A DNA stretch of 64,000 bases from Flavobacteriales bacterium (GTDB lineage Bacteria > Bacteroidota > Bacteroidia > Flavobacteriales_D > Crocinitomicaceae), in NCBI GenBank assembly GCA_947447525.1, contig CANFJL010000009.1, positions 62,001 through 126,000 on the forward strand, in the 5' to 3' direction. Shown piece by piece: positions 1-64,000 of the stretch. The notes under the pieces are model-generated. The model made no database searches. It was not told the DNA's origin and was given only the letters and a program-made list of their open reading frames with translations. Within the stretch, counting starts at the first letter, position 1; every line of letters starts with the position of its first letter. A program made the position numbers and the translations under genes.

Positions 1-53
1 AAATGATTCGCGCATTTAAAAAGAAAATTGAAGCAGATCTTGAATTCGAATAA
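1..53 (+). CDS. 3' end of an upstream gene (partial)
   Basis: An open frame enters from the left edge (reading from base 3) and ends at a TAA at 51-53. The visible tail is about 16 residues, rich in Lys and Glu, ending in ...DLEFE. Too little is present to name the product. A strong hairpin follows 66 bases later, in keeping with a transcription unit ending here. Confidence 0.4.
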   Translation, partial: MIRAFKKKIEADLEFE

Positions 54-118
54 CTGCGTTTGCGACATTGCTAATCTTTAACTTTTAAAAAATCAATACC
101 ATCGGTTAAATTCTAATC

Positions 119-153
119 GCCCCGTCACTTGCGAAATACGCAAGTGACGGGGG
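119..153 (+). terminator. 14-bp perfect hairpin, probable terminator of the upstream gene
   Basis: Bases 120-133 and 139-152 are exact inverted repeats (arm CCCCGTCACTTGCG) around the loop AAATA. The stem is far more GC-rich than its surroundings. A clean U-run is missing; only a TTTATTATTT stretch follows at 159-169. It is either an imperfect intrinsic terminator or another structured RNA element. Confidence 0.5.
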
Positions 154-223
154 ATCGCCTTTATTATTTAGTTTGGAAGATGGGGTTTTACCCAACTACA
201 TTTGTCCAATAAAATTAATTAAT

Positions 224-1435
224 ATGAAAACAAATTTTTTATTTATTTCGACATTGCTTCTTGGATTTACCCTTGGTGCACAAAGTACAGATGCTCCCTC
301 TATTGCAGTAGCAAGCCCTTATGTTAATAATCTAACCATTAAACCAGAATCCGCCGCTAAAATGATGCGCTTGGAATTAATTAAAATGGCAAAGTATAAG
401 GTTTACGATGAATTTGACATGGCGGATGTCCTTAAAGTAAGCGATGAATTTAGGACAGGTTGTTTTGGACAACGATGCTTAGGCAAGATGGGACAAGAAC
501 TTAAAGTTGATTTCGTGGCTTGTGGTAGTTTTGATGGTTTAGGGAACAAAATAGTAGTTTCTGTAAAAATTGTAGATGTGAAAAATCAAAGCATATTTAA
601 ATCCTCGGTAAAAGAATTTGATAATCAAGAATTTGAATTGCAACGCATGATTGAAATTGTTTTGAAAGAAATGAATGGCATTTCAGTTGATAAAGTATTA
701 TCAGACAAACTTTCTTTCAAAAATGAAGTGATTACCTCTAATAATGTGGGTAAGATTAATAATTCAGGCCCTAGAGTTGGAGTTGCTATGCTAACAGGTT
801 CCCTAAATGAATTTGCTACACGATCCGAGGATCAAGGAGGATTAGGAATTGCTCCTGCAGTCAGTATGATCGGATATCAATTAGAAGGACAATATGTTGG
901 AACAGAAAATTTCTCAGCTCTAATTGAAGGAATCTTTAACGTTTCTGGTTTAGAACAAGGACAATTCATTCCTTCGATTACCATTATGAATGGTTTTCGC
1001 TTTGGAAAAGGCGGATGGGAATTTGCCTTTGGACCTGGTTTTAGTGTTAAATCAGTCGCAAAAGGTTTCTTTGATAAAGACAATAATTTTGGCACGCCAA
1101 ATCGTTATTTTTCAGAATCTGATTGGAATAATTATGCTCTAGAAACCTATGGAAACGATCCCGCCTATCAAGTAAATGGTTTTTTCCAAGCACCAAGTGC
1201 TACTGCTTTTAATAGCAGTTATAATTATAATACCTATTTGGATAAAAGAGGAACTAAGAAAATTAACACAAGTTTCGTCTTTGCTTTTGGTCGAACATTT
1301 AGAGCTGGAGCCTTAAATATCCCTGTTAATTTGTTCTATTCTTCACAAAAAGGTGGTGGTTACGCAGGAGTGAATGTTGGATTTAATGTTCAAAAAAGTA
1401 AGCAACCTATCAATAAAAGCACTGGTCATTATTAA
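224..1435 (+). CDS. exported protein with CsgG-like N-terminal domain and predicted beta-barrel C-terminus
   Basis: About 403 residues. The start is set at ATG 224, because an in-frame ATG at 173 would put 17 non-hydrophobic residues before a clear signal peptide (MKTNFLFISTLLLGFTLGAQS). Residues about 25-150 look like the alpha/beta domain of CsgG/LpoB-type envelope proteins, with a basic helix, the pattern CFGQRC-LGKMG and VDFVACGSF, then a strand naming a 'KIVDVKNQ' motif. The second half has alternating, aromatic-rich strands typical of an outer-membrane barrel in this phylum. The substrate and function are unknown. It stands alone between two hairpin terminators. Assignment to the CsgG-like fold is by eye and moderate. 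Confidence 0.75.
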   Translation: MKTNFLFISTLLLGFTLGAQSTDAPSIAVASPYVNNLTIKPESAAKMMRLELIKMAKYKVYDEFDMADVLKVSDEFRTGCFGQRCLGKMGQELKVDFVACGSFDGLGNKIVVSVKIVDVKNQSIFKSSVKEFDNQEFELQRMIEIVLKEMNGISVDKVLSDKLSFKNEVITSNNVGKINNSGPRVGVAMLTGSLNEFATRSEDQGGLGIAPAVSMIGYQLEGQYVGTENFSALIEGIFNVSGLEQGQFIPSITIMNGFRFGKGGWEFAFGPGFSVKSVAKGFFDKDNNFGTPNRYFSESDWNNYALETYGNDPAYQVNGFFQAPSATAFNSSYNYNTYLDKRGTKKINTSFVFAFGRTFRAGALNIPVNLFYSSQKGGGYAGVNVGFNVQKSKQPINKSTGHY

Positions 1436-1457
1436 TAATAATTTCTATTTAGTTTTT

Positions 1458-1484
1458 AAGGGAGCTTTTAGCTCCCTTTTTTTT
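1458..1484 (+). terminator. intrinsic terminator
   Basis: Arms AAGGGAGCT (1458-1466) and AGCTCCCTT (1470-1478) around TTT, followed by an uninterrupted T run to 1484. It lies 22 bases after the CsgG-like gene. Confidence 0.9.
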
Positions 1485-1504
1485 ATAGATTACATTTCTT
1501 TCTT

Positions 1505-1512
1505 TAAATTTG
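1505..1512 (+). promoter_or_regulatory. Bacteroidota -7 box (TAAATTTG)
   Basis: TAAATTTG matches the phylum consensus TAnnTTTG and lies 65 bases before the TTG start of the receptor-cyclase gene. No convincing -33 element is seen. Confidence 0.45.
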
Positions 1513-1577
1513 TATGCTGTAGAGATGTGTCCAAGTGTTGAACATGCAGACTCTATCAACAACTACAAAGAAAATAT

Positions 1578-4500
1578 TTGAAATATTTTTACTTATTCCT
1601 GTTTCTAACTGCTTACTCAGTTTATGGTCAATCTGACATCAGATTTACCAATTATGCTATTGCAGATGGCCTATCCCAAAGTTTTGTTACTACTGTTATT
1701 GAAGATCAACAGCATAGTATTTGGGTAGGTACGCAAGAAGGTCTTAATCAATTTAATGGCCAAAATTTCCAAGTTTTCAATAGAGAAAATTCTAAAGGTT
1801 TAGCAAGTTCCTATATTACTTCTTCCGCAAAAAGCAGGAATGGAATGCTTTGGTTTGGCTCTGCAAATGGTTTGGTTTCTTTCAATCCTATAAAAGAAGA
1901 ATTTAAAACCCATTTTCTCAATAATAGAGGTGCTTTGTTTATTGAACATTTAGTAATTGATCAACAAGATAAATTATGGATTCTTGCACAAGGGAATCTT
2001 CTATATTGTTTCGATGTTAAAAAGAATAAATTTGTTAGTCCACCAAAATCTATAAAAAAACATAAAGTTCAATTTATTTACGCATGCCCTGATGGTAAAA
2101 TGGTCTTTGTCCATGACAATAACGCGGTGTCTTATCTGTCAAAATCCAGTGAATCGTTAAGATCAATTCAGGGTCACCCTCAATGGCAAAATGGTGGACT
2201 TAGCATCTCTTCAATTTATGCCATTAAAGGGGATCAAAAAATTTATTTTGGAACCAATAAAGGTATTTATAGCTATCATTTTGGTGAAAAGAAAACTTCA
2301 CTTGCTTTTAAAAATCTGAATTCAGTTATTTCATCTGCAATCGTCGGAATAGAGAAGCATCAATCAATTTGGTATTTCGCTACGGCACGACAGGGGCTTT
2401 TTCAATATAGCGACAAGGGCAATATTTTAAATTGTACTGAAGACATTTTTCAAAAAAATACGCTATTAAATAACAATTTATCTTGCTTAACAGTGGATCA
2501 ATCTGGAGTATATTGGATTGGAAGTGAAAGAGGCCTTTCTAGTTTTAATCCAAAAGAAAGAGGCTTTTATTCGGTTGGGCCTAGCGGTGATTTGACAAAA
2601 GGATTGCCTTCTCAAAATGTTTGGAGCTTCTGTGAATTAGGATCCTACGTGTATATTGGAACTGACCTTGGTATTTCTAGAGTAAATAGGCAAACTGGAG
2701 TTTTTCAGCATTTCCAAAAAAACAAAGGTCAAAATACTGCTTTTAATACAGATGCTTCGATTCTTTGCATGACACCAAAAAATAAAAACACAATTTTCTT
2801 TGGTTGTTTTGATGGCCTTTATGAATTTACTCCAAATACAGGGAATTTCAAAAAAATAGACCTTAAATTAAAAGAGCCGCAACGTCTTCATAAACGAATC
2901 TACTCTATTGTGAAGTGGAAAGAAGAACAGTTTTTTATTGGTACCAATGCAGGTGTTCTGCTATATAATTCCAAGTCACATAAGACTGAAGTATTTGAAC
3001 ATGACAATCTTCATCCAAAAAGTACTATTTCAAAGGGAGTATGTAGAAATATTTATAAAGATAAACTCGGTAAATTTTGGTTTACAACAAGTAATGGCGG
3101 ATTAAATTTATTTGATGCTAAACGCAAATTAATTCACCCCTATTTTTTGAATGAGAAAATAATGAGTCTTACAAAAGATTTCCTTACTTCAATTTATCAA
3201 ACAGGAAAAAATGAATATTATATCGGGACTCTAGGTTCGGGACTTATTCAACTCAATACAAAGAATAATTCCATGAAGCTTTTTACAAAAAAGGAAGGCC
3301 TCCCTAATAATGTTATTTATGCCATATTACCCGGAAAAAATAAGGATATATGGATGAGTACCAATCGAGGATTGGCGTCCATTAATACAGCAACTTATGA
3401 AATAAAAAAATTCAATGAAATTAATGGTTTAGTATGTAATGAATTTAATTCAAATGCCTATTTCCGTGCATTCAATGGGGAACTTTTCTTTGGAGGTATT
3501 TATGGCTACAGTCATTTTAATCCGAATGAAATAAATAACAATTCCCTTGTCACTGGGCTGAATATCATAAAAATAACGATTGATCCAAATAAAGCCCACC
3601 CTAAAGGAGAAATCATAAATGCTTATTCACTTAAGAACAAAAAAAATAATCAAATTGAATTAGATTACCATCAACGAAGCTTTACAGTTCATTTTCAAGC
3701 AAGTAATTTAACGGCTCCTTCGCTCATCAATTACAAGTATATTTTAGTCGGTGATCAAATTGACACCAAGAATTTTTCACTGACGAATGACTTAAATTTT
3801 AATGCCTTATCCGCTGGAGAATATCACCTAGAAATTTTTGCAAAAATCGGAGATGGCCCTTGGTCTACAGAGCCTGCAGTGCTCAATTTTAAAATAAATC
3901 CGCCCTATTGGGCAACTTGGTGGTATTGGACTATAATTATTATTGTAACCGGTCTCGTAGTTCTTGTTTTGATCAAACAAAGAATTGAACATGTCCGCCG
4001 TGATAAAGTGAAACTTGAAGTTAAAATTGCAAAGCGTACAAAAGAGATTAGAGATCAAAAGACACAAATTGAAATTCAAAATGAACTGATAAAGGAAGAA
4101 AAAAATAAAGTTGTTGAGCAACAGGGCCTTTTAATGAAAGAGAAGGAGAAAGCGGAACAATGGCTTAAAAACGCGCTTCCATTAGAGGTAATCAAAGAGC
4201 TAAAAATGCGTGGAAAAGTTCAAGCAAAGGCTTATGAATCCGTTTCTGTAATGTTTACTGATGTGGTTGGGTTTACTAAAATTGCTGAATCCATGTCACC
4301 CACCCGCCTTGTGTCAAAGCTAGATGTTATTTTCAAAAAATTCGATGCCATATCTGTTTCAAACAATCTAGAGAAAATAAAAACAATTGGAGATGCCTAC
4401 ATGGTTGCAGGGGGAATTCCTGAAAAAAACTCCACCCATCCCATTGATACGTGTATTGCAGCCCTCCAAATGCAACATTATATGCAGAAACTTAAATATG

Positions 4501-5459
4501 AAGCTATTGCAAATTATAAAGATTATTGGAGTTTGAGAATTGGAATAAATACTGGGCCTGTTACTACTGGTGTTATTGGAAAATTAAAAATTGCTTACGA
4601 TGTTTGGGGCGCTACTGTGAATCAAGCACAGCGTATGGAAATGCTTTCTGAACCTGGAAAAGTAACGGTTTCAGGAAACACTTTCTTATTTGTGGAGCCT
4701 TATTTTGAATGTGAATTCAAAGGAAAAGCTCAGACCAAATCTAAAACGCTAGTAGATATGTATGTCGTGCATCGCATCAAGCCTGAATTATCAGAGCATG
4801 GCGAGGGACTCATACCAAATGATAGGTTTTATCAAATTGTTCAATTACACTTTTTTAGTAATATAAAATATTATAAAGTGGAACATCAAATTCTAAAAAA
4901 GTTAAGTGTTGGATTGTCTGAAGATCTCTTGTATCATTCAGTTAAACATACAAAGGATGTTGTAAAAGCAGTCGAGCGAATTGCACTAATTGAAGGAGTT
5001 ACAGATGAAGGTTTATTTTTATTAAAAACAGCTGCACTTTTTCATGATGCAGGGTTTATTAAACAATATGATAGCAATGAGGCAATTGGGGCACAAATGG
5101 CCTTAGATATTTTGCCTAAATATGGCTATACCGAACAACATATTAAAACCATTGTTTCGCTTATTTATGTAACTGAAATCCCTCATAAACCTGTAAATAA
5201 ATTGCAGGAAATTATGTGTGATGCTGATCTTGATTATCTTGGACGAGACGACTTTGAGGTTATTTCAGATCGCTTGCGACAAGAATTAAGGAAAATGGGT
5301 AAAATTAACAGTGACCGTGCTTGGGATGAGATTCAAGTAGTCTTCCTGAAACAACACCGCTATTTTAGCGCAACCTCCATTGCTACGCGTCAAGCTAAAA
5401 AAGAGGAAAATTTAGCCTTTGTTGAAAATCGCCTAATTGAAAATCGTTACCAAGATTAA
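1578..5459 (+). CDS. membrane receptor: two-component-type beta-propeller, Y_Y_Y domain, class III adenylate cyclase, HD phosphohydrolase domain
   Basis: 1293 residues, starting at TTG 1578; no in-frame ATG fits the signal peptide that follows. Residues about 20-680 are propeller blades of the Reg_prop type (repeated 'IWVGTQEGL', 'MWFGSANGL', 'YWIGSERGL'). A Y_Y_Y-like domain follows, then one membrane helix (about 781-803), a Lys/Glu-rich coiled coil (about 805-875), the cyclase domain (about 885-1065) and an HD domain (about 1110-1275). Cyclase residues visible: metal Asp895 (FTDVVGFT) and Asp939 (TIGDAYM), adenine-type Lys935 and Asp1008, transition-state Asn1015 and Arg1019. The Lys/Asp pair predicts cAMP rather than cGMP. 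HD ligands visible: His1120 or His1124, His1156-Asp1157, Asp1215/1217. The expected topology is a periplasmic sensor with cytoplasmic catalysis. What the HD domain hydrolyses is unknown. Confidence 0.9.
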   Translation: MKYFYLFLFLTAYSVYGQSDIRFTNYAIADGLSQSFVTTVIEDQQHSIWVGTQEGLNQFNGQNFQVFNRENSKGLASSYITSSAKSRNGMLWFGSANGLVSFNPIKEEFKTHFLNNRGALFIEHLVIDQQDKLWILAQGNLLYCFDVKKNKFVSPPKSIKKHKVQFIYACPDGKMVFVHDNNAVSYLSKSSESLRSIQGHPQWQNGGLSISSIYAIKGDQKIYFGTNKGIYSYHFGEKKTSLAFKNLNSVISSAIVGIEKHQSIWYFATARQGLFQYSDKGNILNCTEDIFQKNTLLNNNLSCLTVDQSGVYWIGSERGLSSFNPKERGFYSVGPSGDLTKGLPSQNVWSFCELGSYVYIGTDLGISRVNRQTGVFQHFQKNKGQNTAFNTDASILCMTPKNKNTIFFGCFDGLYEFTPNTGNFKKIDLKLKEPQRLHKRIYSIVKWKEEQFFIGTNAGVLLYNSKSHKTEVFEHDNLHPKSTISKGVCRNIYKDKLGKFWFTTSNGGLNLFDAKRKLIHPYFLNEKIMSLTKDFLTSIYQTGKNEYYIGTLGSGLIQLNTKNNSMKLFTKKEGLPNNVIYAILPGKNKDIWMSTNRGLASINTATYEIKKFNEINGLVCNEFNSNAYFRAFNGELFFGGIYGYSHFNPNEINNNSLVTGLNIIKITIDPNKAHPKGEIINAYSLKNKKNNQIELDYHQRSFTVHFQASNLTAPSLINYKYILVGDQIDTKNFSLTNDLNFNALSAGEYHLEIFAKIGDGPWSTEPAVLNFKINPPYWATWWYWTIIIIVTGLVVLVLIKQRIEHVRRDKVKLEVKIAKRTKEIRDQKTQIEIQNELIKEEKNKVVEQQGLLMKEKEKAEQWLKNALPLEVIKELKMRGKVQAKAYESVSVMFTDVVGFTKIAESMSPTRLVSKLDVIFKKFDAISVSNNLEKIKTIGDAYMVAGGIPEKNSTHPIDTCIAALQMQHYMQKLKYEAIANYKDYWSLRIGINTGPVTTGVIGKLKIAYDVWGATVNQAQRMEMLSEPGKVTVSGNTFLFVEPYFECEFKGKAQTKSKTLVDMYVVHRIKPELSEHGEGLIPNDRFYQIVQLHFFSNIKYYKVEHQILKKLSVGLSEDLLYHSVKHTKDVVKAVERIALIEGVTDEGLFLLKTAALFHDAGFIKQYDSNEAIGAQMALDILPKYGYTEQHIKTIVSLIYVTEIPHKPVNKLQEIMCDADLDYLGRDDFEVISDRLRQELRKMGKINSDRAWDEIQVVFLKQHRYFSATSIATRQAKKEENLAFVENRLIENRYQD

Positions 5460-5460
5460 A

Positions 5461-6180
5461 TTATAAATCCCTACTAGTGTTTTTGGCACCAGTTGATTTT
5501 ACTTTCTTCTTGTCCTTATACAATTTGACATTATAAATATAACTAAGACTCAATATCTGCTTATTTACAGGAGCTGGAAGATTTATTTTTTGATCAAACA
5601 TATAGCCAATCTGTATCTGATGCGGACCATTTAGATCTAAACTTCCTCCAATAAAGTATCTAATTTCATTGAATCTTCTGCCCAAATCAGAATAATTTGG
5701 ATCGTAGAAGAATTCGGCGCTGATCAGAGGAGATATTACACTATTATTGATATCATATTCAATACTCGGTTTTATTCTAATTGCTTTATCAAACTCTGGA
5801 TCGTATTGTGAATTAAGATGAGAAAATTGGTATTGGTATCTGAATCTTAAGCCAGCTGACAAGCGTTTTTTTTGGTAGTTGAATTGGGCATTAAAATTTA
5901 CTCTACTGTATGCTTGATATGTGGCATCTAATTGTTTTTTCATTACATATCGAAAATCTACGGAGGGTCGAAACCAATCACATACTTTATATTTAAAACT
6001 AATTTGAGGAAATACAGTTGCAAACCCATTTTCTCCTATACGATTCGTCCAATCTGCTCCAATTCCTACACGCTTACTCAAGGCTAATTTCGCCCCGGTT
6101 TCAGTCCAAGTCTGAAATATATTGGTTTGCCCAAAACTAAAGCTGCTTATGAATATGCTGAATAAAAAGAGATATCGCAT
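5461..6180 (-). CDS. DUF2490-type outer-membrane protein
   Basis: 239 residues with a signal peptide ending SFSFGQ. The rest is alternating aromatic/basic strands, with the early 'WTETGAKLALSKRVGIG' and later 'IGYMFDQKIN' and 'LSYIYN' segments seen in DUF2490 barrels. It converges on the receptor-cyclase gene, with a single base between the stop codons. It is the second gene of a pair, 5 bases after the lipoprotein gene. Another DUF2490 gene lies at the right edge of the window. Function unknown. Confidence 0.75.
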   Translation of the reverse strand: MRYLFLFSIFISSFSFGQTNIFQTWTETGAKLALSKRVGIGADWTNRIGENGFATVFPQISFKYKVCDWFRPSVDFRYVMKKQLDATYQAYSRVNFNAQFNYQKKRLSAGLRFRYQYQFSHLNSQYDPEFDKAIRIKPSIEYDINNSVISPLISAEFFYDPNYSDLGRRFNEIRYFIGGSLDLNGPHQIQIGYMFDQKINLPAPVNKQILSLSYIYNVKLYKDKKKVKSTGAKNTSRDL

Positions 6181-6185
6181 TTAAC

Positions 6186-6593
6186 TTATATTTTTTTCTT
6201 CAGGGTGATGGTTCCAAGATCTACCACTTGATCTTTAGAAGTGATTTCTATCTCTGAAAATACCACCTCTTGTAGTGAAGAGCAGGGATAACAATTTTCA
6301 TATACGAAAACAGTGTATTTTCCAGGTCTTAGATATTTAAACTGAAAGCTACCGTCATAACTAGATTTAATGTCATCATCAAAATAAGTATCTGCAGTCC
6401 CATAAACAATATATACATTTTCGTCTGCAAGAACTCCCGTTCCATTAAATAAAGTCAATTGCTTGTCGCTATAAAATTGACCACTTAATTTCCCAGTGAT
6501 CATAGCCTTTCCACCCAAGCCTTCCACCTTAGTACAACCTAGAAAACTAAAGGCTATTAGTGTAATAAACACAATTTTAATTAACAGTTTCAT
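6186..6593 (-). CDS. lipoprotein with a carboxypeptidase-regulatory-like beta-sandwich
   Basis: 135 residues. A lipobox (FSFLGC) gives a mature Cys at about residue 20. The rest reads as one prealbumin-like domain: 'GTGVLADENVYIVYG', 'YDGSFQFKYLRPGKYTVFVYE', ending in a basic tail. Such domains are common in Bacteroidota surface lipoproteins and bind or support partner proteins rather than catalyse. A Cys pair (CYPCSS) may form a disulfide. It is first in a two-gene operon with the DUF2490 protein, suggesting both act at the outer membrane. Confidence 0.7.
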   Translation of the reverse strand: MKLLIKIVFITLIAFSFLGCTKVEGLGGKAMITGKLSGQFYSDKQLTLFNGTGVLADENVYIVYGTADTYFDDDIKSSYDGSFQFKYLRPGKYTVFVYENCYPCSSLQEVVFSEIEITSKDQVVDLGTITLKKKI

Positions 6594-6708
6594 AATAATA
6601 GTTTATTTTTAAGGTAAAATTAACAACTTTTTGATAGTTCATGCGTCAAGTTGGTAGGTATTTCTATTTCAACTGATTAGTAACTGAATTAATGTTAAAC
6701 TTGCTAGA

Positions 6709-9700
6709 ATGATAAAAAAATTACTCTTTATTCTTATTTTTTTCAGCACTTCCCTAAGTTTTGGGCAAGTATTGATCAACGAATATTCTTGTTCTAATAT
6801 ATCTGGAATCAATGATGCATACGGTCAAAAAGAAGATTGGATTGAGCTCTATAATACTACCGGAACTGCTATTAATCTAACAGGTTGGTATTTATCAGAT
6901 AAGGCTACTAACCTAACCAAATGGCAAATTCCTAGCGGGACAATTGCTGCAAATGGCTTCAAAATGGCCTTTTGTACCAAAAGGAATTTAGTAAACGGCA
7001 ATGAATATCATCCCAATTTCAGCCTTTCTCAAACGGAAGGAGATTGGATTATTCTCTTAAATCCTTCCTTGATTGTTGTAGATTCTTTTAAAATAGTTCA
7101 CATGACAAAGTCCGACCATTCTGTGGGTCGAACTACCAACGGAGCAGCAACTTTTAGTCTGTTTACCACCCCAACTCCAAATGCCAATAATACAGGAGCT
7201 CAAAATTTCTATACCCCAACACCTATTTTAAGTCTAGCTGCAGGTTTTTATCCCACTTCACAAATTGTTAGTATTACTTGTCCGGATCCTTCAGCGACTA
7301 TTCGTTATACCTTGGACGGATCAGATCCTTTGGTTACTTCGCCAATTTATACATCGGCTATTACCATTGCCACAACTAAAGTGTTAAGAGCCGCCGCATT
7401 TAGCACCAACTTACCTTCTTTTAATACAACCAACACTTATTTTATTAATGTAACGCATTCTATTCCAGTAGTATCTGTCTGTAGTCAAGGGGTGTATACT
7501 TTACTTCAAGGAACACAAAGTAATCCTGTTGGTTCCTTTGAATTATTTGAGGATAATGGGGTATTTATTGATGAAGGGCAAGGAGAATTTAATAAACACG
7601 GAAATGATTCCTGGGCCTATCAACAAAGAGGATTTGATTTTGTCTTAAGAGATGAATTCGGTTATAATGCTGATTTAGAGCACCTAATTTTTCCTGAAAA
7701 AACTAGAGATAATTTTCAGCGTTTAATTTTAAAACCTGCAGCAAATGATAATTACCCATTTTCTAGCGGTGGCGCTCATATTCGTGATGCATTCGTTCAT
7801 ACACTCTCTGATCGAGCCGATTTGAAGTTGGATGAAAGAACATGGAGACCAGCAATTTTATACGTTAATGGTCAATATTGGGGTGTTTATGAAATTCGTG
7901 AGAAAGCAGACGACGCTGACTTTACTGATTTCTATTGCAATCAGGATAAATATCATTTGCGCTATTTGAAAACTTGGGGAGGTACCTGGGAAGAATATGG
8001 AACACCAAATGCTTTGCCCGATTGGAATACCCTAAAAAATTATATTGCAGCTAATAATATGGGTAACGCTGCTAATTTTGCGCATGTTGATAGTTTATTA
8101 AATTGGAAATCTCTTTCAGATTATTTTATGTTCAATTCTTATGTTGTTACTATGGATTGGCTCAACTGGAATACTGCATGGTGGAGAGGAACTGATACCA
8201 GTGGTGATCATACCAAATGGCGCTATACCCTTTGGGATATGGATGCCACTTTCGGTCATTATATTAATTATACTGGTATTCCCGATCCTTCTGCAAACGC
8301 AGACCCTTGTAATGTAGAATCTTTGCCAAATCCAGGTGGGCAAGGACATACAAGTATAATACAAAAGTTAATCAATGAAAATCCAATTGTCCATCAGTAT
8401 TATGTCACCCGATATATTGACTTACTCAACACAAAACTTTCCTGTTCCTATGTAATCCCGCTGCTCGATAGTATGATTGCAGAAATTACCCCAGAAATGC
8501 CTGGTCAAATTGCCAAATGGGGTGGAAATATGACGACGTGGCTCAATAATGTCCAAGCCTTAAGGGATTATATTAATCTGCGCTGTACAGCACTGACCCA
8601 AGGGCTCATTGATTGTTATACTTTAACAGGACCCTTTCCTGTAACTTTTGACGTGACTCCTGTAAATGCCGGAACAATTAAAGTGAATTCAATTTGGGCA
8701 CCAAGCTATCCATGGTCAACTACCTATTTTGGGGGTATTCAAACCAATATAGTAGCCAAAGCAAATGTCGGTTATGTGTTTAGCCATTGGACCTATACCA
8801 CCGGACCATTAGCTTTACCTATTGCGCAAGACACCAACAGTATTGCTGTGATGGGACCAGAAAATATCGTTGCTGTATTTATTCCAGACAATCCAGACAT
8901 GGATGGTGATGGCGTATTGAATGTAGATGAAGTACTTGCTGGAACAAATCCCAATAATCCTGATACAGATGGTGATGGTGAAAATGACTTAATTGAAATT
9001 GGCGCAAATCCTTCTACTCCATTAGATACAGATGGAGATGGAATTATTGACGCATTGGATTCTTCGATACTTGATACTGACGGCGATGGTGTTTTTGATG
9101 AGCAAGATCCAGCCAATACGGACCCTTGTATTCCAAATCCAAATTCCCCTAATTGTGATTTAGATGGGGATGGCTTGACAACAAGTCAAGAAAATGCTAA
9201 TGGTACTAATCCTTCTAATCCCGATACAGACGGTGATGGCATCAACGATGGAACAGAAGTACTTAATGGAACTGACCCTCTCAATCCATGTGACCCAGAT
9301 GATACCTTGCCAGGTTGTCAAATTGATACTGATGGCGATGGCTTGACAGATGCTCAAGAAGGTGTTTTAGGGACCAATCCAACCAATCCTGATACCGATG
9401 GTGATGGAATTAGTGATGGTGCAGAAGTTGCCAATGGATCCAATCCACTTGATAAATGTGATCCAAATGCTACTTCACCAGATTGCTCCATGGGAATTCA
9501 TATCCCAACAGCCTTCTCTCCAAATGGTGTAGGAAATGAACAAAACAATAATTATTCAATCATCGTAGGGATGGATGTCGCTTCTTTTACCTTTAGTGTT
9601 TTTGATCGATGGGGAAATACAATGTATTCTTCCAGCCAAAAGAATTTCAAATGGGATGGATCTTTTAAAGGTATGACTTGTAATTCTGGGGTTTATGCCT

Positions 9701-9771
9701 ACATAGTAGATGTTGTTTATTTAAATGGAAAAAAAGAAACACTTTCTGGAAATATCACTTTAATTCGATGA
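6709..9771 (+). CDS. T9SS-secreted protein: lamin-tail domain, chitobiase-like domain, CotH kinase domain, TSP3 repeats, gliding-type CTD
   Basis: 1020 residues. Order: signal peptide (1-19); lamin-tail domain (about 20-150, '[22 protein letters not shown]'-like); chitobiase/FN3-like domain (about 165-245, '[12 protein letters not shown]'); CotH-type kinase fold (about 245-620, with '[17 protein letters not shown]' and 'LWDMDATFG'); a cell-surface beta repeat (about 640-720); five or more calcium-binding TSP3 repeats with DTDGDG cores (about 726-925); a gliding-motility-associated C-terminal domain (928-1020, 'FDRWGNTMY', 'GNITLIR'). CotH proteins phosphorylate or bind secreted proteins, so extracellular kinase activity is possible. 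The four-base overlap with the next gene, a PorP/SprF protein, fits export and anchoring through T9SS. Confidence 0.9.
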
Positions 9772-10790
9772 GGTTAATACTTTTAATACTTTCTTTTTTC
9801 ATACTTCCAGTAGTACTTGTTGCGCAGGATTATCATTTTACACAATATGATAAATCTTTGATGATAACGAATCCTGCAACTGTTGGAAATTTTGAAGGCT
9901 TTGAGCGCATTAGTATTCAAAATAGGAATCAGTGGATTGGTGCAGGCACAAAGTTTATCACAACCATGACCTCAGCAGAATTTACGATTGGTAAATCGGG
10001 ACATCAAAATAAGGCATTCGGTGGTATTGGATTATTTTTCATGAATGACGCAGGTGGAGATTCAAAATTTGGTATGACCTGTGGTGGTATTTCTATTAGT
10101 GGAAATATTCCACTAGCGAGAGGACATCGTTTGTCTGCCGGACTACAAACTTCCTTTAATAATAGAAATGCAGATTTTTCGAATCTTTCTTTTTACTCTC
10201 AATGGAACGGCTCTATCTTTGATCACACTATTGCGGTTGATGAACCCAATCAATTAGCATCCTTTAGTTATTTAGATGCAGGTATGGGGGTGAATTATTC
10301 ATTCGATAAATCCAGCAGAGGAACTTCAAGTAAAGAAAAAAAAATAAATATTGGGGGTTTTATTCAGCATATCAATCAGCCTAAATTAAGGTACAATGCC
10401 TTAGCGGTGGATCATCTCTATGCCAAATATGGATTGCATGTGGAATCTGCCTTCGGATTAAGTTCTAATATGAGCTTAGAGTTAAAAGTGGCTCAATTTA
10501 TTCAAGGAAAACATTACGAAGGTCTTTATGGAGCTTTTTATAAATTGAAATTTAAGGGCTCATCTCAAATTACAAGATTAAAACATGAAAAAACTTTAAG
10601 TACAGGACTTTATTTCAGATCAACGGGAGCATTAATTCCTGCTTGCTATGTAGATTTTGGAAACTATCGTTTCGGCGTGTCTTATGATCAAGAACTTGGA
10701 AGAATTGCTGCAGCATATCGCAGTTCATTAGAGTTCTCATTTAGTTATACCACAATGAAAAAGTCCATTTTTAAAGGTAAAAGATTATAA
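9768..10790 (+). CDS. PorP/SprF family type IX secretion membrane protein
   Basis: 340 residues, signal peptide [20 protein letters not shown], followed by the family's opening '[20 protein letters not shown]' and strand-rich barrel segments ('RNQWIGAG', '[17 protein letters not shown]'). PorP/SprF proteins cooperate with SprB-type adhesins and gliding-type CTD cargo. Its ATG overlaps the stop of the CotH-domain cargo gene (ATGA), the usual genetic pairing of cargo and its outer-membrane partner. The 3' end overlaps the convergent GH3-family gene by 6 bases. Confidence 0.93.
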
Positions 10791-12311
10791 ACCTTTTTCT
10801 TCTAAAAAAGCTATCCATTTCTTTGCTTGTTTTTCGTTTAGTACTCTGGGCATTTTATTTTGCCCACCAATTTTGCCTGAACTTTGCATAAATTCATACA
10901 TCGTTCCCTCTGGAAGTAAAGTGACTTTTGGTGCTTGAAGTGTGTATTTCCTGGCAGAATAATAGTCATCATTTATTTTAGAAAGGATACTATCAATTTT
11001 TTGAATTAATAATTCAGCATTTAAGTGGTCTTTTTTTGTTTCAATATACCAGTGATGACTTTGTAGTTCTACGTTGGCGAAAATGGTGAATTCGGGCTCA
11101 ATGGGAAATTCTTTTTTACTTAACTTAGTTAATGCAGTGTTGATATTGTCTAATGATAAATGTTCCCCACACAAACTTAAAAATTGTTTAATTCTACCAG
11201 TGATAATGATTTCCCGTTCGTTGATATTAATGAATCGAACCAAATCACCAATTAAATAACGCCATAATCCAGCATTGGTAGATATTACAAGGGCATAATC
11301 CACTCCTTCTTTAACTTCACTTATAGTGAGCGCTTTGAATTTGGAAATTAATTCTCCATTTTCATCAAAAAAGTCTGATGTGAAAGGAATAAACTCAAAA
11401 AATATTTGATTTTCTACTAAAAGTCGCATACCCTTTTTAGACGGGGAAATTTGATAGGCAAAATATCCTTCACTTGCCAAGTAGGTATCTAGAAGAAAAA
11501 TAGGTTTCTCACTTAATTTCTCTAATCTTTTTTTGTAGGGCTCAATAAATACACCACCATGGACATAAACTTCCAAATTAGGCCACATTTGATGAATATT
11601 ATCCAATTGATAACGCTCTATGATGCGCTCCATTAACATGATACACCAACTAGGAATTCCAGCAATGATGCTAATATTCCATAAAGGAGCCTTTTCGACT
11701 ATGGCATTTATTTTCTCGTTCCAATCTTTTAAAGCAGCAATTTTTGGTCCTGGTTTGGCTAATGGTTTAACGATTAATGAGGTGTGCTTTTTTAAAATTC
11801 CACTTAAATCTCCCTCAATGTGCCTTTCAATCTTGGTCAACTTTGTTGATCCACCCACCGCTAGAACAGACGCATTGAAGAAAGCATCAGATAAATCTAA
11901 TTCATGAAGAATGGATAATTGCCTAACGCTAGTTTTTTGGAAAGATCGAATCATTTCTGTTGAAACAGGTATTCTCTTACTTGGTGAGCCAGTTGTTCCA
12001 GATGACAAAGCGTAATATTTAACCTTCCCCCTCCAGGTACAATCCTTCTGTCCAGATATTGTTTTGTGCAGCCATTTAGAGTAAAATTCTTCGTAATCGG
12101 AAATCGGCACATCAGATTGAAATTGTTCTACCGCATCTCCTTTACTTAAAAAGGAGGAAAAATCATGAAAGAAGCCAAATTCTGTCTGCTTGGCTTTCTC
12201 TATTAAACTTCTCAAAACAGTCAATTGATTTTGGTGATCAATATTTTTTCTGTTGATGCGCTTGTAACCAATTTCCGTGGATTTTTTTAATAGCTTCCCA
12301 ATGATTTTCAT
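10785..12311 (-). CDS. GH3-family acyl-adenylating enzyme
   Basis: 508 residues. The family's early 'AKQTEFGFFHDFSSF' stretch, the phosphate-binding 'YYALSSGTTGSPSKRIPV'-type loop near residue 105, and C-terminal 'ITGRIKQFLSLCGEHLSLDNI' hinge and 'SGKIGGQNKMPRVL' end are visible. Plant GH3 enzymes adenylate a carboxylate and conjugate it to an amino acid. The bacterial homologues, common in Bacteroidota, have no settled substrate. It is transcribed alone, divergently from the UspA gene, from a TATTTTTG box at 12352-12359. Confidence 0.85.
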   Translation of the reverse strand: MKIIGKLLKKSTEIGYKRINRKNIDHQNQLTVLRSLIEKAKQTEFGFFHDFSSFLSKGDAVEQFQSDVPISDYEEFYSKWLHKTISGQKDCTWRGKVKYYALSSGTTGSPSKRIPVSTEMIRSFQKTSVRQLSILHELDLSDAFFNASVLAVGGSTKLTKIERHIEGDLSGILKKHTSLIVKPLAKPGPKIAALKDWNEKINAIVEKAPLWNISIIAGIPSWCIMLMERIIERYQLDNIHQMWPNLEVYVHGGVFIEPYKKRLEKLSEKPIFLLDTYLASEGYFAYQISPSKKGMRLLVENQIFFEFIPFTSDFFDENGELISKFKALTISEVKEGVDYALVISTNAGLWRYLIGDLVRFININEREIIITGRIKQFLSLCGEHLSLDNINTALTKLSKKEFPIEPEFTIFANVELQSHHWYIETKKDHLNAELLIQKIDSILSKINDDYYSARKYTLQAPKVTLLPEGTMYEFMQSSGKIGGQNKMPRVLNEKQAKKWIAFLEEKGL

Positions 12312-12351
12312 GCTTAAAATTATACATTTTATTAACTAAAAAATTCTTTAA

Positions 12352-12359
12352 CAAAAATA
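12352..12359 (-). promoter_or_regulatory. -7 box for the GH3-family gene (TATTTTTG)
   Basis: Plus-strand CAAAAATA reads TATTTTTG on the minus strand, 41 bases before the GH3 start. It fits TAnnTTTG. Confidence 0.4.
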
Positions 12360-12396
12360 AAGAAAGTAATACTGCCGAAATTCCTTATCTTTCTAG

Positions 12397-12404
12397 TAAA
12401 TTTG
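12397..12404 (+). promoter_or_regulatory. -7 box for the UspA gene (TAAATTTG)
   Basis: TAAATTTG, 14 bases before the ATG. This gives a very short leader. A-rich sequence lies directly before the start. Confidence 0.55.
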
Positions 12405-12418
12405 TAAAAAAATACAAA

Positions 12419-13240
12419 ATGAAACAAAAAACTTTCATCGTCCCTCACGATTTTACTAATGTGGCTGATGTTGCATTAGCACATGCTATTGCTACTGCTA
12501 AACTTTCTGATACTGTTATACAGTTGTTGCATGTTGTAACAAGAGAAAGTGAAATAAAAGAAGCAATTAATAAATTGGATATTGTGATTAGTAATTTCTC
12601 TAATCAAGGAGTTAATTTAATTCCTAATGTAAGAATAGGGAATATTTTTGATGACATTTCTGATTTTGCAGCTGAACACCAAGCTGAGTTGATTTTTATG
12701 GGTACTCATGGAGCTACTGGCTGGCAACATATTGTTGGAAGTCACGCACTTAAAATCGTTACCAATTCTCATGTTCCTTTTATTATTGTTCAAGACAAGG
12801 CGGTAAAAGTAACTGGTTATGATACGATTGTAGTACCAATGGATTTACATAAAGAAACAAAACAAAAATTGTCCATTGTTGCGAATCTTGCAAAATATTT
12901 TAATTCAAAGGTGCATGTGGTTACTCCTGCAGAAACAGATTCTTATTTGAAGCATCAAGTGGAATCAAACATCATGTTTGCCAATCATTTTTTCAAAGAA
13001 AGAGGAATAGAAGTTACTGCTACTGTTCTTCCTGGAAGTGGATTTGACAAAGAAGTTGTAAAGCATGCCGCTAGTGTTGATGCTGACCTAATTGCCATTA
13101 TGAATTTAAATAGAAGTAGTTTTTTAAATGCTATTACTGCGAATTATGAGCAATATATCATAACAAATGATGCTCTTATTCCAACTCTAATTGTTAATCC
13201 TGTTCAAACGAGTTCTATTTATGGTGCTTGGTTTGATTAA
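12419..13240 (+). CDS. tandem universal stress protein (two UspA domains)
   Basis: 273 residues, two Usp folds. The first (1-135) opens with 'FIVPHDFTNVADVALAHAIA' and has the nucleotide-binding 'GTHGATGWQHIVGSHALKIV' motif. The second (about 138-273) opens 'TIVVPMDLHKETKQKL', but its loop ('MNLNRSSFLNAITANYEQYI') lacks the usual G-x2-G-x9-G(S/T), so it probably does not bind ATP. Cytoplasmic. No partner is evident; fbp follows 24 bases downstream in the same direction and may be cotranscribed. Confidence 0.9.
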   Translation: MKQKTFIVPHDFTNVADVALAHAIATAKLSDTVIQLLHVVTRESEIKEAINKLDIVISNFSNQGVNLIPNVRIGNIFDDISDFAAEHQAELIFMGTHGATGWQHIVGSHALKIVTNSHVPFIIVQDKAVKVTGYDTIVVPMDLHKETKQKLSIVANLAKYFNSKVHVVTPAETDSYLKHQVESNIMFANHFFKERGIEVTATVLPGSGFDKEVVKHAASVDADLIAIMNLNRSSFLNAITANYEQYIITNDALIPTLIVNPVQTSSIYGAWFD

Positions 13241-13264
13241 TCACGCCTTTAAATACTAATTCCC

Positions 13265-14266
13265 ATGTCAAAATTAACCACGCTTGTAGATTTCATCTAT
13301 GAAAAGCAGGCGGATTTTCCTTTTGCTACAGGTGAATTATCGCGAATTCTCAGTTCGATTTCGTTGGCTTCAAAAATGGTTTCTAGAGATGTCCGTCAAG
13401 CCGGTTTAGTAGATCATATATTAGGTGCACAAGGTGTAGACAATATTCAAGGAGAAGCACAACAGAAATTAGATTTAGTTGCTGACACAGCTTTTATCAA
13501 TGCCTTTGAGCAAGGTGGAGATGTTTGTGGCATTGCCTCTGAAGAAAATGATGATTTTTTAGCTTTTCCATCTGCTCATGCTCAAAAGGGAAAGTATGTT
13601 GTGTTATTTGACCCTTTAGACGGTTCAAGTAATATCGATGTTAATGTTTCTATTGGCACCATATTTTCAATTTATAGGAGAATTTCTCCAGAAGGTACTC
13701 CTGCAACTTTAGAGGATATGCTCCAAGCTGGTACTGAACAAATTGCGGCAGGTTATGTCCTTTATGGATCTTCAACCATGTTGGTCTATACCACTGGAAA
13801 AGGAGTGCATGGATTTACTTTAGATCCTTCAACAGGTGAATTTTGCCTTTCACATCCTGACATGAAAATGCCAGAAAGAGGTAGGTTATATGCCATGAAT
13901 GAAGGAAATATCAATACTTGTGAACCTGGATTAAAGGAATACATCGCTTATTGCCAAAGTAATGATAATGATTATAATGCTCCTTACTCTGGTCGCTATA
14001 TTGGTTCCTTAGTAGCTGATTTTCATCGCAATTTGATAAAAGGGGGAATTTATATTTATCCTGCAATCCCAGCATCTCCAGAAGGAAGACTCAGACTTTT
14101 ATATGAATGTAATCCCCTAGCATTTTTGGCAGAACAAGCTGGCGGCCTTGCGACAACCGGTAGAAAAAGAATCTTGGAAATAAAACCGAGTGCCCTTCAT
14201 CAGCGGATTCCTTATTTTGTCGGATCCAAATTAATGGTTGAAAAGGCAATGAGTTTACTCCAGTAA
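13265..14266 (+). CDS. fbp: class I fructose-1,6-bisphosphatase
   Basis: 333 residues, standard length. It hydrolyses fructose-1,6-bisphosphate to fructose-6-phosphate in gluconeogenesis. Metal and phosphate-binding residues are visible in 'CGIASEEND' and '[21 protein letters not shown]'-type segments, with 'NEGN', '[22 protein letters not shown]' and '[10 protein letters not shown]' later. It is 24 bases downstream of the tandem UspA gene, with no promoter seen in the gap. It converges with plsC, 4 bases away. Confidence 0.97.
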
Positions 14267-14270
14267 GCAA

Positions 14271-14888
14271 TTAATTCAACTCAAGAATTGCTTCTTCAAT
14301 TTCCTTAACAATAGTTTCAACCTCAGTAGCTTTGCATTTTCTGGGATTTCCAAAATGAACATAAGTATCGAAAGGCACCAAAAGTCGCTCTCCCTTTGGG
14401 AGTACTTTTCCCATACCTTTCATGTAAATCGGAATGAAAAATAATTCTGGATGCATTTGTAATAAAATCCCAATACCTTTTTTAAATTCTTGCATTTTAC
14501 CAGGTGTTCCTCTTGATCCTTCTGGGAATAATATAAGTGATTCCCCTTTTGTAATGGCAGCACTCATTAATTCTATTGGATTTGGTGCCTCTGTATTTTT
14601 ACTGCGTCTAATTAAAATAGCATTCGTAAAAAGCTGGGTGATTCCTGCCTTAAATTTAGATGATCCAAAATAATCTCCCGCCGCAATGGGATGTACGTGC
14701 TGTACTTGCCCAATAGGCAATGCCCCCATTATAGCTAATGTGTCTATATGACTGTTATGGTTGGAGACAATAATAAACTGCTTCTCTTTTTTCAGAGCTT
14801 CTCTATTCAAATATTTAACACCTACAATTACTTTTAAAAAAGATCTTATTCCTACTCCGTATAATATCCCTAGAAAAAGCCCTCTCAT
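14271..14888 (-). CDS. 1-acyl-sn-glycerol-3-phosphate acyltransferase (PlsC family)
   Basis: 205 residues. The catalytic HX4D motif is His44-NSHI-Asp49 and the substrate-binding FPEGSRG motif lies near residue 125. A short hydrophobic N-terminus can sit in the membrane. It transfers an acyl chain to a lysophosphatidate-like acceptor. It overlaps the upstream cdsA-like gene by 4 bases and ends the four-gene lipid operon, so it may serve the same dedicated lipid rather than bulk phosphatidate synthesis. Confidence 0.88.
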   Translation of the reverse strand: MRGLFLGILYGVGIRSFLKVIVGVKYLNREALKKEKQFIIVSNHNSHIDTLAIMGALPIGQVQHVHPIAAGDYFGSSKFKAGITQLFTNAILIRRSKNTEAPNPIELMSAAITKGESLILFPEGSRGTPGKMQEFKKGIGILLQMHPELFFIPIYMKGMGKVLPKGERLLVPFDTYVHFGNPRKCKATEVETIVKEIEEAILELN

Positions 14889-15847
14889 CCTGCGTAATAT
14901 AAGTTATATACAATATAAAAAAAGGTAGGAGCACTTAACGATAAAGAGTCAATTCGGTCTAAAATTCCACCATGTCCAGGAATTAACAATCCTGTATCTT
15001 TTATTCCAATATCTCGCTTAACAGCCGAGATGATAATGTCACCTACAAATCCTGCATTTGCAATGCAAAAACCAATAATGAGTGCTTCTATTCCCGTAAA
15101 TGGTGTTAAAAACCTCAAGAAATAAGCAAGAATCGTGGTGCTAAGGATTCCGCCAATAAATCCTTCCCATGTTTTATTTGGGCTGATTTTAGGAAGAATT
15201 TTATTTTTCCCAAATAATTTTCCCCAAATAAACTGAAAGACATCATTGATTTCGGTCAAAAAAACCACGAATAGAAGTAAGCCTCTGCCGCCTGCATGAA
15301 ATCCTTCAAGATTAGGAAGAGATAGTAAATAAGCTAAATGACTCAATGAAAAAACAGTCAACATCAATTGTGTTGGCAACACACTCATAGATCGGCCGAT
15401 TTCTGTTGTTGCGCCCCTGATGACCAACATAAACGGAATCCAGACGAACATAAAAACAGGAATAAAAATCACGAAAATATTAAACCATCCCTTATATGCG
15501 ATGAAGTACTGAATTGGAATGGCAAGGTAACACCAGATAATAACCCTTCGGTCTTCATCTCTCACATTTTTACTAATGGAGGCTAATTCTCTAAGCGCAA
15601 CAAAGGATAACAATCCAAACGCAATGAAAGAGAGCGCAGGATGCACTAATGAAGTGAGAATGATGAGCGCCGCCATCGCCCACCATGAATTAGTCCTGGT
15701 TTTTAGTTCTTTTAAATCTGCTGTAGGTTTCAATAAACCCCACACATAAAATAGGGTAGAAGCAAACACTAATACGCTAATAATAATTACAATTATGGCA
15801 ATTACTTCTACGTTATCGAGATAGATTTTAGAGGTAAAAATGTTCAT
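14885..15847 (-). CDS. phosphatidate cytidylyltransferase family protein (YnbB-like CdsA)
   Basis: 320 residues with seven or eight membrane helices. The CdsA signature is at the C-terminus ('SAVKRDIGIKDTGLLIPGHG' then 'GILDRIDSL'), with 'KISPNKTWEGFIGG' before it. The N-terminal half includes 'LKTRTNSWWAMA', which recalls E. coli YnbB rather than housekeeping CdsA. It would make CDP-activated lipid from CTP. Upstream, the CDP-alcohol transferase of the same operon is its likely consumer. Housekeeping CdsA is expected elsewhere in the genome; this cannot be checked here. Confidence 0.85.
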   Translation of the reverse strand: MNIFTSKIYLDNVEVIAIIVIIISVLVFASTLFYVWGLLKPTADLKELKTRTNSWWAMAALIILTSLVHPALSFIAFGLLSFVALRELASISKNVRDEDRRVIIWCYLAIPIQYFIAYKGWFNIFVIFIPVFMFVWIPFMLVIRGATTEIGRSMSVLPTQLMLTVFSLSHLAYLLSLPNLEGFHAGGRGLLLFVVFLTEINDVFQFIWGKLFGKNKILPKISPNKTWEGFIGGILSTTILAYFLRFLTPFTGIEALIIGFCIANAGFVGDIIISAVKRDIGIKDTGLLIPGHGGILDRIDSLSLSAPTFFYIVYNLYYAG

Positions 15848-15898
15848 TTATTAAAATTTACTCAATAAAGATAGTGAACAAATTGGTGCAATCTACAC

Positions 15899-17392
15899 TT
15901 ATTTATCAATCAAATCAGATACGATTTTTGAAGAAAGTAAACTCAGTGGAATACCACCTCCCGGATGGACGGAACCTCCGCAAAAATATAAACCCTTTAT
16001 TTTACTTGTGAAATTTGGGTGTCTTAGAAATGCAGCAAATTTAGAATTGCTTGATGCCCCGTATAATGATCCCCTATGTGATTTAGTTTTTGATTCAATA
16101 GTCCGGGGATCCAAGATAGACTCGCATTCAATTAAAGGTTCTAGGTCTATTTTAAAAATAGAATTTATTTTACTGATTATATTTTTTTTGGCCTCTACGA
16201 TTAAAGCATCCCAATCTTGATTAAAATTTGCGGGAGTATTGATCATGACAAACCAATTCTCCGATCCTTCAGGTGCATCAGCGGATTCTTCTTTACTGCT
16301 GATGTTGATATAGACCGTTGGATCAGAGGAAATAAGTTGTTGATTGAATAGTAAATCAAATTCTCCTTCGTAATCGGAGCTAAAAAGTATATTGTGTAAA
16401 TCTAATTCTGGAAATTGCTTTCTAATCCCCCAATAGAATATTATGGCAGAACTAGATCTTTCTTGTTGCACTATTTTTTTGGGACTTAAATCATCTTTTA
16501 ATAAACTGGAGTAGCTGGTGAAAATGTCTGAATTAGAAACCACCAATGAGGCTTCATACCGTCCCTTGCTACTGATGAGCCCCGTTATCGCCTTTTTAGC
16601 AATGGTTATTTTGGTGACTTCTTCGTTAAACTTGAACTGAACGCCTTTTTTAAGCGCTAGCGCATAAAGACTTAAAGCAATTTCTTTCATTCCTCCCTTG
16701 GGTGTAAAGGTCCCCAATTGCATTTCAAGATGAGGAATCATGGACATTATCCCAGGTGTTTTGTAGGGAGAAGAGCCATTGTAGGTTGCGAATCTATTGA
16801 ACAATTGCACCAATTTCTGATCCCTGAAACTTTTCTTATTGGTCGCATTTAAAGATCTGTTGGTGTCTAATTTATAAAAATTTAAAACCGCTTTTAAGGT
16901 TGTTGCAGATAGGTAAGTGCTTATTTTATGCAAGGATTTTTCAAGAAAAACACCTGAAGTAAGTTCATATTTTTGCTTGTTTTTCTCTAAGTAATTCTCA
17001 ATTTCATACTTACTGACTTGAAAAGTAGAAAGTAAATCATTGATGAATTCTTCTTTGTCAGCTGCAGCGGAAAATCTAGTACCATCCTCCCAAAAATAAT
17101 TGCAGATGGTATCTTTGTTTCGATAATTAAAAAAATCTTTAGGGTTTTCGTTAAACAAGGAAAACAATTCATCTATCAAATGCGGCATAGTCAATAGGGA
17201 GGGTCCCGTATCAAAACGATAGCCATTGAGTTCAAGATTAGATATTTTACCTCCGGGATAAGCATTTGCCTCAATAACGGTTACTTCGTACCCCTTACTT
17301 TTCAATCTAAGCGCTATTGCTAATCCAGCTATTCCAGCACCGATAACAAGAGCCTTCTTATTTTCTTTAATTTCCCCCACAATTGCTTTCAT
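15899..17392 (-). CDS. crtD: CrtI/CrtD-family FAD-dependent carotenoid desaturase
   Basis: 497 residues. An N-terminal Rossmann motif (ALVIGAGIAGLAIALRLKSKG, with the following 'EANAYPGGKISN') binds FAD. The C-terminal family signature contains 'RHPNF' and then 'GLYFCGGSVHPGGGIPLSLL'. The ending 'RGSLYGASSN' and the length resemble the 3,4-desaturases (CrtD) of flavobacterial myxol/saproxanthin synthesis more than phytoene desaturase CrtI. CrtI cannot be excluded from sequence alone. Its ATG shares one base with the stop of the CDP-alcohol transferase gene (TAATG), so it is translationally coupled to a phospholipid-type gene, which is unusual for a carotenoid enzyme. Confidence 0.8.
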   Translation of the reverse strand: MKAIVGEIKENKKALVIGAGIAGLAIALRLKSKGYEVTVIEANAYPGGKISNLELNGYRFDTGPSLLTMPHLIDELFSLFNENPKDFFNYRNKDTICNYFWEDGTRFSAAADKEEFINDLLSTFQVSKYEIENYLEKNKQKYELTSGVFLEKSLHKISTYLSATTLKAVLNFYKLDTNRSLNATNKKSFRDQKLVQLFNRFATYNGSSPYKTPGIMSMIPHLEMQLGTFTPKGGMKEIALSLYALALKKGVQFKFNEEVTKITIAKKAITGLISSKGRYEASLVVSNSDIFTSYSSLLKDDLSPKKIVQQERSSSAIIFYWGIRKQFPELDLHNILFSSDYEGEFDLLFNQQLISSDPTVYINISSKEESADAPEGSENWFVMINTPANFNQDWDALIVEAKKNIISKINSIFKIDLEPLIECESILDPRTIESKTKSHRGSLYGASSNSKFAAFLRHPNFTSKIKGLYFCGGSVHPGGGIPLSLLSSKIVSDLIDK

Positions 17393-17991
17393 TATTCTGT
17401 ACTTAAAGATTTTTTAATTCTGATGAATGTGCTCAATAGTAGCAAAATATCTAAAAGGTAGAATAAGTATTGCATATAGGGTAAGACGCGAACTGAACAA
17501 AATAAAATGATGCTTGCCAGTCCAATGATTAAAGCACGGTCACTCTTCCCCATAGGGCCGTCATAGCGTCTTGTCCCAGAAACTATTTTCCCCATTATAC
17601 CTGCAAATTCATTTAAAATAGATAAAAATAAGAAGGTGATAAAGGAATAGAGCTCGGCTTGAAATAACCAATATAATGGAGCAAACATTACAAAATCTGA
17701 GAACACATCGCCAATTTCATTTAACATTTCTCCACTTTTGCTTTGAAGCATATAAGTTCTAGCCATCATTCCATCTAAGGCATTCAATGCCATGCGAATT
17801 AAAAGCGCAACAGGCAATATAATCAAGCTGATGAGAATGGGATGCATCCAGCAGAATAAGCCGCAAACCACAGATAGCAATATCGCCATCCAAGTAATGG
17901 TATTGGGTTGAATACCTTTTTTATGCATTTGCTCTAATATAGGCTTCAATAAAGCTTGAAATTGAGGCTTAATTTTATAAATAGAAATCAT
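17392..17991 (-). CDS. CDP-alcohol phosphatidyltransferase family protein (YnbA-like)
   Basis: 199 residues with about six membrane helices. The family motif D-x2-DG-x2-AR-x8-G-x3-D-x3-D is recognisable, but the first and third Asp are Asn: Asn70, Asp73-Gly74, Ala77-Arg78, Gly87, Asn91, Asp95. From memory E. coli YnbA shows the same NALDG...LNE pattern. The enzyme would transfer a phosphatidyl group from CDP-diacylglycerol to an alcohol at the inner membrane; the acceptor is unknown. It is the first gene of the operon with crtD-like, ynbB-like and plsC, and has a good promoter box upstream (18026-18033). Confidence 0.85.
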   Translation of the reverse strand: MISIYKIKPQFQALLKPILEQMHKKGIQPNTITWMAILLSVVCGLFCWMHPILISLIILPVALLIRMALNALDGMMARTYMLQSKSGEMLNEIGDVFSDFVMFAPLYWLFQAELYSFITFLFLSILNEFAGIMGKIVSGTRRYDGPMGKSDRALIIGLASIILFCSVRVLPYMQYLFYLLDILLLLSTFIRIKKSLSTE

Positions 17992-18025
17992 AATTTTTAC
18001 TTTTGATTCAAGTCAGCACAAAATA

Positions 18026-18033
18026 CAAATTTA
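18026..18033 (-). promoter_or_regulatory. -7 box for the lipid operon (TAAATTTG)
   Basis: Plus-strand CAAATTTA is TAAATTTG on the minus strand, 34 bases before the YnbA-like start. Confidence 0.5.
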
Positions 18034-18120
18034 ATGTAATAGCTTTTAGACAGATCTGATTTTTTCTATACTTTTCATGCTTGTCCATCTCTAGAGAAAT
18101 GGTAATTTCGCTCTCGAACA

Positions 18121-21100
18121 ATGGAGCGCATACAATTCCTGAATTTATTCAAATCTTTTGATCTTATCGAACAGTCCGCAAAGGCACTGAGTCGCTCTGA
18201 AGCACGCGTCCACTGGTCAGGTCATGTAGGTGCATCACTTCCGATTTCTGCCATTGCAGTAGCAGATCAAGTTCCTGGTCATCATGTTTTCGTTTTGCGT
18301 GATAAGGAAGAAGCCGCTTATTTTCTAAATGATATCCAAGGTTTATACCCAGATGAAAAAAGAGTTCTTTTTTATCCTGCTTCATATCGTGTGCCTTATC
18401 AATTTGAAGAACTTGACAATGCAAATGTCGTTGCAAGGGCTGAGGTATTAGAACGCGTAGCTGGTGGAGCAAATACATGGATCATCACCTATCCAGGAGC
18501 ACTTTTTGAAAAAGTACCCACAGTAAAAAAACTCATTGAAAATTCTATGAGGGTCGATGTAGGTAAAAATTATTCCATCGATTTTATGAATGAATTGTTG
18601 CTTGACTTTCATTTTGAACGGGTAGATTTCGTTTATGAACCAGGTCAATTTTCAATTCGTGGAGGAATAGTAGATGTCTTTTCTTATGCCAATGATTTTC
18701 CCTTTAGAATTGAATTCTTTGGTGATGAGGTCGAATCAATTCGCACTTTTGATGCAGCCAGCCAATTATCACTGTCAACGCATAAATTTTTCATGATCCT
18801 ACCGAATATTCAAGGCCACATGACGCAGGAAGGTGTTGCGTCTTTCTTTGACTTTTTGGGACCATCAAAACATATTTGGTTGAGTTCATATGAACGCACT
18901 TCTGCTGTATTACAACAAGAATATGATAAAGCTGTACTTGCTCACAGTCAACTTTCAGGAACTGTGAATTACGCACTACCTTCAGAATTGTATTTTCATC
19001 CTGATGCATTTAAAAAAGCACTAGAACACCTTCCGATTGTTGAATTAGGACCCGATTATTATTTTAAGAAGGCGGATAAGTTTACCTTCGACTTTCTGCC
19101 ACAACCAAGTTTTAATAAAAACTTTGATCTGCTAAAAACAGACTTATTAGCAAGACAAAATTCGGGAATGGAGAATCTTATTTTTTCCAATCAACCCAAA
19201 CAAATCGAACGGCTTTTTCAAATATTTGAGGATATTGGTGGCGATATAAGTTGTTCGCCCATGCATTTTGCCTTAAGTGAAGGATTTATTGCACCTAATT
19301 TAAAATTAGTTTGCTACACCGATCATCAGATTTTTGAACGCTATAATCGTTTTCGATTAAAAGAAGGTTTTAGTCAAGCAAAACAAGCCTTAACTTTAAA
19401 AGAGATTTACAATCTTCAAAAAGGAGATTATGTTACCCATATTGATCATGGTGTAGGGCAGTTTTCGGGTTTAGAAACTATTGATGTAAACGGGAAACCA
19501 CAGGAAGCGATTCGACTCCTCTATAAAGATGGAGATGTTTTATATGTTGGTATCCATTCATTGCACCGTATTTCTAAGTTTACCGGTAAGGATGGGTCGG
19601 TTCCTAAAATGAACAAATTAGGTACCCAAACCTGGACTACCTTAAAAAATAAAACGAAAAAGAAAATCAAGGAATTGGCCTTTGATTTAATTCAACTTTA
19701 TGCCAAACGAAAATCTCAACCAGGCTTTGCCTTCGCTCCAGATAATTATCTTCAAAATGAATTAATCGCTTCATTTATGTATGAGGATACCCCGGATCAA
19801 AATAAAGCCACCTTAGATGTAATGCGAGACATGGAGGCCAGCAGACCTATGGACCGATTGGTGTGTGGCGATGTTGGTTTTGGAAAAACAGAAGTTGCAA
19901 TTCGTGCAGCATTTAAAGCAGTTTGTGATAGCAAACAAGTTGCCATATTAGTCCCAACGACTATTTTGTCGATGCAGCATTATCGAACCTTTAAGGAACG
20001 CTTAAAGGATTTTCCTTGTAAAATTGATTTTATCAACCGTTTCAAGTCCGCTAAGGCTACCACCGAAACCTTAAAGAAATTGGCCAGTGGTGAAATTGAC
20101 ATACTCATAGGTACACACGCTTTGGTATCTGAAAAGGTGAAATTCAAAGATTTGGGTTTGATGATTATTGATGAAGAACAAAAATTTGGTGTTTCGGTAA
20201 AAGATAAATTAAAAACTATTCGAACAACCGTCGATACCCTGACACTAACGGCTACACCAATTCCAAGAACTTTGCAGTTTTCCTTAATGGGAGCTCGCGA
20301 TTTGAGTATCATCAATACCCCTCCACCGAATAGGCAGCCAGTACTTACGGAGGTTATTTCTTTTAATGAAGAAGTTATTCGAGATGCAATAGCGTATGAA
20401 GTAACACGAGGTGGACAGGTATTTTTTGTCAATAACCGTCTTTCCAACATGAAGGAAATTTCTGGAATGATTCAACGTCTTTGTCCAGGAGTGCGTATTG
20501 CAATTGGCCACGGACAAATGGACGGCACTCAATTGGAGAAGGTCATGATGGACTTTATTGACGGCAAATACGATATACTACTTGCTACAACGATTATTGA
20601 GTCTGGTATTGATATTTCAAATGCCAATACCATCATTATTAATGATGCCAATCAATTTGGATTAAGTGACTTGCACCAACTTCGCGGTAGGGTAGGCAGA
20701 TCGAATAAGAAAGGATTCTGTTACTTGATTGCTCCAAAATTTAGTGTCCTTACTTCAGAAGCTAGAAAAAGATTGGAAGCATTGGTCCAATTTTCTGATT
20801 TAGGTTCAGGTTTCAATATTGCAATGAAAGATTTAGATATAAGAGGTGCTGGAAATATGCTAGGGGGTGAACAGAGTGGATTTATTTCAGAAATCGGTTT
20901 TGAAATGTATCAAAAGATCTTGAATGAAGCCATGCAAGAATTGAAAGAAAGTGAGTTCAAAGAATTGTTTGACGAAAGAACTACCGATACATTCGGAACT
21001 TTTGTCCAAGATTGCATCTTTGAAACTGATATGGAAGTTCGTATTCCAGATGATTATGTCAATAATGTTGCCGAGCGTTTGAGTTTGTACCAAGCATTAG

Positions 21101-21453
21101 ATAATTTAAAAGATAAAGCAGCATTAGAGATATTTGCTATGCAATTAGTGGATCGTTTTGGTCCTTTGCCTAAAGAAGTTAAGGAATTATTATTTTCATT
21201 CGAATTACGTTGGTTGGCAGAGGAATTAGGCATGGAACGCTTGGTCATTAAAAGCGAAAAATTGGTAGGGTATTTTATTTCGAATCCTCAATCACCATTT
21301 TACGAAACAGATACTTTTACTTTGCTGCTCAATAAAATCATGAGCATAGGCAAAGAATATCGTCTTGTTCAAAATAATGACAAACTAAGATTGGTCATCG
21401 AACCAGTGCGTCACATCAAAGATGCTTTGGAGAAAATGGCTGGATTAATGTAA
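18121..21453 (+). CDS. mfd: transcription-repair coupling factor
   Basis: 1110 residues, normal for the family. It displaces stalled RNA polymerase and recruits UvrA to transcribed-strand lesions. Domains in order: UvrB-like N-terminal region (about 1-340), RNA polymerase-interacting/CarD-like domain ('GDYVTHIDHGVGQFSG', about 438), RecG-like DNA translocase (Walker A 'CGDVGFGKTEVA' near 582, 'DEEQKFGV' near 683, 'TATPIPRTLQFSLMGARDLS'), and a TRCF C-terminal domain. It is transcribed alone, divergently from the lipid operon. An imperfect -7 box (TAATTTCG, 18103-18110) lies 10 bases before the ATG. Confidence 0.98.
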   Translation: MERIQFLNLFKSFDLIEQSAKALSRSEARVHWSGHVGASLPISAIAVADQVPGHHVFVLRDKEEAAYFLNDIQGLYPDEKRVLFYPASYRVPYQFEELDNANVVARAEVLERVAGGANTWIITYPGALFEKVPTVKKLIENSMRVDVGKNYSIDFMNELLLDFHFERVDFVYEPGQFSIRGGIVDVFSYANDFPFRIEFFGDEVESIRTFDAASQLSLSTHKFFMILPNIQGHMTQEGVASFFDFLGPSKHIWLSSYERTSAVLQQEYDKAVLAHSQLSGTVNYALPSELYFHPDAFKKALEHLPIVELGPDYYFKKADKFTFDFLPQPSFNKNFDLLKTDLLARQNSGMENLIFSNQPKQIERLFQIFEDIGGDISCSPMHFALSEGFIAPNLKLVCYTDHQIFERYNRFRLKEGFSQAKQALTLKEIYNLQKGDYVTHIDHGVGQFSGLETIDVNGKPQEAIRLLYKDGDVLYVGIHSLHRISKFTGKDGSVPKMNKLGTQTWTTLKNKTKKKIKELAFDLIQLYAKRKSQPGFAFAPDNYLQNELIASFMYEDTPDQNKATLDVMRDMEASRPMDRLVCGDVGFGKTEVAIRAAFKAVCDSKQVAILVPTTILSMQHYRTFKERLKDFPCKIDFINRFKSAKATTETLKKLASGEIDILIGTHALVSEKVKFKDLGLMIIDEEQKFGVSVKDKLKTIRTTVDTLTLTATPIPRTLQFSLMGARDLSIINTPPPNRQPVLTEVISFNEEVIRDAIAYEVTRGGQVFFVNNRLSNMKEISGMIQRLCPGVRIAIGHGQMDGTQLEKVMMDFIDGKYDILLATTIIESGIDISNANTIIINDANQFGLSDLHQLRGRVGRSNKKGFCYLIAPKFSVLTSEARKRLEALVQFSDLGSGFNIAMKDLDIRGAGNMLGGEQSGFISEIGFEMYQKILNEAMQELKESEFKELFDERTTDTFGTFVQDCIFETDMEVRIPDDYVNNVAERLSLYQALDNLKDKAALEIFAMQLVDRFGPLPKEVKELLFSFELRWLAEELGMERLVIKSEKLVGYFISNPQSPFYETDTFTLLLNKIMSIGKEYRLVQNNDKLRLVIEPVRHIKDALEKMAGLM

Positions 21454-21512
21454 TCTTCTCTAGATACAACCCCAGCAAGCTGTTGCAAGGTCTAAAATAG
21501 AATGTTATTATT

Positions 21513-21860
21513 TTACTTTTCAACTTTACTTTGAATAGTCCACCCAATCACTGCAGCTCTTTGTTTGGAAGCTTCTGCTTTTTCTCCGCTAAAAAGCGTG
21601 TCAATGGTTTCGTTGAAATAGGCTAACCAAGTACTAAAATTTGCTGCTTTTAAGGGCATATGCAGGTGCTTTTCGACTACATTGGTAGTATAACCAGGTT
21701 CGTCTAGTAGTGCGAAACACCAAAAATGAATCATCTGAGGAAGGTGTTTTTCCCATTCTATATTGACAAAAAAAGGAGATAGATCCGAATCTTTAGCAAC
21801 TTTACCGTAAAATAAGGTGATAAATTCCTCAATATCCGCCCTTGTTTGTATGTCTCTCAT
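21513..21860 (-). CDS. group III truncated hemoglobin
   Basis: 115 residues, a 2-on-2 globin. The proximal His lies in the 'EKHLHMPLKAANFSTW' segment near residue 65. The N-terminal 'EEFITLFYGKVAKDSDLSPFF' and the aromatic 'MIHFWCFALL' distal region fit group III (trHbP). Such proteins bind O2 or NO in the cytoplasm. It lies 3 bases after the 1144-residue outer-membrane protein gene and is presumably cotranscribed with it; no functional link is obvious. Confidence 0.85.
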   Translation of the reverse strand: MRDIQTRADIEEFITLFYGKVAKDSDLSPFFVNIEWEKHLPQMIHFWCFALLDEPGYTTNVVEKHLHMPLKAANFSTWLAYFNETIDTLFSGEKAEASKQRAAVIGWTIQSKVEK

Positions 21861-21863
21861 TCT

Positions 21864-24800
21864 TTAAAAATAAGCACGAATTTCCATACTTCCGCTATGT
21901 ACTGGTCTTATTCCTTCAGATTTTCTACCGATGTACTGTAGATTCAATTGTAAGTTTTTAGATAAAGTACGCTGATAACTCATGTTCCAAGTATAATTTA
22001 CTCCTGGACGAAGGGATTCCATCATTTCGTAGGCTACTGCACCATTAAGTGTCCCCGTGTAAGTCATGTTAATGTATTTGAGTGTTCCTTGAAAACTACC
22101 CTTGTCGGTTTGGTTGTACTTAAAGGTCCCACCAATTTCCTTAATATTGCATTGGGCACTTGTATAAATAGGATTATTATTTTTTTGACCAAGGCGCCCA
22201 TCAATACTAAATCTGTAATTTGTTGATGGCTGCAACATGATACTGGGTTCTAAAAGAGTGTAGTTGATTTGATAATTTCTTCCACTTGTATAATCTGCTA
22301 AGGCAGTTTTGAGTCCACTCTGTGCCTTAATTTCAAGACTTAAGGTTGGAATGATATTCCAGCGACAAAATAGTTCATGCATTTGGTTACTTCTTGCATC
22401 AAATCCCGATGCAAGCAAGGTTTTGTTTTTGCTGTCTTGGAAGGTATACTCTGCGTTGATTCGATTGGAGGTTCGGTTAAAATAAATAGAGTTTCTCAAA
22501 AGAGCGCTCGTGCTGAGTAGGTTCAAATCTGATATTTCGGCACTGAAAGGATTAAATAAATTTTTAGCGTCGAAGGAGTTTATTTTCTTATTGATCCTCC
22601 AACGGGTTTGGTTAGAAAATTTAGATAGTAATTGTAGTACACCTTTTTTCTTGGACCATAATTTTTCAGGTCTCCAAAAGATACTTTGATTGACCTCATT
22701 GGTGAAGGTCTTGGTGTAGTTATTGCTTGGAGTGAAAACTCTAATATAGCTCGCCTGATCTACATATTGTGCGATTTCAAATTCATTTAAATCTTTTATG
22801 TTATCGTTGTTGTAATCAATCCAAGTATAAACTCCTTGTCCATCATTTACTTGAATATAGATAAAGGTCCTTTGTTGTTCCAATCCAGAGCCAATTTCAT
22901 AAAAAGTGCTCCAAGTCAAGGCGTTTTTAAACCACTTTGCTTCATAGTCAACTCTTCCAATCAATGAATTTTCTGGTGCTTGCTGAATCAAGGTCGTATC
23001 TTTTATGCCTAAAATTCGATAGCCACCAATAAGATTTAATCTTTGATTTTTTAGTTTTTTTAAGGTGATTTCGCCCCCAATGGTTTGCGCTTTTGCGGCA
23101 CCTTTTAAGCGTATACTATCGGAGCGCATATCGTAGCGTTCTCGGTAGTAAAATTTAAAGAAATTTTGAGTGCTATCACTTGAGGAAAGTGAACATTCGT
23201 AATCAAAAAATTGATAACTGTTGTTTCTGAGTACTTGATTGGAATCAATAAATCTGTTGTTCTCGTGATCGTCTTTATAACTAATTTTAAACTTCCCAAA
23301 ATCTTTTGAAAGGGTAGCTCGGTGTCGGATAAATGGATTATATCCACTGCTTGCTGAATATAAATAACTCGCATCCCATTTGGCATCCCAGCCATTTTTT
23401 TTCCATTGCCCATCAGAAAATACTCTTTGTCCTTTGTAATTGGTTCCAATGTCATAACGCTGTGCCATAATTTGAAGAAATCCTTTATTCTTCTGCAGTA
23501 TCTTAGTACCAATCGAACTAATGATCTGTTGCCCAAGGTATCCTTTATTCCGTGTATTCCAATCTCGATCAAATTCAACCGTTCGGTATTGTTCGATGGG
23601 AGAAAAGTTCCTATTTAACAATTCAATTTCTGCCTTACTCTCCATACGCCAACCTTTAAGGCTATCTTTAAATTGTACCTCATGTTGAATTTTAGTTTTT
23701 TGTGATAGACCAAAATTGTTTTCATTGCCTAGTTTCGAATAAGTATTTAAATCATTACTTGTTAAAGCAAATTCGCTCTCTAGTTTTAGATTATTGGTAA
23801 GGCTTAATTTTAATCCGGTGCTTAGCATTTGTTTTTGCTTAGGGGTAATTATGATACGAGAGGGAGCATAATCCCCTTGAGAAATCCCTCCAATAGGAGC
23901 AACCCATATATAGACTTTGCCAACAGCATTATAATTGTTTAATACATAATCTCCTTTCCCTGCACCAACTTGCTGAAAAATGCTGCGATAAACTGCTGAA
24001 TCTGGATCAACACTAAAGACTAAAATAGAATCATACCCTAAATAATCAATCATCTTGTAGAGTACTTGGTTGTCAAAAAAACCTATAGAATCAATACTAC
24101 TGATGCGAGCCAAAGATAAATTATTTCCAATTTGACTTAAATAATATTTTTGCGCCGGACTTAGGTCTTGTTGTAAGGATTGATTTTTCGCATCTTGTTC
24201 GCTGTAGGCATTGAGCCAAAAGGAGTTCTTCTTTCTAGTATAGACAATGCTGCTTTGAAATAAAGATCTCGCGTAATTTTGATCTGAATATTGAAATTCA
24301 ACAACTATTCTACTGTCTTTTGTAATCAAATGTCGAGAAGTGAAGATCAATTCAGATGAATTGTAATCGATTGTGTAGTCATATGCTTGTCCTCTTTCCA
24401 TTTGTTTCCCATCGATAAAAACGCGTTCTGTTCCCGCTAAAATGATAATGAAGGGTTCGTTTTCACTACCATTTAAACGATACGGACCTTGATTCCCTTC
24501 TATACCTTGAATAATCTGCCGATTAAATTTCCCTTTGGATAAGGCACCACTTATTTGTGTTTGCCACAAACCATTTTTTTGATCTCTAAATTGGTATTCA
24601 TTGGTGAGTCCTTGAGCTCTTTTTTTGTAAGACATAAAGTAGCCTTGGGGTTTGGAAAGCCAAAAATCCCCGACACTTAGTTTAAGATCATCATTGTAAA
24701 CTTGAATAAATACTTGATCAAATTCTTGTAGTTTATTGGTGTTTCCATCTGCTTGAATAGGAATATTAGCATCCGAAACCACAGCGAGGAGTTTTAAATT

Positions 24801-25298
24801 TGGAGCAAGATTTCCAGATAATTCAAGATTCAAAGCTGAGTTTATTCCTAAATCCTGACTGTTTCCAAAACTCACGCCGCGCGAAATACTTCCGTTTTTA
24901 TTCAATTCTTGTCCACCAAAAACATCATTAACACTATAGGAAGTAACAATTTGAAATTTTTCTCTCTCATCAATTCCCTTTTTAAATAATACAGTAGAAT
25001 CAAAGCGCTGCATGGATTTAGATAAGTAAAAAGGAAGTACGCGATAGGTGATTTCTAGCGAATCTGTGATATTTATCAATAGCTTAAATTGCGCGGTACT
25101 CGCTGATAAATAATAGCTAGAGGAAGGCAAGGTGTCGCCGCGATAGAGGGCAAAAAAGGAATTGGGATAAATACTTAGGGTATCAATTTGTATCTGTTTA
25201 TTGGAGTAGATTATTTTTTTTTGACGCAGGGAGCTTTCTTGGGAATATCCAAAAAAAGTACAGGTAATTAAGAAAATGCCAAGCAAGCAACGCATCAT
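21864..25298 (-). CDS. large conserved outer-membrane protein, unknown function
   Basis: 1144 residues with a signal peptide (CLLGIFLITCTFFGYSQ). After a periplasmic-looking N-terminal part come 'NGSISRGVSFGNSQDLGINS' and 'DANIPIQADGNTNKLQEFDQ', segments I associate with a conserved family of large Bacteroidota surface proteins, then 'VSVGDFWLSKPQGYFMSYKK'-like text and several hundred residues of alternating aromatic beta-strands up to the end. A large barrel is therefore likely, without a plug or TonB box. A possible EF-like 'DYNNDNIKDLNEFE' loop sits near residue 825. No catalytic domain is recognised. Confidence 0.7.
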   Translation of the reverse strand: MMRCLLGIFLITCTFFGYSQESSLRQKKIIYSNKQIQIDTLSIYPNSFFALYRGDTLPSSSYYLSASTAQFKLLINITDSLEITYRVLPFYLSKSMQRFDSTVLFKKGIDEREKFQIVTSYSVNDVFGGQELNKNGSISRGVSFGNSQDLGINSALNLELSGNLAPNLKLLAVVSDANIPIQADGNTNKLQEFDQVFIQVYNDDLKLSVGDFWLSKPQGYFMSYKKRAQGLTNEYQFRDQKNGLWQTQISGALSKGKFNRQIIQGIEGNQGPYRLNGSENEPFIIILAGTERVFIDGKQMERGQAYDYTIDYNSSELIFTSRHLITKDSRIVVEFQYSDQNYARSLFQSSIVYTRKKNSFWLNAYSEQDAKNQSLQQDLSPAQKYYLSQIGNNLSLARISSIDSIGFFDNQVLYKMIDYLGYDSILVFSVDPDSAVYRSIFQQVGAGKGDYVLNNYNAVGKVYIWVAPIGGISQGDYAPSRIIITPKQKQMLSTGLKLSLTNNLKLESEFALTSNDLNTYSKLGNENNFGLSQKTKIQHEVQFKDSLKGWRMESKAEIELLNRNFSPIEQYRTVEFDRDWNTRNKGYLGQQIISSIGTKILQKNKGFLQIMAQRYDIGTNYKGQRVFSDGQWKKNGWDAKWDASYLYSASSGYNPFIRHRATLSKDFGKFKISYKDDHENNRFIDSNQVLRNNSYQFFDYECSLSSSDSTQNFFKFYYRERYDMRSDSIRLKGAAKAQTIGGEITLKKLKNQRLNLIGGYRILGIKDTTLIQQAPENSLIGRVDYEAKWFKNALTWSTFYEIGSGLEQQRTFIYIQVNDGQGVYTWIDYNNDNIKDLNEFEIAQYVDQASYIRVFTPSNNYTKTFTNEVNQSIFWRPEKLWSKKKGVLQLLSKFSNQTRWRINKKINSFDAKNLFNPFSAEISDLNLLSTSALLRNSIYFNRTSNRINAEYTFQDSKNKTLLASGFDARSNQMHELFCRWNIIPTLSLEIKAQSGLKTALADYTSGRNYQINYTLLEPSIMLQPSTNYRFSIDGRLGQKNNNPIYTSAQCNIKEIGGTFKYNQTDKGSFQGTLKYINMTYTGTLNGAVAYEMMESLRPGVNYTWNMSYQRTLSKNLQLNLQYIGRKSEGIRPVHSGSMEIRAYF

Positions 25299-25378
25299 AC
25301 CTCACGAAGATAAGTCATCTGTTCAAAACGAAGTAAAGAAAAATTGATTGTATTGGTATTTTGAAAGAATAAGCTTTA

Positions 25379-25386
25379 TATTTTTG
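25379..25386 (+). promoter_or_regulatory. -7 box for the GH16 gene (TATTTTTG)
   Basis: TATTTTTG, 17 bases before the ATG at 25404. A TTG lies about 22 bases further upstream, at a plausible -33 distance. Confidence 0.45.
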
Positions 25387-25403
25387 AATGAAAAAAGAGA
25401 TCT

Positions 25404-26675
25404 ATGCGGTATTTAATAATTTTTTTATTTTTCGGTTTTACTTGTCATTCGCAAATACCACCGGTATTATGGCACCTTCAAGAAGACACAATAAGCTCTT
25501 GGTCTTATCATTTTGGCGATGAGTTTAATGTGCAAAAGGTAGACGAGTCAATTTGGTTTGATCATTATCCTTGGGGCGGATTGTCCTTGGATGCAGGTAT
25601 ATATGCTGCCCCTGAAATGGTAAAAACAGATGGTAAATTTATTCATCTTAGCGTTGATACAACTTCTGCTTGGCGTGAGTTCCCAGACTGGATGTTACCA
25701 AAAGAGCAATTGGAAAAATATCAGGTTAATATGAAGGGAAATAGCATGCAACTGAATTATTTGACGGCAGCTTTGTGGAGCAAAAAGCAGTTTAAGTACG
25801 GCTACTTTGAATGCCGTTGCAGGGTCCCCAAGGGAAAGGGCTTGTGGCCAGGATTTTGGTTGTATGGGGGGAATCCTAATGAGGAAATTGACTTCATGGA
25901 AATGAAAGGGGAGAGAACGAATCAGGTTCATGTAGATATACATTGCCCAGATCGTTGTGATCAAGTACCACGGAAACCCTTTGGAAATAAAAAACCATGG
26001 GGTGCATGGATAAAAGCAGACAAAGAATTGGCGGGAGAGTGGGCTATATTTTCAGGTATTTGGATGCCCGGGTATATCACATTTTATCTCAATGGTGAAG
26101 CAATTGCTCATTTTAAAGGAGATTTTAAGACAGAAATGAACTTGATAGCAAATATAGCTGTTGCACAAGATGGAGGCCCGTTTTCTCCTGGCCCAGACGA
26201 GACAACAAATTTTCCAGGGACTTTTGATATTGATTACATGAGGGTATGGAAATTAGACGATAATTGGGCTCCACTTCCTTTAGAAATGTTTCAGTCGAAA
26301 TCTGAAGATTTGATTCGAATTAATTCTAGAAGTATTAATAATGCTCAATTGAAAAAAGGAAAAAACTATAGTTATCCGCGCAAAAAAATGGAAAAAGACC
26401 ATGGTTTTGTAAGTGTTTTGCCCTACGGACCCAAAACAATTCAAATTCAGTTTAGTGGCGTTCAAGATCAAAAATATGCTTTGCAAATTTGGGATGCGGA
26501 AAAAAAGAATATGGTCAAGTCATGGAATCTAATCCAAGAAAACGGGACTACTTTTTATGAGGATTTCTTAGTACTTCAAGATGTAAAATCCGGTAAATAT
26601 CTTTTGATTTTTCAAAGTATTTCAGCCAAAGGAAAGGTCAATAATTCAAAAGCAATTCCCTTTACACTGCCTTGA
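25404..26675 (+). CDS. glycoside hydrolase family 16 (laminarinase/agarase-type)
   Basis: 423 residues, signal peptide ending TCHSQ. The GH16 active-site motif ExDxxE is Glu161-Ile-Asp163-Phe-Met-Glu166, with the preceding 'GYFECRCRVPKGKGLWPGFW' core strand. 'WMPGYITFYLNG' and 'IDYMRVWKLDD' close the jelly roll near residue 285. A C-terminal region (about 300-423) has a beta-sandwich look but no T9SS CTD. It should cleave beta-1,3- or beta-1,4-linked glucans or galactans outside the cytoplasm. There is no SusC/SusD pair nearby. The 3' end overlaps the convergent cyclotransferase gene by 14 bases. Confidence 0.9.
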   Translation: MRYLIIFLFFGFTCHSQIPPVLWHLQEDTISSWSYHFGDEFNVQKVDESIWFDHYPWGGLSLDAGIYAAPEMVKTDGKFIHLSVDTTSAWREFPDWMLPKEQLEKYQVNMKGNSMQLNYLTAALWSKKQFKYGYFECRCRVPKGKGLWPGFWLYGGNPNEEIDFMEMKGERTNQVHVDIHCPDRCDQVPRKPFGNKKPWGAWIKADKELAGEWAIFSGIWMPGYITFYLNGEAIAHFKGDFKTEMNLIANIAVAQDGGPFSPGPDETTNFPGTFDIDYMRVWKLDDNWAPLPLEMFQSKSEDLIRINSRSINNAQLKKGKNYSYPRKKMEKDHGFVSVLPYGPKTIQIQFSGVQDQKYALQIWDAEKKNMVKSWNLIQENGTTFYEDFLVLQDVKSGKYLLIFQSISAKGKVNNSKAIPFTLP

Positions 26676-27744
26676 TTCCTTTGATTAATTTGACCTCGAA
26701 TAATTTAGGCCAAAACTTTCCAGTCATGTACATTTTGCCAGATGCTTTATTGTAAGCAATTCCATTGAGCACTTCTCCTTTTCCCTTGCCCTCAACAACT
26801 AAATTGGTAGCATCTATAACTGCAATAACTTTTCCTTTAACGGGATCAATTACTGCTACTAGATTACTGGTCCAGATATTAGCATAAATGAAACCATCAA
26901 TATATTCTAATTCATTCAGTTTAGAAATAGGTCCTTCATTGGTGTAAACTTCAATGGTTCGAATAGCCTCGAAGGTATTAGGATCTCTAAAAGTAATCCT
27001 TTCAGAACCATCAGACATAATGAGACTTTTTCCATCTGTACAAAGTCCCCATCCTTCTCCAACATATTCAAATTCTCTTTTTAATACTAAGGTTTTAGTA
27101 TCGTACACGAAACATTTTTGATTGGTCCATGTAATTTGAAATAATTCTTGGTTGAGTAAAGTAATTCCTTCACCAAAATAAGGGGTTCCGATACCAATTT
27201 TCTTTAAAAATCGACCATTTTCCATATCTACTGCTCCAACCACAGTGCTGCCTGTCTGATTAGGATCACCTGTTCCTTCAAACATTGTGTTGCCTTCAAA
27301 AGCAAGACCCTGCGTGAAACTAGAATCGTTGTGAGGATATACTTTGTCTATTTGAACGCCCCATTTTTCAGGAACTACATCCGATAATATACGAACCATT
27401 CGCTCGTCCCGCACTTCATTTCCTTCGGAATCAATTGCAATTATGATAAATTGATAAGCCCCTAAATTTAAAGGTGCAGAATCAAAAGTGTATTTTAAAT
27501 TAAGTGCCGGGTTCTTCCAAGAATAAAGGAGACTGTCACCTAATCTCAATTCGATGGAGCGCATTGCTTCAGTACTTATTATTGGAATGTTTGCCGTTTG
27601 TCCAAATGAAATAGCTAGATTTTCTTTAAATCCGAAATGGCATTTATTTTCAACTTCATCTATAGTATTTTTATTAATAAAAGAAGGGACTATTAATGCG
27701 GCAATAAGCAGTATGATTCCGCCAATAACTAAATATTTTTTCAT
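26662..27744 (-). CDS. glutaminyl-peptide cyclotransferase (beta-propeller type)
   Basis: 360 residues; one N-terminal membrane anchor (YLVIGGIILLIAALIVPSF). From about residue 130 it matches the five-bladed glutamine cyclotransferase family: 'YPHNDSSFTQGLAFEG', 'FEGTGDPNQTGSTV', 'GEGWGLCTDGKSLIMSDGS' and 'LNGIAYNKASGKMYMTGKFWPKLFEV'. It forms pyroglutamate at the N-terminus of exported proteins with an N-terminal Gln. This fits Bacteroidota, where many mature exported proteins begin with Gln after signal cleavage. Residues 1-125 are an extra domain of unknown role. It overlaps ytxJ by 4 bases. Confidence 0.9.
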   Translation of the reverse strand: MKKYLVIGGIILLIAALIVPSFINKNTIDEVENKCHFGFKENLAISFGQTANIPIISTEAMRSIELRLGDSLLYSWKNPALNLKYTFDSAPLNLGAYQFIIIAIDSEGNEVRDERMVRILSDVVPEKWGVQIDKVYPHNDSSFTQGLAFEGNTMFEGTGDPNQTGSTVVGAVDMENGRFLKKIGIGTPYFGEGITLLNQELFQITWTNQKCFVYDTKTLVLKREFEYVGEGWGLCTDGKSLIMSDGSERITFRDPNTFEAIRTIEVYTNEGPISKLNELEYIDGFIYANIWTSNLVAVIDPVKGKVIAVIDATNLVVEGKGKGEVLNGIAYNKASGKMYMTGKFWPKLFEVKLIKGIKAV

Positions 27745-28082
27745 GCTTTTAATTGTTCTATGGATAACAAAATTGTTTCCGCATCTATTTTCTCATGGGA
27801 CCAACTCTTGATGGCTTTCCCTTCTGAAATAAGAATCGCTTGAGGTGATTGATGCTCAATATTTAATTGACTTGCAATCGCACTAGAAATTTCTCTATGA
27901 GCAATTAAATCAAGTAATGAATAAGTAGCACTTGGGTTTTCAATACATGTATTCATTCTTTTTAAGGCACTTGAAGAAATGTAACAGCGTGTTGAATGTT
28001 TAAATATAACTTGAGGTTGTATAGCGCTTTTTTCAAGTATTGCATCAAAATCTTGATGATTATTTATTGGAGAAAATCCCAT
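27741..28082 (-). CDS. ytxJ: YtxJ-like monothiol redox protein (bacillithiol system)
   Basis: 113 residues, thioredoxin-like. The family motif is 'VIFKHSTRCYISSSAL', with a single active-site Cys near residue 33 (usual form TRCPIS; here Tyr replaces Pro). 'HQSPQAILISEGKAIKSWSH' includes the region of the cis-Pro loop. YtxJ proteins are proposed to reduce bacillithiol-mixed disulfides in the cytoplasm. It is one base from pheS and overlaps the cyclotransferase gene, so it is the middle gene of that operon. Confidence 0.85.
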   Translation of the reverse strand: MGFSPINNHQDFDAILEKSAIQPQVIFKHSTRCYISSSALKRMNTCIENPSATYSLLDLIAHREISSAIASQLNIEHQSPQAILISEGKAIKSWSHEKIDAETILLSIEQLKA

Positions 28083-28083
28083 T

Positions 28084-29106
28084 TTAGCCCTTTCTATTGA
28101 ATTGTTTTAAAAATCTTAAATCATTTTCTGAGTAAAGTCTCAAATCATTCACTTTATATTTGAGTTGGGTTATGCGTTCAACACCCATTCCAAAAGCAAA
28201 GCCAGAATATATTTTAGAGTCAATGCCACTTGCCTCAAGTACACTTGGATCTACCATTCCACAACCTAATATTTCAAGCCAACCACTGTATTTGCATACA
28301 TTACATCCTTTTGCATCGCAAATTGTACAGGACACATCTACTTCAGCGCTTGGTTCTGTAAATGGAAAATAGGAAGGGCGTAGGCGAATTCGTGCTTGTT
28401 CTCCAAAAACTGCCTTCGCAAAATACAATAAGGTTTGTTTAAGGTCAGCAAAGGAAACCCCTTTATCTATGTAGAGTCCTTCGATTTGATGAAAGAAACA
28501 ATGAGCTCTAGCCGAAATGGCTTCGTTGCGATATACACGACCTGGTGATATGGTGCGAATAGGAGCCTCTTGACTTTCCATAACGCGCACCTGCACAGAA
28601 CTTGTATGGGTTCTTAATGCCATTTCCTCCACCCCTTTTTGAATGAAGAAAGTGTCTTGCATATCTCTTGCAGGATGTTCCGCTGGGAAATTTAATGCAG
28701 AAAAATTATGCCAATCGTCTTCAATTTCCGGACCTTCTGAAACTGCGAAACCAATGCGATTAAAGATGGCAATAATTTCATCTCTTACAATGGATAGCGG
28801 ATGGTGACTTCCAGTTGAAATATTTTCGCCGCTCTTACTCCAGTCTTCTTGATTATTCGTTGTTTCTGTTTCAGAAAACTTATCTTTTTGTTCACTGTAG
28901 AAATTTTCTAAAGCGACTTTTAAGGTATTCAAAGATTGACCAATTTCTCTTTTTTCATTGCCAGGAACAGATTTAAAGTCCGTGTATAAGTCCTTAAGTT
29001 GACCTTTACTCCCTAAATATTCTATTCTAAATGCCTCCAATTCAATTTTAGAGTTGATATTGATCTCCTCTAAAACAGAATGAAGGGCCTGAATTTTATG
29101 AATCAT
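28084..29106 (-). CDS. pheS: phenylalanine-tRNA ligase alpha subunit
   Basis: 340 residues from ATG 29106, chosen because PheS proteins begin with the coiled-coil '[16 protein letters not shown]'; an in-frame ATG at 29148 would add 14 residues. Class II synthetase motif 2 ('[18 protein letters not shown]') and motif 3 ('[13 protein letters not shown]') are present, as are the phenylalanine-pocket '[18 protein letters not shown]' and a '[17 protein letters not shown]' Cys cluster common in this phylum. It charges tRNA-Phe together with PheT, which is not in the window. Confidence 0.97.
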
Positions 29107-29164
29107 TTGTATTGTTATGTAACTTTTTAATGGTCTAATCTGTTTCACTTACAGTTAGCTTTAC

Positions 29165-29172
29165 AAATGTAC
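29165..29172 (-). promoter_or_regulatory. -7 box for the pheS operon (TACATTTG)
   Basis: Plus-strand CAAATGTA is TACATTTG on the minus strand. It lies 58 bases before the preferred pheS start and 16 before the alternative one. Confidence 0.5.
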
Positions 29173-29311
29173 AAGATTTTGACTTTAAAAATAATGAAAC
29201 ATAAGTTTTTGCGTTTTTTTAAATAAGTCCGATTAAGGGTGTAATCGAAAGATTTTGTTCTGAAAGTTAGGCACTTATGATTTTTACTATTGTAAATTGA
29301 AAAATTTAATT

Positions 29312-29319
29312 TAAATTTG
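29312..29319 (+). promoter_or_regulatory. -7 box for the lipoprotein pair (TAAATTTG)
   Basis: TAAATTTG, 16 bases before the ATG at 29336. Confidence 0.5.
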
Positions 29320-29335
29320 AATACTTAAGCATCAC

Positions 29336-29704
29336 ATGAAAAAAGCACTATTAGGGATTTTACTCCTTTCCGTAACAATAATAGCAGGTTCTTGCAAGTC
29401 TAAGGACCCAGCCATTTTAAAAGTATTCGTTCGCTCTTCATCCAATCAATTAATGAATGGTGCACGCGTTGTAATCATTGGAGATCAACAATCAAATCCA
29501 GCAACAATGCCATTTACAGATACTTCTTATACGAACAGTTCTGGATTTACTACTGTAAATATGGATGATTATTTTACCACTTATGCAGATCAAACTACAG
29601 GGTATTTTGATATTCTTGTAAAACAGAACACAAAGAATGCAAGCGGTTATTCCCGTTGTCGTGTTCATACTACTTCTGTAGAAACTATTTTCTTACCGAA
29701 TTAA
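29336..29704 (+). CDS. small lipoprotein, prealbumin-like, paralogue of the next gene
   Basis: 122 residues, lipobox 'IAGSC' with the mature Cys near residue 20. The rest has the layout of a carboxypeptidase-regulatory-like domain: 'ILKVFVRSSSNQLMNGARVVI', 'DTSYTNSSGFTTVNMDDYF', 'GYFDILVKQ'. It shares length, layout and the 'DT-YTN-SG' turn with the gene 9 bases downstream, so the pair probably arose by duplication. Function unknown; surface or periplasmic. Confidence 0.7.
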   Translation: MKKALLGILLLSVTIIAGSCKSKDPAILKVFVRSSSNQLMNGARVVIIGDQQSNPATMPFTDTSYTNSSGFTTVNMDDYFTTYADQTTGYFDILVKQNTKNASGYSRCRVHTTSVETIFLPN

Positions 29705-29713
29705 TCAAAAAAA

Positions 29714-30082
29714 ATGAAAAAATTAAGCTTTTTTGCTCTTGCCCTTGTGGGTTTCTTCGTAATCTCTTCTTGTGTTAAAAAAGAAGATACGCTTGCAAAA
29801 ATTACCATCAGAGATGAAAATAATCTATTGGTTGAACAAGCAATGGTAGTACTTCATGGTACTTCTACCTGTAACTGTCCATCTCAAGTAGCCGTTTTTG
29901 ATACTGCATACACAAATGCTTCGGGTGTCGCTACTTTTAATTTTAATGATATTTATCAATTAGGTCAAGCTGGTGTTGCAGTTTTGGACATCAAAGCTTA
30001 CAAGGCAAATAAATTTGGTCAAGGCATCATCAAAATTGAAGCTGAAAAGACCAATGAAGAATCGATTATCATTCAACCTTAA
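29714..30082 (+). CDS. small lipoprotein, prealbumin-like, paralogue of the previous gene
   Basis: 122 residues, lipobox 'ISSC'. It has 'LAKITIRDENNLLVEQAMVVL', 'FDTAYTNASGVATFNFNDIY' and 'VAVLDIKAYKANKFG'. It differs from its neighbour in an inserted 'TSTCNCPSQ' segment with two Cys. Nine bases separate the genes, so they are probably cotranscribed. It converges with the next gene with no gap. Confidence 0.7.
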   Translation: MKKLSFFALALVGFFVISSCVKKEDTLAKITIRDENNLLVEQAMVVLHGTSTCNCPSQVAVFDTAYTNASGVATFNFNDIYQLGQAGVAVLDIKAYKANKFGQGIIKIEAEKTNEESIIIQP

Positions 30083-30391
30083 TCAGGCGCAAATTCTGCG
30101 ATTGGTTGTAAAGGAATTCAATTCTGTAATCGAAATTGTATTGTAGTTGAGACATTGAGCATCTAGTTTATAAGCTGTTCCAAAAGGAAGTTCTTCACTT
30201 TCGAATAATGCACTAATCTCATTATTAGGATTCATTTTTTGTAATAAATTGATTAGTCGATTTAATTCACTCAATCCAATTATTAGAGAACCTTCATAAG
30301 ACAGCATGCCTCTGCTTACTCTCCCCTGAATCAAAACATCGTCTGCTGCTGCATTAATTCTGATCACATTAATTTCCATTGACTTTTTCAT
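30083..30391 (-). CDS. small hypothetical protein
   Basis: 102 residues from ATG 30391 (MKKSMEINVIRI); a start at 30424 would add 11 residues. It has no signal peptide or membrane segment. The composition is that of a small alpha/beta protein, with 'IIGLSELNRLINLLQKMNP' as a likely amphipathic helix. No family is recognised. Its stop abuts the stop of the convergent lipoprotein gene. Confidence 0.55.
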   Translation of the reverse strand: MKKSMEINVIRINAAADDVLIQGRVSRGMLSYEGSLIIGLSELNRLINLLQKMNPNNEISALFESEELPFGTAYKLDAQCLNYNTISITELNSFTTNRRICA

Positions 30392-30489
30392 ATCCTTTAG
30401 TTTTATAGGACAAATATCTATCACTACATCGTAAACTATTTACAATGTAAATTATTATCTAAAAAAAATTTAAACGCTTATACTTTTTG

Positions 30490-30497
30490 TAATTTTG
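30490..30497 (+). promoter_or_regulatory. -7 box directly before tatC (TAATTTTG)
   Basis: TAATTTTG is followed by four bases and the ATG of tatC. If this box is used, transcription starts at or next to the start codon and the mRNA is leaderless. The same spacing is seen for lptB and rsgA. Confidence 0.55.
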
Positions 30498-30501
30498 TAG
30501 C

Positions 30502-31299
30502 ATGTCAAATAATGAAAACATGTCTTTTCTTCAGCACCTAGAAGAACTTCGATGGCGCTTGGTGAAATCTGCTGTTGCAGTAGTTGTAGTCGCGGGTGTT
30601 ATTTGGTATTTTCAGGAAACCATTATGGTCAATTTATTTTTGTCCATGAAAGAAAAGGATTTTATTACCTTTAGATTGTTTTGCAAGTATTTTGGGGTTT
30701 GCGTTGCCGATATTCCTGTAAAAATGCAAAGCATGACTGTTTCCGGTCAATTCTCTTATGCTTTGATGATGAGTTTCATGGGTGGATTAGTTCTTGCTTT
30801 TCCCTTTATTTTCTATCAATTATGGTCATTTGTAAAACCTGGATTGAAACTAAAAGAAAAGAAAATGGCTTCTGGACTTGTGTTTTATGTCAGCTTGTTA
30901 TTTTTTCTTGGGATATTATTTGGTTACTTTATTGTGGCTCCATTGAGTGTTCAGTTTTTCGGATCGTATCAAATCAGTACTCAAATAGAAAATAATTTCA
31001 CGATAAGTTCTTATATGAGTATGATTCTTTCTACAGTTTTCTATTCAGGCCTATTTTTTTTATTACCTATCGTTTCCTATTTATTAGCCAAACTAGAAAT
31101 TATTGACGCTGAGTTTTTAAAGAAATATAGAAAACACGCGATAGTTGTTATTTTAATATTAGCAGCAGTAATAACTCCTCCAGATATTATTTCACAAATT
31201 ATTGTTTCAATTCCTATTATAGGTTTGTATGAAATTGGTATCTTAGTAGCAAAACGTGCAGTGCGACAAAATAAAGCCGCACGGGAATTAGATAAATGA
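30502..31299 (+). CDS. tatC: Sec-independent protein translocase subunit TatC
   Basis: 265 residues, six membrane helices. The N-terminal 'SFLQHLEELRWRLVKSA' signature binds the twin-arginine signal peptide, and 'FIFYQLWSFVKPGLKLKEKK' is the conserved first cytoplasmic loop. It receives folded Tat substrates at the inner membrane. There is a longer first periplasmic loop (about 40-80) than in E. coli TatC, typical of this phylum. No tatA is in the window. It overlaps the DUF5686 gene by 4 bases. Confidence 0.97.
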   Translation: MSNNENMSFLQHLEELRWRLVKSAVAVVVVAGVIWYFQETIMVNLFLSMKEKDFITFRLFCKYFGVCVADIPVKMQSMTVSGQFSYALMMSFMGGLVLAFPFIFYQLWSFVKPGLKLKEKKMASGLVFYVSLLFFLGILFGYFIVAPLSVQFFGSYQISTQIENNFTISSYMSMILSTVFYSGLFFLLPIVSYLLAKLEIIDAEFLKKYRKHAIVVILILAAVITPPDIISQIIVSIPIIGLYEIGILVAKRAVRQNKAARELDK

Positions 31300-33755
31300 T
31301 CAAATTAGTATCTTGTATTTTCTGCCTCGTTTCATTTTTGGGTTTAGCTCAAAAAACAATTATAATTGGTTGTGTTAAAGATGGTGTTACCAAAAGTGGT
31401 ATCCCATCGATAAAGGTGCAATTCCAAGATTCAAAAATCGGGACATTAACAGACTCTTTAGGAAATTATCGTTTAGAAACATACTACGCAACAGATTCTA
31501 TTCAAATTTCTATTCTTGGCTACAAAACAATCAAAAAGGCAGTAAAAAAGGATCAAGAACAAACCATAAATATTACCCTTCCTTCCAAAACCTCCAATTT
31601 CGAGGAGATCACTATTCTTCCGCCGGATGAACTACCTTCCATTCGATTGCATAAACGCGTTATAGCACACAAACAAATCAACAACAAGGAAAAACTTGAT
31701 GCTTATGCCTATGAAGTGTACAATAAAATACAACTGGACATAAATAATCTTGACAAAAAGTTTGAGGAAATAGGAATGGTAAAAAAACTTGATCTTGTTC
31801 TGGAGTATCTGGATACTTCTGTTGCAGGTAAAAGTGCTCTTCCCGTTATGTTGAGTGAGTCTGTTTCTGATTATTATTATGAAAATCATCCGAAAAAGAA
31901 AAAGGAAATTGTAAAAGCCTCGCGAGCAACAGGAATTGAAAACATTCAAGTGTCACAATTTTTAGGGGATATGTACCTAGAAATTAATCCTTATGAAAAT
32001 ATCATTGATTTATTTGGAAAGTCTTTTATAAGTCCACTCGCAACTTATGCTAGAGGTTATTATCAATTTGTACTTACAGATTCTTCCTTTATTGATAATA
32101 ATTGGTGTTACCTCTTGACTTTTAAGCCAAAAAGATCAGGTGATTTAGCCTTCGAAGGTGAGATGTGGATCAATGATACTACTTATGCGGTAAAGAAAAT
32201 AACTGCAACCATTGCTCCCGGGGCTAATTTGAATTATATACAAGATTTTTATTTCGAACAAAATTATAAGCAGGTCGAGCATGAAGTTTGGATGTTGGTT
32301 CAAGAGAAATTAATCATGGAATTAATGTTAACCCAAAATTCTAAATTAGTAGGAGTCTATGGTCGAAAAACAAGTACAAGGAAGGATTTTATAGTGAATA
32401 AAAAAAGGGATCCTTCTTTTTATAATTCGGGAAGTACTATTGAAATACAAGAGGGAGCTAATAATAGGACGCCAGAAGAGTGGGAGTCTTATCGCCATAC
32501 GCCTCTCAATTTCAGAGAAATTGGCATTCAAACAATGATTGATTCTTTGAATAAGAAAAAGTTATTTACGCAATTAAAAACACTAACTTACATGGCCACC
32601 ACTGGCTATTATCCAATCGGTAAAATTGAATTGGGAAGTGTATTCTCATTAGTTAGTGGCAATCCGGTAGAAAAATATCGTTTTGCTTTCGCTCTTAGAA
32701 CCTCTGATGCTTTTTCAAAGAAAATAGAATTAGGCGGTAAAATTGGTTATGGGATAAGAGATCAAAAATTCAAATACAATGCCTTAATTCGATATAATGT
32801 TCCCGGTAAAAAAAGAGGAATGTTATCGGCTTTTTATAATTTTGATATTCAACAAATTGGTCAATCACCATCAGCAGCTGCATTAGGCACTACATTTTCG
32901 ACTGTATTTAATACGGCGCCATTTGATAAACTTACTTTCGTTAAAAAAATAGGTCTAGGTTTCGAAAAGGATATTAAAAAAGATATTATTATTTATACTG
33001 CTGCTGAATGGAAGCAATATAATCCCCTAGGTTTAACAAGTTATTTACATTATAATCCCCTAACGTCCATTACGGATACTTTATCTTCTATTCGAACTGC
33101 AGAGTTTACAGGTCGCTTGCGATGGACCAAAGACGAAGAATTTATTTCAGGTTCTTTTTCGAGGACATCTGTCACCTCAGTTTTCCCAATTTTTTCTTTG
33201 CAGGCAATTATAGGTGTTAAAGGCATAGGAGGAAGTCAATACAATTATCAAAAGTTGGAGTTCCAAATGGAACATTACACCCAATTAGGTGTTTTTGGCC
33301 GCATGCGTTATGGTTGCACGGCGGGGTATATTTTTGGAGCAACTGCCTATCCTTTTTTGAAAGTACATGAAGGAAACCAATCCTTTTGGCTGCTTACCTC
33401 TACTTTTAATAAACTAAATTTTATGGAATTTATTTCCGATCGTTATGTTATGGGATTTGTTGAAAATCACTGGGAAGGATTATTTTTTGATAGAATTCCA
33501 GTGGTAAAAAAGCTGAAATTCCGTATGGTGACTATGGGAAGAATTATGTATGGCGCCATTGATCCTCGTCATAGCAAAGTAATGTTGATTCCTTCTTATG
33601 TTAAACAATTTGGGAATATTCCCTATGCAGAGGTTTCCATTGGGATTGAAAATATCGCAAAAATAATCCGGGTAGATTTGGTTTGGCGTATGACACATAA
33701 TACTCCCGGGATTAGTCCATTAGGTATTCGCGCTCGATATGCATTTAATTTTTAA
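31296..33755 (+). CDS. DUF5686 outer-membrane protein with N-terminal carboxypeptidase-like domain
   Basis: 819 residues, signal peptide ending FLGLAQ. Residues about 20-95 are a CarbopepD-like plug domain ('TLTDSLGNYRLETYYATDSIQISILGYK'). The DUF5686 region follows, with 'AYEVYNKIQLDI', 'ESVSDYYYENHPKKKKEIVKASR' and 'YYQFVLTDSSFIDNNWCYLLTFKPKR'. The last half is a beta-barrel ending in 'GIRARYAFNF', with a terminal Phe for BAM recognition. It resembles a receptor-like barrel without the TonB plug. It is translationally coupled to tatC and followed closely by lptB. Confidence 0.88.
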   Translation: MIKLVSCIFCLVSFLGLAQKTIIIGCVKDGVTKSGIPSIKVQFQDSKIGTLTDSLGNYRLETYYATDSIQISILGYKTIKKAVKKDQEQTINITLPSKTSNFEEITILPPDELPSIRLHKRVIAHKQINNKEKLDAYAYEVYNKIQLDINNLDKKFEEIGMVKKLDLVLEYLDTSVAGKSALPVMLSESVSDYYYENHPKKKKEIVKASRATGIENIQVSQFLGDMYLEINPYENIIDLFGKSFISPLATYARGYYQFVLTDSSFIDNNWCYLLTFKPKRSGDLAFEGEMWINDTTYAVKKITATIAPGANLNYIQDFYFEQNYKQVEHEVWMLVQEKLIMELMLTQNSKLVGVYGRKTSTRKDFIVNKKRDPSFYNSGSTIEIQEGANNRTPEEWESYRHTPLNFREIGIQTMIDSLNKKKLFTQLKTLTYMATTGYYPIGKIELGSVFSLVSGNPVEKYRFAFALRTSDAFSKKIELGGKIGYGIRDQKFKYNALIRYNVPGKKRGMLSAFYNFDIQQIGQSPSAAALGTTFSTVFNTAPFDKLTFVKKIGLGFEKDIKKDIIIYTAAEWKQYNPLGLTSYLHYNPLTSITDTLSSIRTAEFTGRLRWTKDEEFISGSFSRTSVTSVFPIFSLQAIIGVKGIGGSQYNYQKLEFQMEHYTQLGVFGRMRYGCTAGYIFGATAYPFLKVHEGNQSFWLLTSTFNKLNFMEFISDRYVMGFVENHWEGLFFDRIPVVKKLKFRMVTMGRIMYGAIDPRHSKVMLIPSYVKQFGNIPYAEVSIGIENIAKIIRVDLVWRMTHNTPGISPLGIRARYAFNF

Positions 33756-33756
33756 G

Positions 33757-33764
33757 TAACTTTG
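33757..33764 (+). promoter_or_regulatory. -7 box directly before lptB (TAACTTTG)
   Basis: TAACTTTG begins one base after the DUF5686 stop and ends four bases before the GTG start of lptB. This gives an expected leaderless transcript within the tatC cluster. Confidence 0.55.
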
Positions 33765-33768
33765 TAAA

Positions 33769-34497
33769 GTGAAATTATATACCTCTAAAATTAAAAAAAC
33801 TTACCGTGGACGACATGTTGTTGATGGTGTGTCAGTGGAAGTAAACCAAGGCGAAATAGTAGGTCTTTTAGGTCCCAACGGAGCTGGAAAAACAACTTCA
33901 TTTTACATGATGGTTGGTTTGGTGAAACCTGATGAAGGGGAAGTGTTTTTAGATGAACTAGAAATCACCAAATTACCCATGTATAAGAGGGCTCAATTAG
34001 GAATTGGCTACCTTCCACAAGAGGTTTCCGTTTTTAGAAAATTGAGCGTTGAAGATAACATTATGGCCATTTTGGAAATGACTAAACTTACCAAAATCCA
34101 GCGTCAAGAAAAATTAGAAAAACTATTACAAGAATTTAGCCTTACCCATGTCCGAAAGAATCTTGGAAATCGTCTTTCTGGAGGTGAACAAAGGCGAACT
34201 GAAATTGCTCGAGCCTTAGCCACAGACCCAAAATTCGTACTATTAGATGAACCATTTGCAGGGGTTGACCCCATCGCTGTTGAGGACATTCAAAGTATTG
34301 TTTCAGATTTGCGTAAACGAAATATTGGAATTTTAATAACGGATCATAATGTTCAAGAAACCTTATCGATTACTGACCGTGCCTACTTATTGTTTGAAGG
34401 TAAAATATTAAAATCAGGCACTGCAGAAGAACTTGCCGCTGATGAACAAGTACGAAAAGTTTATCTTGGACAAAATTTCGTTCTTAGAAAGAAATAA
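33769..34497 (+). CDS. lptB: LPS export ABC transporter ATP-binding protein
   Basis: 242 residues starting at GTG 33769, which gives the usual LptB N-terminus ('[20 protein letters not shown]'). Walker A '[10 protein letters not shown]' (near residue 38), the LptB Q-loop '[18 protein letters not shown]', signature '[15 protein letters not shown]', Walker B '[13 protein letters not shown]' and H-loop 'ILITDHNV' are all intact. It powers lipopolysaccharide extraction from the inner membrane with LptFG, which is not seen here. Confidence 0.97.
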
Positions 34498-34498
34498 T

Positions 34499-37180
34499 TT
34501 ATCTCAATAAATTTACCGATCCCGCAATGCGCTGCCAAGCACTCGGTTGATCACACCCTCGATATTTCAAAATGTAAGTGTAATTTCCATCCTGTGATGG
34601 GAGTCCCCTGTATTTACCATCCCATCCCATATCTTTATTGTCAGTATAAAAAACTAATTCTCCCCATCGATTAAAAATTTGGAAGTCCCAATCTAGAATC
34701 TCAAAATCAGTTTTTGGAATAAACACATCATTTTTACCATCATCATCAGGTATAAATGTATTTGGAATGTATAAGGTAAATGGATACACCAATACGGTCA
34801 TTAAAGACGAATCTTTGCATCCCCATTGATTGCTCACAATTTGTCTTGGATTGTCTGTACCCGAAATCATATAATCGTGAGAGAAATTGGGAGCTGTCGA
34901 GGTAAAACTATTATGGTCGAAAAAGTAAAAATAGGAGGAGGCTCCTTGCGATTGATCTGTGAAAACAACAGTGTTATCACAAACATCTACCTCTGTAGGA
35001 TTCACCGAAAAAGCGGAATGAGGTGAGGGGTGAACCGTCACAAGGTCCTGTTGCATCATGTATAAAGTGTCGATGCATCCTTCTAATGTAATTAAGGTGA
35101 GACCAACACTATATGTCCCTACTTGTGTGTAGACATGATAAGGATTGGGTGCTGTTGAACTTGTTCCATCTCCAAAATCCCAAGAAAACAAAACACTTCC
35201 ATCTGCTGAACTTTCATTAATAAAATGCGCTGTTGAAGGAACACATTGAAGGGTATTTAAATATAGAAAATCAATACTGGGTTCGAAATACACATACACT
35301 TGATCCACAACGGATTCCAGACAATTGTTGAATCCTCCGTATAAGGTTACCGGCTGAAAACCTGAATTGGAATAAGACACAGCATATTGATCAATCAGCG
35401 TTGAGCTACTCGGATTAGCATTAGGCCCAAAATCCCACCAATAATTCGCTATTGAAGGTCCTGATACTGTTGCATCAAAGTCAAATAATCCCCCCGAAAT
35501 ACAAAGTGAATCCGTATGCGTAAAGCTTAGGACTAGAGGTTCAAATACATTGATTTGTTGGTAAGCAGTATCACTACAATTAATTCCAGAGCTGGAAACC
35601 AAAGTAATCGTGTAGGTGCCCGGGTTGGTGTAGGAATAACTAGGATTTGCAAGAGTACTCACATCCGTATTTATTTGCGGTATCCCAAAATCCCATTGGT
35701 AAAAAACACTGTTCGTTGATGAATTTCCGAAAGGAATGGTATATCCCAAACATTCATTGTTCGGCGGAATATCAATTTGTGCAATTGGTAAATCAAAAAT
35801 ATAAACAGAATCAGTAAAACTGGTCTGACAGGATCCGTTATCTCCATTAATAGTAATAGTATGAAATCCTGAACTTGAATAATTAATTACAGGTCCCGCA
35901 AGTCCTTGACTGGTAGCTTGTGATGCTGTATTGTCAAATACCCAGTCATAGGTTCCAATGGCAGGAGAACTCGATATTCCAACAAAATTAAAGGTGTTAT
36001 TAATAATACAAATAGAGTCTTCAGCGGTCCATGAAACAGAAAACGGATTGTTTACAATCACCGTCATATAAGCAGTATCTGTACAAGGCATTCCAGGGTT
36101 TACAATGAGTTGCGCTTGATAAGTTCCTGGGCCAGGGTAGGTGTAACTGGGTTGAAATTGTGAACTCACATCACTGCTTATTCCATTCACTCCAAAGTCC
36201 CAAGCATAAGTACTTCCTCCATAAGAATTATTTACAAAGGGCACATTAAGTCCTTGGCAATAAGAAACGAATGTCGGAAGTTGTTCTTGTGTTGGTAAGA
36301 TGGCTTGTAGTGTAATATTACAGTCAAATATCCGAAACAAAAAGTCTCTAACGGTGGAGCCTATGATTACACCGTTTCTTACTTCCTGCACCCTTATTCC
36401 AACTACAAAAAGACCAATTAAGTTTGGATTTACATTTAGTATTCCAGTATTGGGATCAATACTAATGGAGGAACCAGGACCTAATGGTGAAACGGCAGAA
36501 TAACCGCCATTATATTGAACCAATGGGTAAGGAGGCGCAGGTGTTTGCGGAGGCAAGGGAGTTGCTGATGATGCTCCTGCATTTGGCGTAATTAAGGAAT
36601 AAATTAATTGATCACCATCTGGATCTGTTGCAGCATGATTGAAAACAAAATGGTCATGACTGCAAAGCAATATTGGAGGATAATTGGTAAATCTTGGACT
36701 GCTATTTTGATAGTCAGTTGGGGCAAATCCTGAAGTTCCAGGAATATGGGTTGATAATGTTAGTCCTGTATCGTCTGGATTAACCAGATTGGTAACATTG
36801 GGCCCTCTGCAACAGCGTTGATAAGACACAGTATAACCAGTGGCGCAAGGTGGTAGCGTAAGTACAACTGCATAGATTGCGCGTTCTATACAAATATTGG
36901 TAGGTGGGGTAGCACAAGGATTGTTAAATAATATGGGCAAATGGACACTGCCTGGAAAGGGAACATTAACATTTTGATATAAATTATTACCTGTATAAAT
37001 ACTTAATGCTAATGGGTTGTCATAGGCAGCGCCTGTTGAATTACAATCCCGATATATAGTAATGAAAAATTTATATTGATTATTACCCAGATAATTATAG
37101 TAAATATCACCCCCGACAATGTGCGAACCAAAGGCGAAAGGAGAAACATAAAGCAAGAAGAGTAGAATAATTTTCCGCAT
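34499..37180 (-). CDS. PKD-repeat surface protein with gliding-type T9SS C-terminal domain
   Basis: 893 residues from ATG 37180 (MRKIILLFLLYVSPFAFGSH). An in-frame ATG at 37198 lies next to the promoter box and is less likely. The N-terminal third ('SHIVGGDIYYNYLGNNQYKF', 'CCRGPNVTNLVNP') is a conserved Bacteroidota surface domain with many Cys. Several PKD-like domains follow ('YTYPGPGTYQAQLIV', 'YSYTNPGTYTITLVSS', 'FSWDFGDGTSSTAPNPYHVY'). The last about 90 residues are a gliding-associated CTD ('FQIFNRWGELVFYT', 'GSVNLLR'). Its role is likely adhesion or matrix. It converges with lptB one base from the stop. Confidence 0.88.
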   Translation of the reverse strand: MRKIILLFLLYVSPFAFGSHIVGGDIYYNYLGNNQYKFFITIYRDCNSTGAAYDNPLALSIYTGNNLYQNVNVPFPGSVHLPILFNNPCATPPTNICIERAIYAVVLTLPPCATGYTVSYQRCCRGPNVTNLVNPDDTGLTLSTHIPGTSGFAPTDYQNSSPRFTNYPPILLCSHDHFVFNHAATDPDGDQLIYSLITPNAGASSATPLPPQTPAPPYPLVQYNGGYSAVSPLGPGSSISIDPNTGILNVNPNLIGLFVVGIRVQEVRNGVIIGSTVRDFLFRIFDCNITLQAILPTQEQLPTFVSYCQGLNVPFVNNSYGGSTYAWDFGVNGISSDVSSQFQPSYTYPGPGTYQAQLIVNPGMPCTDTAYMTVIVNNPFSVSWTAEDSICIINNTFNFVGISSSPAIGTYDWVFDNTASQATSQGLAGPVINYSSSGFHTITINGDNGSCQTSFTDSVYIFDLPIAQIDIPPNNECLGYTIPFGNSSTNSVFYQWDFGIPQINTDVSTLANPSYSYTNPGTYTITLVSSSGINCSDTAYQQINVFEPLVLSFTHTDSLCISGGLFDFDATVSGPSIANYWWDFGPNANPSSSTLIDQYAVSYSNSGFQPVTLYGGFNNCLESVVDQVYVYFEPSIDFLYLNTLQCVPSTAHFINESSADGSVLFSWDFGDGTSSTAPNPYHVYTQVGTYSVGLTLITLEGCIDTLYMMQQDLVTVHPSPHSAFSVNPTEVDVCDNTVVFTDQSQGASSYFYFFDHNSFTSTAPNFSHDYMISGTDNPRQIVSNQWGCKDSSLMTVLVYPFTLYIPNTFIPDDDGKNDVFIPKTDFEILDWDFQIFNRWGELVFYTDNKDMGWDGKYRGLPSQDGNYTYILKYRGCDQPSAWQRIAGSVNLLR

Positions 37181-37195
37181 CCAATATCTTAGACG

Positions 37196-37203
37196 CAAAA
37201 TTA
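37196..37203 (-). promoter_or_regulatory. -7 box for the PKD surface protein (TAATTTTG)
   Basis: Plus-strand CAAAATTA reads TAATTTTG on the minus strand, 15 bases before ATG 37180. It supports that start over the ATG at 37198. Confidence 0.5.
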
Positions 37204-37225
37204 CGGCAATTGTTGGCTTTTTATT

Positions 37226-38014
37226 TCAAATTAGATACCCAAAGTCTGTTATTTTATGTGAATACTTGAATTTTCTTTCCTTTTCAATCTTTTTTCCTAG
37301 TATTATTTTCCCTTTTTCACCGCTTTTAAAAGTCATTTTCTTCTGATAATAAAACTGTGATGCTTTATTGTAATATTCAGCTTTAGTAGGGTGATCAGGA
37401 TAACACACATTATAAATTATCTGATTTTTTTCTTCAGAAATACACGAGATTATGGCTTGAATTACATCATTCTGGTGTACTAGATTTACTACAGCATTTC
37501 CATTTTCTCTTTTTTCCTTGGGCAATAAATATTTCACAGGATGTCTTTTAGGACCAATTAGTCCGGCAAGTCTGAGGATACAATAATGAGATCTGTCTTT
37601 AATTTCTTGTTCAAGGACCCCCAATAATGAACTTGTATCAACGGCACTCGTCTCATCATATACATTGTTTTCATTGAGATAAATACCAGTAGAACTGGTG
37701 AAGATAACTTGACAATTGGGATCAAATTTTTCTAAAAGTATTTTTAGCTGCGATGTATTCTCCTTAAATGTACTTGGAGGTAAGGTGATGATCAAATGTT
37801 TTACATTTTTTAAGAATCCTTCATTATCTTCTGATAAATTTGGTGAAGTAATGGCATTAAAATGTAAAGGAATCCAACCTTGCGTTTCAATATAAGTTAA
37901 TTTCTCTTCATTTCTGGAGCTAACTATTAAACGATAACCTTTACTTTGGAGTTCCTGGGCCAATGGCATTCCCAACCAACCAAGACCAATCAAAGCAATT
38001 CTATTATTTATCAT
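37226..38014 (-). CDS. NAD(P)-binding epimerase/dehydratase-like protein (YeeZ-type)
   Basis: 262 residues. The Rossmann motif is 'RIALIGLGWLGMPLAQELQ' (GxGxxG). The layout resembles the atypical short-chain dehydrogenases of the YeeZ group: 'HLIITLPPS', 'VIFTSSTGIYLNENNVYDE', 'ILRLAGLIGPKRHP', 'VNLVHQNDVIQAI'. A classical YxxxK catalytic pair is not evident, so it may be a non-catalytic or divergent reductase. Cytoplasmic. No neighbour suggests a substrate. Confidence 0.78.
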   Translation of the reverse strand: MINNRIALIGLGWLGMPLAQELQSKGYRLIVSSRNEEKLTYIETQGWIPLHFNAITSPNLSEDNEGFLKNVKHLIITLPPSTFKENTSQLKILLEKFDPNCQVIFTSSTGIYLNENNVYDETSAVDTSSLLGVLEQEIKDRSHYCILRLAGLIGPKRHPVKYLLPKEKRENGNAVVNLVHQNDVIQAIISCISEEKNQIIYNVCYPDHPTKAEYYNKASQFYYQKKMTFKSGEKGKIILGKKIEKERKFKYSHKITDFGYLI

Positions 38015-38072
38015 AAATTTAAAACGAATGAAGATTTGTTTAGTTCCATGTGAAAATTTCTACGAGATGTCT

Positions 38073-38080
38073 TAACTTTG
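38073..38080 (+). promoter_or_regulatory. -7 box for lpdA (TAACTTTG)
   Basis: TAACTTTG, 19 bases before the ATG at 38100, with an A-rich ribosome-binding region (TTAAGAAAA) directly before the start. Confidence 0.6.
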
Positions 38081-38099
38081 CGTTACTAAATTAAGAAAA

Positions 38100-39503
38100 A
38101 TGAGTGCTTACGATGTAATTATTATTGGTTCTGGTCCTGGCGGTTATGTTGCTGCATTGAGATGCGCACAATTAGGAATGAAAACAGCCCTAATTGAAAA
38201 GTACGATACTTTGGGAGGAACTTGTTTAAATGTTGGATGTATTCCTTCAAAAGCATTGTTAGATTCTTCAGAGCATTTCCATAATGCTGCACATACCTTT
38301 ACTCAGCATGGTATTGAATTGACCAATTTAAAAGCCAACATCACACAGATGATTCAACGAAAAAATGATGTGGTAAGTCAAACTTGTGCTGGAGTGAAAT
38401 TCTTAATGGATAAAAATAAAATCGAAGTTCATTATGGATTAGGTTCTTTCATCGATAAAAACACGGTTTCTGTTAAAGCTTCCGATGGAACAAGCACTTC
38501 ATTATCAGGAAAAAATATTATTATCGCTACAGGTTCTAAACCAAATTTCTTTCCAGGAATGGAGCCAGATAAAAAGCGCATCATTACCTCAACAGAAGCA
38601 TTAAATCTAAAGGAAATTCCAAAAAAGATGCTCGTGATTGGTGGGGGAGTAATAGGCTTGGAATTAGGTTCAGTTTATAAAAGATTGGGAACTGAAGTGG
38701 AAGTAATTGAGAATTCAGCCACCTTGTTGCCTTCCATGGATGGAACTATTGGTAAAGAATTTTTAAAGATTTTGAAGAAGGATGGTTTCAAATTTCAAAT
38801 GGAACATCGAGTACAAAAGGTAGTTAATAAAGGAAAGTCTGTTGTGATGACGGCCTTGAATAAAAAGGGTGAAGAAGTAACTTTCGAAGCCGATTATTGT
38901 CTTGTTGCAGTTGGTCGAAAAGCATTCACTACAGGTTTAGGTCTCGAAAATATAGGACTTACCACCAATAATCGAGGTCAAGTTGAAGTAAATGATCACC
39001 TTCAAACATCCGTTCCTCATATTTATGCCATAGGAGATGTTGTTCGTGGACTCATGCTAGCGCATAAAGCGGAAGAAGAAGGTGTTTTTGTTGCTGAGGT
39101 AATTGCAGGACAAAAACCACATTTAAATTATAATTTAATTCCAGGTGTTATTTATACTTGGCCAGAAGTGGCGGCTGTAGGAAAAACTGAAGAAGAATTA
39201 ATCGCTGCTCAAATCGAATATAAAGTAGGAAGTTTTCCCATAAAAGCTTTGGGTCGTGCTAGAGCAAGTATGGATACTGCAGGAATTATTAAGATAATTG
39301 CTGATAAAAATACGGATGAGGTTTTGGGTGTTCATATGATTGCACCGCGTGCAGCTGATTTAATTATGGAAGCGGTTGTTGCAATGGAGTATCGCGCCTC
39401 GGCAGAGGACATTGCTCGTATTTGTCATCCACACCCAACTTATTCTGAAGCCATTAAAGAAGCTGCTTTAGCTGCAACAGAGAATAGGGCTTTGCACATC
39501 TAA
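38100..39503 (+). CDS. lpdA: dihydrolipoyl dehydrogenase (E3)
   Basis: 467 residues, full length. FAD motif 'VIIIGSGPGGYVAALRCAQLG', redox disulfide 'GGTCLNVGCIPSKALL' (Cys near 43 and 48), NAD motif 'LVIGGGVIGLELGSVYKRLG', and C-terminal catalytic 'HPHPTYSEA'. It reoxidises lipoamide in pyruvate and 2-oxoglutarate dehydrogenase complexes and the glycine cleavage system. It is transcribed alone, away from its E1/E2 partners. It converges with aroE one base from its stop. Confidence 0.98.
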   Translation: MSAYDVIIIGSGPGGYVAALRCAQLGMKTALIEKYDTLGGTCLNVGCIPSKALLDSSEHFHNAAHTFTQHGIELTNLKANITQMIQRKNDVVSQTCAGVKFLMDKNKIEVHYGLGSFIDKNTVSVKASDGTSTSLSGKNIIIATGSKPNFFPGMEPDKKRIITSTEALNLKEIPKKMLVIGGGVIGLELGSVYKRLGTEVEVIENSATLLPSMDGTIGKEFLKILKKDGFKFQMEHRVQKVVNKGKSVVMTALNKKGEEVTFEADYCLVAVGRKAFTTGLGLENIGLTTNNRGQVEVNDHLQTSVPHIYAIGDVVRGLMLAHKAEEEGVFVAEVIAGQKPHLNYNLIPGVIYTWPEVAAVGKTEEELIAAQIEYKVGSFPIKALGRARASMDTAGIIKIIADKNTDEVLGVHMIAPRAADLIMEAVVAMEYRASAEDIARICHPHPTYSEAIKEAALAATENRALHI

Positions 39504-39504
39504 T

Positions 39505-40233
39505 TTATTGATTCCAGTATACCCAACTTTTTAGGGCTTGTTCTTGAAGCATGCTCTTTCCGTTCATGATCGTAGCGCCTTGTTGTTCCGACTCTTGTAA
39601 TAATTTTGTTTTCTCAGGATTGTAAATCAAATCAATTACCAAATGATCAGCTCCAATAGCCGAAAAGGGAATGGGTAGTATTTCATCGGTATTGGGAAAT
39701 GATCCAACGGGGGTGCAATTTATGATTAATTTGCAGGCATGAATCATGTTGTCATTGACTTCTTCGTAGCTGTAGTGCTTTGATTCACCATTAGAATTGC
39801 GACTCACATTAAGCACATCAATTCCAATATTTTTAAGCACATAGGCAATTGCTTTTGAAGCTCCACCTGTTCCGAAAATCAGCGCTCGTTCATGGTGATT
39901 GCATAGAAATGGCTTGATGCTCTGTTGAAATCCAAAAGCATCAGAATTGTAGCCAATTTTTTGCCCATCCTTAAATACAATCGTATTCACCGCACCTATT
40001 GCTTTTGCAATGGGATCCAGAGCATCTAAATAGGGAATAACAAGTTCTTTGTAGGGGATGGTAACATTCAACCCGGATGGATTTTGTGCAAATACTGAAA
40101 GAATTCCTTCGATAGATTCTAGTTCAAAATTTTGATAAGAGGCTTCAATAGCTTCTTTTTCAAAGTAACTTTTAAAAAATTCAGAAGAAAAGGAATGCGA
40201 TAGGGTTTTGCCTATTAGTCCGTAGTTTTTCAT
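39505..40233 (-). CDS. aroE: shikimate dehydrogenase
   Basis: 242 residues, on the short side but complete. Substrate motifs 'GKTLSHSFSSEFF' and 'LNVTIPYKE' (catalytic Lys) are present, with 'GAVNTIVFKDGQKIGYNSDAFG' (catalytic Asp) and the NADPH motif 'ALIFGTGGASKAIAYVLK'. It reduces 3-dehydroshikimate in the aromatic pathway. It is third in a minus-strand run with the M15 peptidase and a small exported protein; the gap to the peptidase gene is 14 bases. Confidence 0.95.
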   Translation of the reverse strand: MKNYGLIGKTLSHSFSSEFFKSYFEKEAIEASYQNFELESIEGILSVFAQNPSGLNVTIPYKELVIPYLDALDPIAKAIGAVNTIVFKDGQKIGYNSDAFGFQQSIKPFLCNHHERALIFGTGGASKAIAYVLKNIGIDVLNVSRNSNGESKHYSYEEVNDNMIHACKLIINCTPVGSFPNTDEILPIPFSAIGADHLVIDLIYNPEKTKLLQESEQQGATIMNGKSMLQEQALKSWVYWNQ

Positions 40234-40247
40234 TTTTTGCTTTGAAA

Positions 40248-40985
40248 TTATAATAATTCCGGTCGATATTCGAAATGCATGGTATCAAAATGCAGCCATT
40301 TACCTCCCCAAATAAAACCGTGTTGCTCAAATATATCTACAATACCTTGAGGAATTTTGTTTTGATACTTTGGTTTTATTTTTTCATCGGTACAGCCACA
40401 AGACCATTGCCAGTAGTTAGAATAAGATGTATTCAAATCAATGGTAATTCCAAAAGAGTGATTGCTTAATCTTTTCGTTCCGTTGATATAGCGCCAATTA
40501 AATGTCCCCCCAATATTAGACAAGTACTTTTTCCACTCTGGATGCTTATCAAGTTCCTCAGAAACTGCTTTTAAAGCCAGGTGAGCATTATTTACTTTGC
40601 TGAACTGAAGTGTTTGATTCACTAATTTCGGACACCATACCACCTGAACTAAGTTTTTGACTACTGCTTCTTTACTCGAACCGTACATTTTTTTAAAAAA
40701 TGATTCATTTCTTATTCTGCCAGCATCGTTCAGCTGATTTTCATTAATGGTTCCTTTTGCATAGATATAATAAAATTGATCCTCTATATCAGGATTTTCA
40801 AGAAGTGCAGTAGTGCCTTTTACTATTGCGTCATCATAGAGGAGTTTACTGCCATCTTTAAAAAAAACATAATTGTCCTTAATATGGTCAATAGTTAATG
40901 GATAAGCCTGAACTAATTTGTCAGTGGATTTTTTTTCAGGAAGGATTGTGAGAGAAACTAAGACTAATAAAAAAACAGTTTTCAT
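40248..40985 (-). CDS. M15 family D-alanyl-D-alanine carboxypeptidase-like peptidase
   Basis: 245 residues with a short N-terminal signal segment (VFLLVLVSLTILP). The zinc site motifs are 'LSNHSFGITIDLN' (SxHxxGxAxD-type, with Ile for Ala) and 'WLHFDTMHFEYRPE' (HxxxxHFE). M15 enzymes cut D-Ala or L-Ala/D-Glu bonds in peptidoglycan. The first 120 residues, before the peptidase core, are not recognised. Located in the periplasm. It is 6 bases after the small exported protein and upstream of aroE. Confidence 0.85.
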   Translation of the reverse strand: MKTVFLLVLVSLTILPEKKSTDKLVQAYPLTIDHIKDNYVFFKDGSKLLYDDAIVKGTTALLENPDIEDQFYYIYAKGTINENQLNDAGRIRNESFFKKMYGSSKEAVVKNLVQVVWCPKLVNQTLQFSKVNNAHLALKAVSEELDKHPEWKKYLSNIGGTFNWRYINGTKRLSNHSFGITIDLNTSYSNYWQWSCGCTDEKIKPKYQNKIPQGIVDIFEQHGFIWGGKWLHFDTMHFEYRPELL

Positions 40986-40991
40986 TAATTA

Positions 40992-41426
40992 TTAATATTT
41001 TGCTGCCTCGGTTAAAATAGCTCTTGGAACATTCGGATAGCGATCCGTAAGTCCAGCACACCAGACATCATTAGGAAATGTTGCTCCTTCTAGTATGTGC
41101 CATTTACCATTGGTTTTTTGAAATAAAGCACCACAATAACAGCAATTATCTACATCTTCTAAGAACAGAGTCATGTCCATTTCTTTACCATCTTTTCTTT
41201 GCGCTGTTGCTTCAAAAAAGGCGTAGTCATTCATGACCTTAAAATGGTTCACAACAAAAACAACATCTTGTTTGACATGATGATACACTCTTTCACGCAT
41301 TAAATCTAACATTTGCGTTCTTTCAGCACTATTTGCGGAGGATTTTGTTTTAAAATCACGCATACTTTGTGCTATCCCTATATTGGATAAGGTGATTAAT
41401 AATAGGAGTAGAAGTAATTTTTTCAT
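40992..41426 (-). CDS. small exported protein, unknown function
   Basis: 144 residues, signal peptide MKKLLLLLLLITLSNIGIAQS. The mature part has a helix-like start ('SAERTQMLDLMRERVYHHVKQ') and a beta part with a 'CCYCGALFQ' cluster and 'NDVWCAGLTDRYP', four Cys in all. It could be an NTF2/SnoaL-like fold ('FVVNHFKVMNDYAFFEATAQRKDGK', 'KTNGKWHILEG'). It is probably first in the run with the M15 peptidase and aroE. Confidence 0.65.
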   Translation of the reverse strand: MKKLLLLLLLITLSNIGIAQSMRDFKTKSSANSAERTQMLDLMRERVYHHVKQDVVFVVNHFKVMNDYAFFEATAQRKDGKEMDMTLFLEDVDNCCYCGALFQKTNGKWHILEGATFPNDVWCAGLTDRYPNVPRAILTEAAKY

Positions 41427-41500
41427 TGTATTTATTTAGTAAAATATTTCGAATAAAGATACTAATTACTTTCTAGATTAATTTATATCACCCAATCTTT

Positions 41501-41508
41501 TAACTTTG
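41501..41508 (+). promoter_or_regulatory. -7 box directly before rsgA (TAACTTTG)
   Basis: TAACTTTG, then TATT, then the ATG of rsgA. The N4 spacing predicts a leaderless mRNA. The family N-terminus confirms the start codon. Confidence 0.6.
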
Positions 41509-41512
41509 TATT

Positions 41513-42451
41513 ATGGAGCAGGGTTTGGTATTGAAGTCGACAGGTAAATGGTATACACTTGAATTATCAACAGGTAAAATCGTTCAGGCGCGTATACGCG
41601 GAAAATTAAGATTGGAGGGACTTTCAACCACCAACCCAATTGCTGCAGGGGATAAAGTTTATCTTTTACCAGAGCTTGATGATGATGGTACGCGTTTAAT
41701 TGACAATATTGTTGCGCGTAAAAATTATATTGTCCGAAAGTCCACGAATCTAAGTAAGCAAATGCAGATTTTAGCGGCAAATATTGATCATGCCTATCTC
41801 GTTGTCACCTTAAAATCTCCGGTCACACAAATTGCTTTCATAGATCGTTTTTTAGTTTCGGCAGAATCTTTTAGAATTCCGACTACCATATTATTTAACA
41901 AAATCGATCTTTATGGTGAAGAGGAAAAAGGACTCTTGTCCGTTTTGACCTCTATATATACTGCTATCGGTTATGGAGTGGCTGCCATCAGTACTTTGGA
42001 TAAAACGAGCACCAATTTTCTTTTGAAGGAAATAGAGGGCAATAATGTAATGATTTCAGGTAATTCGGGTGTAGGTAAGTCCTCTTTAGTAAATGCTTTG
42101 GATCCTAATTTGGACCTCAGGACAGGGGAAATCTCGCGAGCGCATGAGCAAGGTAAACACACGACAACCTTTGCCGAAATGCATCATTTAACATCAGGAG
42201 GATATATTATTGACACTCCGGGAATACGAGCATTTGGTGTGATTAATTTAGAGAAAGAGCATATTGCGCACTATTTTCCAGAAATGAGAGCGCTTTTGGG
42301 TAAATGTCGTTTTCACAATTGCATGCATTTGAACGAACCTCATTGTGCCGTAAAATTGGCACTTGCCGAAGAAAAAATAGCTCCCTCTCGCTACCACAGT
42401 TATGTTCAACTCATGGAGGACGATGGAAGTTCCCCGTATCGTTATGGGTAG
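41513..42451 (+). CDS. rsgA: ribosome small-subunit-dependent GTPase A
   Basis: 312 residues. An OB domain ('GLVLKSTGKWYTLEL...ARIRGKLRLEG') is followed by a circularly permuted GTPase: 'ILFNKIDLYGEE' first, then the P-loop 'SGNSGVGKSSLVNALD', then 'IDTPGIRAFGV'. A C-terminal zinc module (CRFHNCMHLNEPHC) closes it. It checks late 30S maturation. The stop codon TAG (42449-42451) touches the first base of repeat copy A1, which starts the accessory region. Confidence 0.96.
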   Translation: MEQGLVLKSTGKWYTLELSTGKIVQARIRGKLRLEGLSTTNPIAAGDKVYLLPELDDDGTRLIDNIVARKNYIVRKSTNLSKQMQILAANIDHAYLVVTLKSPVTQIAFIDRFLVSAESFRIPTTILFNKIDLYGEEEKGLLSVLTSIYTAIGYGVAAISTLDKTSTNFLLKEIEGNNVMISGNSGVGKSSLVNALDPNLDLRTGEISRAHEQGKHTTTFAEMHHLTSGGYIIDTPGIRAFGVINLEKEHIAHYFPEMRALLGKCRFHNCMHLNEPHCAVKLALAEEKIAPSRYHSYVQLMEDDGSSPYRYG

Positions 42452-42508
42452 ATTAAAAAGAGTGAGAAGGAGCCCCAAAGAATCGGGACAAGATGTGAAA
42501 GCGAAGAA
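42451..42508 (+). repeat. 58-bp direct repeat, copy A1
   Basis: Bases 42451-42508 are identical to 44274-44331. The unit starts GATTAAAAAGAGTGAGAAGG and ends AAGCGAAGAA. The two copies are in the same orientation, about 1.8 kb apart, with the hipBA genes between them. Confidence 0.95.
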
Positions 42509-42525
42509 TAATAAAGTAAACAATC

Positions 42526-42572
42526 ATCGCTCTCGTTTTTAGAAAAAAGTTTCTACCGTAATCTGATTAAAA
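42526..42572 (+). repeat. about 48-bp direct repeat, copy B1
   Basis: It matches 44233-44281 with three substitutions and a 2-base gap. It starts ATCGCTCTCG, contains TTTTTAGAAAAAAGTTT, and ends TGATTAAAA. B1 and B2 directly flank the hipBA genes. Confidence 0.92.
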
Positions 42573-42612
42573 CAGTGCTGACAATCATCGCGCTGACTTT
42601 TGTGGTACCTTC

Positions 42613-43833
42613 TTACTTTTTTAAGTTCCCTAGCAATTTTTTTTCAATGAGTTCACGCTCTTTTTTATTGATTTGCGTTTCAGAAGAGAAGATGTTCCAT
42701 TTAGACAGCGTTTCTTTTACTTGATCAATGATTTCATTGCCTTTGTTGATGCCAAAGTAAGCGGCCAATTTCAATAGATCTTTTTTTCCAATTTCTTGAT
42801 AAGTATTTGCAACCGAAAGACTATGATATCCTCCCGGAGAAGGTGAAAAGGTTAAGTCGAATGCGGGTGCTAAACCCCATTTTCCATTTTCATTCATCAA
42901 AAAAGCAATGTTTTTACTATGGTCATCCATATTGGAAGCATAAACATTGTAAACAGCCAAACGAAATACTTTTTCGCAAGCGTTTAAATTATTTTCCAAT
43001 CTGTTTGCAGCATCCATTACATGGCCATAATCCATGGTGCTATATCGGAAATCGTCATGTAATAATCCACATGCAGAATGCAGATGCAATCGATGATTGC
43101 CAATATGATCAAAACGCTTCGTTCCGAAGAATACTTTTCCGCTTTCAGAATAAAACAAGTTAGACTCACTCATTTCGATTCCACAAGCAAGCGCCATTTT
43201 GTAATAGGAGTACTCAATACGTGCGATATCTTTTAAATCGTTTAATGCGGGAAATTTTATAATCCAAGGTTCAAATTCTTCTTTAGAAACAGTGGAGAAT
43301 TGATTCAATTTTTGATTGTAATTCACCAGTATTTTCGGTCGAGCGCCAACTGAATTTCCACCAAGATGGTACAATTGATCCAAAAATCTGGCATTACCAG
43401 TTTGTAATAATGCTTCTGATTCTTGAGCAATTAAGTCTAAATTGATGCGTTCATTTTCAAATTTCCCTTCATCGGTAACGGGTTCGTAAATCAATGCGCC
43501 TTGAGCACTTTTACCTAGCATAGAAAGACGATCCAAAACACTTAATTCTTTTGGGTTTTTTCCACTTTCAATTAATTTGCGATCCAAGAGAAATCTTCCC
43601 CATCCATCGGGAATTGAATCGTTGAATACCCCAAATAGGCCATCAAAAGGCACTTTCGGCGAAAGAAGTATTTCAGTTGTTTTCTTTAATTTAAAGGGAG
43701 AAATATCCAAATCTCTTTCCAAAAAGGAAGGTTCAAATCGAAAATATATCTGCTGATTTTGCTCAACAAGTATGCCCACTTCAACGATTGACGATCCAAA
43801 ATCCAATGATACTTTAATTCTTTCTTGGCTCAT
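42613..43833 (-). CDS. hipA: HipA-family Ser/Thr kinase toxin
   Basis: 406 residues, close to the family norm. The N-terminal HipA domain shows 'DGLFGVFNDSIPDGWGRFLL' (63-82). Kinase landmarks: the glycine/phosphoserine loop 'GGNSVGARPK' (158-167, with Ser161 at the place of the autophosphorylated Ser), catalytic 'NMDDHSKN' (301-308), and metal-binding Asp326 in 'AFDLT'. All are intact, so it should be active. HipA of E. coli phosphorylates glutamyl-tRNA synthetase; this homologue's target is unknown. It lies 6 bases after hipB, and the pair is bracketed by direct repeats. Confidence 0.93.
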   Translation of the reverse strand: MSQERIKVSLDFGSSIVEVGILVEQNQQIYFRFEPSFLERDLDISPFKLKKTTEILLSPKVPFDGLFGVFNDSIPDGWGRFLLDRKLIESGKNPKELSVLDRLSMLGKSAQGALIYEPVTDEGKFENERINLDLIAQESEALLQTGNARFLDQLYHLGGNSVGARPKILVNYNQKLNQFSTVSKEEFEPWIIKFPALNDLKDIARIEYSYYKMALACGIEMSESNLFYSESGKVFFGTKRFDHIGNHRLHLHSACGLLHDDFRYSTMDYGHVMDAANRLENNLNACEKVFRLAVYNVYASNMDDHSKNIAFLMNENGKWGLAPAFDLTFSPSPGGYHSLSVANTYQEIGKKDLLKLAAYFGINKGNEIIDQVKETLSKWNIFSSETQINKKERELIEKKLLGNLKK

Positions 43834-43839
43834 TCTAAT

Positions 43840-44112
43840 CTACTTAAATAATTTTTCAAGATCCTTGTTTTTGTTGGACTGAAAAACTGTTTCAAAATCA
43901 TTCAATTTCCTAAGGATAAAAGCAATTTTTAATAATGAATCCAATGAAATATGACCACTCGATTCAAATCGTTTGTAGCTACCAAGAGAGACATTGGCTC
44001 GTTGAGCAAGTTCGCTCTGGGACATTTTATGTTCTTTTCGAAGAGCTCTTGTCCGTTGAGCAAGTTCCTTCAGTATGTCTGTTGGATTTTTATCAATGGA
44101 AAAAGGATTCAT
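43840..44112 (-). CDS. hipB: HipB-like XRE-family antitoxin
   Basis: 90 residues. The helix-turn-helix covers about 15-70: 'LAQRTRALRKEHKMSQSELA', 'RANVSLGSYKRFESSGHISL'. It should neutralise HipA and repress its own promoter. An AT-rich region with a -7 box and a perfect 16-bp palindrome lies directly upstream. The order antitoxin then toxin is classical. Confidence 0.9.
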   Translation of the reverse strand: MNPFSIDKNPTDILKELAQRTRALRKEHKMSQSELAQRANVSLGSYKRFESSGHISLDSLLKIAFILRKLNDFETVFQSNKNKDLEKLFK

Positions 44113-44131
44113 AAGTAGATATTATAATAGC

Positions 44132-44139
44132 CAAATATA
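44132..44139 (-). promoter_or_regulatory. -7 box for hipBA (TATATTTG)
   Basis: Plus-strand CAAATATA is TATATTTG on the minus strand, 19 bases before the hipB start. Confidence 0.5.
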
Positions 44140-44157
44140 CTATATAATGATATAAAT

Positions 44158-44173
44158 AGCTAATATATTAGCT
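44158..44173. promoter_or_regulatory. 16-bp perfect palindrome, candidate HipB operator
   Basis: AGCTAATATATTAGCT is fully self-complementary. It is centred about 30 bases upstream of the hipBA -7 box, near the expected -33 region. Autoregulation by HipB is known for the family; the link to this site is inferred. Confidence 0.4.
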
Positions 44174-44232
44174 TTATTTTCTCTGTGAAGTTAAAAATAC
44201 TTATATATTATTCGTTCACTTCCTTAACATTA

Positions 44233-44281
44233 ATCGCTCTCGGATTTTTAGAAAAAAGTTTATACCGTAGTATGATTAAAA
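44233..44281 (+). repeat. about 48-bp direct repeat, copy B2
   Basis: It is near-identical to 42526-42572 and overlaps the first 8 bases of A2 (GATTAAAA). Copy order is A1-B1-hipAB-B2-A2, all in one orientation. Confidence 0.92.
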
Positions 44282-44331
44282 AGAGTGAGAAGGAGCCCCA
44301 AAGAATCGGGACAAGATGTGAAAGCGAAGAA
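44274..44331 (+). repeat. 58-bp direct repeat, copy A2
   Basis: Identical to 42451-42508. Confidence 0.95.
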
Positions 44332-44357
44332 AAAAAGCGGAGAATACCGCTCTCTTA

Positions 44358-44451
44358 CTGTTTTTCACTCTTCAATAAAACAATCCTGACATTTATCGTC
44401 AGGGCTGTTTTTCACTCTTCATTAAAACAATCCTGACATTTATCGTCAGGG
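44358..44451. repeat. two tandem 47-bp repeats, each with a hairpin and T-rich flanks
   Basis: Copies 44358-44404 and 44405-44451 differ at one base (CTTCAATAAAA against CTTCATTAAAA). A third copy starts and decays at 44452 (CTGTTTCTCACTC). Each carries CCTGAC-ATTTATC-GTCAGG. T-runs follow in both directions, so each could act as a bidirectional terminator, for example for read-through from the tRNA genes. Confidence 0.85.
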
Positions 44452-44611
44452 CTGTTTCTCACTCTGACTTTTGTGATCCGCTCCGCCGCTGCGGAGGAGT
44501 GCAGATCCTATAATAAAGGCTCATGCCAAGCATAGAACCCCAACTGCTTTGCAGTTGTTGGATTTTTCCTTTTAAATTGCTTTTCAAAATAAATTTTAAT
44601 CGCTTTAAAAG

Positions 44612-44640
44612 GAAAAACCCAGCACTTTCGTGCCGGGTTC
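44612..44640 (-). terminator. terminator of tRNA-Arg
   Basis: On the minus strand, 7 bases after the tRNA-Arg 3' end, comes the hairpin AACCCGGCAC-GAAA-GTGCTGGGTT (one mismatch), followed by TTTCC and then TTTT. Confidence 0.8.
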
Positions 44641-44646
44641 TTTTTG

Positions 44647-44720
<74 letters not shown>

Positions 44721-44743
44721 TAATGATACATTTCAATTTTTTA

Positions 44744-44783
44744 GTTGCTCTATCCTCCCTAACCATCGGGAGCGCTAGCGGAC
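44744..44783 (-). pseudogene. remnant of a tRNA-Arg 5' half
   Basis: GTTGCTCTATCC (44744-44755) and GCTAGCGGAC (44774-44783) match bases 44692-44703 and 44710-44719 of the intact tRNA-Arg exactly. The six bases between them in the gene are replaced by 18 bases that form CTCCC-TAACCATC-GGGAG. The anticodon arm and 3' half are missing, so it cannot be functional. Confidence 0.75.
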
Positions 44784-44800
44784 TAAAAAACAAAATAATC

Positions 44801-44829
44801 AAAAAAGGGGGATGAATTTCATCCCCCTT
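44801..44829 (-). terminator. terminator of tRNA-Pro
   Basis: Arms AAGGGGGATG and CATCCCCCTT around five bases. Read on the minus strand it follows the tRNA-Pro 3' end directly and is succeeded by six T. Confidence 0.88.
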
Positions 44830-44830
44830 G

Positions 44831-44905
44831 TCGGGGCGGCAGGATTCGAACCTGCGACCTCCTGGTCCCAAACCAGGCGCGATGACCGGACTACGCTACG
44901 CCCCG
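44831..44905 (-). tRNA. tRNA-Pro (anticodon TGG)
   Basis: A 75-nt cloverleaf. Acceptor CGGGGCG pairs with CGCCCCG; anticodon stem CCTGG/CCAGG with loop TTTGGGA; T arm GCAGGTTCGAATCCTGC. Discriminator A. It reads CCN codons with wobble. Confidence 0.97.
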
Positions 44906-45138
44906 ATTAAGCATCTTTTTTATTCTTTTTTGGACTTGATCGTTTTCAAACCCTTTAATAATCCTGCTTCAGTAATTCTAGCTTTGCTCTGAGTTCTCAT
45001 CTCGGCATCACATCTCACCTTAACCTTAATTGCGGTGGGAGCGAGATTACATCGGCTATGCCTCTGTGCTCTCCGCTTTGCTCCGGGTCGAACTCTGAGT
45101 TCTCATCTCGGCATCACATCTCACCTTAACCTTAATTG
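44906..45138. other. spacer between tRNA-Pro and tRNA-Ser built of repeats
   Basis: No gene. It carries the first and most of the second 62-bp repeat copy (44987-45048 and 45093-45154). The 44 bases between the copies are GC-richer than the rest (ATCGGCTATGCC, CTCCGCTTTGCTCCGGG). The repeats include 16 bases of the tRNA-Ser 3' end. Confidence 0.75.
44987..45048. repeat. 62-bp direct repeat, copy 1 (tRNA-Ser 3'-end duplicate)
   Basis: Identical to 45093-45154. It starts CTCTGAGTTCTCATCTCGGC and ends GTGGGAGCGAGATT. The last 16 bases equal the 3' end of tRNA-Ser, including the discriminator and acceptor strand. Confidence 0.95.

Positions 45139-45154
<16 letters not shown>
45093..45154. repeat. 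62-bp direct repeat, copy 2 (runs into tRNA-Ser)
   Basis: Identical to 44987-45048. This copy continues into the intact tRNA-Ser gene, so it is the source or the surviving junction. Confidence 0.95.
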
Positions 45155-45225
<71 letters not shown>

Positions 45226-45244
45226 ATCCGCGGTTAACGGAGGG

Positions 45245-45252
45245 CAAAAATA
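45245..45252 (-). promoter_or_regulatory. -7 box for tRNA-Ser (TATTTTTG)
   Basis: Plus-strand CAAAAATA is TATTTTTG on the minus strand, 19 bases before the mature tRNA-Ser 5' end. Confidence 0.5.
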
Positions 45253-45293
45253 ATACTTTCTTTTCTTTTTTAAGAATATTTCTTCAAAAAAAA

Positions 45294-46466
45294 TCAATTC
45301 TGGTAAACAAATGTTCCTTTTTCACTGTTAATGGTAACTTGTTCCCCTTGATGCTTCTCTACCCGACCTATTATTTTTGCATCTATGTTAAAGCTTTTGG
45401 AAATTGCAATGATTTCATTTGCAATATCTTGAGGGACATATAGCTCCATTCGGTGTCCCATGTTAAATACTTTATACATTTCTTTCCAAGGCGTATTTGA
45501 TTGTGCTTGTATAAGTTCAAATAGTGGCGGAATGTCAAACATATTGTCTTTGATAATATGCACATCTTCCACAAAATGAAGCACTTTTGTTTGAGCACCT
45601 CCTGAACAATGAACCATTCCATGGATTTCTTTTCGGTGTTCATCCAATATTTTCTTAATCACAGGAGCATAAGTACGCGTAGGAGATAAGACCAATTTCC
45701 CAGCATCAAGTGGACTATTCATTACCTTATCAGTCAATTCCATATGACCGCTGTAAACGAGTTCCGTTGGTATTGCTACATCAAAACTTTCAGGATACTT
45801 ATGGGCAAGTGTTTTGCTAAAAACATCGTGTCTTGCGCTGGTTAAGCCATTACTCCCCATGCCGCCATTGTATTCTGTTTCATAACTTGCTTGTCCGAAA
45901 GAAGATAATCCTACAATAACATCTCCATCTTGAATCGTATGGTTGGAAATCACATCTTTACGCTTCATTCTGCAAACAACAGTGGAATCAACAATTATAG
46001 TTCTAACTAAATCTCCCACATCAGCAGTTTCTCCACCTGTTGAATAAATATCAATGCCATAAGACCGCAGTTCATCTAAAAGTTCTTCCGTACCATTAAT
46101 GATAGTTGAAAGCACCTCTCCTGTAATTAAATTCTTATTACGGCCTATGGTTGAAGAAACTAGAATTGGTCCTGTAGCACCAACACAAAGTAAATCATCA
46201 ATATTCATGATTAAAGCATCTTGTGCTATCCCTTTCCAAACAGAAAGATCGCCTGTTTCTTTCCAATACATATAAGCCAATGCTGACTTGGTACCAGCAC
46301 CATCCGCATGCATGATCACACAATAGTTGTCATCAGCACCCAGATAATCGGGAACTATTTTGCAAAATGCCTTGGGAAATAAGCCTTTGTCTATGTTTTT
46401 TATCGCTTGATGAACATCTTCCTTTCCAGCAGAAACTCCTCTTGATTGATAACGATTGTCTGACAT
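45294..46466 (-). CDS. purM: phosphoribosylformylglycinamidine cyclo-ligase
   Basis: 390 residues, the longer form seen in Bacteroidota. It closes the imidazole ring in purine synthesis (FGAM to AIR, using ATP). Family segments: 'VIMHADGAGTKSALAYMYWK', 'DALIMNIDDLLCVGATGPIL', 'YSTGGETADVGDLVRTI', 'VGLSSFGQASYE' and 'GLTSARHDV'. It has its own promoter box in the 36-base gap after xseB, so it can be transcribed independently. Confidence 0.95.
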   Translation of the reverse strand: MSDNRYQSRGVSAGKEDVHQAIKNIDKGLFPKAFCKIVPDYLGADDNYCVIMHADGAGTKSALAYMYWKETGDLSVWKGIAQDALIMNIDDLLCVGATGPILVSSTIGRNKNLITGEVLSTIINGTEELLDELRSYGIDIYSTGGETADVGDLVRTIIVDSTVVCRMKRKDVISNHTIQDGDVIVGLSSFGQASYETEYNGGMGSNGLTSARHDVFSKTLAHKYPESFDVAIPTELVYSGHMELTDKVMNSPLDAGKLVLSPTRTYAPVIKKILDEHRKEIHGMVHCSGGAQTKVLHFVEDVHIIKDNMFDIPPLFELIQAQSNTPWKEMYKVFNMGHRMELYVPQDIANEIIAISKSFNIDAKIIGRVEKHQGEQVTINSEKGTFVYQN

Positions 46467-46484
46467 GTGATTTCAATTAAGCCA

Positions 46485-46492
46485 CAAAGGTA
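46485..46492 (-). promoter_or_regulatory. -7 box for purM (TACCTTTG)
   Basis: Plus-strand CAAAGGTA is TACCTTTG on the minus strand, 18 bases before the purM start. Confidence 0.6.
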
Positions 46493-46502
46493 GAAAAAAG
46501 AC

Positions 46503-46712
46503 TTAGTCTTCTTCGTTAGTATCTGCTAGCTCTGAAAGAATTTTTTGAACATCTAATTCCGTTGATTTAAGTTTTGCTTTGCAAATACTGATTAATTCAG
46601 CTGCACGATTCACTTTAAGGGCCAATTCATCTATTCCAATATTTCCAGTCTCCATTTCAGATACAATGCGCTGAAGCTCTTCAAATGATTGCGCGTAGTT
46701 TTCTACTTTCAT
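46503..46712 (-). CDS. xseB: exodeoxyribonuclease VII small subunit
   Basis: 69 residues, the expected size. The family pattern 'SFEELQRIVSEMETGNIGIDE' is followed by a heptad helix 'AAELISICKAKLKSTELDVQK' and an acidic tail. XseB subunits wrap the XseA catalytic subunit. No xseA is in the window. It lies 26 bases after the M1 aminopeptidase stop. Confidence 0.9.
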   Translation of the reverse strand: MKVENYAQSFEELQRIVSEMETGNIGIDELALKVNRAAELISICKAKLKSTELDVQKILSELADTNEED

Positions 46713-46738
46713 AGTATAAAATTAATGTTTTAATGGAA

Positions 46739-48322
46739 TTACCGCATGACAGTTTCAAACAAAAGCTCAGTGTTAGGGTCGTAGAGGATGTCTTTTATCT
46801 TTTGTTCATAGGTCCTTTCAAATATAAATGCTCTTGAATTAATTTGCAAACGCTCTAATTTTTCACTGCCGTCTTCTAATCGAACCAAAATCGAAAGTGT
46901 AATCTCAAAAGGAACACCGCCTTGCTCTTGCGATACTTTAATTTGAACTGTATTTTTATTTTTATTCTCTTGTATCGCTAATACGGGAACTTTTGGATTG
47001 TAAAGCCATTGCTTGAAAAAAGTAGTCCATTCAATAGTAGGGTTTTCGGCCTGAATTACCGAAATAAAATCTTGTGTAGAGGCATTGCTGAGACGATACT
47101 TTAAGTAGTAGGCGCGTATACTTTTCAAAAATGCCTCTTCCCCAAGTTTTTTAGATAACATATGTAATATCCATCCGCCTCTTTGATAGGAATTGGTATT
47201 TAACAAATCCATAAGTAACGCATAACTGGTGTCAACAACAGGATGAGTGTATATTTTATTGAATCTAATGATTGCTTTCCTATCTTTATCTAATGCACTT
47301 TTGAAAGAAGTTTCCCCTTTGGTTTTAAGGATATAATAATTGGTGAAATAGGTAGCAAAACCTTCACTTAACCATAGGTCGCACCAATTTTTCTCACTTG
47401 CAGAATTTCCAAACCATTGATGCACCATTTCATGTGCAATCAAATTTTCACATGATTTAGTTCCTGTAATAGAGGTTTCATTATAAAAAATACAACCAGC
47501 GTTTTCCATTCCCCCAAATTCTGTAGTAGATTGAACATTAGCCATTTGTTCATATTCATAAGCACCAAACAAATTTTGGTAGAAAAGTAGTATGTCAGGA
47601 GCAAGGGAGAAATCAGTAAATCCATCTTCCTTATTTTTGGGGTAAACCCAGGCGCTCACAGGAATTGCACTTGGATAGTTCTTAATATCCATTTGAGCAA
47701 TTCCAATAACCATCACTTTGGTTGGTATTGGGGTTTTGGAAGAATAGTAATGCGTCCTCATTTCTTTTTCTTCGGTTTCTTTGATTTGCTTCCCATTGGC
47801 AATTACTTGATATTTAGACGGTGCATGTACCGTAAAATCTACCAGTGCTTTATCCGTCGGGTGATCGTTACAGGCAATCCATCGCTGCGCTCTATTAGGC
47901 CAATTGTCACCAAAAAATACGCGATCACCATATTTATTTTTACCTATGATCAATCCGCTGCTTGGAATTCCTTGATATTGAATTTCAACTGTAATGGGAA
48001 TTTGATGCGACTTATTATACATTGAAGTATGATAAATGTATAAGGAATCATTTTGTTGTTTAAAAGCACAGGACTTACCTTCAACAAGCAATTTGGTAAC
48101 TTCCATTCCCTTCCCATTTTGATTTTTTTGTTCCAGGTTAAAAACAATGGGGTCAGCAACATCATTCAGATTGAAATTGATTTTTTCTTCAACATAAATT
48201 AGGTCATTTAGATCTGAAACACGAATATCGATGTTATATTTCTGCACATCAATTTGACTTATTTGCCCAATAAAAATAAAAGGGAAGGCTCCATAAATGA
48301 ATAATAAAAGGATATTTTTCAT
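46739..48322 (-). CDS. M1 family metallo-aminopeptidase, exported
   Basis: 527 residues, signal peptide (LLLFIYGAFPFIFIGQ). The exopeptidase motif is 'FGGMENAGCIFYNE' (GxMEN) and the zinc site 'ENLIAHEMVHQWFGN' with the downstream Glu in 'DLWLSEGFATYF', near residue 297-325. The enzyme removes N-terminal residues from peptides in the periplasm or outside. It is shorter than ERAP-type M1 peptidases, with no C-terminal ARM-like domain, but has a short C-terminal beta module. Confidence 0.92.
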   Translation of the reverse strand: MKNILLLFIYGAFPFIFIGQISQIDVQKYNIDIRVSDLNDLIYVEEKINFNLNDVADPIVFNLEQKNQNGKGMEVTKLLVEGKSCAFKQQNDSLYIYHTSMYNKSHQIPITVEIQYQGIPSSGLIIGKNKYGDRVFFGDNWPNRAQRWIACNDHPTDKALVDFTVHAPSKYQVIANGKQIKETEEKEMRTHYYSSKTPIPTKVMVIGIAQMDIKNYPSAIPVSAWVYPKNKEDGFTDFSLAPDILLFYQNLFGAYEYEQMANVQSTTEFGGMENAGCIFYNETSITGTKSCENLIAHEMVHQWFGNSASEKNWCDLWLSEGFATYFTNYYILKTKGETSFKSALDKDRKAIIRFNKIYTHPVVDTSYALLMDLLNTNSYQRGGWILHMLSKKLGEEAFLKSIRAYYLKYRLSNASTQDFISVIQAENPTIEWTTFFKQWLYNPKVPVLAIQENKNKNTVQIKVSQEQGGVPFEITLSILVRLEDGSEKLERLQINSRAFIFERTYEQKIKDILYDPNTELLFETVMR

Positions 48323-48415
48323 GACTCTAAATTAAGAAAAAAAGAAGCTTACTTCATTTCATCACGAAAAAAAGGGTGTTACTTAAATTTTTAAGGCCAA
48401 CAAATATTTTATAAT

Positions 48416-48423
48416 TATCTTTG
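48416..48423 (+). promoter_or_regulatory. -7 box for the MMPL exporter (TATCTTTG)
   Basis: TATCTTTG, 20 bases before the ATG at 48444. Confidence 0.55.
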
Positions 48424-48443
48424 TAGCTTATACATTCAAAAAT

Positions 48444-51089
48444 ATGTGGAATAGAATTGCCAGTATTATATTAAGAAACCGCTTCATTATTCTTGGGATT
48501 CTTACCCTACTTACTGTATTGTTTGGTTATTTTTCCATGACAGGTCTTAAAATCGATAACAAATATGGCAACATGCTGCCAAAAGATACGGAGACACAAC
48601 AAACTTATTTAAAATTTAAAGAAAGGTTTGGTGAAGATGGATCTACTCTTGTAATAGCAATTAAGGATAAAGATCTTTTTACACAAAAAAAATTCATTAA
48701 ATGGAAAGCATTAGGAGATAGTATCTTAAAAATGGACGGAGTTACCGCTGTGGTCTCAGAAGCAAAGCTGCTTACCTTAAAAAATGATACGGTCAATCAA
48801 ACCTTTATTCCTCAAGTAATTTTTTCTGACCCCACTTTTCATGAGAAAAGCATTCAGAAAATCAAAAAGGAAATCAGGAATAATCCATTATATAATAACT
48901 TACTTTATAATGATGCTACTCATGTGAGTCTAATGTTAGTATCCATTGATGAAAAATTTCTAGTAGATAGAAAAAAACAAGAGGTAGTCATCAACATTGA
49001 AAATTTAGCGCGAGAATACGAAAAAACTTTCGGGAAAATTCATTTTGCAGGTTTACCTCACATGAGAGTCCTTATTGGAAAAAAGGTCCTCAGTGAAATG
49101 TACATATTTGTTGCCTTGTCTATTTTAGTCTCGGCCTTTTTTATGTATTTCCTCTTTAGATCAGTACGCGTTACTTTAATAAGTTTGGTTGTGGTTATGG
49201 TTACTGTAATCTGGGCGATGGGTACCATTGGAATAATGGGGTATAATGTTTCCTTAATGATGGCTTTAATTCCACCATTGATGATTGTAATTGGAATACC
49301 AAATTGTATTTATCTCTACAATAAGTTCCACTACGAATACCGACAACACAATAACAAAGCAAAAGCATTAAGTCGTGTAATTCGTAAAACAGGAACTGCA
49401 ATGTGGCTTACCAATGTCACGACTGCTCTTGGTTTCATGACATTTTTGTTTACCAACTCAGAAAAGTTCTTTGAATTTGGGGTGATATCGTCAGTGAATA
49501 TTATGCTTTGTTATGTAGTGTCACTTTGTTTGGTTCCTATCTTGATTTCATTTTCAAAAAATCCACCTGAACGTCATTTAAAACATTTAGATCGCAAAGC
49601 TGCAGTTGGCTTATTGAACCGTCTTGTTACACTTACAGCTAATTATCGCCCGGCAATTTATATTGTCACTATTGCCCTTACATTATTCAGTGGTATTGGA
49701 GTTATTTTTATGAAGGTAACAGGAAATATAACAGGTGATTTACCAAATAATGACCCTATTAAATTAGACATCCAATTCATGGAACGGAATTTTGGTGGGG
49801 CTGTTCCTTTTGAGGTAATGATTGACTATAAGGAAAAAGGTCGATTGTTCGATAACAGCACCCTTGAAAAAGTCGAAAGTGTTCAAGAAATGATTCAAAA
49901 GGACACTCTTTTTGCTAAAAGTATTTCATTGGTAGACTTTGTGAAAGTGATTAATATGTCCTATTACAATAACAATCCAGAGCGCTACACCACCATTCAG
50001 AATCGAGATAGATTGCGCATGAAAAAGTATGTGGATAATTTCAATTCAAGTCTAAACAATTCCTCTTTTTCCATTAAGGAGTTGGTTGACACCACGGATC
50101 ATATTTTACGCATAAGAACTCAAATGCGTGACATAGGTTCGTATGAAGTTACGGATGAGGTAGCGATGGTTAAAACTAGAATTGACAGTATTATGAATCC
50201 TGATAAAAAGTCAATTGAATTACTTTATGCATCAGCAGCAAAAGGGAAAAAGACTTATTACGACTCTTTGCTATTCGGATATTCCAGTATTTACAATAAT
50301 GCAACTGCCTTATTGTCCAATGGCAATGATGACCTGCAATATCGTTTTGATTCAGATCCTGAATTGATAAAATCATATTATAAGAAGAAGAATTTCTTAT
50401 CAGTCTTGCGCAAATCGATTGATAAAGAATACTATGACATTCAATTGACGGGAACTGCTGTAGTTGCCTCAGAGGGAACAAAATATTTATTGAATAATCT
50501 ATTACAAAGTATTGGATTTGCGGTATTGTCTATCGCAGCCTTAATGTCCATTTTATTCTATTCTTTCAGAATGGTAGTAGTTTCCATGATTCCTAATTTA
50601 ATTCCGATGGTGATCACTGCTGGAATTATGGGCTGGTTTGGCATTCCATTAAAGCCATCTACCTTATTGATTTTCTCCATTGCTTTAGGAATTACGGTAG
50701 ACAACACCATACATTTCTTGGCGCATTATCGCCATGAGTTAAAAATGAAAAAGTGGGACCTTAAAGAATGTGTTGCGATTTCAATTCGTGAAACAGGATT
50801 GAGTATCATCTATACTTCAGTGATTTTGTTCTTCGGATTTATTGTTTTTGTATTCTCTGATTTTGGTGGAACTCAAGCTTTAGGTTACTTATCTGCCATC
50901 ACCTATTTTGTTGCACTCTTCACCAACTTAATCTTGCTTCCAAGTTTGTTATTGAGTTACGAAAGAAGGCTTACAACGAAGTCTTTTGAAGAACCGATGT
51001 TTGTCATTTATGATGAAGAGGATGATATCAACTGGAATCTTTTAGAAGTAGATACAGAAGAACCAAAAAAGGATCAGACTGAAGCTTAG
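48444..51089 (+). CDS. MMPL/RND-family exporter
   Basis: 881 residues in two homologous halves, each with one membrane helix, a large periplasmic domain and five further helices (first cluster about 215-385, second about 690-850). Charged intramembrane residues lie in 'GITVDNTIHFLAHYRHELK', which fits proton coupling. The organisation is that of hydrophobe-exporting MMPL or HpnN-like proteins and not of tripartite drug pumps; no membrane-fusion protein or TolC gene is adjacent. Likely substrates are lipids or hydrophobic molecules; this is inference. Confidence 0.88.
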   Translation: MWNRIASIILRNRFIILGILTLLTVLFGYFSMTGLKIDNKYGNMLPKDTETQQTYLKFKERFGEDGSTLVIAIKDKDLFTQKKFIKWKALGDSILKMDGVTAVVSEAKLLTLKNDTVNQTFIPQVIFSDPTFHEKSIQKIKKEIRNNPLYNNLLYNDATHVSLMLVSIDEKFLVDRKKQEVVINIENLAREYEKTFGKIHFAGLPHMRVLIGKKVLSEMYIFVALSILVSAFFMYFLFRSVRVTLISLVVVMVTVIWAMGTIGIMGYNVSLMMALIPPLMIVIGIPNCIYLYNKFHYEYRQHNNKAKALSRVIRKTGTAMWLTNVTTALGFMTFLFTNSEKFFEFGVISSVNIMLCYVVSLCLVPILISFSKNPPERHLKHLDRKAAVGLLNRLVTLTANYRPAIYIVTIALTLFSGIGVIFMKVTGNITGDLPNNDPIKLDIQFMERNFGGAVPFEVMIDYKEKGRLFDNSTLEKVESVQEMIQKDTLFAKSISLVDFVKVINMSYYNNNPERYTTIQNRDRLRMKKYVDNFNSSLNNSSFSIKELVDTTDHILRIRTQMRDIGSYEVTDEVAMVKTRIDSIMNPDKKSIELLYASAAKGKKTYYDSLLFGYSSIYNNATALLSNGNDDLQYRFDSDPELIKSYYKKKNFLSVLRKSIDKEYYDIQLTGTAVVASEGTKYLLNNLLQSIGFAVLSIAALMSILFYSFRMVVVSMIPNLIPMVITAGIMGWFGIPLKPSTLLIFSIALGITVDNTIHFLAHYRHELKMKKWDLKECVAISIRETGLSIIYTSVILFFGFIVFVFSDFGGTQALGYLSAITYFVALFTNLILLPSLLLSYERRLTTKSFEEPMFVIYDEEDDINWNLLEVDTEEPKKDQTEA

Positions 51090-51838
51090 TTTTTTGTCAT
51101 AAAATTTCTTGTTTCATTCATTGTCAAGAATTCTACCTTGTTGTATCGACAATACTTGAAAAGTTTCCGAAGCAGTTTTGGGTCAATGGAATAAGACGTA
51201 CCGCTTTTGTTTATTTTATGGGCATGTAAAACTAGCACCTCTTTTTTAAATTGTAATCTATCAATTCCTTCTATGATTTCATAGAAGTCTATGTCATAAT
51301 TGACATCTATTCCGATTGAACTTACTTTAAATTGGTGAGCGTCCTTTAAGTATATGTCATCGTATTCGCTGAGGTTTTGATGTTGATCATTCCATCGTGC
51401 CTCTCGGATTATCGTACAATATTTATTCAACTTCTTATCAAATGAAGGATTAGACAAACCAAAAGGAGGAGCGAATGAAGTAGGAATTAAAAATTTATTT
51501 TCTTCCAGAATTTTTATGGCGGGTACAATTTCATTTTTGATATATCTATTTACCCCTTTTTCAGGAATTTGTAAGTGATGAAAACCATGAATTCCAATTT
51601 GATGACCATCCATCTGCAAGGTTCTAAGTTGATTAATTTCTTTTGAACTTAATCTTTCAATATCTGAAATATAGAAAGTAGCGTGCACAGCATATTTTTT
51701 AAATAAAAATCGTTGCGCATACCAATCGTTTATAGAATGATCATCAAATGTAATTGCTATAGCTCCCTGGTAGTTGGTTTTTTTATAAGTACAAGAAATG
51801 AGAACGGAAAGAATGTACAGCAAAAGAAATCTCTTCAT
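51086..51838 (-). CDS. polysaccharide deacetylase-like lipoprotein (NodB fold)
   Basis: 250 residues from ATG 51838, chosen because 'MKRFLLLYILSVLISC' is a lipoprotein signal; an in-frame ATG at 51877 would add 13 residues. The NodB metal motifs are 'AIAITFDDHSINDW' (catalytic and metal Asp) and 'QIGIHGFHHLQI' (HxxxH). It would remove N- or O-acetyl groups from a surface polysaccharide. The 3' end overlaps the convergent exporter gene by 4 bases. Confidence 0.87.
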   Translation of the reverse strand: MKRFLLLYILSVLISCTYKKTNYQGAIAITFDDHSINDWYAQRFLFKKYAVHATFYISDIERLSSKEINQLRTLQMDGHQIGIHGFHHLQIPEKGVNRYIKNEIVPAIKILEENKFLIPTSFAPPFGLSNPSFDKKLNKYCTIIREARWNDQHQNLSEYDDIYLKDAHQFKVSSIGIDVNYDIDFYEIIEGIDRLQFKKEVLVLHAHKINKSGTSYSIDPKLLRKLFKYCRYNKVEFLTMNETRNFMTKN

Positions 51839-51930
51839 AGCAATTGGAGTTTCATCAATAAAACCAAAGTTAGACATTGAAATAGATTATCTAATATTTT
51901 TTTGTACCCATTATTTTATCTTTCGTTATA

Positions 51931-51995
51931 AGGGCAAAATCATTAAGAGTTTCGCCTAAAAAACGAAAGCCAACCGATCTGACAAGGCACGGTGG
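51931..51995 (+). ncRNA. candidate structured 5' leader (possible riboswitch-like RNA)
   Basis: Ahead of the secreted protein at 52090 lies a conserved-looking stretch with AGGGCAAA, then hairpin TTTCG (51950-51954)/CGAAA (51964-51968), then GCC (51969-51971)/GGC (51986-51988) and ACCG (51973-51976)/CGGT (51990-51993). The last two pairings cross, giving an H-type pseudoknot, or are alternatives. The order GGGCAAA ... ACGAAAGCC ... CGGT loosely recalls the cyclic-di-GMP-I (GEMM) riboswitch core, but key parts are missing, so the class is not assigned. It sits about 95 bases before the start codon. Confidence 0.35.
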
Positions 51996-52089
51996 AAAAG
52001 CAATGAGGAACTAAGGTTCAAAAAGAAATGTGTCTTTATACTCTGCTTTCTTTTTCTGATAATTTGTTTAACCCTTTAAACTATTTATC

Positions 52090-53151
52090 ATGAAAGTTTT
52101 TTCAAAATTACCCGGCAGTCGCCAAATCACAAGTGCTATTTTTATTGGCCTATTTTTAACATCCGCTTATGGTCAAGAACCAAGTAAGTACGAACCTATT
52201 TCTGAGTACAAAAAAATTGTCCTAGAGAATGGAAGTACTTATTTCGGGCAACTTGAAAATGGCCTAGCATCTGGCTTGGGAACGCAGACAGAAGTAAACG
52301 GTGAGCTGAAAACTGGATATTTTCAAGATGGCGTATTTTTGGGTGAGTACATTGTCAATCCACCTTGGCATTTGGTAGATATATACTATGACTTTGAAGA
52401 TTCTCTATTACTGGAATCATTTTCAGTTGACATTACTCTGAAAGAGGATATTCCAGATAATTTGTATTTATATCTCAGCACTCAAAATTCCGAAATTAAT
52501 AATATTGATTTTTACAATGGAATTCAAACCCATTGCGGCGGTTATAAAGGTGTAGTGGGAGATAATAATTTCGGTGACTTTGTCGATCTAGGACGCGCCT
52601 CTATTTTTTCTAGATGGTTGGAGCGATCAGGCACAGCCATGCAAATTGAAAGATCAGGGGTAGGGGAAAGTGGTGGCTATGAAGGAGATTTTATCAGTGT
52701 CCGTAATGCACTGCCCTGGAAAAAAGGCAAATACACCATCACCTTGCGCAATACGCACGAAAAGATAACGATTAATGGTGTCGTTCATACTTTTGTCTCT
52801 ATGTTGGTGTTTTCTCACTCAAAAAACATCCTAATTCAAACAGGTAGCCTAGCATTTCCTGGTGAAGAACTATATCTAGATAAGAGTCAGGCGATGTTTG
52901 TGGAGTTGTATCATAAACGACTTCCCATCTCTCAAATCCCTCTTTTACATTTTCAAGTAGATCAAATTAAGGTGAATGGAACATTAGAACCTTGCATAGA
53001 ACCTATGGCGGTTTACCCATTAAACGCTCCTCAATATGCAAAAGCAACTTTTACCAATGGGAAATTTGACATTCAAATCGGAAAACCCTTTGAGCGCAAA
53101 GTTTTTAGGTTGTATAAAAACGATGTGATTGTTGAGGATTTATACGAATAA
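52090..53151 (+). CDS. secreted protein, MORN-like start and DUF3472-like core
   Basis: 353 residues with a signal peptide ending SAYGQE. Residues about 40-75 ('ENGSTYFGQLENGLASGLGTQ', 'GELKTGYFQDGVFLGEY') look like two MORN-type repeats. The middle ('FYNGIQTHCGGYKGV', 'RASIFSRW', 'GYEGDFISVRNALPW') resembles DUF3472 carbohydrate-associated domains. The function is unknown. It is preceded by the candidate structured leader and followed by two tandem duplicated genes in the same direction. Confidence 0.7.
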   Translation: MKVFSKLPGSRQITSAIFIGLFLTSAYGQEPSKYEPISEYKKIVLENGSTYFGQLENGLASGLGTQTEVNGELKTGYFQDGVFLGEYIVNPPWHLVDIYYDFEDSLLLESFSVDITLKEDIPDNLYLYLSTQNSEINNIDFYNGIQTHCGGYKGVVGDNNFGDFVDLGRASIFSRWLERSGTAMQIERSGVGESGGYEGDFISVRNALPWKKGKYTITLRNTHEKITINGVVHTFVSMLVFSHSKNILIQTGSLAFPGEELYLDKSQAMFVELYHKRLPISQIPLLHFQVDQIKVNGTLEPCIEPMAVYPLNAPQYAKATFTNGKFDIQIGKPFERKVFRLYKNDVIVEDLYE

Positions 53152-53189
53152 TGAATAATTACCAACTATAATTTTTAAAACTAGAAAAC

Positions 53190-53576
53190 ATGAGAACACT
53201 TAAAATTACGATGTTATTCCTCGGTATGTCGCTAACATCATTTGCACAAATTTTTGAAGGATTTGATGTCACCCACTTCGGTGATGGTGATGTTGTTTAT
53301 ACCCAAAAATCAAAAACAAGAGCTGAGGCAATACACAGAACATTTAAAGTATTAGATGATAATAACTTTGATACTACTGATAGAGAAATAGTTATGAATT
53401 CAGATGTGGTAATATTCATGAGCTGGATAGATAAAAAAAACAAGGACAAGGTGTATGTATTATTTTGTAATAAGACAGAAGCAGGTGAATATAGAACTGC
53501 TATAATTCATCAAGAAAACAAGTACACAGAATATTTTTATTTAGATAATCAAATGCTTGTATATGACCCAGAGTAA
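53190..53576 (+). CDS. small exported protein, tandem paralogue 1
   Basis: 128 residues, signal peptide MRTLKITMLFLGMSLTSFAQ. The mature part has 'TRAEAIHRTFKVLDDNNFDTT', 'NSDVVIFMSWIDKKNKDKVYVL' and 'NKYTEYFYLDNQMLVYDPE'. About 80 of 128 residues match the next gene without gaps. No family is recognised. It probably folds as a small alpha/beta domain in the periplasm or outside the cell. Confidence 0.75.
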   Translation: MRTLKITMLFLGMSLTSFAQIFEGFDVTHFGDGDVVYTQKSKTRAEAIHRTFKVLDDNNFDTTDREIVMNSDVVIFMSWIDKKNKDKVYVLFCNKTEAGEYRTAIIHQENKYTEYFYLDNQMLVYDPE

Positions 53577-53624
53577 GAAAATCAAAATCCATATTACCAA
53601 CTATAATTTTTAAAACTAGAAAAC

Positions 53625-54011
53625 ATGAGAACACTTAAAATCACGATGTTATTCCTCGGTATGTCGGTAACAACATTTGCACAAATCTTCAATGGGTTTG
53701 ACACAATACAACAAAGCAACGGCGACAAGGTGTACGTCATGTCGGCGAAGACAAGAGCTGATGCTATACACAAAACATTTAAAATGTTAGATGATAATGA
53801 ATATGATACCACTAAGTCAAGTATAGTTAGAAACTCAGACGTAGTAATATTCATGAATTGGGTTGATCAGTTTAATACAAAGAAGGTATACATTCTAATC
53901 ACATCAAAGCTAGTTGGAGGTGACTACAGAGTATCTGTAATATACCAAGACAATAAGTACACAGAGTACTTTGCAGTAGATGATAAAATGCTTCGCTATG
54001 TCCCAGAGTAA
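53625..54011 (+). CDS. small exported protein, tandem paralogue 2
   Basis: 128 residues, signal peptide MRTLKITMLFLGMSVTTFAQ. It is a second copy of the preceding gene. The conserved cores are 'TRADAIHKTF', 'NSDVVIFMNW' and 'NKYTEYF'; the loops are changed. Both copies keep intact start, signal peptide and stop, so both appear to be expressed. Confidence 0.75.
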   Translation: MRTLKITMLFLGMSVTTFAQIFNGFDTIQQSNGDKVYVMSAKTRADAIHKTFKMLDDNEYDTTKSSIVRNSDVVIFMNWVDQFNTKKVYILITSKLVGGDYRVSVIYQDNKYTEYFAVDDKMLRYVPE

Positions 54012-54052
54012 GACAATCAAAATCCATAATTCCAACCTTTAAACCCATCAGC

Positions 54053-54340
54053 ATGACTTATTTATTTATCCCTCAAGCAGGAGATCGCGAGGCAATTGAC
54101 ATCAGATTAAGCGCTCTTTCTACTGCTTCGAAAGCAGCATTAATTGCGACTTACAACAAGACTCAAAAAACTGGAATAGTGGGAGTTCGTGCGCAGATTC
54201 ATGGTATTCTGGCGCTTCATTATCGCTTTAATGCGGTGTTTGGAACTTCACCAATAAGCATCAAAGATCAATTTGAAGTGTCCTTGCAAAATCCAATTGT
54301 CGCTTTAGGTGACCACTGGGCGTTTGAAATATCGAATTAG
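54053..54340 (+). CDS. small hypothetical protein
   Basis: 95 residues, no signal peptide. 'REAIDIRLSALSTASKAALIA' is a likely helix; 'IHGILALHYRFNAVFGTSPI' follows. It is unrelated to the duplicated pair, though the spacer before it (54012-54052) begins like the spacer between them. No family is recognised. Confidence 0.55.
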   Translation: MTYLFIPQAGDREAIDIRLSALSTASKAALIATYNKTQKTGIVGVRAQIHGILALHYRFNAVFGTSPISIKDQFEVSLQNPIVALGDHWAFEISN

Positions 54341-54347
54341 ATTTTTC

Positions 54348-54428
54348 TTAAAAATATTTTTGCATGGTAAAGCGTTGTCCTTCAGGTGAGGGATGTGCAT
54401 AAATGGGTTGATAGCTATAGGTTAAAGC
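54348..54428 (-). pseudogene. remnant resembling a histone deacetylase-family N-terminus
   Basis: On the minus strand, directly after the pterin dehydratase stop and in another frame, an open stretch of about 25 codons reads 'YSYQPIYAHPSPEGQRFTMQKY' in two overlapping parts, ending in a stop. From memory AcuC/HDAC-family proteins of this phylum start with a 'PIY-HPLPEGHRFPM-KY' pattern. No start codon is present in frame and the rest of the gene is absent. It would be the 5' remnant of a lost downstream gene. Confidence 0.4.
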
Positions 54429-54429
54429 T

Positions 54430-54726
54430 TCACGAGATAATCTTTAAATATGCAGCGTCTATGCGTTCGGCTAAATCTACATCTTTGCTAGTGATCGATG
54501 CTGAGGTATGTGTTTGTAGTTTAATGATTACTTTGTTGTAGCAATTTTCCCAATTGGGGTGGTGATCAATATCCTCTGCCTCAAGAGCCACAGCACTCAT
54601 GAACGAAAAAGCTTCGACAAAGTCTTTAAATTCAAAATCTCTACACAAGAAATCTTGGTGTACCTGCCAATTCGGTAATGTTTGCTCAAGGATTATTGAC
54701 AAACTATGTTTTTCATTAGATTTCAT
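54430..54726 (-). CDS. phhB: pterin-4a-carbinolamine dehydratase
   Basis: 98 residues, full length. Active-site 'DIDHHPNWENCYNKVIIKLQTH' carries the two adjacent His and the later His; 'DVDLAERIDAAYLKI' is the closing helix. It recycles the carbinolamine formed by pterin-dependent aromatic amino acid hydroxylases. No phenylalanine hydroxylase is in the window. Confidence 0.92.
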   Translation of the reverse strand: MKSNEKHSLSIILEQTLPNWQVHQDFLCRDFEFKDFVEAFSFMSAVALEAEDIDHHPNWENCYNKVIIKLQTHTSASITSKDVDLAERIDAAYLKIIS

Positions 54727-54892
54727 CTAGAGATTTTCGATAAAATTAAGGCAAAAAAACTTCAAAAAAACGACCATCAAATTTTACTGGATCGTATTTC
54801 TCCCGAATTTCACTCCTGCGCTATCTGGGTATTGCAGTATATTGTTTATTAATAATTTAATATTAAAAATGTTCTTATTCTTAAAATCCAAC

Positions 54893-54900
54893 TAAATTTG
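54893..54900 (+). promoter_or_regulatory. -7 box for the T9SS cargo/collagen-like pair (TAAATTTG)
   Basis: TAAATTTG, 46 bases before the ATG at 54947. Confidence 0.5.
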
Positions 54901-54946
54901 TCCTTGTTATATGTAATTAAGAAATTTATTTAATACAAATTATTTT

Positions 54947-55435
54947 ATGAAAATAGAGAAGTTACTTTTGAATTTGTCATTTAGTTTCACGCTATTTGTT
55001 GCAAGTTCAACCTTTGCACAGCAATCAATTCACACATCAGGTGGCGAAGCGAATGGAAGCGGTGGTGCGGTTTCTTACAGTGTTGGTCAATTGGTTTACA
55101 CTTTAGCTATAGATAACGGCGGAAGTTTAGCGCAAGGAGTTCAACAAGCATATGAAATTTTAGCAGTTGGTCTTCCTGAAACAGAAAATAATATTAGTTT
55201 ATCAATTTATCCTAATCCTGCAGTTGATGTTCTTAATCTTTTGGCAGGTGACTTGAAAGAAGATAAATACACTTATCAATTGGTTGACAATCAAGGTCGT
55301 GTTATCAACATAGGTAATATCAACAAGGAACAAACACAAATTTCCATTTCTACATTAACAGGTAATATTTACTTTCTTAATGTATTTAATTCAAATAATA
55401 AGCAAATCAAATCTTTTAAAATCATCAAAAAATAA
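54947..55435 (+). CDS. small T9SS type A cargo protein
   Basis: 162 residues, signal peptide ending SSTFAQQ. Residues about 25-75 ('SGGEANGSGGAVSYSVGQLVYT') are a Gly/Ser-rich repeat-like domain common in small Bacteroidota surface proteins. Residues about 85-162 are a type A sorting domain ('SIYPNPAVDVLNLL', 'LVDNQGRVI', 'KQIKSFKIIKK'). Its stop overlaps the next start (TAATG), so the two proteins are probably made together. Confidence 0.85.
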   Translation: MKIEKLLLNLSFSFTLFVASSTFAQQSIHTSGGEANGSGGAVSYSVGQLVYTLAIDNGGSLAQGVQQAYEILAVGLPETENNISLSIYPNPAVDVLNLLAGDLKEDKYTYQLVDNQGRVINIGNINKEQTQISISTLTGNIYFLNVFNSNNKQIKSFKIIKK

Positions 55436-56253
55436 TGTCTATGAAATCAATTATTACAACTTTCGCGGTATTACTAGTTACTCTTGTAGCTATAGCGCAA
55501 TCACCTGAAAAAATGAGTTATCAGGCAATCATTAGAGATAATGCAAATGCACTAGTTATTAATCAATCAGTAGGTATGCAAATAAGTATACTTCAAGGTT
55601 CAACGGCAGGTTCAGCTGTTTATGTTGAAACTCAAACTTCTACTACGAACTTAAATGGTTTGGCTACAATTGAGATTGGAACAGGAACAGTAGTTTCTTC
55701 TGGTAATTTCGCTTCAATAGATTGGGCAAATGGTCCATTTTTCATCAAAACTGAAACTGATCCTACAGGAGGGTCTACCTACACTATTTCAGGTGTTAGC
55801 CAATTGTTAAGCGTTCCTTATGCCTTGTATGCGAAAACATCAGGAAATGGAGCGGGACCAGTTGGCCCTCAGGGTCCAGCAGGAGCGCAAGGACCAGCAG
55901 GAACACCAGACTTTGCTTATAATGAATCTTATGATGTAGGACCTTTACCTGCTTATGATGGTGTCACATACGCGAGTGTACTAACGATGACTGCACCTTC
56001 TAGTGGATTATATTGGATCTCTATGCATACTGAAACTTATACTGATCTTAATTTTACTGGTCCGGTTGCATCTTTGAGTGCTATTTTTATAAACGGCTCA
56101 ATGAATGATCAATTTTCTCAAAATGTACATCAACATGAAATAGGAAAATCTATTACCTTGGTTGCTGGCGACATAGTTGAATTGAGATGCGCTTCAAATG
56201 TAGGAGGCGGTCGTGCAGTAAGATCTTTTGGTTCTATTCAAAAGATTCAATAA
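55435..56253 (+). CDS. exported protein with short collagen-like repeat
   Basis: 272 residues, signal peptide ending LVAIAQS. The N-terminal domain ('EKMSYQAIIRDNANALVINQ', 'SQLLSVPYALYAKTS') is one that often precedes collagen-like or tail-fibre-like regions in this phylum. A short Gly-Pro-Gln/Ala block lies at about 145-160 (GPVGPQGPAG, AQGPAGTP). The C-terminal part (about 165-272) has a C1q/TNF-like beta-sandwich look ('DGVTYASVLTMTAPSSGLYW', 'SIFINGS'-type strands). Trimer formation is likely. An in-frame ATG at 55441 is an alternative start. Confidence 0.8.
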   Translation: MSMKSIITTFAVLLVTLVAIAQSPEKMSYQAIIRDNANALVINQSVGMQISILQGSTAGSAVYVETQTSTTNLNGLATIEIGTGTVVSSGNFASIDWANGPFFIKTETDPTGGSTYTISGVSQLLSVPYALYAKTSGNGAGPVGPQGPAGAQGPAGTPDFAYNESYDVGPLPAYDGVTYASVLTMTAPSSGLYWISMHTETYTDLNFTGPVASLSAIFINGSMNDQFSQNVHQHEIGKSITLVAGDIVELRCASNVGGGRAVRSFGSIQKIQ

Positions 56254-56308
56254 GAATTTAAGATTTCTATCAAGAACAAACTTAAGTTTCTCATATAAAA
56301 TATTTTCT

Positions 56309-56338
56309 AAAGTCCCTCTAAGTCAGAGAGACTTTTTT
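56309..56338 (+). terminator. intrinsic terminator of the cargo/collagen-like pair
   Basis: AAAGTC-C-CTCT and AGAG-A-GACTTT pair with one mismatch around AAGTC, followed by TTTTTT. Confidence 0.8.
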
Positions 56339-56442
56339 ATGCTGACACAATCCCAGGTGACATATACATTCATGGAATACGTGTAGTTTAGCAAACTAAC
56401 ATGTAATCTGTTATAGTCGACTATTTTTAGAAAATTGATATT

Positions 56443-56468
56443 AAAAAAGGAGGTTAAACTCCTTTTTT
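56443..56468. terminator. bidirectional terminator
   Basis: AAAAAAGGAG and CTCCTTTTTT pair exactly around GTTAAA, with two further T after it. It works in principle in both directions. Confidence 0.75.
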
Positions 56469-56675
56469 TTGTCCTAAACATGGGTTGTAGATAGTTCAAT
56501 TCTTATCCGATTCAAACACTGCTTTCTTTTGCAAAGGCTTATTTTTTGAAACTATCATCTGAATTCAAATAGGGCTTCACAAAAGGCAATGGAATAAAGT
56601 TGATTTATTTCTTTATTTTTGGTGTATCACTTAGTATTGATGTTCATGTTATTGAACTAATTCTCTCAGCGTACC

Positions 56676-57779
56676 ATGATAAAAAGGGAACACTTTCAGT
56701 CTATAGACGCACTTCGCTTTTTTGCTTTTTTAAAAGTCTATTTACTTCATATCCCTTTGGACGCCAAGTTTCCCAACTTTTCATTAATCAAATCTGGTGG
56801 TGGAATAGGGGTTTCGTTTTTCTTTGTGTTGAGCGGTTTTTTAATAGCCTATTTACTTTTTTTGGAAAAAGCCAATTCCAATCGCATTGATTTATTGAAT
56901 TTTTATAAACGAAGAGCTTTCCGAATTTGGCCCCTATTCTTCCTTATGGTCATTGTTGTGTTTCTGCTGCCTTTTGATTTAAAACAACAATTAGGTCTTC
57001 ATATGGTTGGGGGTGGATATGATTTTGATTGGAGATTTTCATTTACATTTTTAGAAAATTATAAAATGATCATCATGGATCAATTCCCTAAAACCACACC
57101 GCTTTCAGTGTTTTGGTCCCTTTGTATTGAGGAGCATTTTTATATTGTCTGGGGATTATTGTTTTATTTTCTATCCTCAAAGAATGTGTTTAGATTACTC
57201 ATTTCATTTGTTATTATTGCTTGGATTTCGCGTGGATACGAAAGTTATTTTTCCAATAATTTGGTGATTGAAACGAACGATCTATTAACAAATATGGACT
57301 ATTTTTCTTGCGGGGGGATATTGGCCTATATTTTTGTTTTTCACCAAGTCAAGCTCAATGCGGTGCTTCTAAAAATAGGTAAGTGGAATCTAAAGCTTTG
57401 TTTGTTAGGCCTTGTTTTGATACTTATTTTTCACAATCAATTAATTCCAGATCGTACTGAGTTTTCTTTCATTTTTAAACCAAGCATTATTGCTGCAGTC
57501 TTTACGCTTATCATTTGCTTATTTATTTCGGCAGAATCCGGAATAGTGATAAAAAGTAAATTACTTAATTATTTAGGGGTCCGAAGTTATGGCTTGTATG
57601 TATTTCATATTATTGCCATTCACATGATGTACCAATATTGTTTGTTGCATCACATTCGAATAGACACCACCTTATCGCTTTTCCTTTTTATACTGATCAC
57701 CTTTTCGACAACCGTGTTGGTCAGTATACTTTCGTATCGATATTTCGAAAAACCTATTTTAAATTTAAGGAGGAATTAG
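56676..57779 (+). CDS. acyltransferase family 3 protein (OafA/YrhL type)
   Basis: 367 residues, about ten membrane helices. Family motifs: 'SIDALRFFAFLKVYLLHI' (His in helix 1), 'FFVLSGFLIAYLL', 'FYKRRAFRIWPLFF' and 'FWSLCIEEHFYIVW'. It acetylates or acylates cell-surface sugars from the cytoplasmic side. The usual helix 1 form is R-x10-H; here R and H are present. No glycosyltransferase gene is adjacent. Confidence 0.92.
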   Translation: MIKREHFQSIDALRFFAFLKVYLLHIPLDAKFPNFSLIKSGGGIGVSFFFVLSGFLIAYLLFLEKANSNRIDLLNFYKRRAFRIWPLFFLMVIVVFLLPFDLKQQLGLHMVGGGYDFDWRFSFTFLENYKMIIMDQFPKTTPLSVFWSLCIEEHFYIVWGLLFYFLSSKNVFRLLISFVIIAWISRGYESYFSNNLVIETNDLLTNMDYFSCGGILAYIFVFHQVKLNAVLLKIGKWNLKLCLLGLVLILIFHNQLIPDRTEFSFIFKPSIIAAVFTLIICLFISAESGIVIKSKLLNYLGVRSYGLYVFHIIAIHMMYQYCLLHHIRIDTTLSLFLFILITFSTTVLVSILSYRYFEKPILNLRRN

Positions 57780-57862
57780 GTTTAGTTTTTAGAAACATTA
57801 TAAGTTATTTCCTCAAACCAATTGCCCAAAATAAGAAGTTAAAAAACGAATAGGTATTCCTT

Positions 57863-59284
57863 TTAGTCTTTTAAGATTTTTATCGTTTGAACATGTTTTC
57901 CATCTCGTATGATCCGCACTAAATAAACACCTTTTTCAATCATTGAAATATCCAGTGATTGGGAGTGTTGATTTTCGCTTAGAATCAATTTTCCTTGAAG
58001 ATCTAAAAGTTGAATATCATCAGAAGATTGAATTCCTTCGAAGTTCAATATGGATGTTGCAGGATTTGGAAACACTTTTATCCCAGCATCTGTTAAGCTC
58101 GACAAACCACTTAAATTAGCGTCATAAATCACACGAATCGGAATAGATTTATGAACGGTTTGAGCAGGAACTCCGTTATCCGTTATATCCATTTCGATAC
58201 TGTACATTCCAGGAGTTACATTCGTTGCATTGAAGGTTAAGTTGTATTGCGTGAATTCACCATTTGGGATGGCAATATAACTCAAGGCGCTTGGCAAAGA
58301 ACATTGGATAGTTGTATTTAACAATTGTCCGATTTCTGGGGTACTTACTCCAAGTGTGAAATCAACAGCATTTAAACTTTTGTGCAAGGTGTCGCCAGTG
58401 TAAACATCAATCGTATCACAAATGAGACTGCTCATCACAAGTGGCGGAATATTCGTTGTTGTACCCGCTAAATTGAAGTAGATTTCTTGGTTATCGAGAA
58501 AATCAACTTGATCAATGGTATTGTAAGGCCCATCAAACGATGTCCCGAGCGTATCGAATTGTCCAACTTGAAAATAATCAAGTCCATTACCAATATTTAC
58601 TCCAACTGTTGCTGGAGATCCGTTGAATCCATTAATTCCTTGAGATGCAGCACCCGTTGTCCATTGCATGTCGCCATAACAAAAGGATACATTGTTTCCA
58701 GCAGGAACAATGGTGTCTTGTCCATCCGAAATGATTAATTGGAAGGTATTTAATTTGTCATCCATCATGTTGAAATAACCAACATGATCCCAAACAATTA
58801 CAAGGGAATGAGGATTCAACTTATACCAAACATTTCCTCCATTGATGGAACGCGTATCAACATCTGCCCAGAATGGTGCAATCATATTAAAAGATGGATC
58901 TGGAAATGTAAATGCGGTAAAAGTGTTGTAAGGAGTTGTAAATGAAATGTTTCCATTGTTGTTGATGTACAAGCTATCATATGTCGCTCCGTAAAAACTA
59001 AAACTGAAGGGTAGGTAGATACTATTTGAATATAAGTCATCATTCGGAGCCATGGCCAACATAAAAGTAGTGTCCAATGGGATTAAACAATCGCAAACTC
59101 CTGTTTTGGTTGCGTTTCCAGCGTAATGAATGTTCGGATTCACAGGGTTTAAGTTGATCAAATTTTGATTGGTAATCAATCCTTGTGATTTTAAGCTTTG
59201 ATATTCTTTTGAATCAACCTTGATAGACTGACTCAATACTGCAAAAGTGAAAAGACTAAAAAATCCTAGTAAAAATGGTTTCAT
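57863..59284 (-). CDS. T9SS type A cargo protein with nidogen-like domain
   Basis: 473 residues, signal peptide ending AVLSQS. A NIDO-like domain covers about 80-260: 'FSFYGATYDSLYINNNGNISF', 'FNMIAPFWADVDTRSINGGNVWY', 'NTFQLIISDGQD', 'YGDMQWTTG'. A beta-sandwich follows (about 280-390), then the type A sorting domain (about 400-473: 'VFPNPATSILNFEG', 'GKHVQTIKILKD'). It is probably an adhesive or matrix-associated surface protein. Confidence 0.88.
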   Translation of the reverse strand: MKPFLLGFFSLFTFAVLSQSIKVDSKEYQSLKSQGLITNQNLINLNPVNPNIHYAGNATKTGVCDCLIPLDTTFMLAMAPNDDLYSNSIYLPFSFSFYGATYDSLYINNNGNISFTTPYNTFTAFTFPDPSFNMIAPFWADVDTRSINGGNVWYKLNPHSLVIVWDHVGYFNMMDDKLNTFQLIISDGQDTIVPAGNNVSFCYGDMQWTTGAASQGINGFNGSPATVGVNIGNGLDYFQVGQFDTLGTSFDGPYNTIDQVDFLDNQEIYFNLAGTTTNIPPLVMSSLICDTIDVYTGDTLHKSLNAVDFTLGVSTPEIGQLLNTTIQCSLPSALSYIAIPNGEFTQYNLTFNATNVTPGMYSIEMDITDNGVPAQTVHKSIPIRVIYDANLSGLSSLTDAGIKVFPNPATSILNFEGIQSSDDIQLLDLQGKLILSENQHSQSLDISMIEKGVYLVRIIRDGKHVQTIKILKD

Positions 59285-59715
59285 AACAGATGACTTTAAG
59301 TGAATTGTACTTCGTCAAACTAAAGTGAAATTTTACTTAGTTGGAGTATCATACTGATTCAAAGCTATTTATTTAATTTTTGATATCCAAGGCTTTGACT
59401 TAAAATTTCTCGTTTACAATCATTTCTTTTCTTTACCTTGTTTTTTCTTGCTTTATTTTGATGGAATTACTTCCCAATACAATATCCTATACCACCTCTG
59501 AATCCCTTGATTTCATTGAGTTGTAGAGGCGCTACTTTGTTCGTGTGTCACTAATGTGTCATGGCACACGAGGGGAGATGTTGGTAGGGAAATCGGAGGG
59601 GGTTGGGTGTTGATAAGTTTGAGTGATTAACGGTTTGCGCGTAGGCGATGTTGCCCTGTGTCGCGCCTGCGGCAAGGCAATATTGCTTACACGCTGTTAT
59701 GTGCTGCCCTTCTTC
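59285..59715. other. gene-free stretch holding hairpins and an attC-like site
   Basis: No gene is seen. A hairpin CGTGTG/CACACG spans about 59539-59569. The attC-like palindrome at 59628-59704 lies directly before the esterase stop (reading minus). Confidence 0.6.
59628..59704. repeat. attC-like imperfect palindrome, site 1
   Basis: Ends are TAACGGTTTGC (59628) and GCTGTTATGTGC (to 59704). Arm 59637-59655 pairs with 59676-59694 over 19 positions, with four G-U-type differences. GGTTT on the left opposes a single base on the right, leaving extrahelical bases. It shares ends, but not stem sequence, with site 2 at 60912. Confidence 0.7.
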
Positions 59716-60849
59716 TCATTGTTTCACTAGTTTAATTGTCCTATTGTCAATTCTAAGCAAATAAAAACCTTTTGTTAAGTAAGAAAAATCCTGCTGTTCA
59801 ATATTTTTGCCTGTCCAAATAACTTGACCAAAATAATTAATAAGCGTGAAATTTTCATTTCCATTCGTGTTAGTCAGATTGATTTTGTTTGAGAATGGAT
59901 TAGGGAATGCCTCTATTTTAATATTTGTTTCGTTAAAATTTTCAATACCACTAGTTAAACAGCTAGTTGTATAATTCTGAAAAAACTGCCACATTAAATA
60001 TGTGGCACTAAATTGATTGCTAACAGTTACCGTTCCTGAAGAAAGTCCTCCAGGCCAAGAATGTTCCCCGTCATAGCTTACAAATTGCTCTATTATTGCG
60101 TTACAGGAGCAGTTTGAATATTTGAAATGGTCAAACTGGTTTATGTTATGGAATAAGGTGTCTTTCAAAATACCGCAGGAATAATTTGTACTTATTATAT
60201 TAAACATACTGTCTTGCGGTGGAAAATATGTTCCAGTTGAACCAATTGTTACGCCTCCAAAATATTTTACATTCTGGTCTTGATAAGAATGAAAACTAAT
60301 TATTGGGATAGATCTTTCAGGATTCCAAGGATAATACATTAAATCACCTGCAACTGGAGCTATAGCGGCAAATCGATTTGTTAGTTGGTTAGCAAGTCGA
60401 TAACACAACAATGCACCATTTGAAAAACCTGTCGCATATACACGAGTTGTATCTATTGGTCTGTTTGCAAATAAATTATTTAGTAAAGAATTTACAAATC
60501 CAACATCGTCTATATTTTGTGTTGTTGATGGGGCGCAACAACCTGCTGCGTTCCAAGTTCTATTTCCTGCAATTTTTACTCCTTCGGGATATACAACAAT
60601 AAAACCTGCAGTATCTGATTTTTGAGATAAACGAGATTGATATTGAATGGATTGATAACCTAATAGACCACCACCGTGAAATGCTAAAACTAATGGGTAG
60701 TTGTTCGAAGTATTATATCCTGTTGGAAGATGAGTTAAAAAAGTTCTCCAACGACCTCCAACAAAAATACTGTCATAAATATTTGTTTGAGCAAAAGTCC
60801 AATTGGATAGTGAAATCAACAAAATGAATTGTAAAAATATTTTTTTCAT
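59716..60849 (-). CDS. CE1-type esterase (PHB depolymerase/feruloyl esterase-like) with T9SS type A domain
   Basis: 377 residues, signal peptide ending WTFAQ. The alpha/beta-hydrolase nucleophile is Ser143 in 'ATGFSNGALLCY'. The oxyanion side is 'LVLAFHGGG' (53-61); likely acid Asp in 'FHSYQDQNV' and catalytic His in 'YDGEHSWPGG'. The C-terminal 75 residues are a type A sorting domain ('EAFPNPFSNKINLTNTNG', 'GFYLLRIDNRTIKLVKQ'). It would cleave ester-linked groups on plant polysaccharide or polyesters outside the cell. It is a single-gene unit lying exactly between two attC-like sites. Confidence 0.88.
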   Translation of the reverse strand: MKKIFLQFILLISLSNWTFAQTNIYDSIFVGGRWRTFLTHLPTGYNTSNNYPLVLAFHGGGLLGYQSIQYQSRLSQKSDTAGFIVVYPEGVKIAGNRTWNAAGCCAPSTTQNIDDVGFVNSLLNNLFANRPIDTTRVYATGFSNGALLCYRLANQLTNRFAAIAPVAGDLMYYPWNPERSIPIISFHSYQDQNVKYFGGVTIGSTGTYFPPQDSMFNIISTNYSCGILKDTLFHNINQFDHFKYSNCSCNAIIEQFVSYDGEHSWPGGLSSGTVTVSNQFSATYLMWQFFQNYTTSCLTSGIENFNETNIKIEAFPNPFSNKINLTNTNGNENFTLINYFGQVIWTGKNIEQQDFSYLTKGFYLLRIDNRTIKLVKQ

Positions 60850-61363
60850 GTCTTTTTATTTTTTTAGACTAATTCTTCCATCGATAGTTTAATCTATCTT
60901 TTAGGGTTGCACATAACGGTTTGCAGCTACCCGCAGGTGCAGCTTTTATAATTTTCTAATATTCGAATGTAGGAATTAGTTTGATTCCATGAAATGATTT
61001 CTACGAAGAAAGATTCTGCGCTTGTGGGTAGGTGCTGTTATGAGAGGGGGCGATCCACCAAATCTCCCAGTTTAGCACTGAGTTTCAAAATACTGCCCCA
61101 CGCAAAATCACCCAATTAATTTTAAATTGTGCACGTCATTAAACACTTTGTTTGTCAATTGGAAATGTACTTCACATTCAGATTTCGTAATTATCCAAGT
61201 TATTTAATTTAATTGACGGAAATTCATTTTTTGTCAGCATTGAAATAATATAATTGATGAGAAATACAAAAGAATAGATGTAAGGGAATAGGCATTTAAA
61301 TAATTCTGGGATGATGCATTTAAAATTAAGATTTCCTTTAGATTTTAATTATTATTTTGTTCT
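60850..61363. other. gene-free stretch holding attC-like site 2 and the response regulator upstream region
   Basis: The palindrome at 60912-61042 fills the first part. In 61043-61363 I see no gene, terminator or clear -7 box; a TTATTTTG sits just before the response regulator ATG but lacks the TA of the consensus. Confidence 0.6.
60912..61042. repeat. attC-like imperfect palindrome, site 2
   Basis: Ends are CATAACGGTTTGC (60912) and GCTGTTATG (to 61042). Arm 60923-60942 pairs with 61016-61035 over 20 positions with a few G-U-type differences or mismatches. As at site 1, GGTTT on the left faces one base on the right. The variable centre is about 73 bases. Confidence 0.7.
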
Positions 61364-62044
61364 ATGAAGATCTTGGTAATTGAGGACGAGTTGGAATTGA
61401 ATAAAACATTGGTCAAATACTTGACGAATGAAGGATATATTGTAGAATCTGTAGAGGATTTTGATAAGGCTATCTTTAAAGTTGTTGACCATTCTTACGA
61501 TTGTATTTTAGTTGACATCACCCTTCCCAAAGGAAACGGTCTTGATATCATAAAGCAATTAAAGGTAGATCGTTCAAAGGCAGGTATAATAATTATTTCA
61601 GCAAAAAATTCTGACGATGATATAATTTTAGGATTGGATCTAGGAGCCGATGACTATTTAGCGAAACCGTTTAATTTGGCCGAATTGAATTCAAGAATAA
61701 AGGCCTTATTTCGAAGAAAACATTTTGACGGGGATCATGAGATCATATTTAATGAATTGACCGTTAAACCGGAAGAACGTATTGTCAATGTGAATGAACA
61801 ACCGGTTATTCTAACTGGAAAGGAATTTGATCTGTTGTTATTCTTTTTGATTAACAAAAATAGGGTGGTTTCTAAAATAACCATTGCTGAACACTTATGG
61901 GGGGATGAAAATGATCATTTATTCAATCATGATTTCATTTATGTTCATTTACGCAATTTGAGAAAAAAACTGAACGAGAAAGGATGTCAGGATTATATTC
62001 AAACGATTTATGGAATTGGTTACAAATTCAATACAAGTCTATGA
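61364..62044 (+). CDS. OmpR/PhoB-family response regulator
   Basis: 226 residues. Receiver: acidic pocket Glu7-Asp8, phospho-acceptor Asp51 ('CILVDITLPKGNG'), Lys101 in 'LAKPF'. The winged-helix DNA-binding domain (about 128-224) ends 'HLRNLRKKLNEKG' and 'IQTIYGIGYKF'. It overlaps the kinase start (ATGA), so the two are translated together. It probably controls its own operon and the DUF2490 protein downstream. Confidence 0.96.
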   Translation: MKILVIEDELELNKTLVKYLTNEGYIVESVEDFDKAIFKVVDHSYDCILVDITLPKGNGLDIIKQLKVDRSKAGIIIISAKNSDDDIILGLDLGADDYLAKPFNLAELNSRIKALFRRKHFDGDHEIIFNELTVKPEERIVNVNEQPVILTGKEFDLLLFFLINKNRVVSKITIAEHLWGDENDHLFNHDFIYVHLRNLRKKLNEKGCQDYIQTIYGIGYKFNTSL

Positions 62045-63303
62045 AATTGATTTCAAAAACCATCATTATCTTCTTTCTTATCAGTTTACCAGTTCTTGTG
62101 TTGGCGACTTGGTTTTCCTATTCCGTATTGAAAACTGAAATAGCAAAGGACGAATTAGAAGGAATTAGCAAAGATCGACAGTACCTAAAACATTTAATTG
62201 ATCAAAATTCATTCGATAAAAACTCACCCCTAAGTGCCGATGGATTGTCAAAAATTGAAATTATCCCAAATAAAAACAATCAGCTTAATTATGTCAAAGA
62301 CACTTTAATTTTCGACAATGAGGAGCAAGAATATATTACTTACAAATTGTATGTGACATTCTATCAAAATAACAAACATACTTTCAAAGTAACCCTAGCT
62401 AAAAATCAGAAAACAAGTACTGAGTTTCTTGAAAATTTAATTGTAGCCATAGCTTGGATTCTAATATTGTTGGTTATAGTTTTTCTATTTGCCAATTGGA
62501 TTATTTCGAAAGTTGTATGGAAACCCTTCATTAAAACTTTGAACCAACTCAATGAGTATTCTATTAAAGATCATCGAGCTGAACTTTTTGAACCGACTAC
62601 GACTTATGAATTCAATCAATTAAATGAAGCTTTAACTGAAATGACGAATGCGGTTTATAAAACTTATCAGGAACAAAAAGAATTTACTGAAAATGCATCA
62701 CATGAAATGCAAACTCCATTGGCAGTAATTAGGGGAAATATGGAAATGCTTATGCAATCGCCACACCTCTCAGAAAATGACATGGCACATATTGAACGTA
62801 TAGAGCGGTCTATTCAAAAGTTAAGTTCATTAAATAAGACTTTGCTTCTTCTTGCGAAAATTGAAAACAAACAATTTAAAGACACTCAGAAATTGAGAAT
62901 TGCACCAATTCTTTTAGAAACTATTGGTCAATATGAAGATAGGATCAAGACCCAAAATATCACTTTAGAAATAGATGTATTAAATGAAATTGAAATTGCC
63001 ATGGATCCGGTTTTAGCCGAAATTCTTTTCAATAATTTAATATTAAACGCAATACGACACAATCTTGTTGGAGGGAAAATTATAGTGACATGTTCAAAAA
63101 ATGAGCTGAGAATTTCTAATTCGGGTAAACCATTACCCTTTAATGAGACTGAACTTTTTGATCGTTTTAAAAAAAGTCATGAATCAACAGATTCAACGGG
63201 TCTTGGACTTTCAATAGTTAAGGGTATTGTAAATTCTTATGGATATTCCATTGAATACTCATTTGACAATCATTTTCACTTGTTTATCTTGACTTTTTCA
63301 TGA
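62041..63303 (+). CDS. sensor histidine kinase
   Basis: 420 residues from ATG 62041. Two membrane helices (about 8-30 and 138-160) bracket a periplasmic sensor of about 105 residues. Phospho-acceptor His221 lies in 'ENASHEMQTPLAVIRGN', followed by the HATPase N box ('LFNNLILNAIRHN') and G boxes ('STGLGLSIVKGIV'). A clear HAMP domain is not obvious between TM2 and His221. It is coupled by 4-base overlaps both to the regulator and to the third gene. Confidence 0.95.
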   Translation: MKLISKTIIIFFLISLPVLVLATWFSYSVLKTEIAKDELEGISKDRQYLKHLIDQNSFDKNSPLSADGLSKIEIIPNKNNQLNYVKDTLIFDNEEQEYITYKLYVTFYQNNKHTFKVTLAKNQKTSTEFLENLIVAIAWILILLVIVFLFANWIISKVVWKPFIKTLNQLNEYSIKDHRAELFEPTTTYEFNQLNEALTEMTNAVYKTYQEQKEFTENASHEMQTPLAVIRGNMEMLMQSPHLSENDMAHIERIERSIQKLSSLNKTLLLLAKIENKQFKDTQKLRIAPILLETIGQYEDRIKTQNITLEIDVLNEIEIAMDPVLAEILFNNLILNAIRHNLVGGKIIVTCSKNELRISNSGKPLPFNETELFDRFKKSHESTDSTGLGLSIVKGIVNSYGYSIEYSFDNHFHLFILTFS

Positions 63304-64000
63304 AAAGAGTTTTAAGATATTTATTCACTATGCTGACCTTTCTTGTATGCATGAATTGTTCGTTACAAGCTCAAAATCTTACCTTTTTCGGAACATTACC
63401 TGCAATTAATCTAAGTGGTAGTATTAGTGAAAAGTTCGATTATAATTTCTTTGGGTCAACAACGATTGATGCGTTTAACAAAGAAATAGACGGAATTTAT
63501 TATCCTTCGACCGATCTACAGCTCTACATCCAGCCAAGTTTGATCTATAAGTTCAAAAAACAGCTTAATTTTTCTTTTAGTTATACCTATCAGCGGAACA
63601 ATCCTTTTAGAACAATTTTTGTGAATGAGCATCGATTATGGCAACAGGCCATGTTTACCAAGAATTTGAAATTGGGAAAATTGACAAATCGGATTCGCTT
63701 TGAGGAACGGTTTATTGAAAATAAGGTGATTGGGAATTATCCTTTATCCACCCGATTACGGTATCAAATAGGATTTACAATGCCCTTGAAGAAAAATGGA
63801 AAGGAAACAAATTTATATTATTTGAATACGTCCAATGAATTTTATTTCAGTCTCAGTGGTCAAAAAAATGCTCTTTTTAGTGAAAATTGGGCCTATTTTG
63901 GATTGGGAGTAAATCTATCGGCCAAAAGCAAATTTGAAATGGGCTATTTGTTCCAAACTTTAGTGCGAAATCCAGAGAAAGATCTTCGTTTTTTGAATTT
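63300..64000 (+). CDS. DUF2490-like outer-membrane protein (partial, runs off the edge)
   Basis: It starts at ATG 63300, overlapping the kinase stop by 4 bases, and stays open to the end of the window (233 complete codons). The N-terminus is a signal peptide (RYLFTMLTFLVCMNCSLQAQ). Barrel strands follow: 'INFSFSYTYQRNNPF'-like text, 'FVNEHRLWQQAMFTKNLKLG', 'RIRFEERFIENKV', 'TRLRYQIGFTMPL'. This fits DUF2490, like the gene at 5461-6180. Its place in the two-component operon suggests that it is a target or part of the envelope signal. Confidence 0.85.
   Translation, partial: MKRVLRYLFTMLTFLVCMNCSLQAQNLTFFGTLPAINLSGSISEKFDYNFFGSTTIDAFNKEIDGIYYPSTDLQLYIQPSLIYKFKKQLNFSFSYTYQRNNPFRTIFVNEHRLWQQAMFTKNLKLGKLTNRIRFEERFIENKVIGNYPLSTRLRYQIGFTMPLKKNGKETNLYYLNTSNEFYFSLSGQKNALFSENWAYFGLGVNLSAKSKFEMGYLFQTLVRNPEKDLRFLN

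Follow-up and report, generated by a model that had tools for sequence, protein, structure and literature searches.

A 2020 review (PMC7167474, section 16) calls the mechanism by which chromosomal toxin-antitoxin systems move and insert unelucidated, and a hip pair enclosed by nested direct repeats beside a tRNA cluster in a Flavobacteriales genome (G000) raises the question in a concrete form: did the pair come from elsewhere, and did the repeats take part? The initial annotation of the window that we analyzed (64,000 nucleotides of contig CANFJL010000009.1) proposed a moving, integrase-less cassette of about 1.66 kb that had entered an A-B-A tandem of repeats and duplicated B as its target site. 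Movement and a size of about 1.65 kb hold up; the duplication of B does not.

A hip operon between rsgA and a tRNA cluster

The left neighbor of the hip pair is rsgA (41513-42451, plus strand; Pfam RsgA_GTPase, TIGR00157 above cut-off), which codes for the ribosome small-subunit GTPase and is convergent with the pair. On the minus strand lie hipA (42613-43833), coding for a predicted 406-aa HipA-family kinase-like toxin with a HipA_C kinase domain (6e-45) and a Couple_hipA N-terminal domain (5e-9), both above gathering score, and hipB (43840-44112), coding for a predicted 90-aa HTH antitoxin (Pfam HTH_3, 2e-8), 6 bp upstream of hipA in one operon. By these domains, hipBA belongs to the HipA-family type II toxin-antitoxin operons. 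The NCBIfam Y4mF-family antitoxin model TIGR03070 matches hipB below its cut-off, PADLOC gave no match for hipA and a single weak HTH model for hipB, and the PDB relatives of HipA are 7vkb and 8ezr (HipT(Lp)), the nearest solved chains being distant by sequence (E 3e-8). A perfect palindrome at 44158-44173 (AGCTAATATATTAGCT), with AATATATTAGCTAT nearly invariant across 10 hip leaders, is probably the HipB operator.

Beyond the hip leader, and also on the minus strand, are tRNA-Arg(tct) (44646-44720), tRNA-Pro(tgg) (44830-44905), tRNA-Ser(gct) (45138-45225) and an AIR synthase related gene, here named purM (45294-46466; Pfam AIRS, AIRS_C), which is a conserved neighbor of the tRNA cluster. The 3′ flank of tRNA-Arg holds an element (44500-44645, minus strand) with a terminator-like hairpin, a long inverted repeat and a core motif, and a predicted fold of -55.4 kcal/mol (z -7.6). 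Among Rfam matches with E ≤ 1 between 41500 and 45500, only the three tRNAs reached the gathering score.

The nested layout first proposed, A1-B1-hipA-hipB-B2-A2 with every repeat in one orientation, is confirmed by coordinates and alignments: A1 (42451-42508) begins, as described, at the rsgA stop codon, on its last base, and is followed by B1 (42519-42572), B2 (44226-44281) and A2 (44274-44331), all on the plus strand. A1 and A2 are indeed identical over 58 bp (60/61 when extended). B1 and B2 differ by five substitutions and one 2-base gap over 56 aligned columns; two of the five lie within bases 1-14 of B2, a stretch of hip leader inside the block common to the L101 leader, and the annotated count of three substitutions and a 2-base gap is right for the remainder. 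Compared on the same strand, the two hip flanks give a best match scoring 117; in 500 dinucleotide shuffles no score exceeded 28. Further features had escaped the initial annotation: an extra copy of the B edge on the hipA side (ACAATCATCGC, 42581-42591, plus strand); what may be a short stub resembling B, outside A2 (44337-44354); a tandem of two 47-bp hairpin units (44358-44451, minus strand), with a 38-bp relative (89%) after hipA in L101; a 12-bp repeat, CACAAAAGTCAG, at both outer hip flanks (42593-42604, minus strand, and 44464-44475); and, adjoining the latter copy, a copy of 11 nt from the tRNA-Arg 3′ end (GAGCGGATCAC, 44473-44483, minus strand), a layout found equally in L102, L104 and L235.

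We rejected the idea that A and B are a dispersed mobile repeat; a search of their own genome found them just here and, as the sole further match, in a tandem next to tRNA-Lys (contig 1). The repeat family described is seen beside tRNA-Arg and tRNA-Lys. No match was found in 59 other genomes at E ≤ 0.001, a set to which G062 (carrying locus L104) and G092 (L102) do not belong, A and B having been checked in these two over the hip loci only. With no more than one mismatch allowed, a short B core has 49 matches across 61 genomes (summed from the table), against 22 for the reversed pattern, and a tRNA is present in eight of the 12 regions retrieved with it.

The hip pair has been exchanged between species

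Comparison with relatives at synonymous sites shows exchange of the hip pair between species of one Flavobacteriales genus. The dS of hip relative to its relatives is 0.18-0.47, whereas that of purM, rsgA, aroE, lpd and the gene at 40248 runs from 1.5 to beyond measurement. Between G000 and L101, fourfold-site identity is 135/158 in hip and 33/122 in purM, the sole neighbor measured in this comparison (p 6e-24); between G000 and L102 it is 108/155 in hip, against 38/97 in rsgA (p 2e-6) and 43/128 in purM (p 1.5e-9), and the comparisons with L104 and L112 give a like result. The core of the cassette (42588-44239, minus strand) is a blastn block with 92% DNA identity to L101 that spans the leader, hipB, hipA and 25 bp past the hipA stop; this high-identity block stops about 126 bp before hipB on the other side. 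Synonymous divergence far below that of the neighbors, and an L101 block that ends near the limits of hip, support movement of the pair between species as a cassette. Between L101 and L102, the block crosses the spacer from tRNA-Arg to hipB at 86-93%, save for about 108 bp extra in L101. Contamination is an unlikely source of the low divergence, because in L102 and L104 the pair is located in the middle of a contig, between host-type genes.

The site of hip is shared as well. In six genomes the pair lies directly downstream of tRNA-Arg(tct): the order purM, tRNA-Ser, tRNA-Pro, tRNA-Arg, hipB, hipA recurs in L101, L102, L104 and L113 (the last in G020, with 51% HipA identity), and the L112 contig starts just before tRNA-Arg and continues into hipB and hipA. 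Hip is off-site in L105 (G014, 90% identity), with no tRNA in 5.7 kb upstream, and has no tRNA nearby in L240 (G089, 62%) or L116 (G034, 64%), which argues that tRNA repeats are unnecessary for some moves. At E ≤ 1e-60, hipA is absent from 15 genomes in which the tRNA-Arg site was read, several of them incomplete and four with a contig end less than 500 bp from tRNA-Arg. G021, 94% identical over 9 kb, was a candidate for the empty site, but its contig ends within rsgA; another of its contigs opens in flank repeats and then reaches a different gene. As an anchor of the site rsgA was rejected, a dtd-like gene directly following it in most of the 29 relatives' loci (by eye); hip associates with the tRNA/purM side.

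Flank-type repeats on both sides of hip

The setting is a general one: in this genus, the flanks of tRNAs contain folding repeats in tandem, with tRNA ends among their sequence. Copies of tRNA ends accompany 4 of 31 tRNAs in the genome itself and 13 of 67 in relatives' loci (reversed control, 0), 3′-end copies alone 4/31 and 11/67, and all 14 distinct copies of the flank-element core lie within 1 kb of a tRNA, as do 25.5% of the bases examined. In L104, the repeat after hipA starts with the tRNA-Arg 3′ end (29 bp), so that direct repeats of a tRNA 3′ end lie across hip there; G000 has none at the ends of hip itself, and G020 has none across the pair. G023 has a 150-bp unit between tRNA-Arg and a tRNA 3′-end copy, and G020 has hip after such a copy.

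In all five genomes with an intact close-lineage hip at this site, sequence comparison shows flank-type sequence on both sides of the pair, with different letters each time; the five brackets count as four independent cases, because L112 and L102 have the same downstream spacer over 300 bp. Direct repeats across hip were equaled in 0/500 shuffles in each of G000, L101, L102 and L104; the two flanks of L112 match each other weakly (35/500), and those of G020 have no common repeat (297/500). When spacers after intact hipA were compared with a library of tRNA-hip spacers, 5/5 gave same-strand matches at E ≤ 1.3e-5, whereas the best E among 19 control loci was 8e-4 (the spacers being intergenic and the controls mostly coding). 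Eight of these controls lie downstream of tRNA-Arg without hip, two (L105, L240) carry hip elsewhere, and a twentieth, L012, the hip locus of G006, was left out after its match was seen. Because most of the 19 come from more distant species, we added 12 segments of the same genomes (100.7 kb), with a best E of 5e-5 (one 17-bp hit) and the others at 0.012 or worse. The weakest spacer match, in L101 (38 bp, E 1.3e-5), is little stronger than that best control, although it arises from 300 bp and the control hit from 100 kb.

Modes of entry and known systems

We lean toward a travelling hipBA cassette that lodges in the flank repeat array of tRNA-Arg(tct), entering by RecA-type recombination. The cassette, of about 1.6 kb, would consist of hipB, hipA and their own leader and operator, and its landing place would be a rapidly rearranging array downstream of tRNA-Arg, whose tandem units fold strongly and contain copies of tRNA ends and of terminators; the direct repeats around hip, which are species-specific (here A and B), would be fragments of such arrays. 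New or replacement copies would enter by recombination of incoming DNA, with homology supplied by the flank repeats and by the conserved tRNA genes, and with imperfect junctions on short matches, such as that in B2 where hip leader CGATTAATGTT joins B sequence CGATGATTGTT. Once inside, the pair would be kept by addiction, and the copies of A and B could have grown or been homogenized within this lineage. The repeats may then be handles of the trade, though no transposon. Neither a recombination event nor an excised circle was seen, which counts against this reading.

The target-site duplication first proposed has the ages the wrong way round, since a B duplicated upon insertion should be younger than A. 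Instead, B is more diverged (7/56 differing columns against 0/58, Fisher p 0.006; 5/42 against 0/58, p 0.011, when the hip-leader part is set aside), and at its inner edge B2 consists of hip leader, present also in L101, which lacks B. No terminal inverted repeats of at least 20 nt bound the cassette and, as the initial annotation had stated, no transposase or integrase is nearby, in a Pfam scan of 13 window ORFs at 38,100-51,086; neither a young duplication nor the transposase or terminal inverted repeats of a transposon is seen. Nor did the relatives compared include an empty A-B-A site without hip. Relatives with hip at the site lack A and full B, and in nine hip-carrying loci of relatives A and B gave one 13-bp hit and nothing further, which is largely what the annotation had named as grounds for giving up its model. 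Other repeats lie on both sides of hip in those relatives, so repeats do accompany hip here; a 15-nt B core follows hipA in L112 and also, judged by eye, in L102, while G071 has a stretch resembling it before hipB. An older A-B tandem is plausible because the order of the array can be taken as B-stub, A, B, hip, B edge, B, A, but insertion into A-B-A with B as a long duplication is very improbable. Site-specific integration at the tRNA by an integrase acting in trans, with the tRNA 3′-end copies as att remnants, would fit the L104 repeat and the arrangements in G023 and G020. We consider it unlikely, given that the 13 ORFs contain no integrase family, hip's own ends in G000 are not tRNA ends, the repeats vary by genome, and gene-free tandem units carry tRNA ends too.

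Replacement of alleles inside a resident hip would yield an equal dS signal with the repeats playing no role. A long-resident hip, with alleles swapped by homologous recombination and the repeats as unconnected tandem duplications of tRNA flanks, is possible though less likely: tRNAs that have no hip beside them carry flank repeats too, G020 has its distant hip at the same site, and G000 and L101 cannot be aligned between tRNA-Arg and the shared block, so that a new insertion and an allele swap look alike. Against it stand the spacer-like repeats on the tRNA-distal side of hip in all five intact cases and at none of the 19 control loci, the finding of just one spacer-like hit, of 17 bp, in 100.7 kb from the same genomes, and the 15 genomes, with the gaps given above, that have the site and no hipA. 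As a rather doubtful extension of the travelling cassette, we tentatively suggest that tRNA 3′-flank repeats serve as portable homology arms for a class of integrase-free cassettes including hipBA. Such cassettes would spread between species because similar repeats, strongly folding and quick to turn over, would be maintained next to the same tRNAs in every genome, leaving any incoming cassette a landing pad; if true, this would be a general route for the spread of chromosomal toxin-antitoxin systems. With one operon exchanged at one tRNA site among lineage-specific repeats, the question of how such systems move becomes testable, and G023, where the site has no hip, can serve as the comparison for a distant hip version.

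Like HipBA type II operons in general, this one has hipB (HTH) before hipA, the Couple_hipA and HipA_C domains and a palindromic operator-like leader; unlike them, it shows recent exchange at a tRNA-Arg site with flank repeats on both sides. The 178-bp repeats of the Escherichia coli tyrT operon (rtT RNA) lie in tandem downstream of a tRNA gene and contain copies of its 3′ end, as do the units here, which differ in having long inverted repeats, in occurring at several tRNAs across the genus and in flanking a toxin-antitoxin pair. Integrative elements target tRNA 3′ ends, and the direct repeats of L104 and G023 likewise include a tRNA end, although here no integrase was found (13 ORFs, 38-51 kb) and the repeats vary between genomes. 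Among the titles and abstract openings surveyed, none hinted at repeats of this kind or at a hip pair in a comparable place. In the review, ccdO157 of E. coli, between folA and apaH, is described as a chromosomal toxin-antitoxin system at a fixed intergenic site where REP sequences occur (PMC7167474); the hip pair resembles it in occupying a fixed site also used by repeats, and differs in that exchange is measured here against neighbor genes and repeats lie on both sides in several species.

The hip locus and its repeats in the window's genome

The window is part of contig 9 in a genome of 2.66 Mb (G000). Its hipA (42613-43833) and hipB (43840-44112), both on the minus strand, face rsgA on one side; on the other follow tRNA-Arg(tct), tRNA-Pro, tRNA-Ser, and purM, a gene related to AIR synthase. 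The names aroE, lpd, mmpL, and purM are assigned on Pfam matches, and dtd is named from likeness by eye. The initial annotation's observation that nested direct repeats enclose the hip pair is sound: A1 (42451-42508) and A2 (44274-44331) show no difference over 58 bp, B1 (42519-42572) and B2 (44226-44281) have five differing sites and a two-base gap over 56 columns, and the two flanks match each other far beyond chance (score 117, with a shuffle maximum of 28). The array is fuller than A-B-hip-B-A, with an extra B edge at 42581 and tRNA-flank units on the tRNA side, and there is possibly a B-like stub outside A2. The hip leader core AATATATTAGCTAT (44113-44173) is nearly invariant even among hip alleles whose proteins are only about 50% identical, and is a candidate HipB operator.

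Distribution and exchange of hip

HipA relatives (E<=1e-60) were found in nine of the 86 genus genomes searched (genomes are numbered G, their loci L): G000, G018 (L101), G092 (L102), G062 (L104), G006 (L112), G014, G020, G034, and G089. In six of these (G000, L101, L102, L104, L112, and G020, whose HipA has 51% identity) hip is directly downstream of tRNA-Arg(tct), and in five of the six its contig also carries purM and all three tRNAs, the L112 contig starting just before tRNA-Arg. No tRNA was found near hip in the DNA examined from G014, G034, and G089, with the G014 and G034 contigs ending inside hipA; hip can also reside away from the tRNA-Arg site, as in G014. Of 22 further genomes taken at purM, 15 showed the tRNA-Arg gene, and none of the 15 has hipA at E<=1e-60, although completeness is only 81-90% for some assemblies and four contigs end <500 bp from tRNA-Arg. 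By eye, the hipA-rsgA spacer is a variable slot across genomes, with no gene in the window's genome, a small ORF in each of L102 and L112, two ORFs in L104, one of them HTH-regulator-like, and perhaps an HTH ORF in L101.

Hip is far less diverged than its neighbors. At fourfold sites, G000 and L101 are identical at 135/158 positions in hip versus 33/122 in purM, and G000 and L102 at 108/155 in hip versus 43/128 in purM, 38/97 in rsgA, and 19/61 in aroE. Hip dS is 0.18-0.47 between G000 and each of L101, L102, L104, L112, L105 (G014), and G071 (hipB only), whereas neighbor-gene dS ranges from 1.5 to beyond measurement, which supports the earlier proposal that hip has moved. Protein constraint is ruled out as the cause, because synonymous sites were counted and hip saturates against G020. 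These comparisons show that hip has been exchanged between species; G000 and L101 share high identity over 42588-44239. Among L102, L104, and L112 themselves, rsgA dS is low (0.20-0.28) but purM dS is 0.66-1.5, so in these three the exchanged stretches were larger and broke off close to the tRNA cluster; between L102 and L112 hip divergence is lower still (178/180 identical, versus 100/124 in rsgA).

G071 retains hipB at the tRNA-Arg site (L235, 7379-7822), but only a 27-nt remnant of hipA, in which the two ends of the gene are joined, and thus the antitoxin outlived the toxin there. Relative to the MMPL gene, the purM-tRNA-hip segment of L235 is inverted, and rsgA there is still followed by a dtd-like gene.

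tRNA flanks as a source of repeats

Copies of tRNA ends, 16 nt long (<=1 mismatch), lie within 900 bp of 4 of the 31 tRNAs in the window's genome and 13 of the 67 in relatives' purM-tRNA loci, with none in a reversed control; tRNA flanks breed tandem units in these genomes. The core ATGCTTGGNNTGAGY of what we here label the flank element has 14 distinct copies in nine arrays among the loci examined, all <1 kb from tRNA-Arg or tRNA-Lys and seven at 113-117 nt, a quarter of the examined bases being equally near a tRNA; the p of 5e-9 for this proximity is a guide only, as the presence of tRNAs partly guided the choice of loci and members of one array are not independent. The element has a strong fold (z -7.6 in the window, -4.5 in L102), and is 90.5% identical over 179 bp between L102 and G071, versus 70% for rsgA and 81% for purM. 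In G023, which has no hip, a 150-bp unit ending in a tRNA 3'-end copy comes after tRNA-Arg, and in G020 hip follows the same unit; for the distant G020-type hip, G023 is the closest approach to an empty site.

A perfect 62-bp direct repeat (44987-45048 and 45093-45154) takes in the tRNA-Ser 3' end, copies of which also follow tRNA-Ser in L101, L102, L121, L163, L174, L178, L180, and L183. At 44742-44785 the 5' part of tRNA-Arg is present as a degraded copy whose D arm is replaced by a small hairpin; by eye, two such copies stand in tandem ahead of the real tRNA-Arg in L104. On contig 1 of the window's genome, a tandem array (L006, 4110-4460; period 78-80 bp) containing the B core, a 15-nt part of B, adjoins tRNA-Lys(ttt); near tRNA-Lys the B core is also found in several copies in G021, G066, and G071 and in a single copy in G006.

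Repeats on both sides of hip and how they may have arisen

Direct repeats span hip in L101 (20 bp), L102 (37 bp), and L104 (29 bp, beginning with the tRNA-Arg 3' end), with 0/500 shuffles as good in each; the L112 repeat is weak (35/500), and no repeat across hip was found in G020 (297/500). When a library of six tRNA-hip spacers was searched against the DNA after hipA, with controls alongside, all five intact cases gave same-strand matches (E from 1.3e-5 in L101 to 7e-29 in G000), and none was found after the deleted hipA of G071. The best E among 19 control loci was 8e-4 (a twentieth, left out, was the G006 hip locus itself). Twelve same-genome control segments (100.7 kb) gave one 17-bp match at 5e-5 and others at 0.012 or worse, and L101 is therefore the marginal case; since L102 and L112 have one spacer in common, the five bracketed loci represent four independent cases. 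In this hip lineage, then, hip is as a rule bracketed by repeats, whose letters differ by genome.

A and B themselves had no match beyond one of 13 bp in nine loci of relatives with hip genes. The B core is present after hipA in L112 and, judged by eye, also in L102; G071 has a similar stretch ahead of hipB. B divergence exceeds A divergence (p 0.006; p 0.011 without the hip-leader part), and B is by this measure older than A, unless homogenisation has kept the A copies alike. At its inner edge B2 has AACATTAATCG, which is part of the hip leader in L101, a locus that lacks B, and B2 therefore appears to join hip leader to B sequence on a short near-match. These three features (greater divergence of B, the leader-derived edge, and relatives' hip without A or full B) speak against the part of the initial model in which B1/B2 are the target-site duplication of a cassette inserted in an A-B-A array.

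We favor entry or replacement of hip by homologous recombination through the tRNA and flank repeats, with junctions that would have formed on short matches. The main rival, an allele swap within a resident hip with passive repeats, accounts for the divergence data equally well, but it leaves the far-side repeats unexplained. The HipBA operon is itself ordinary, and its setting is unusual and informative.
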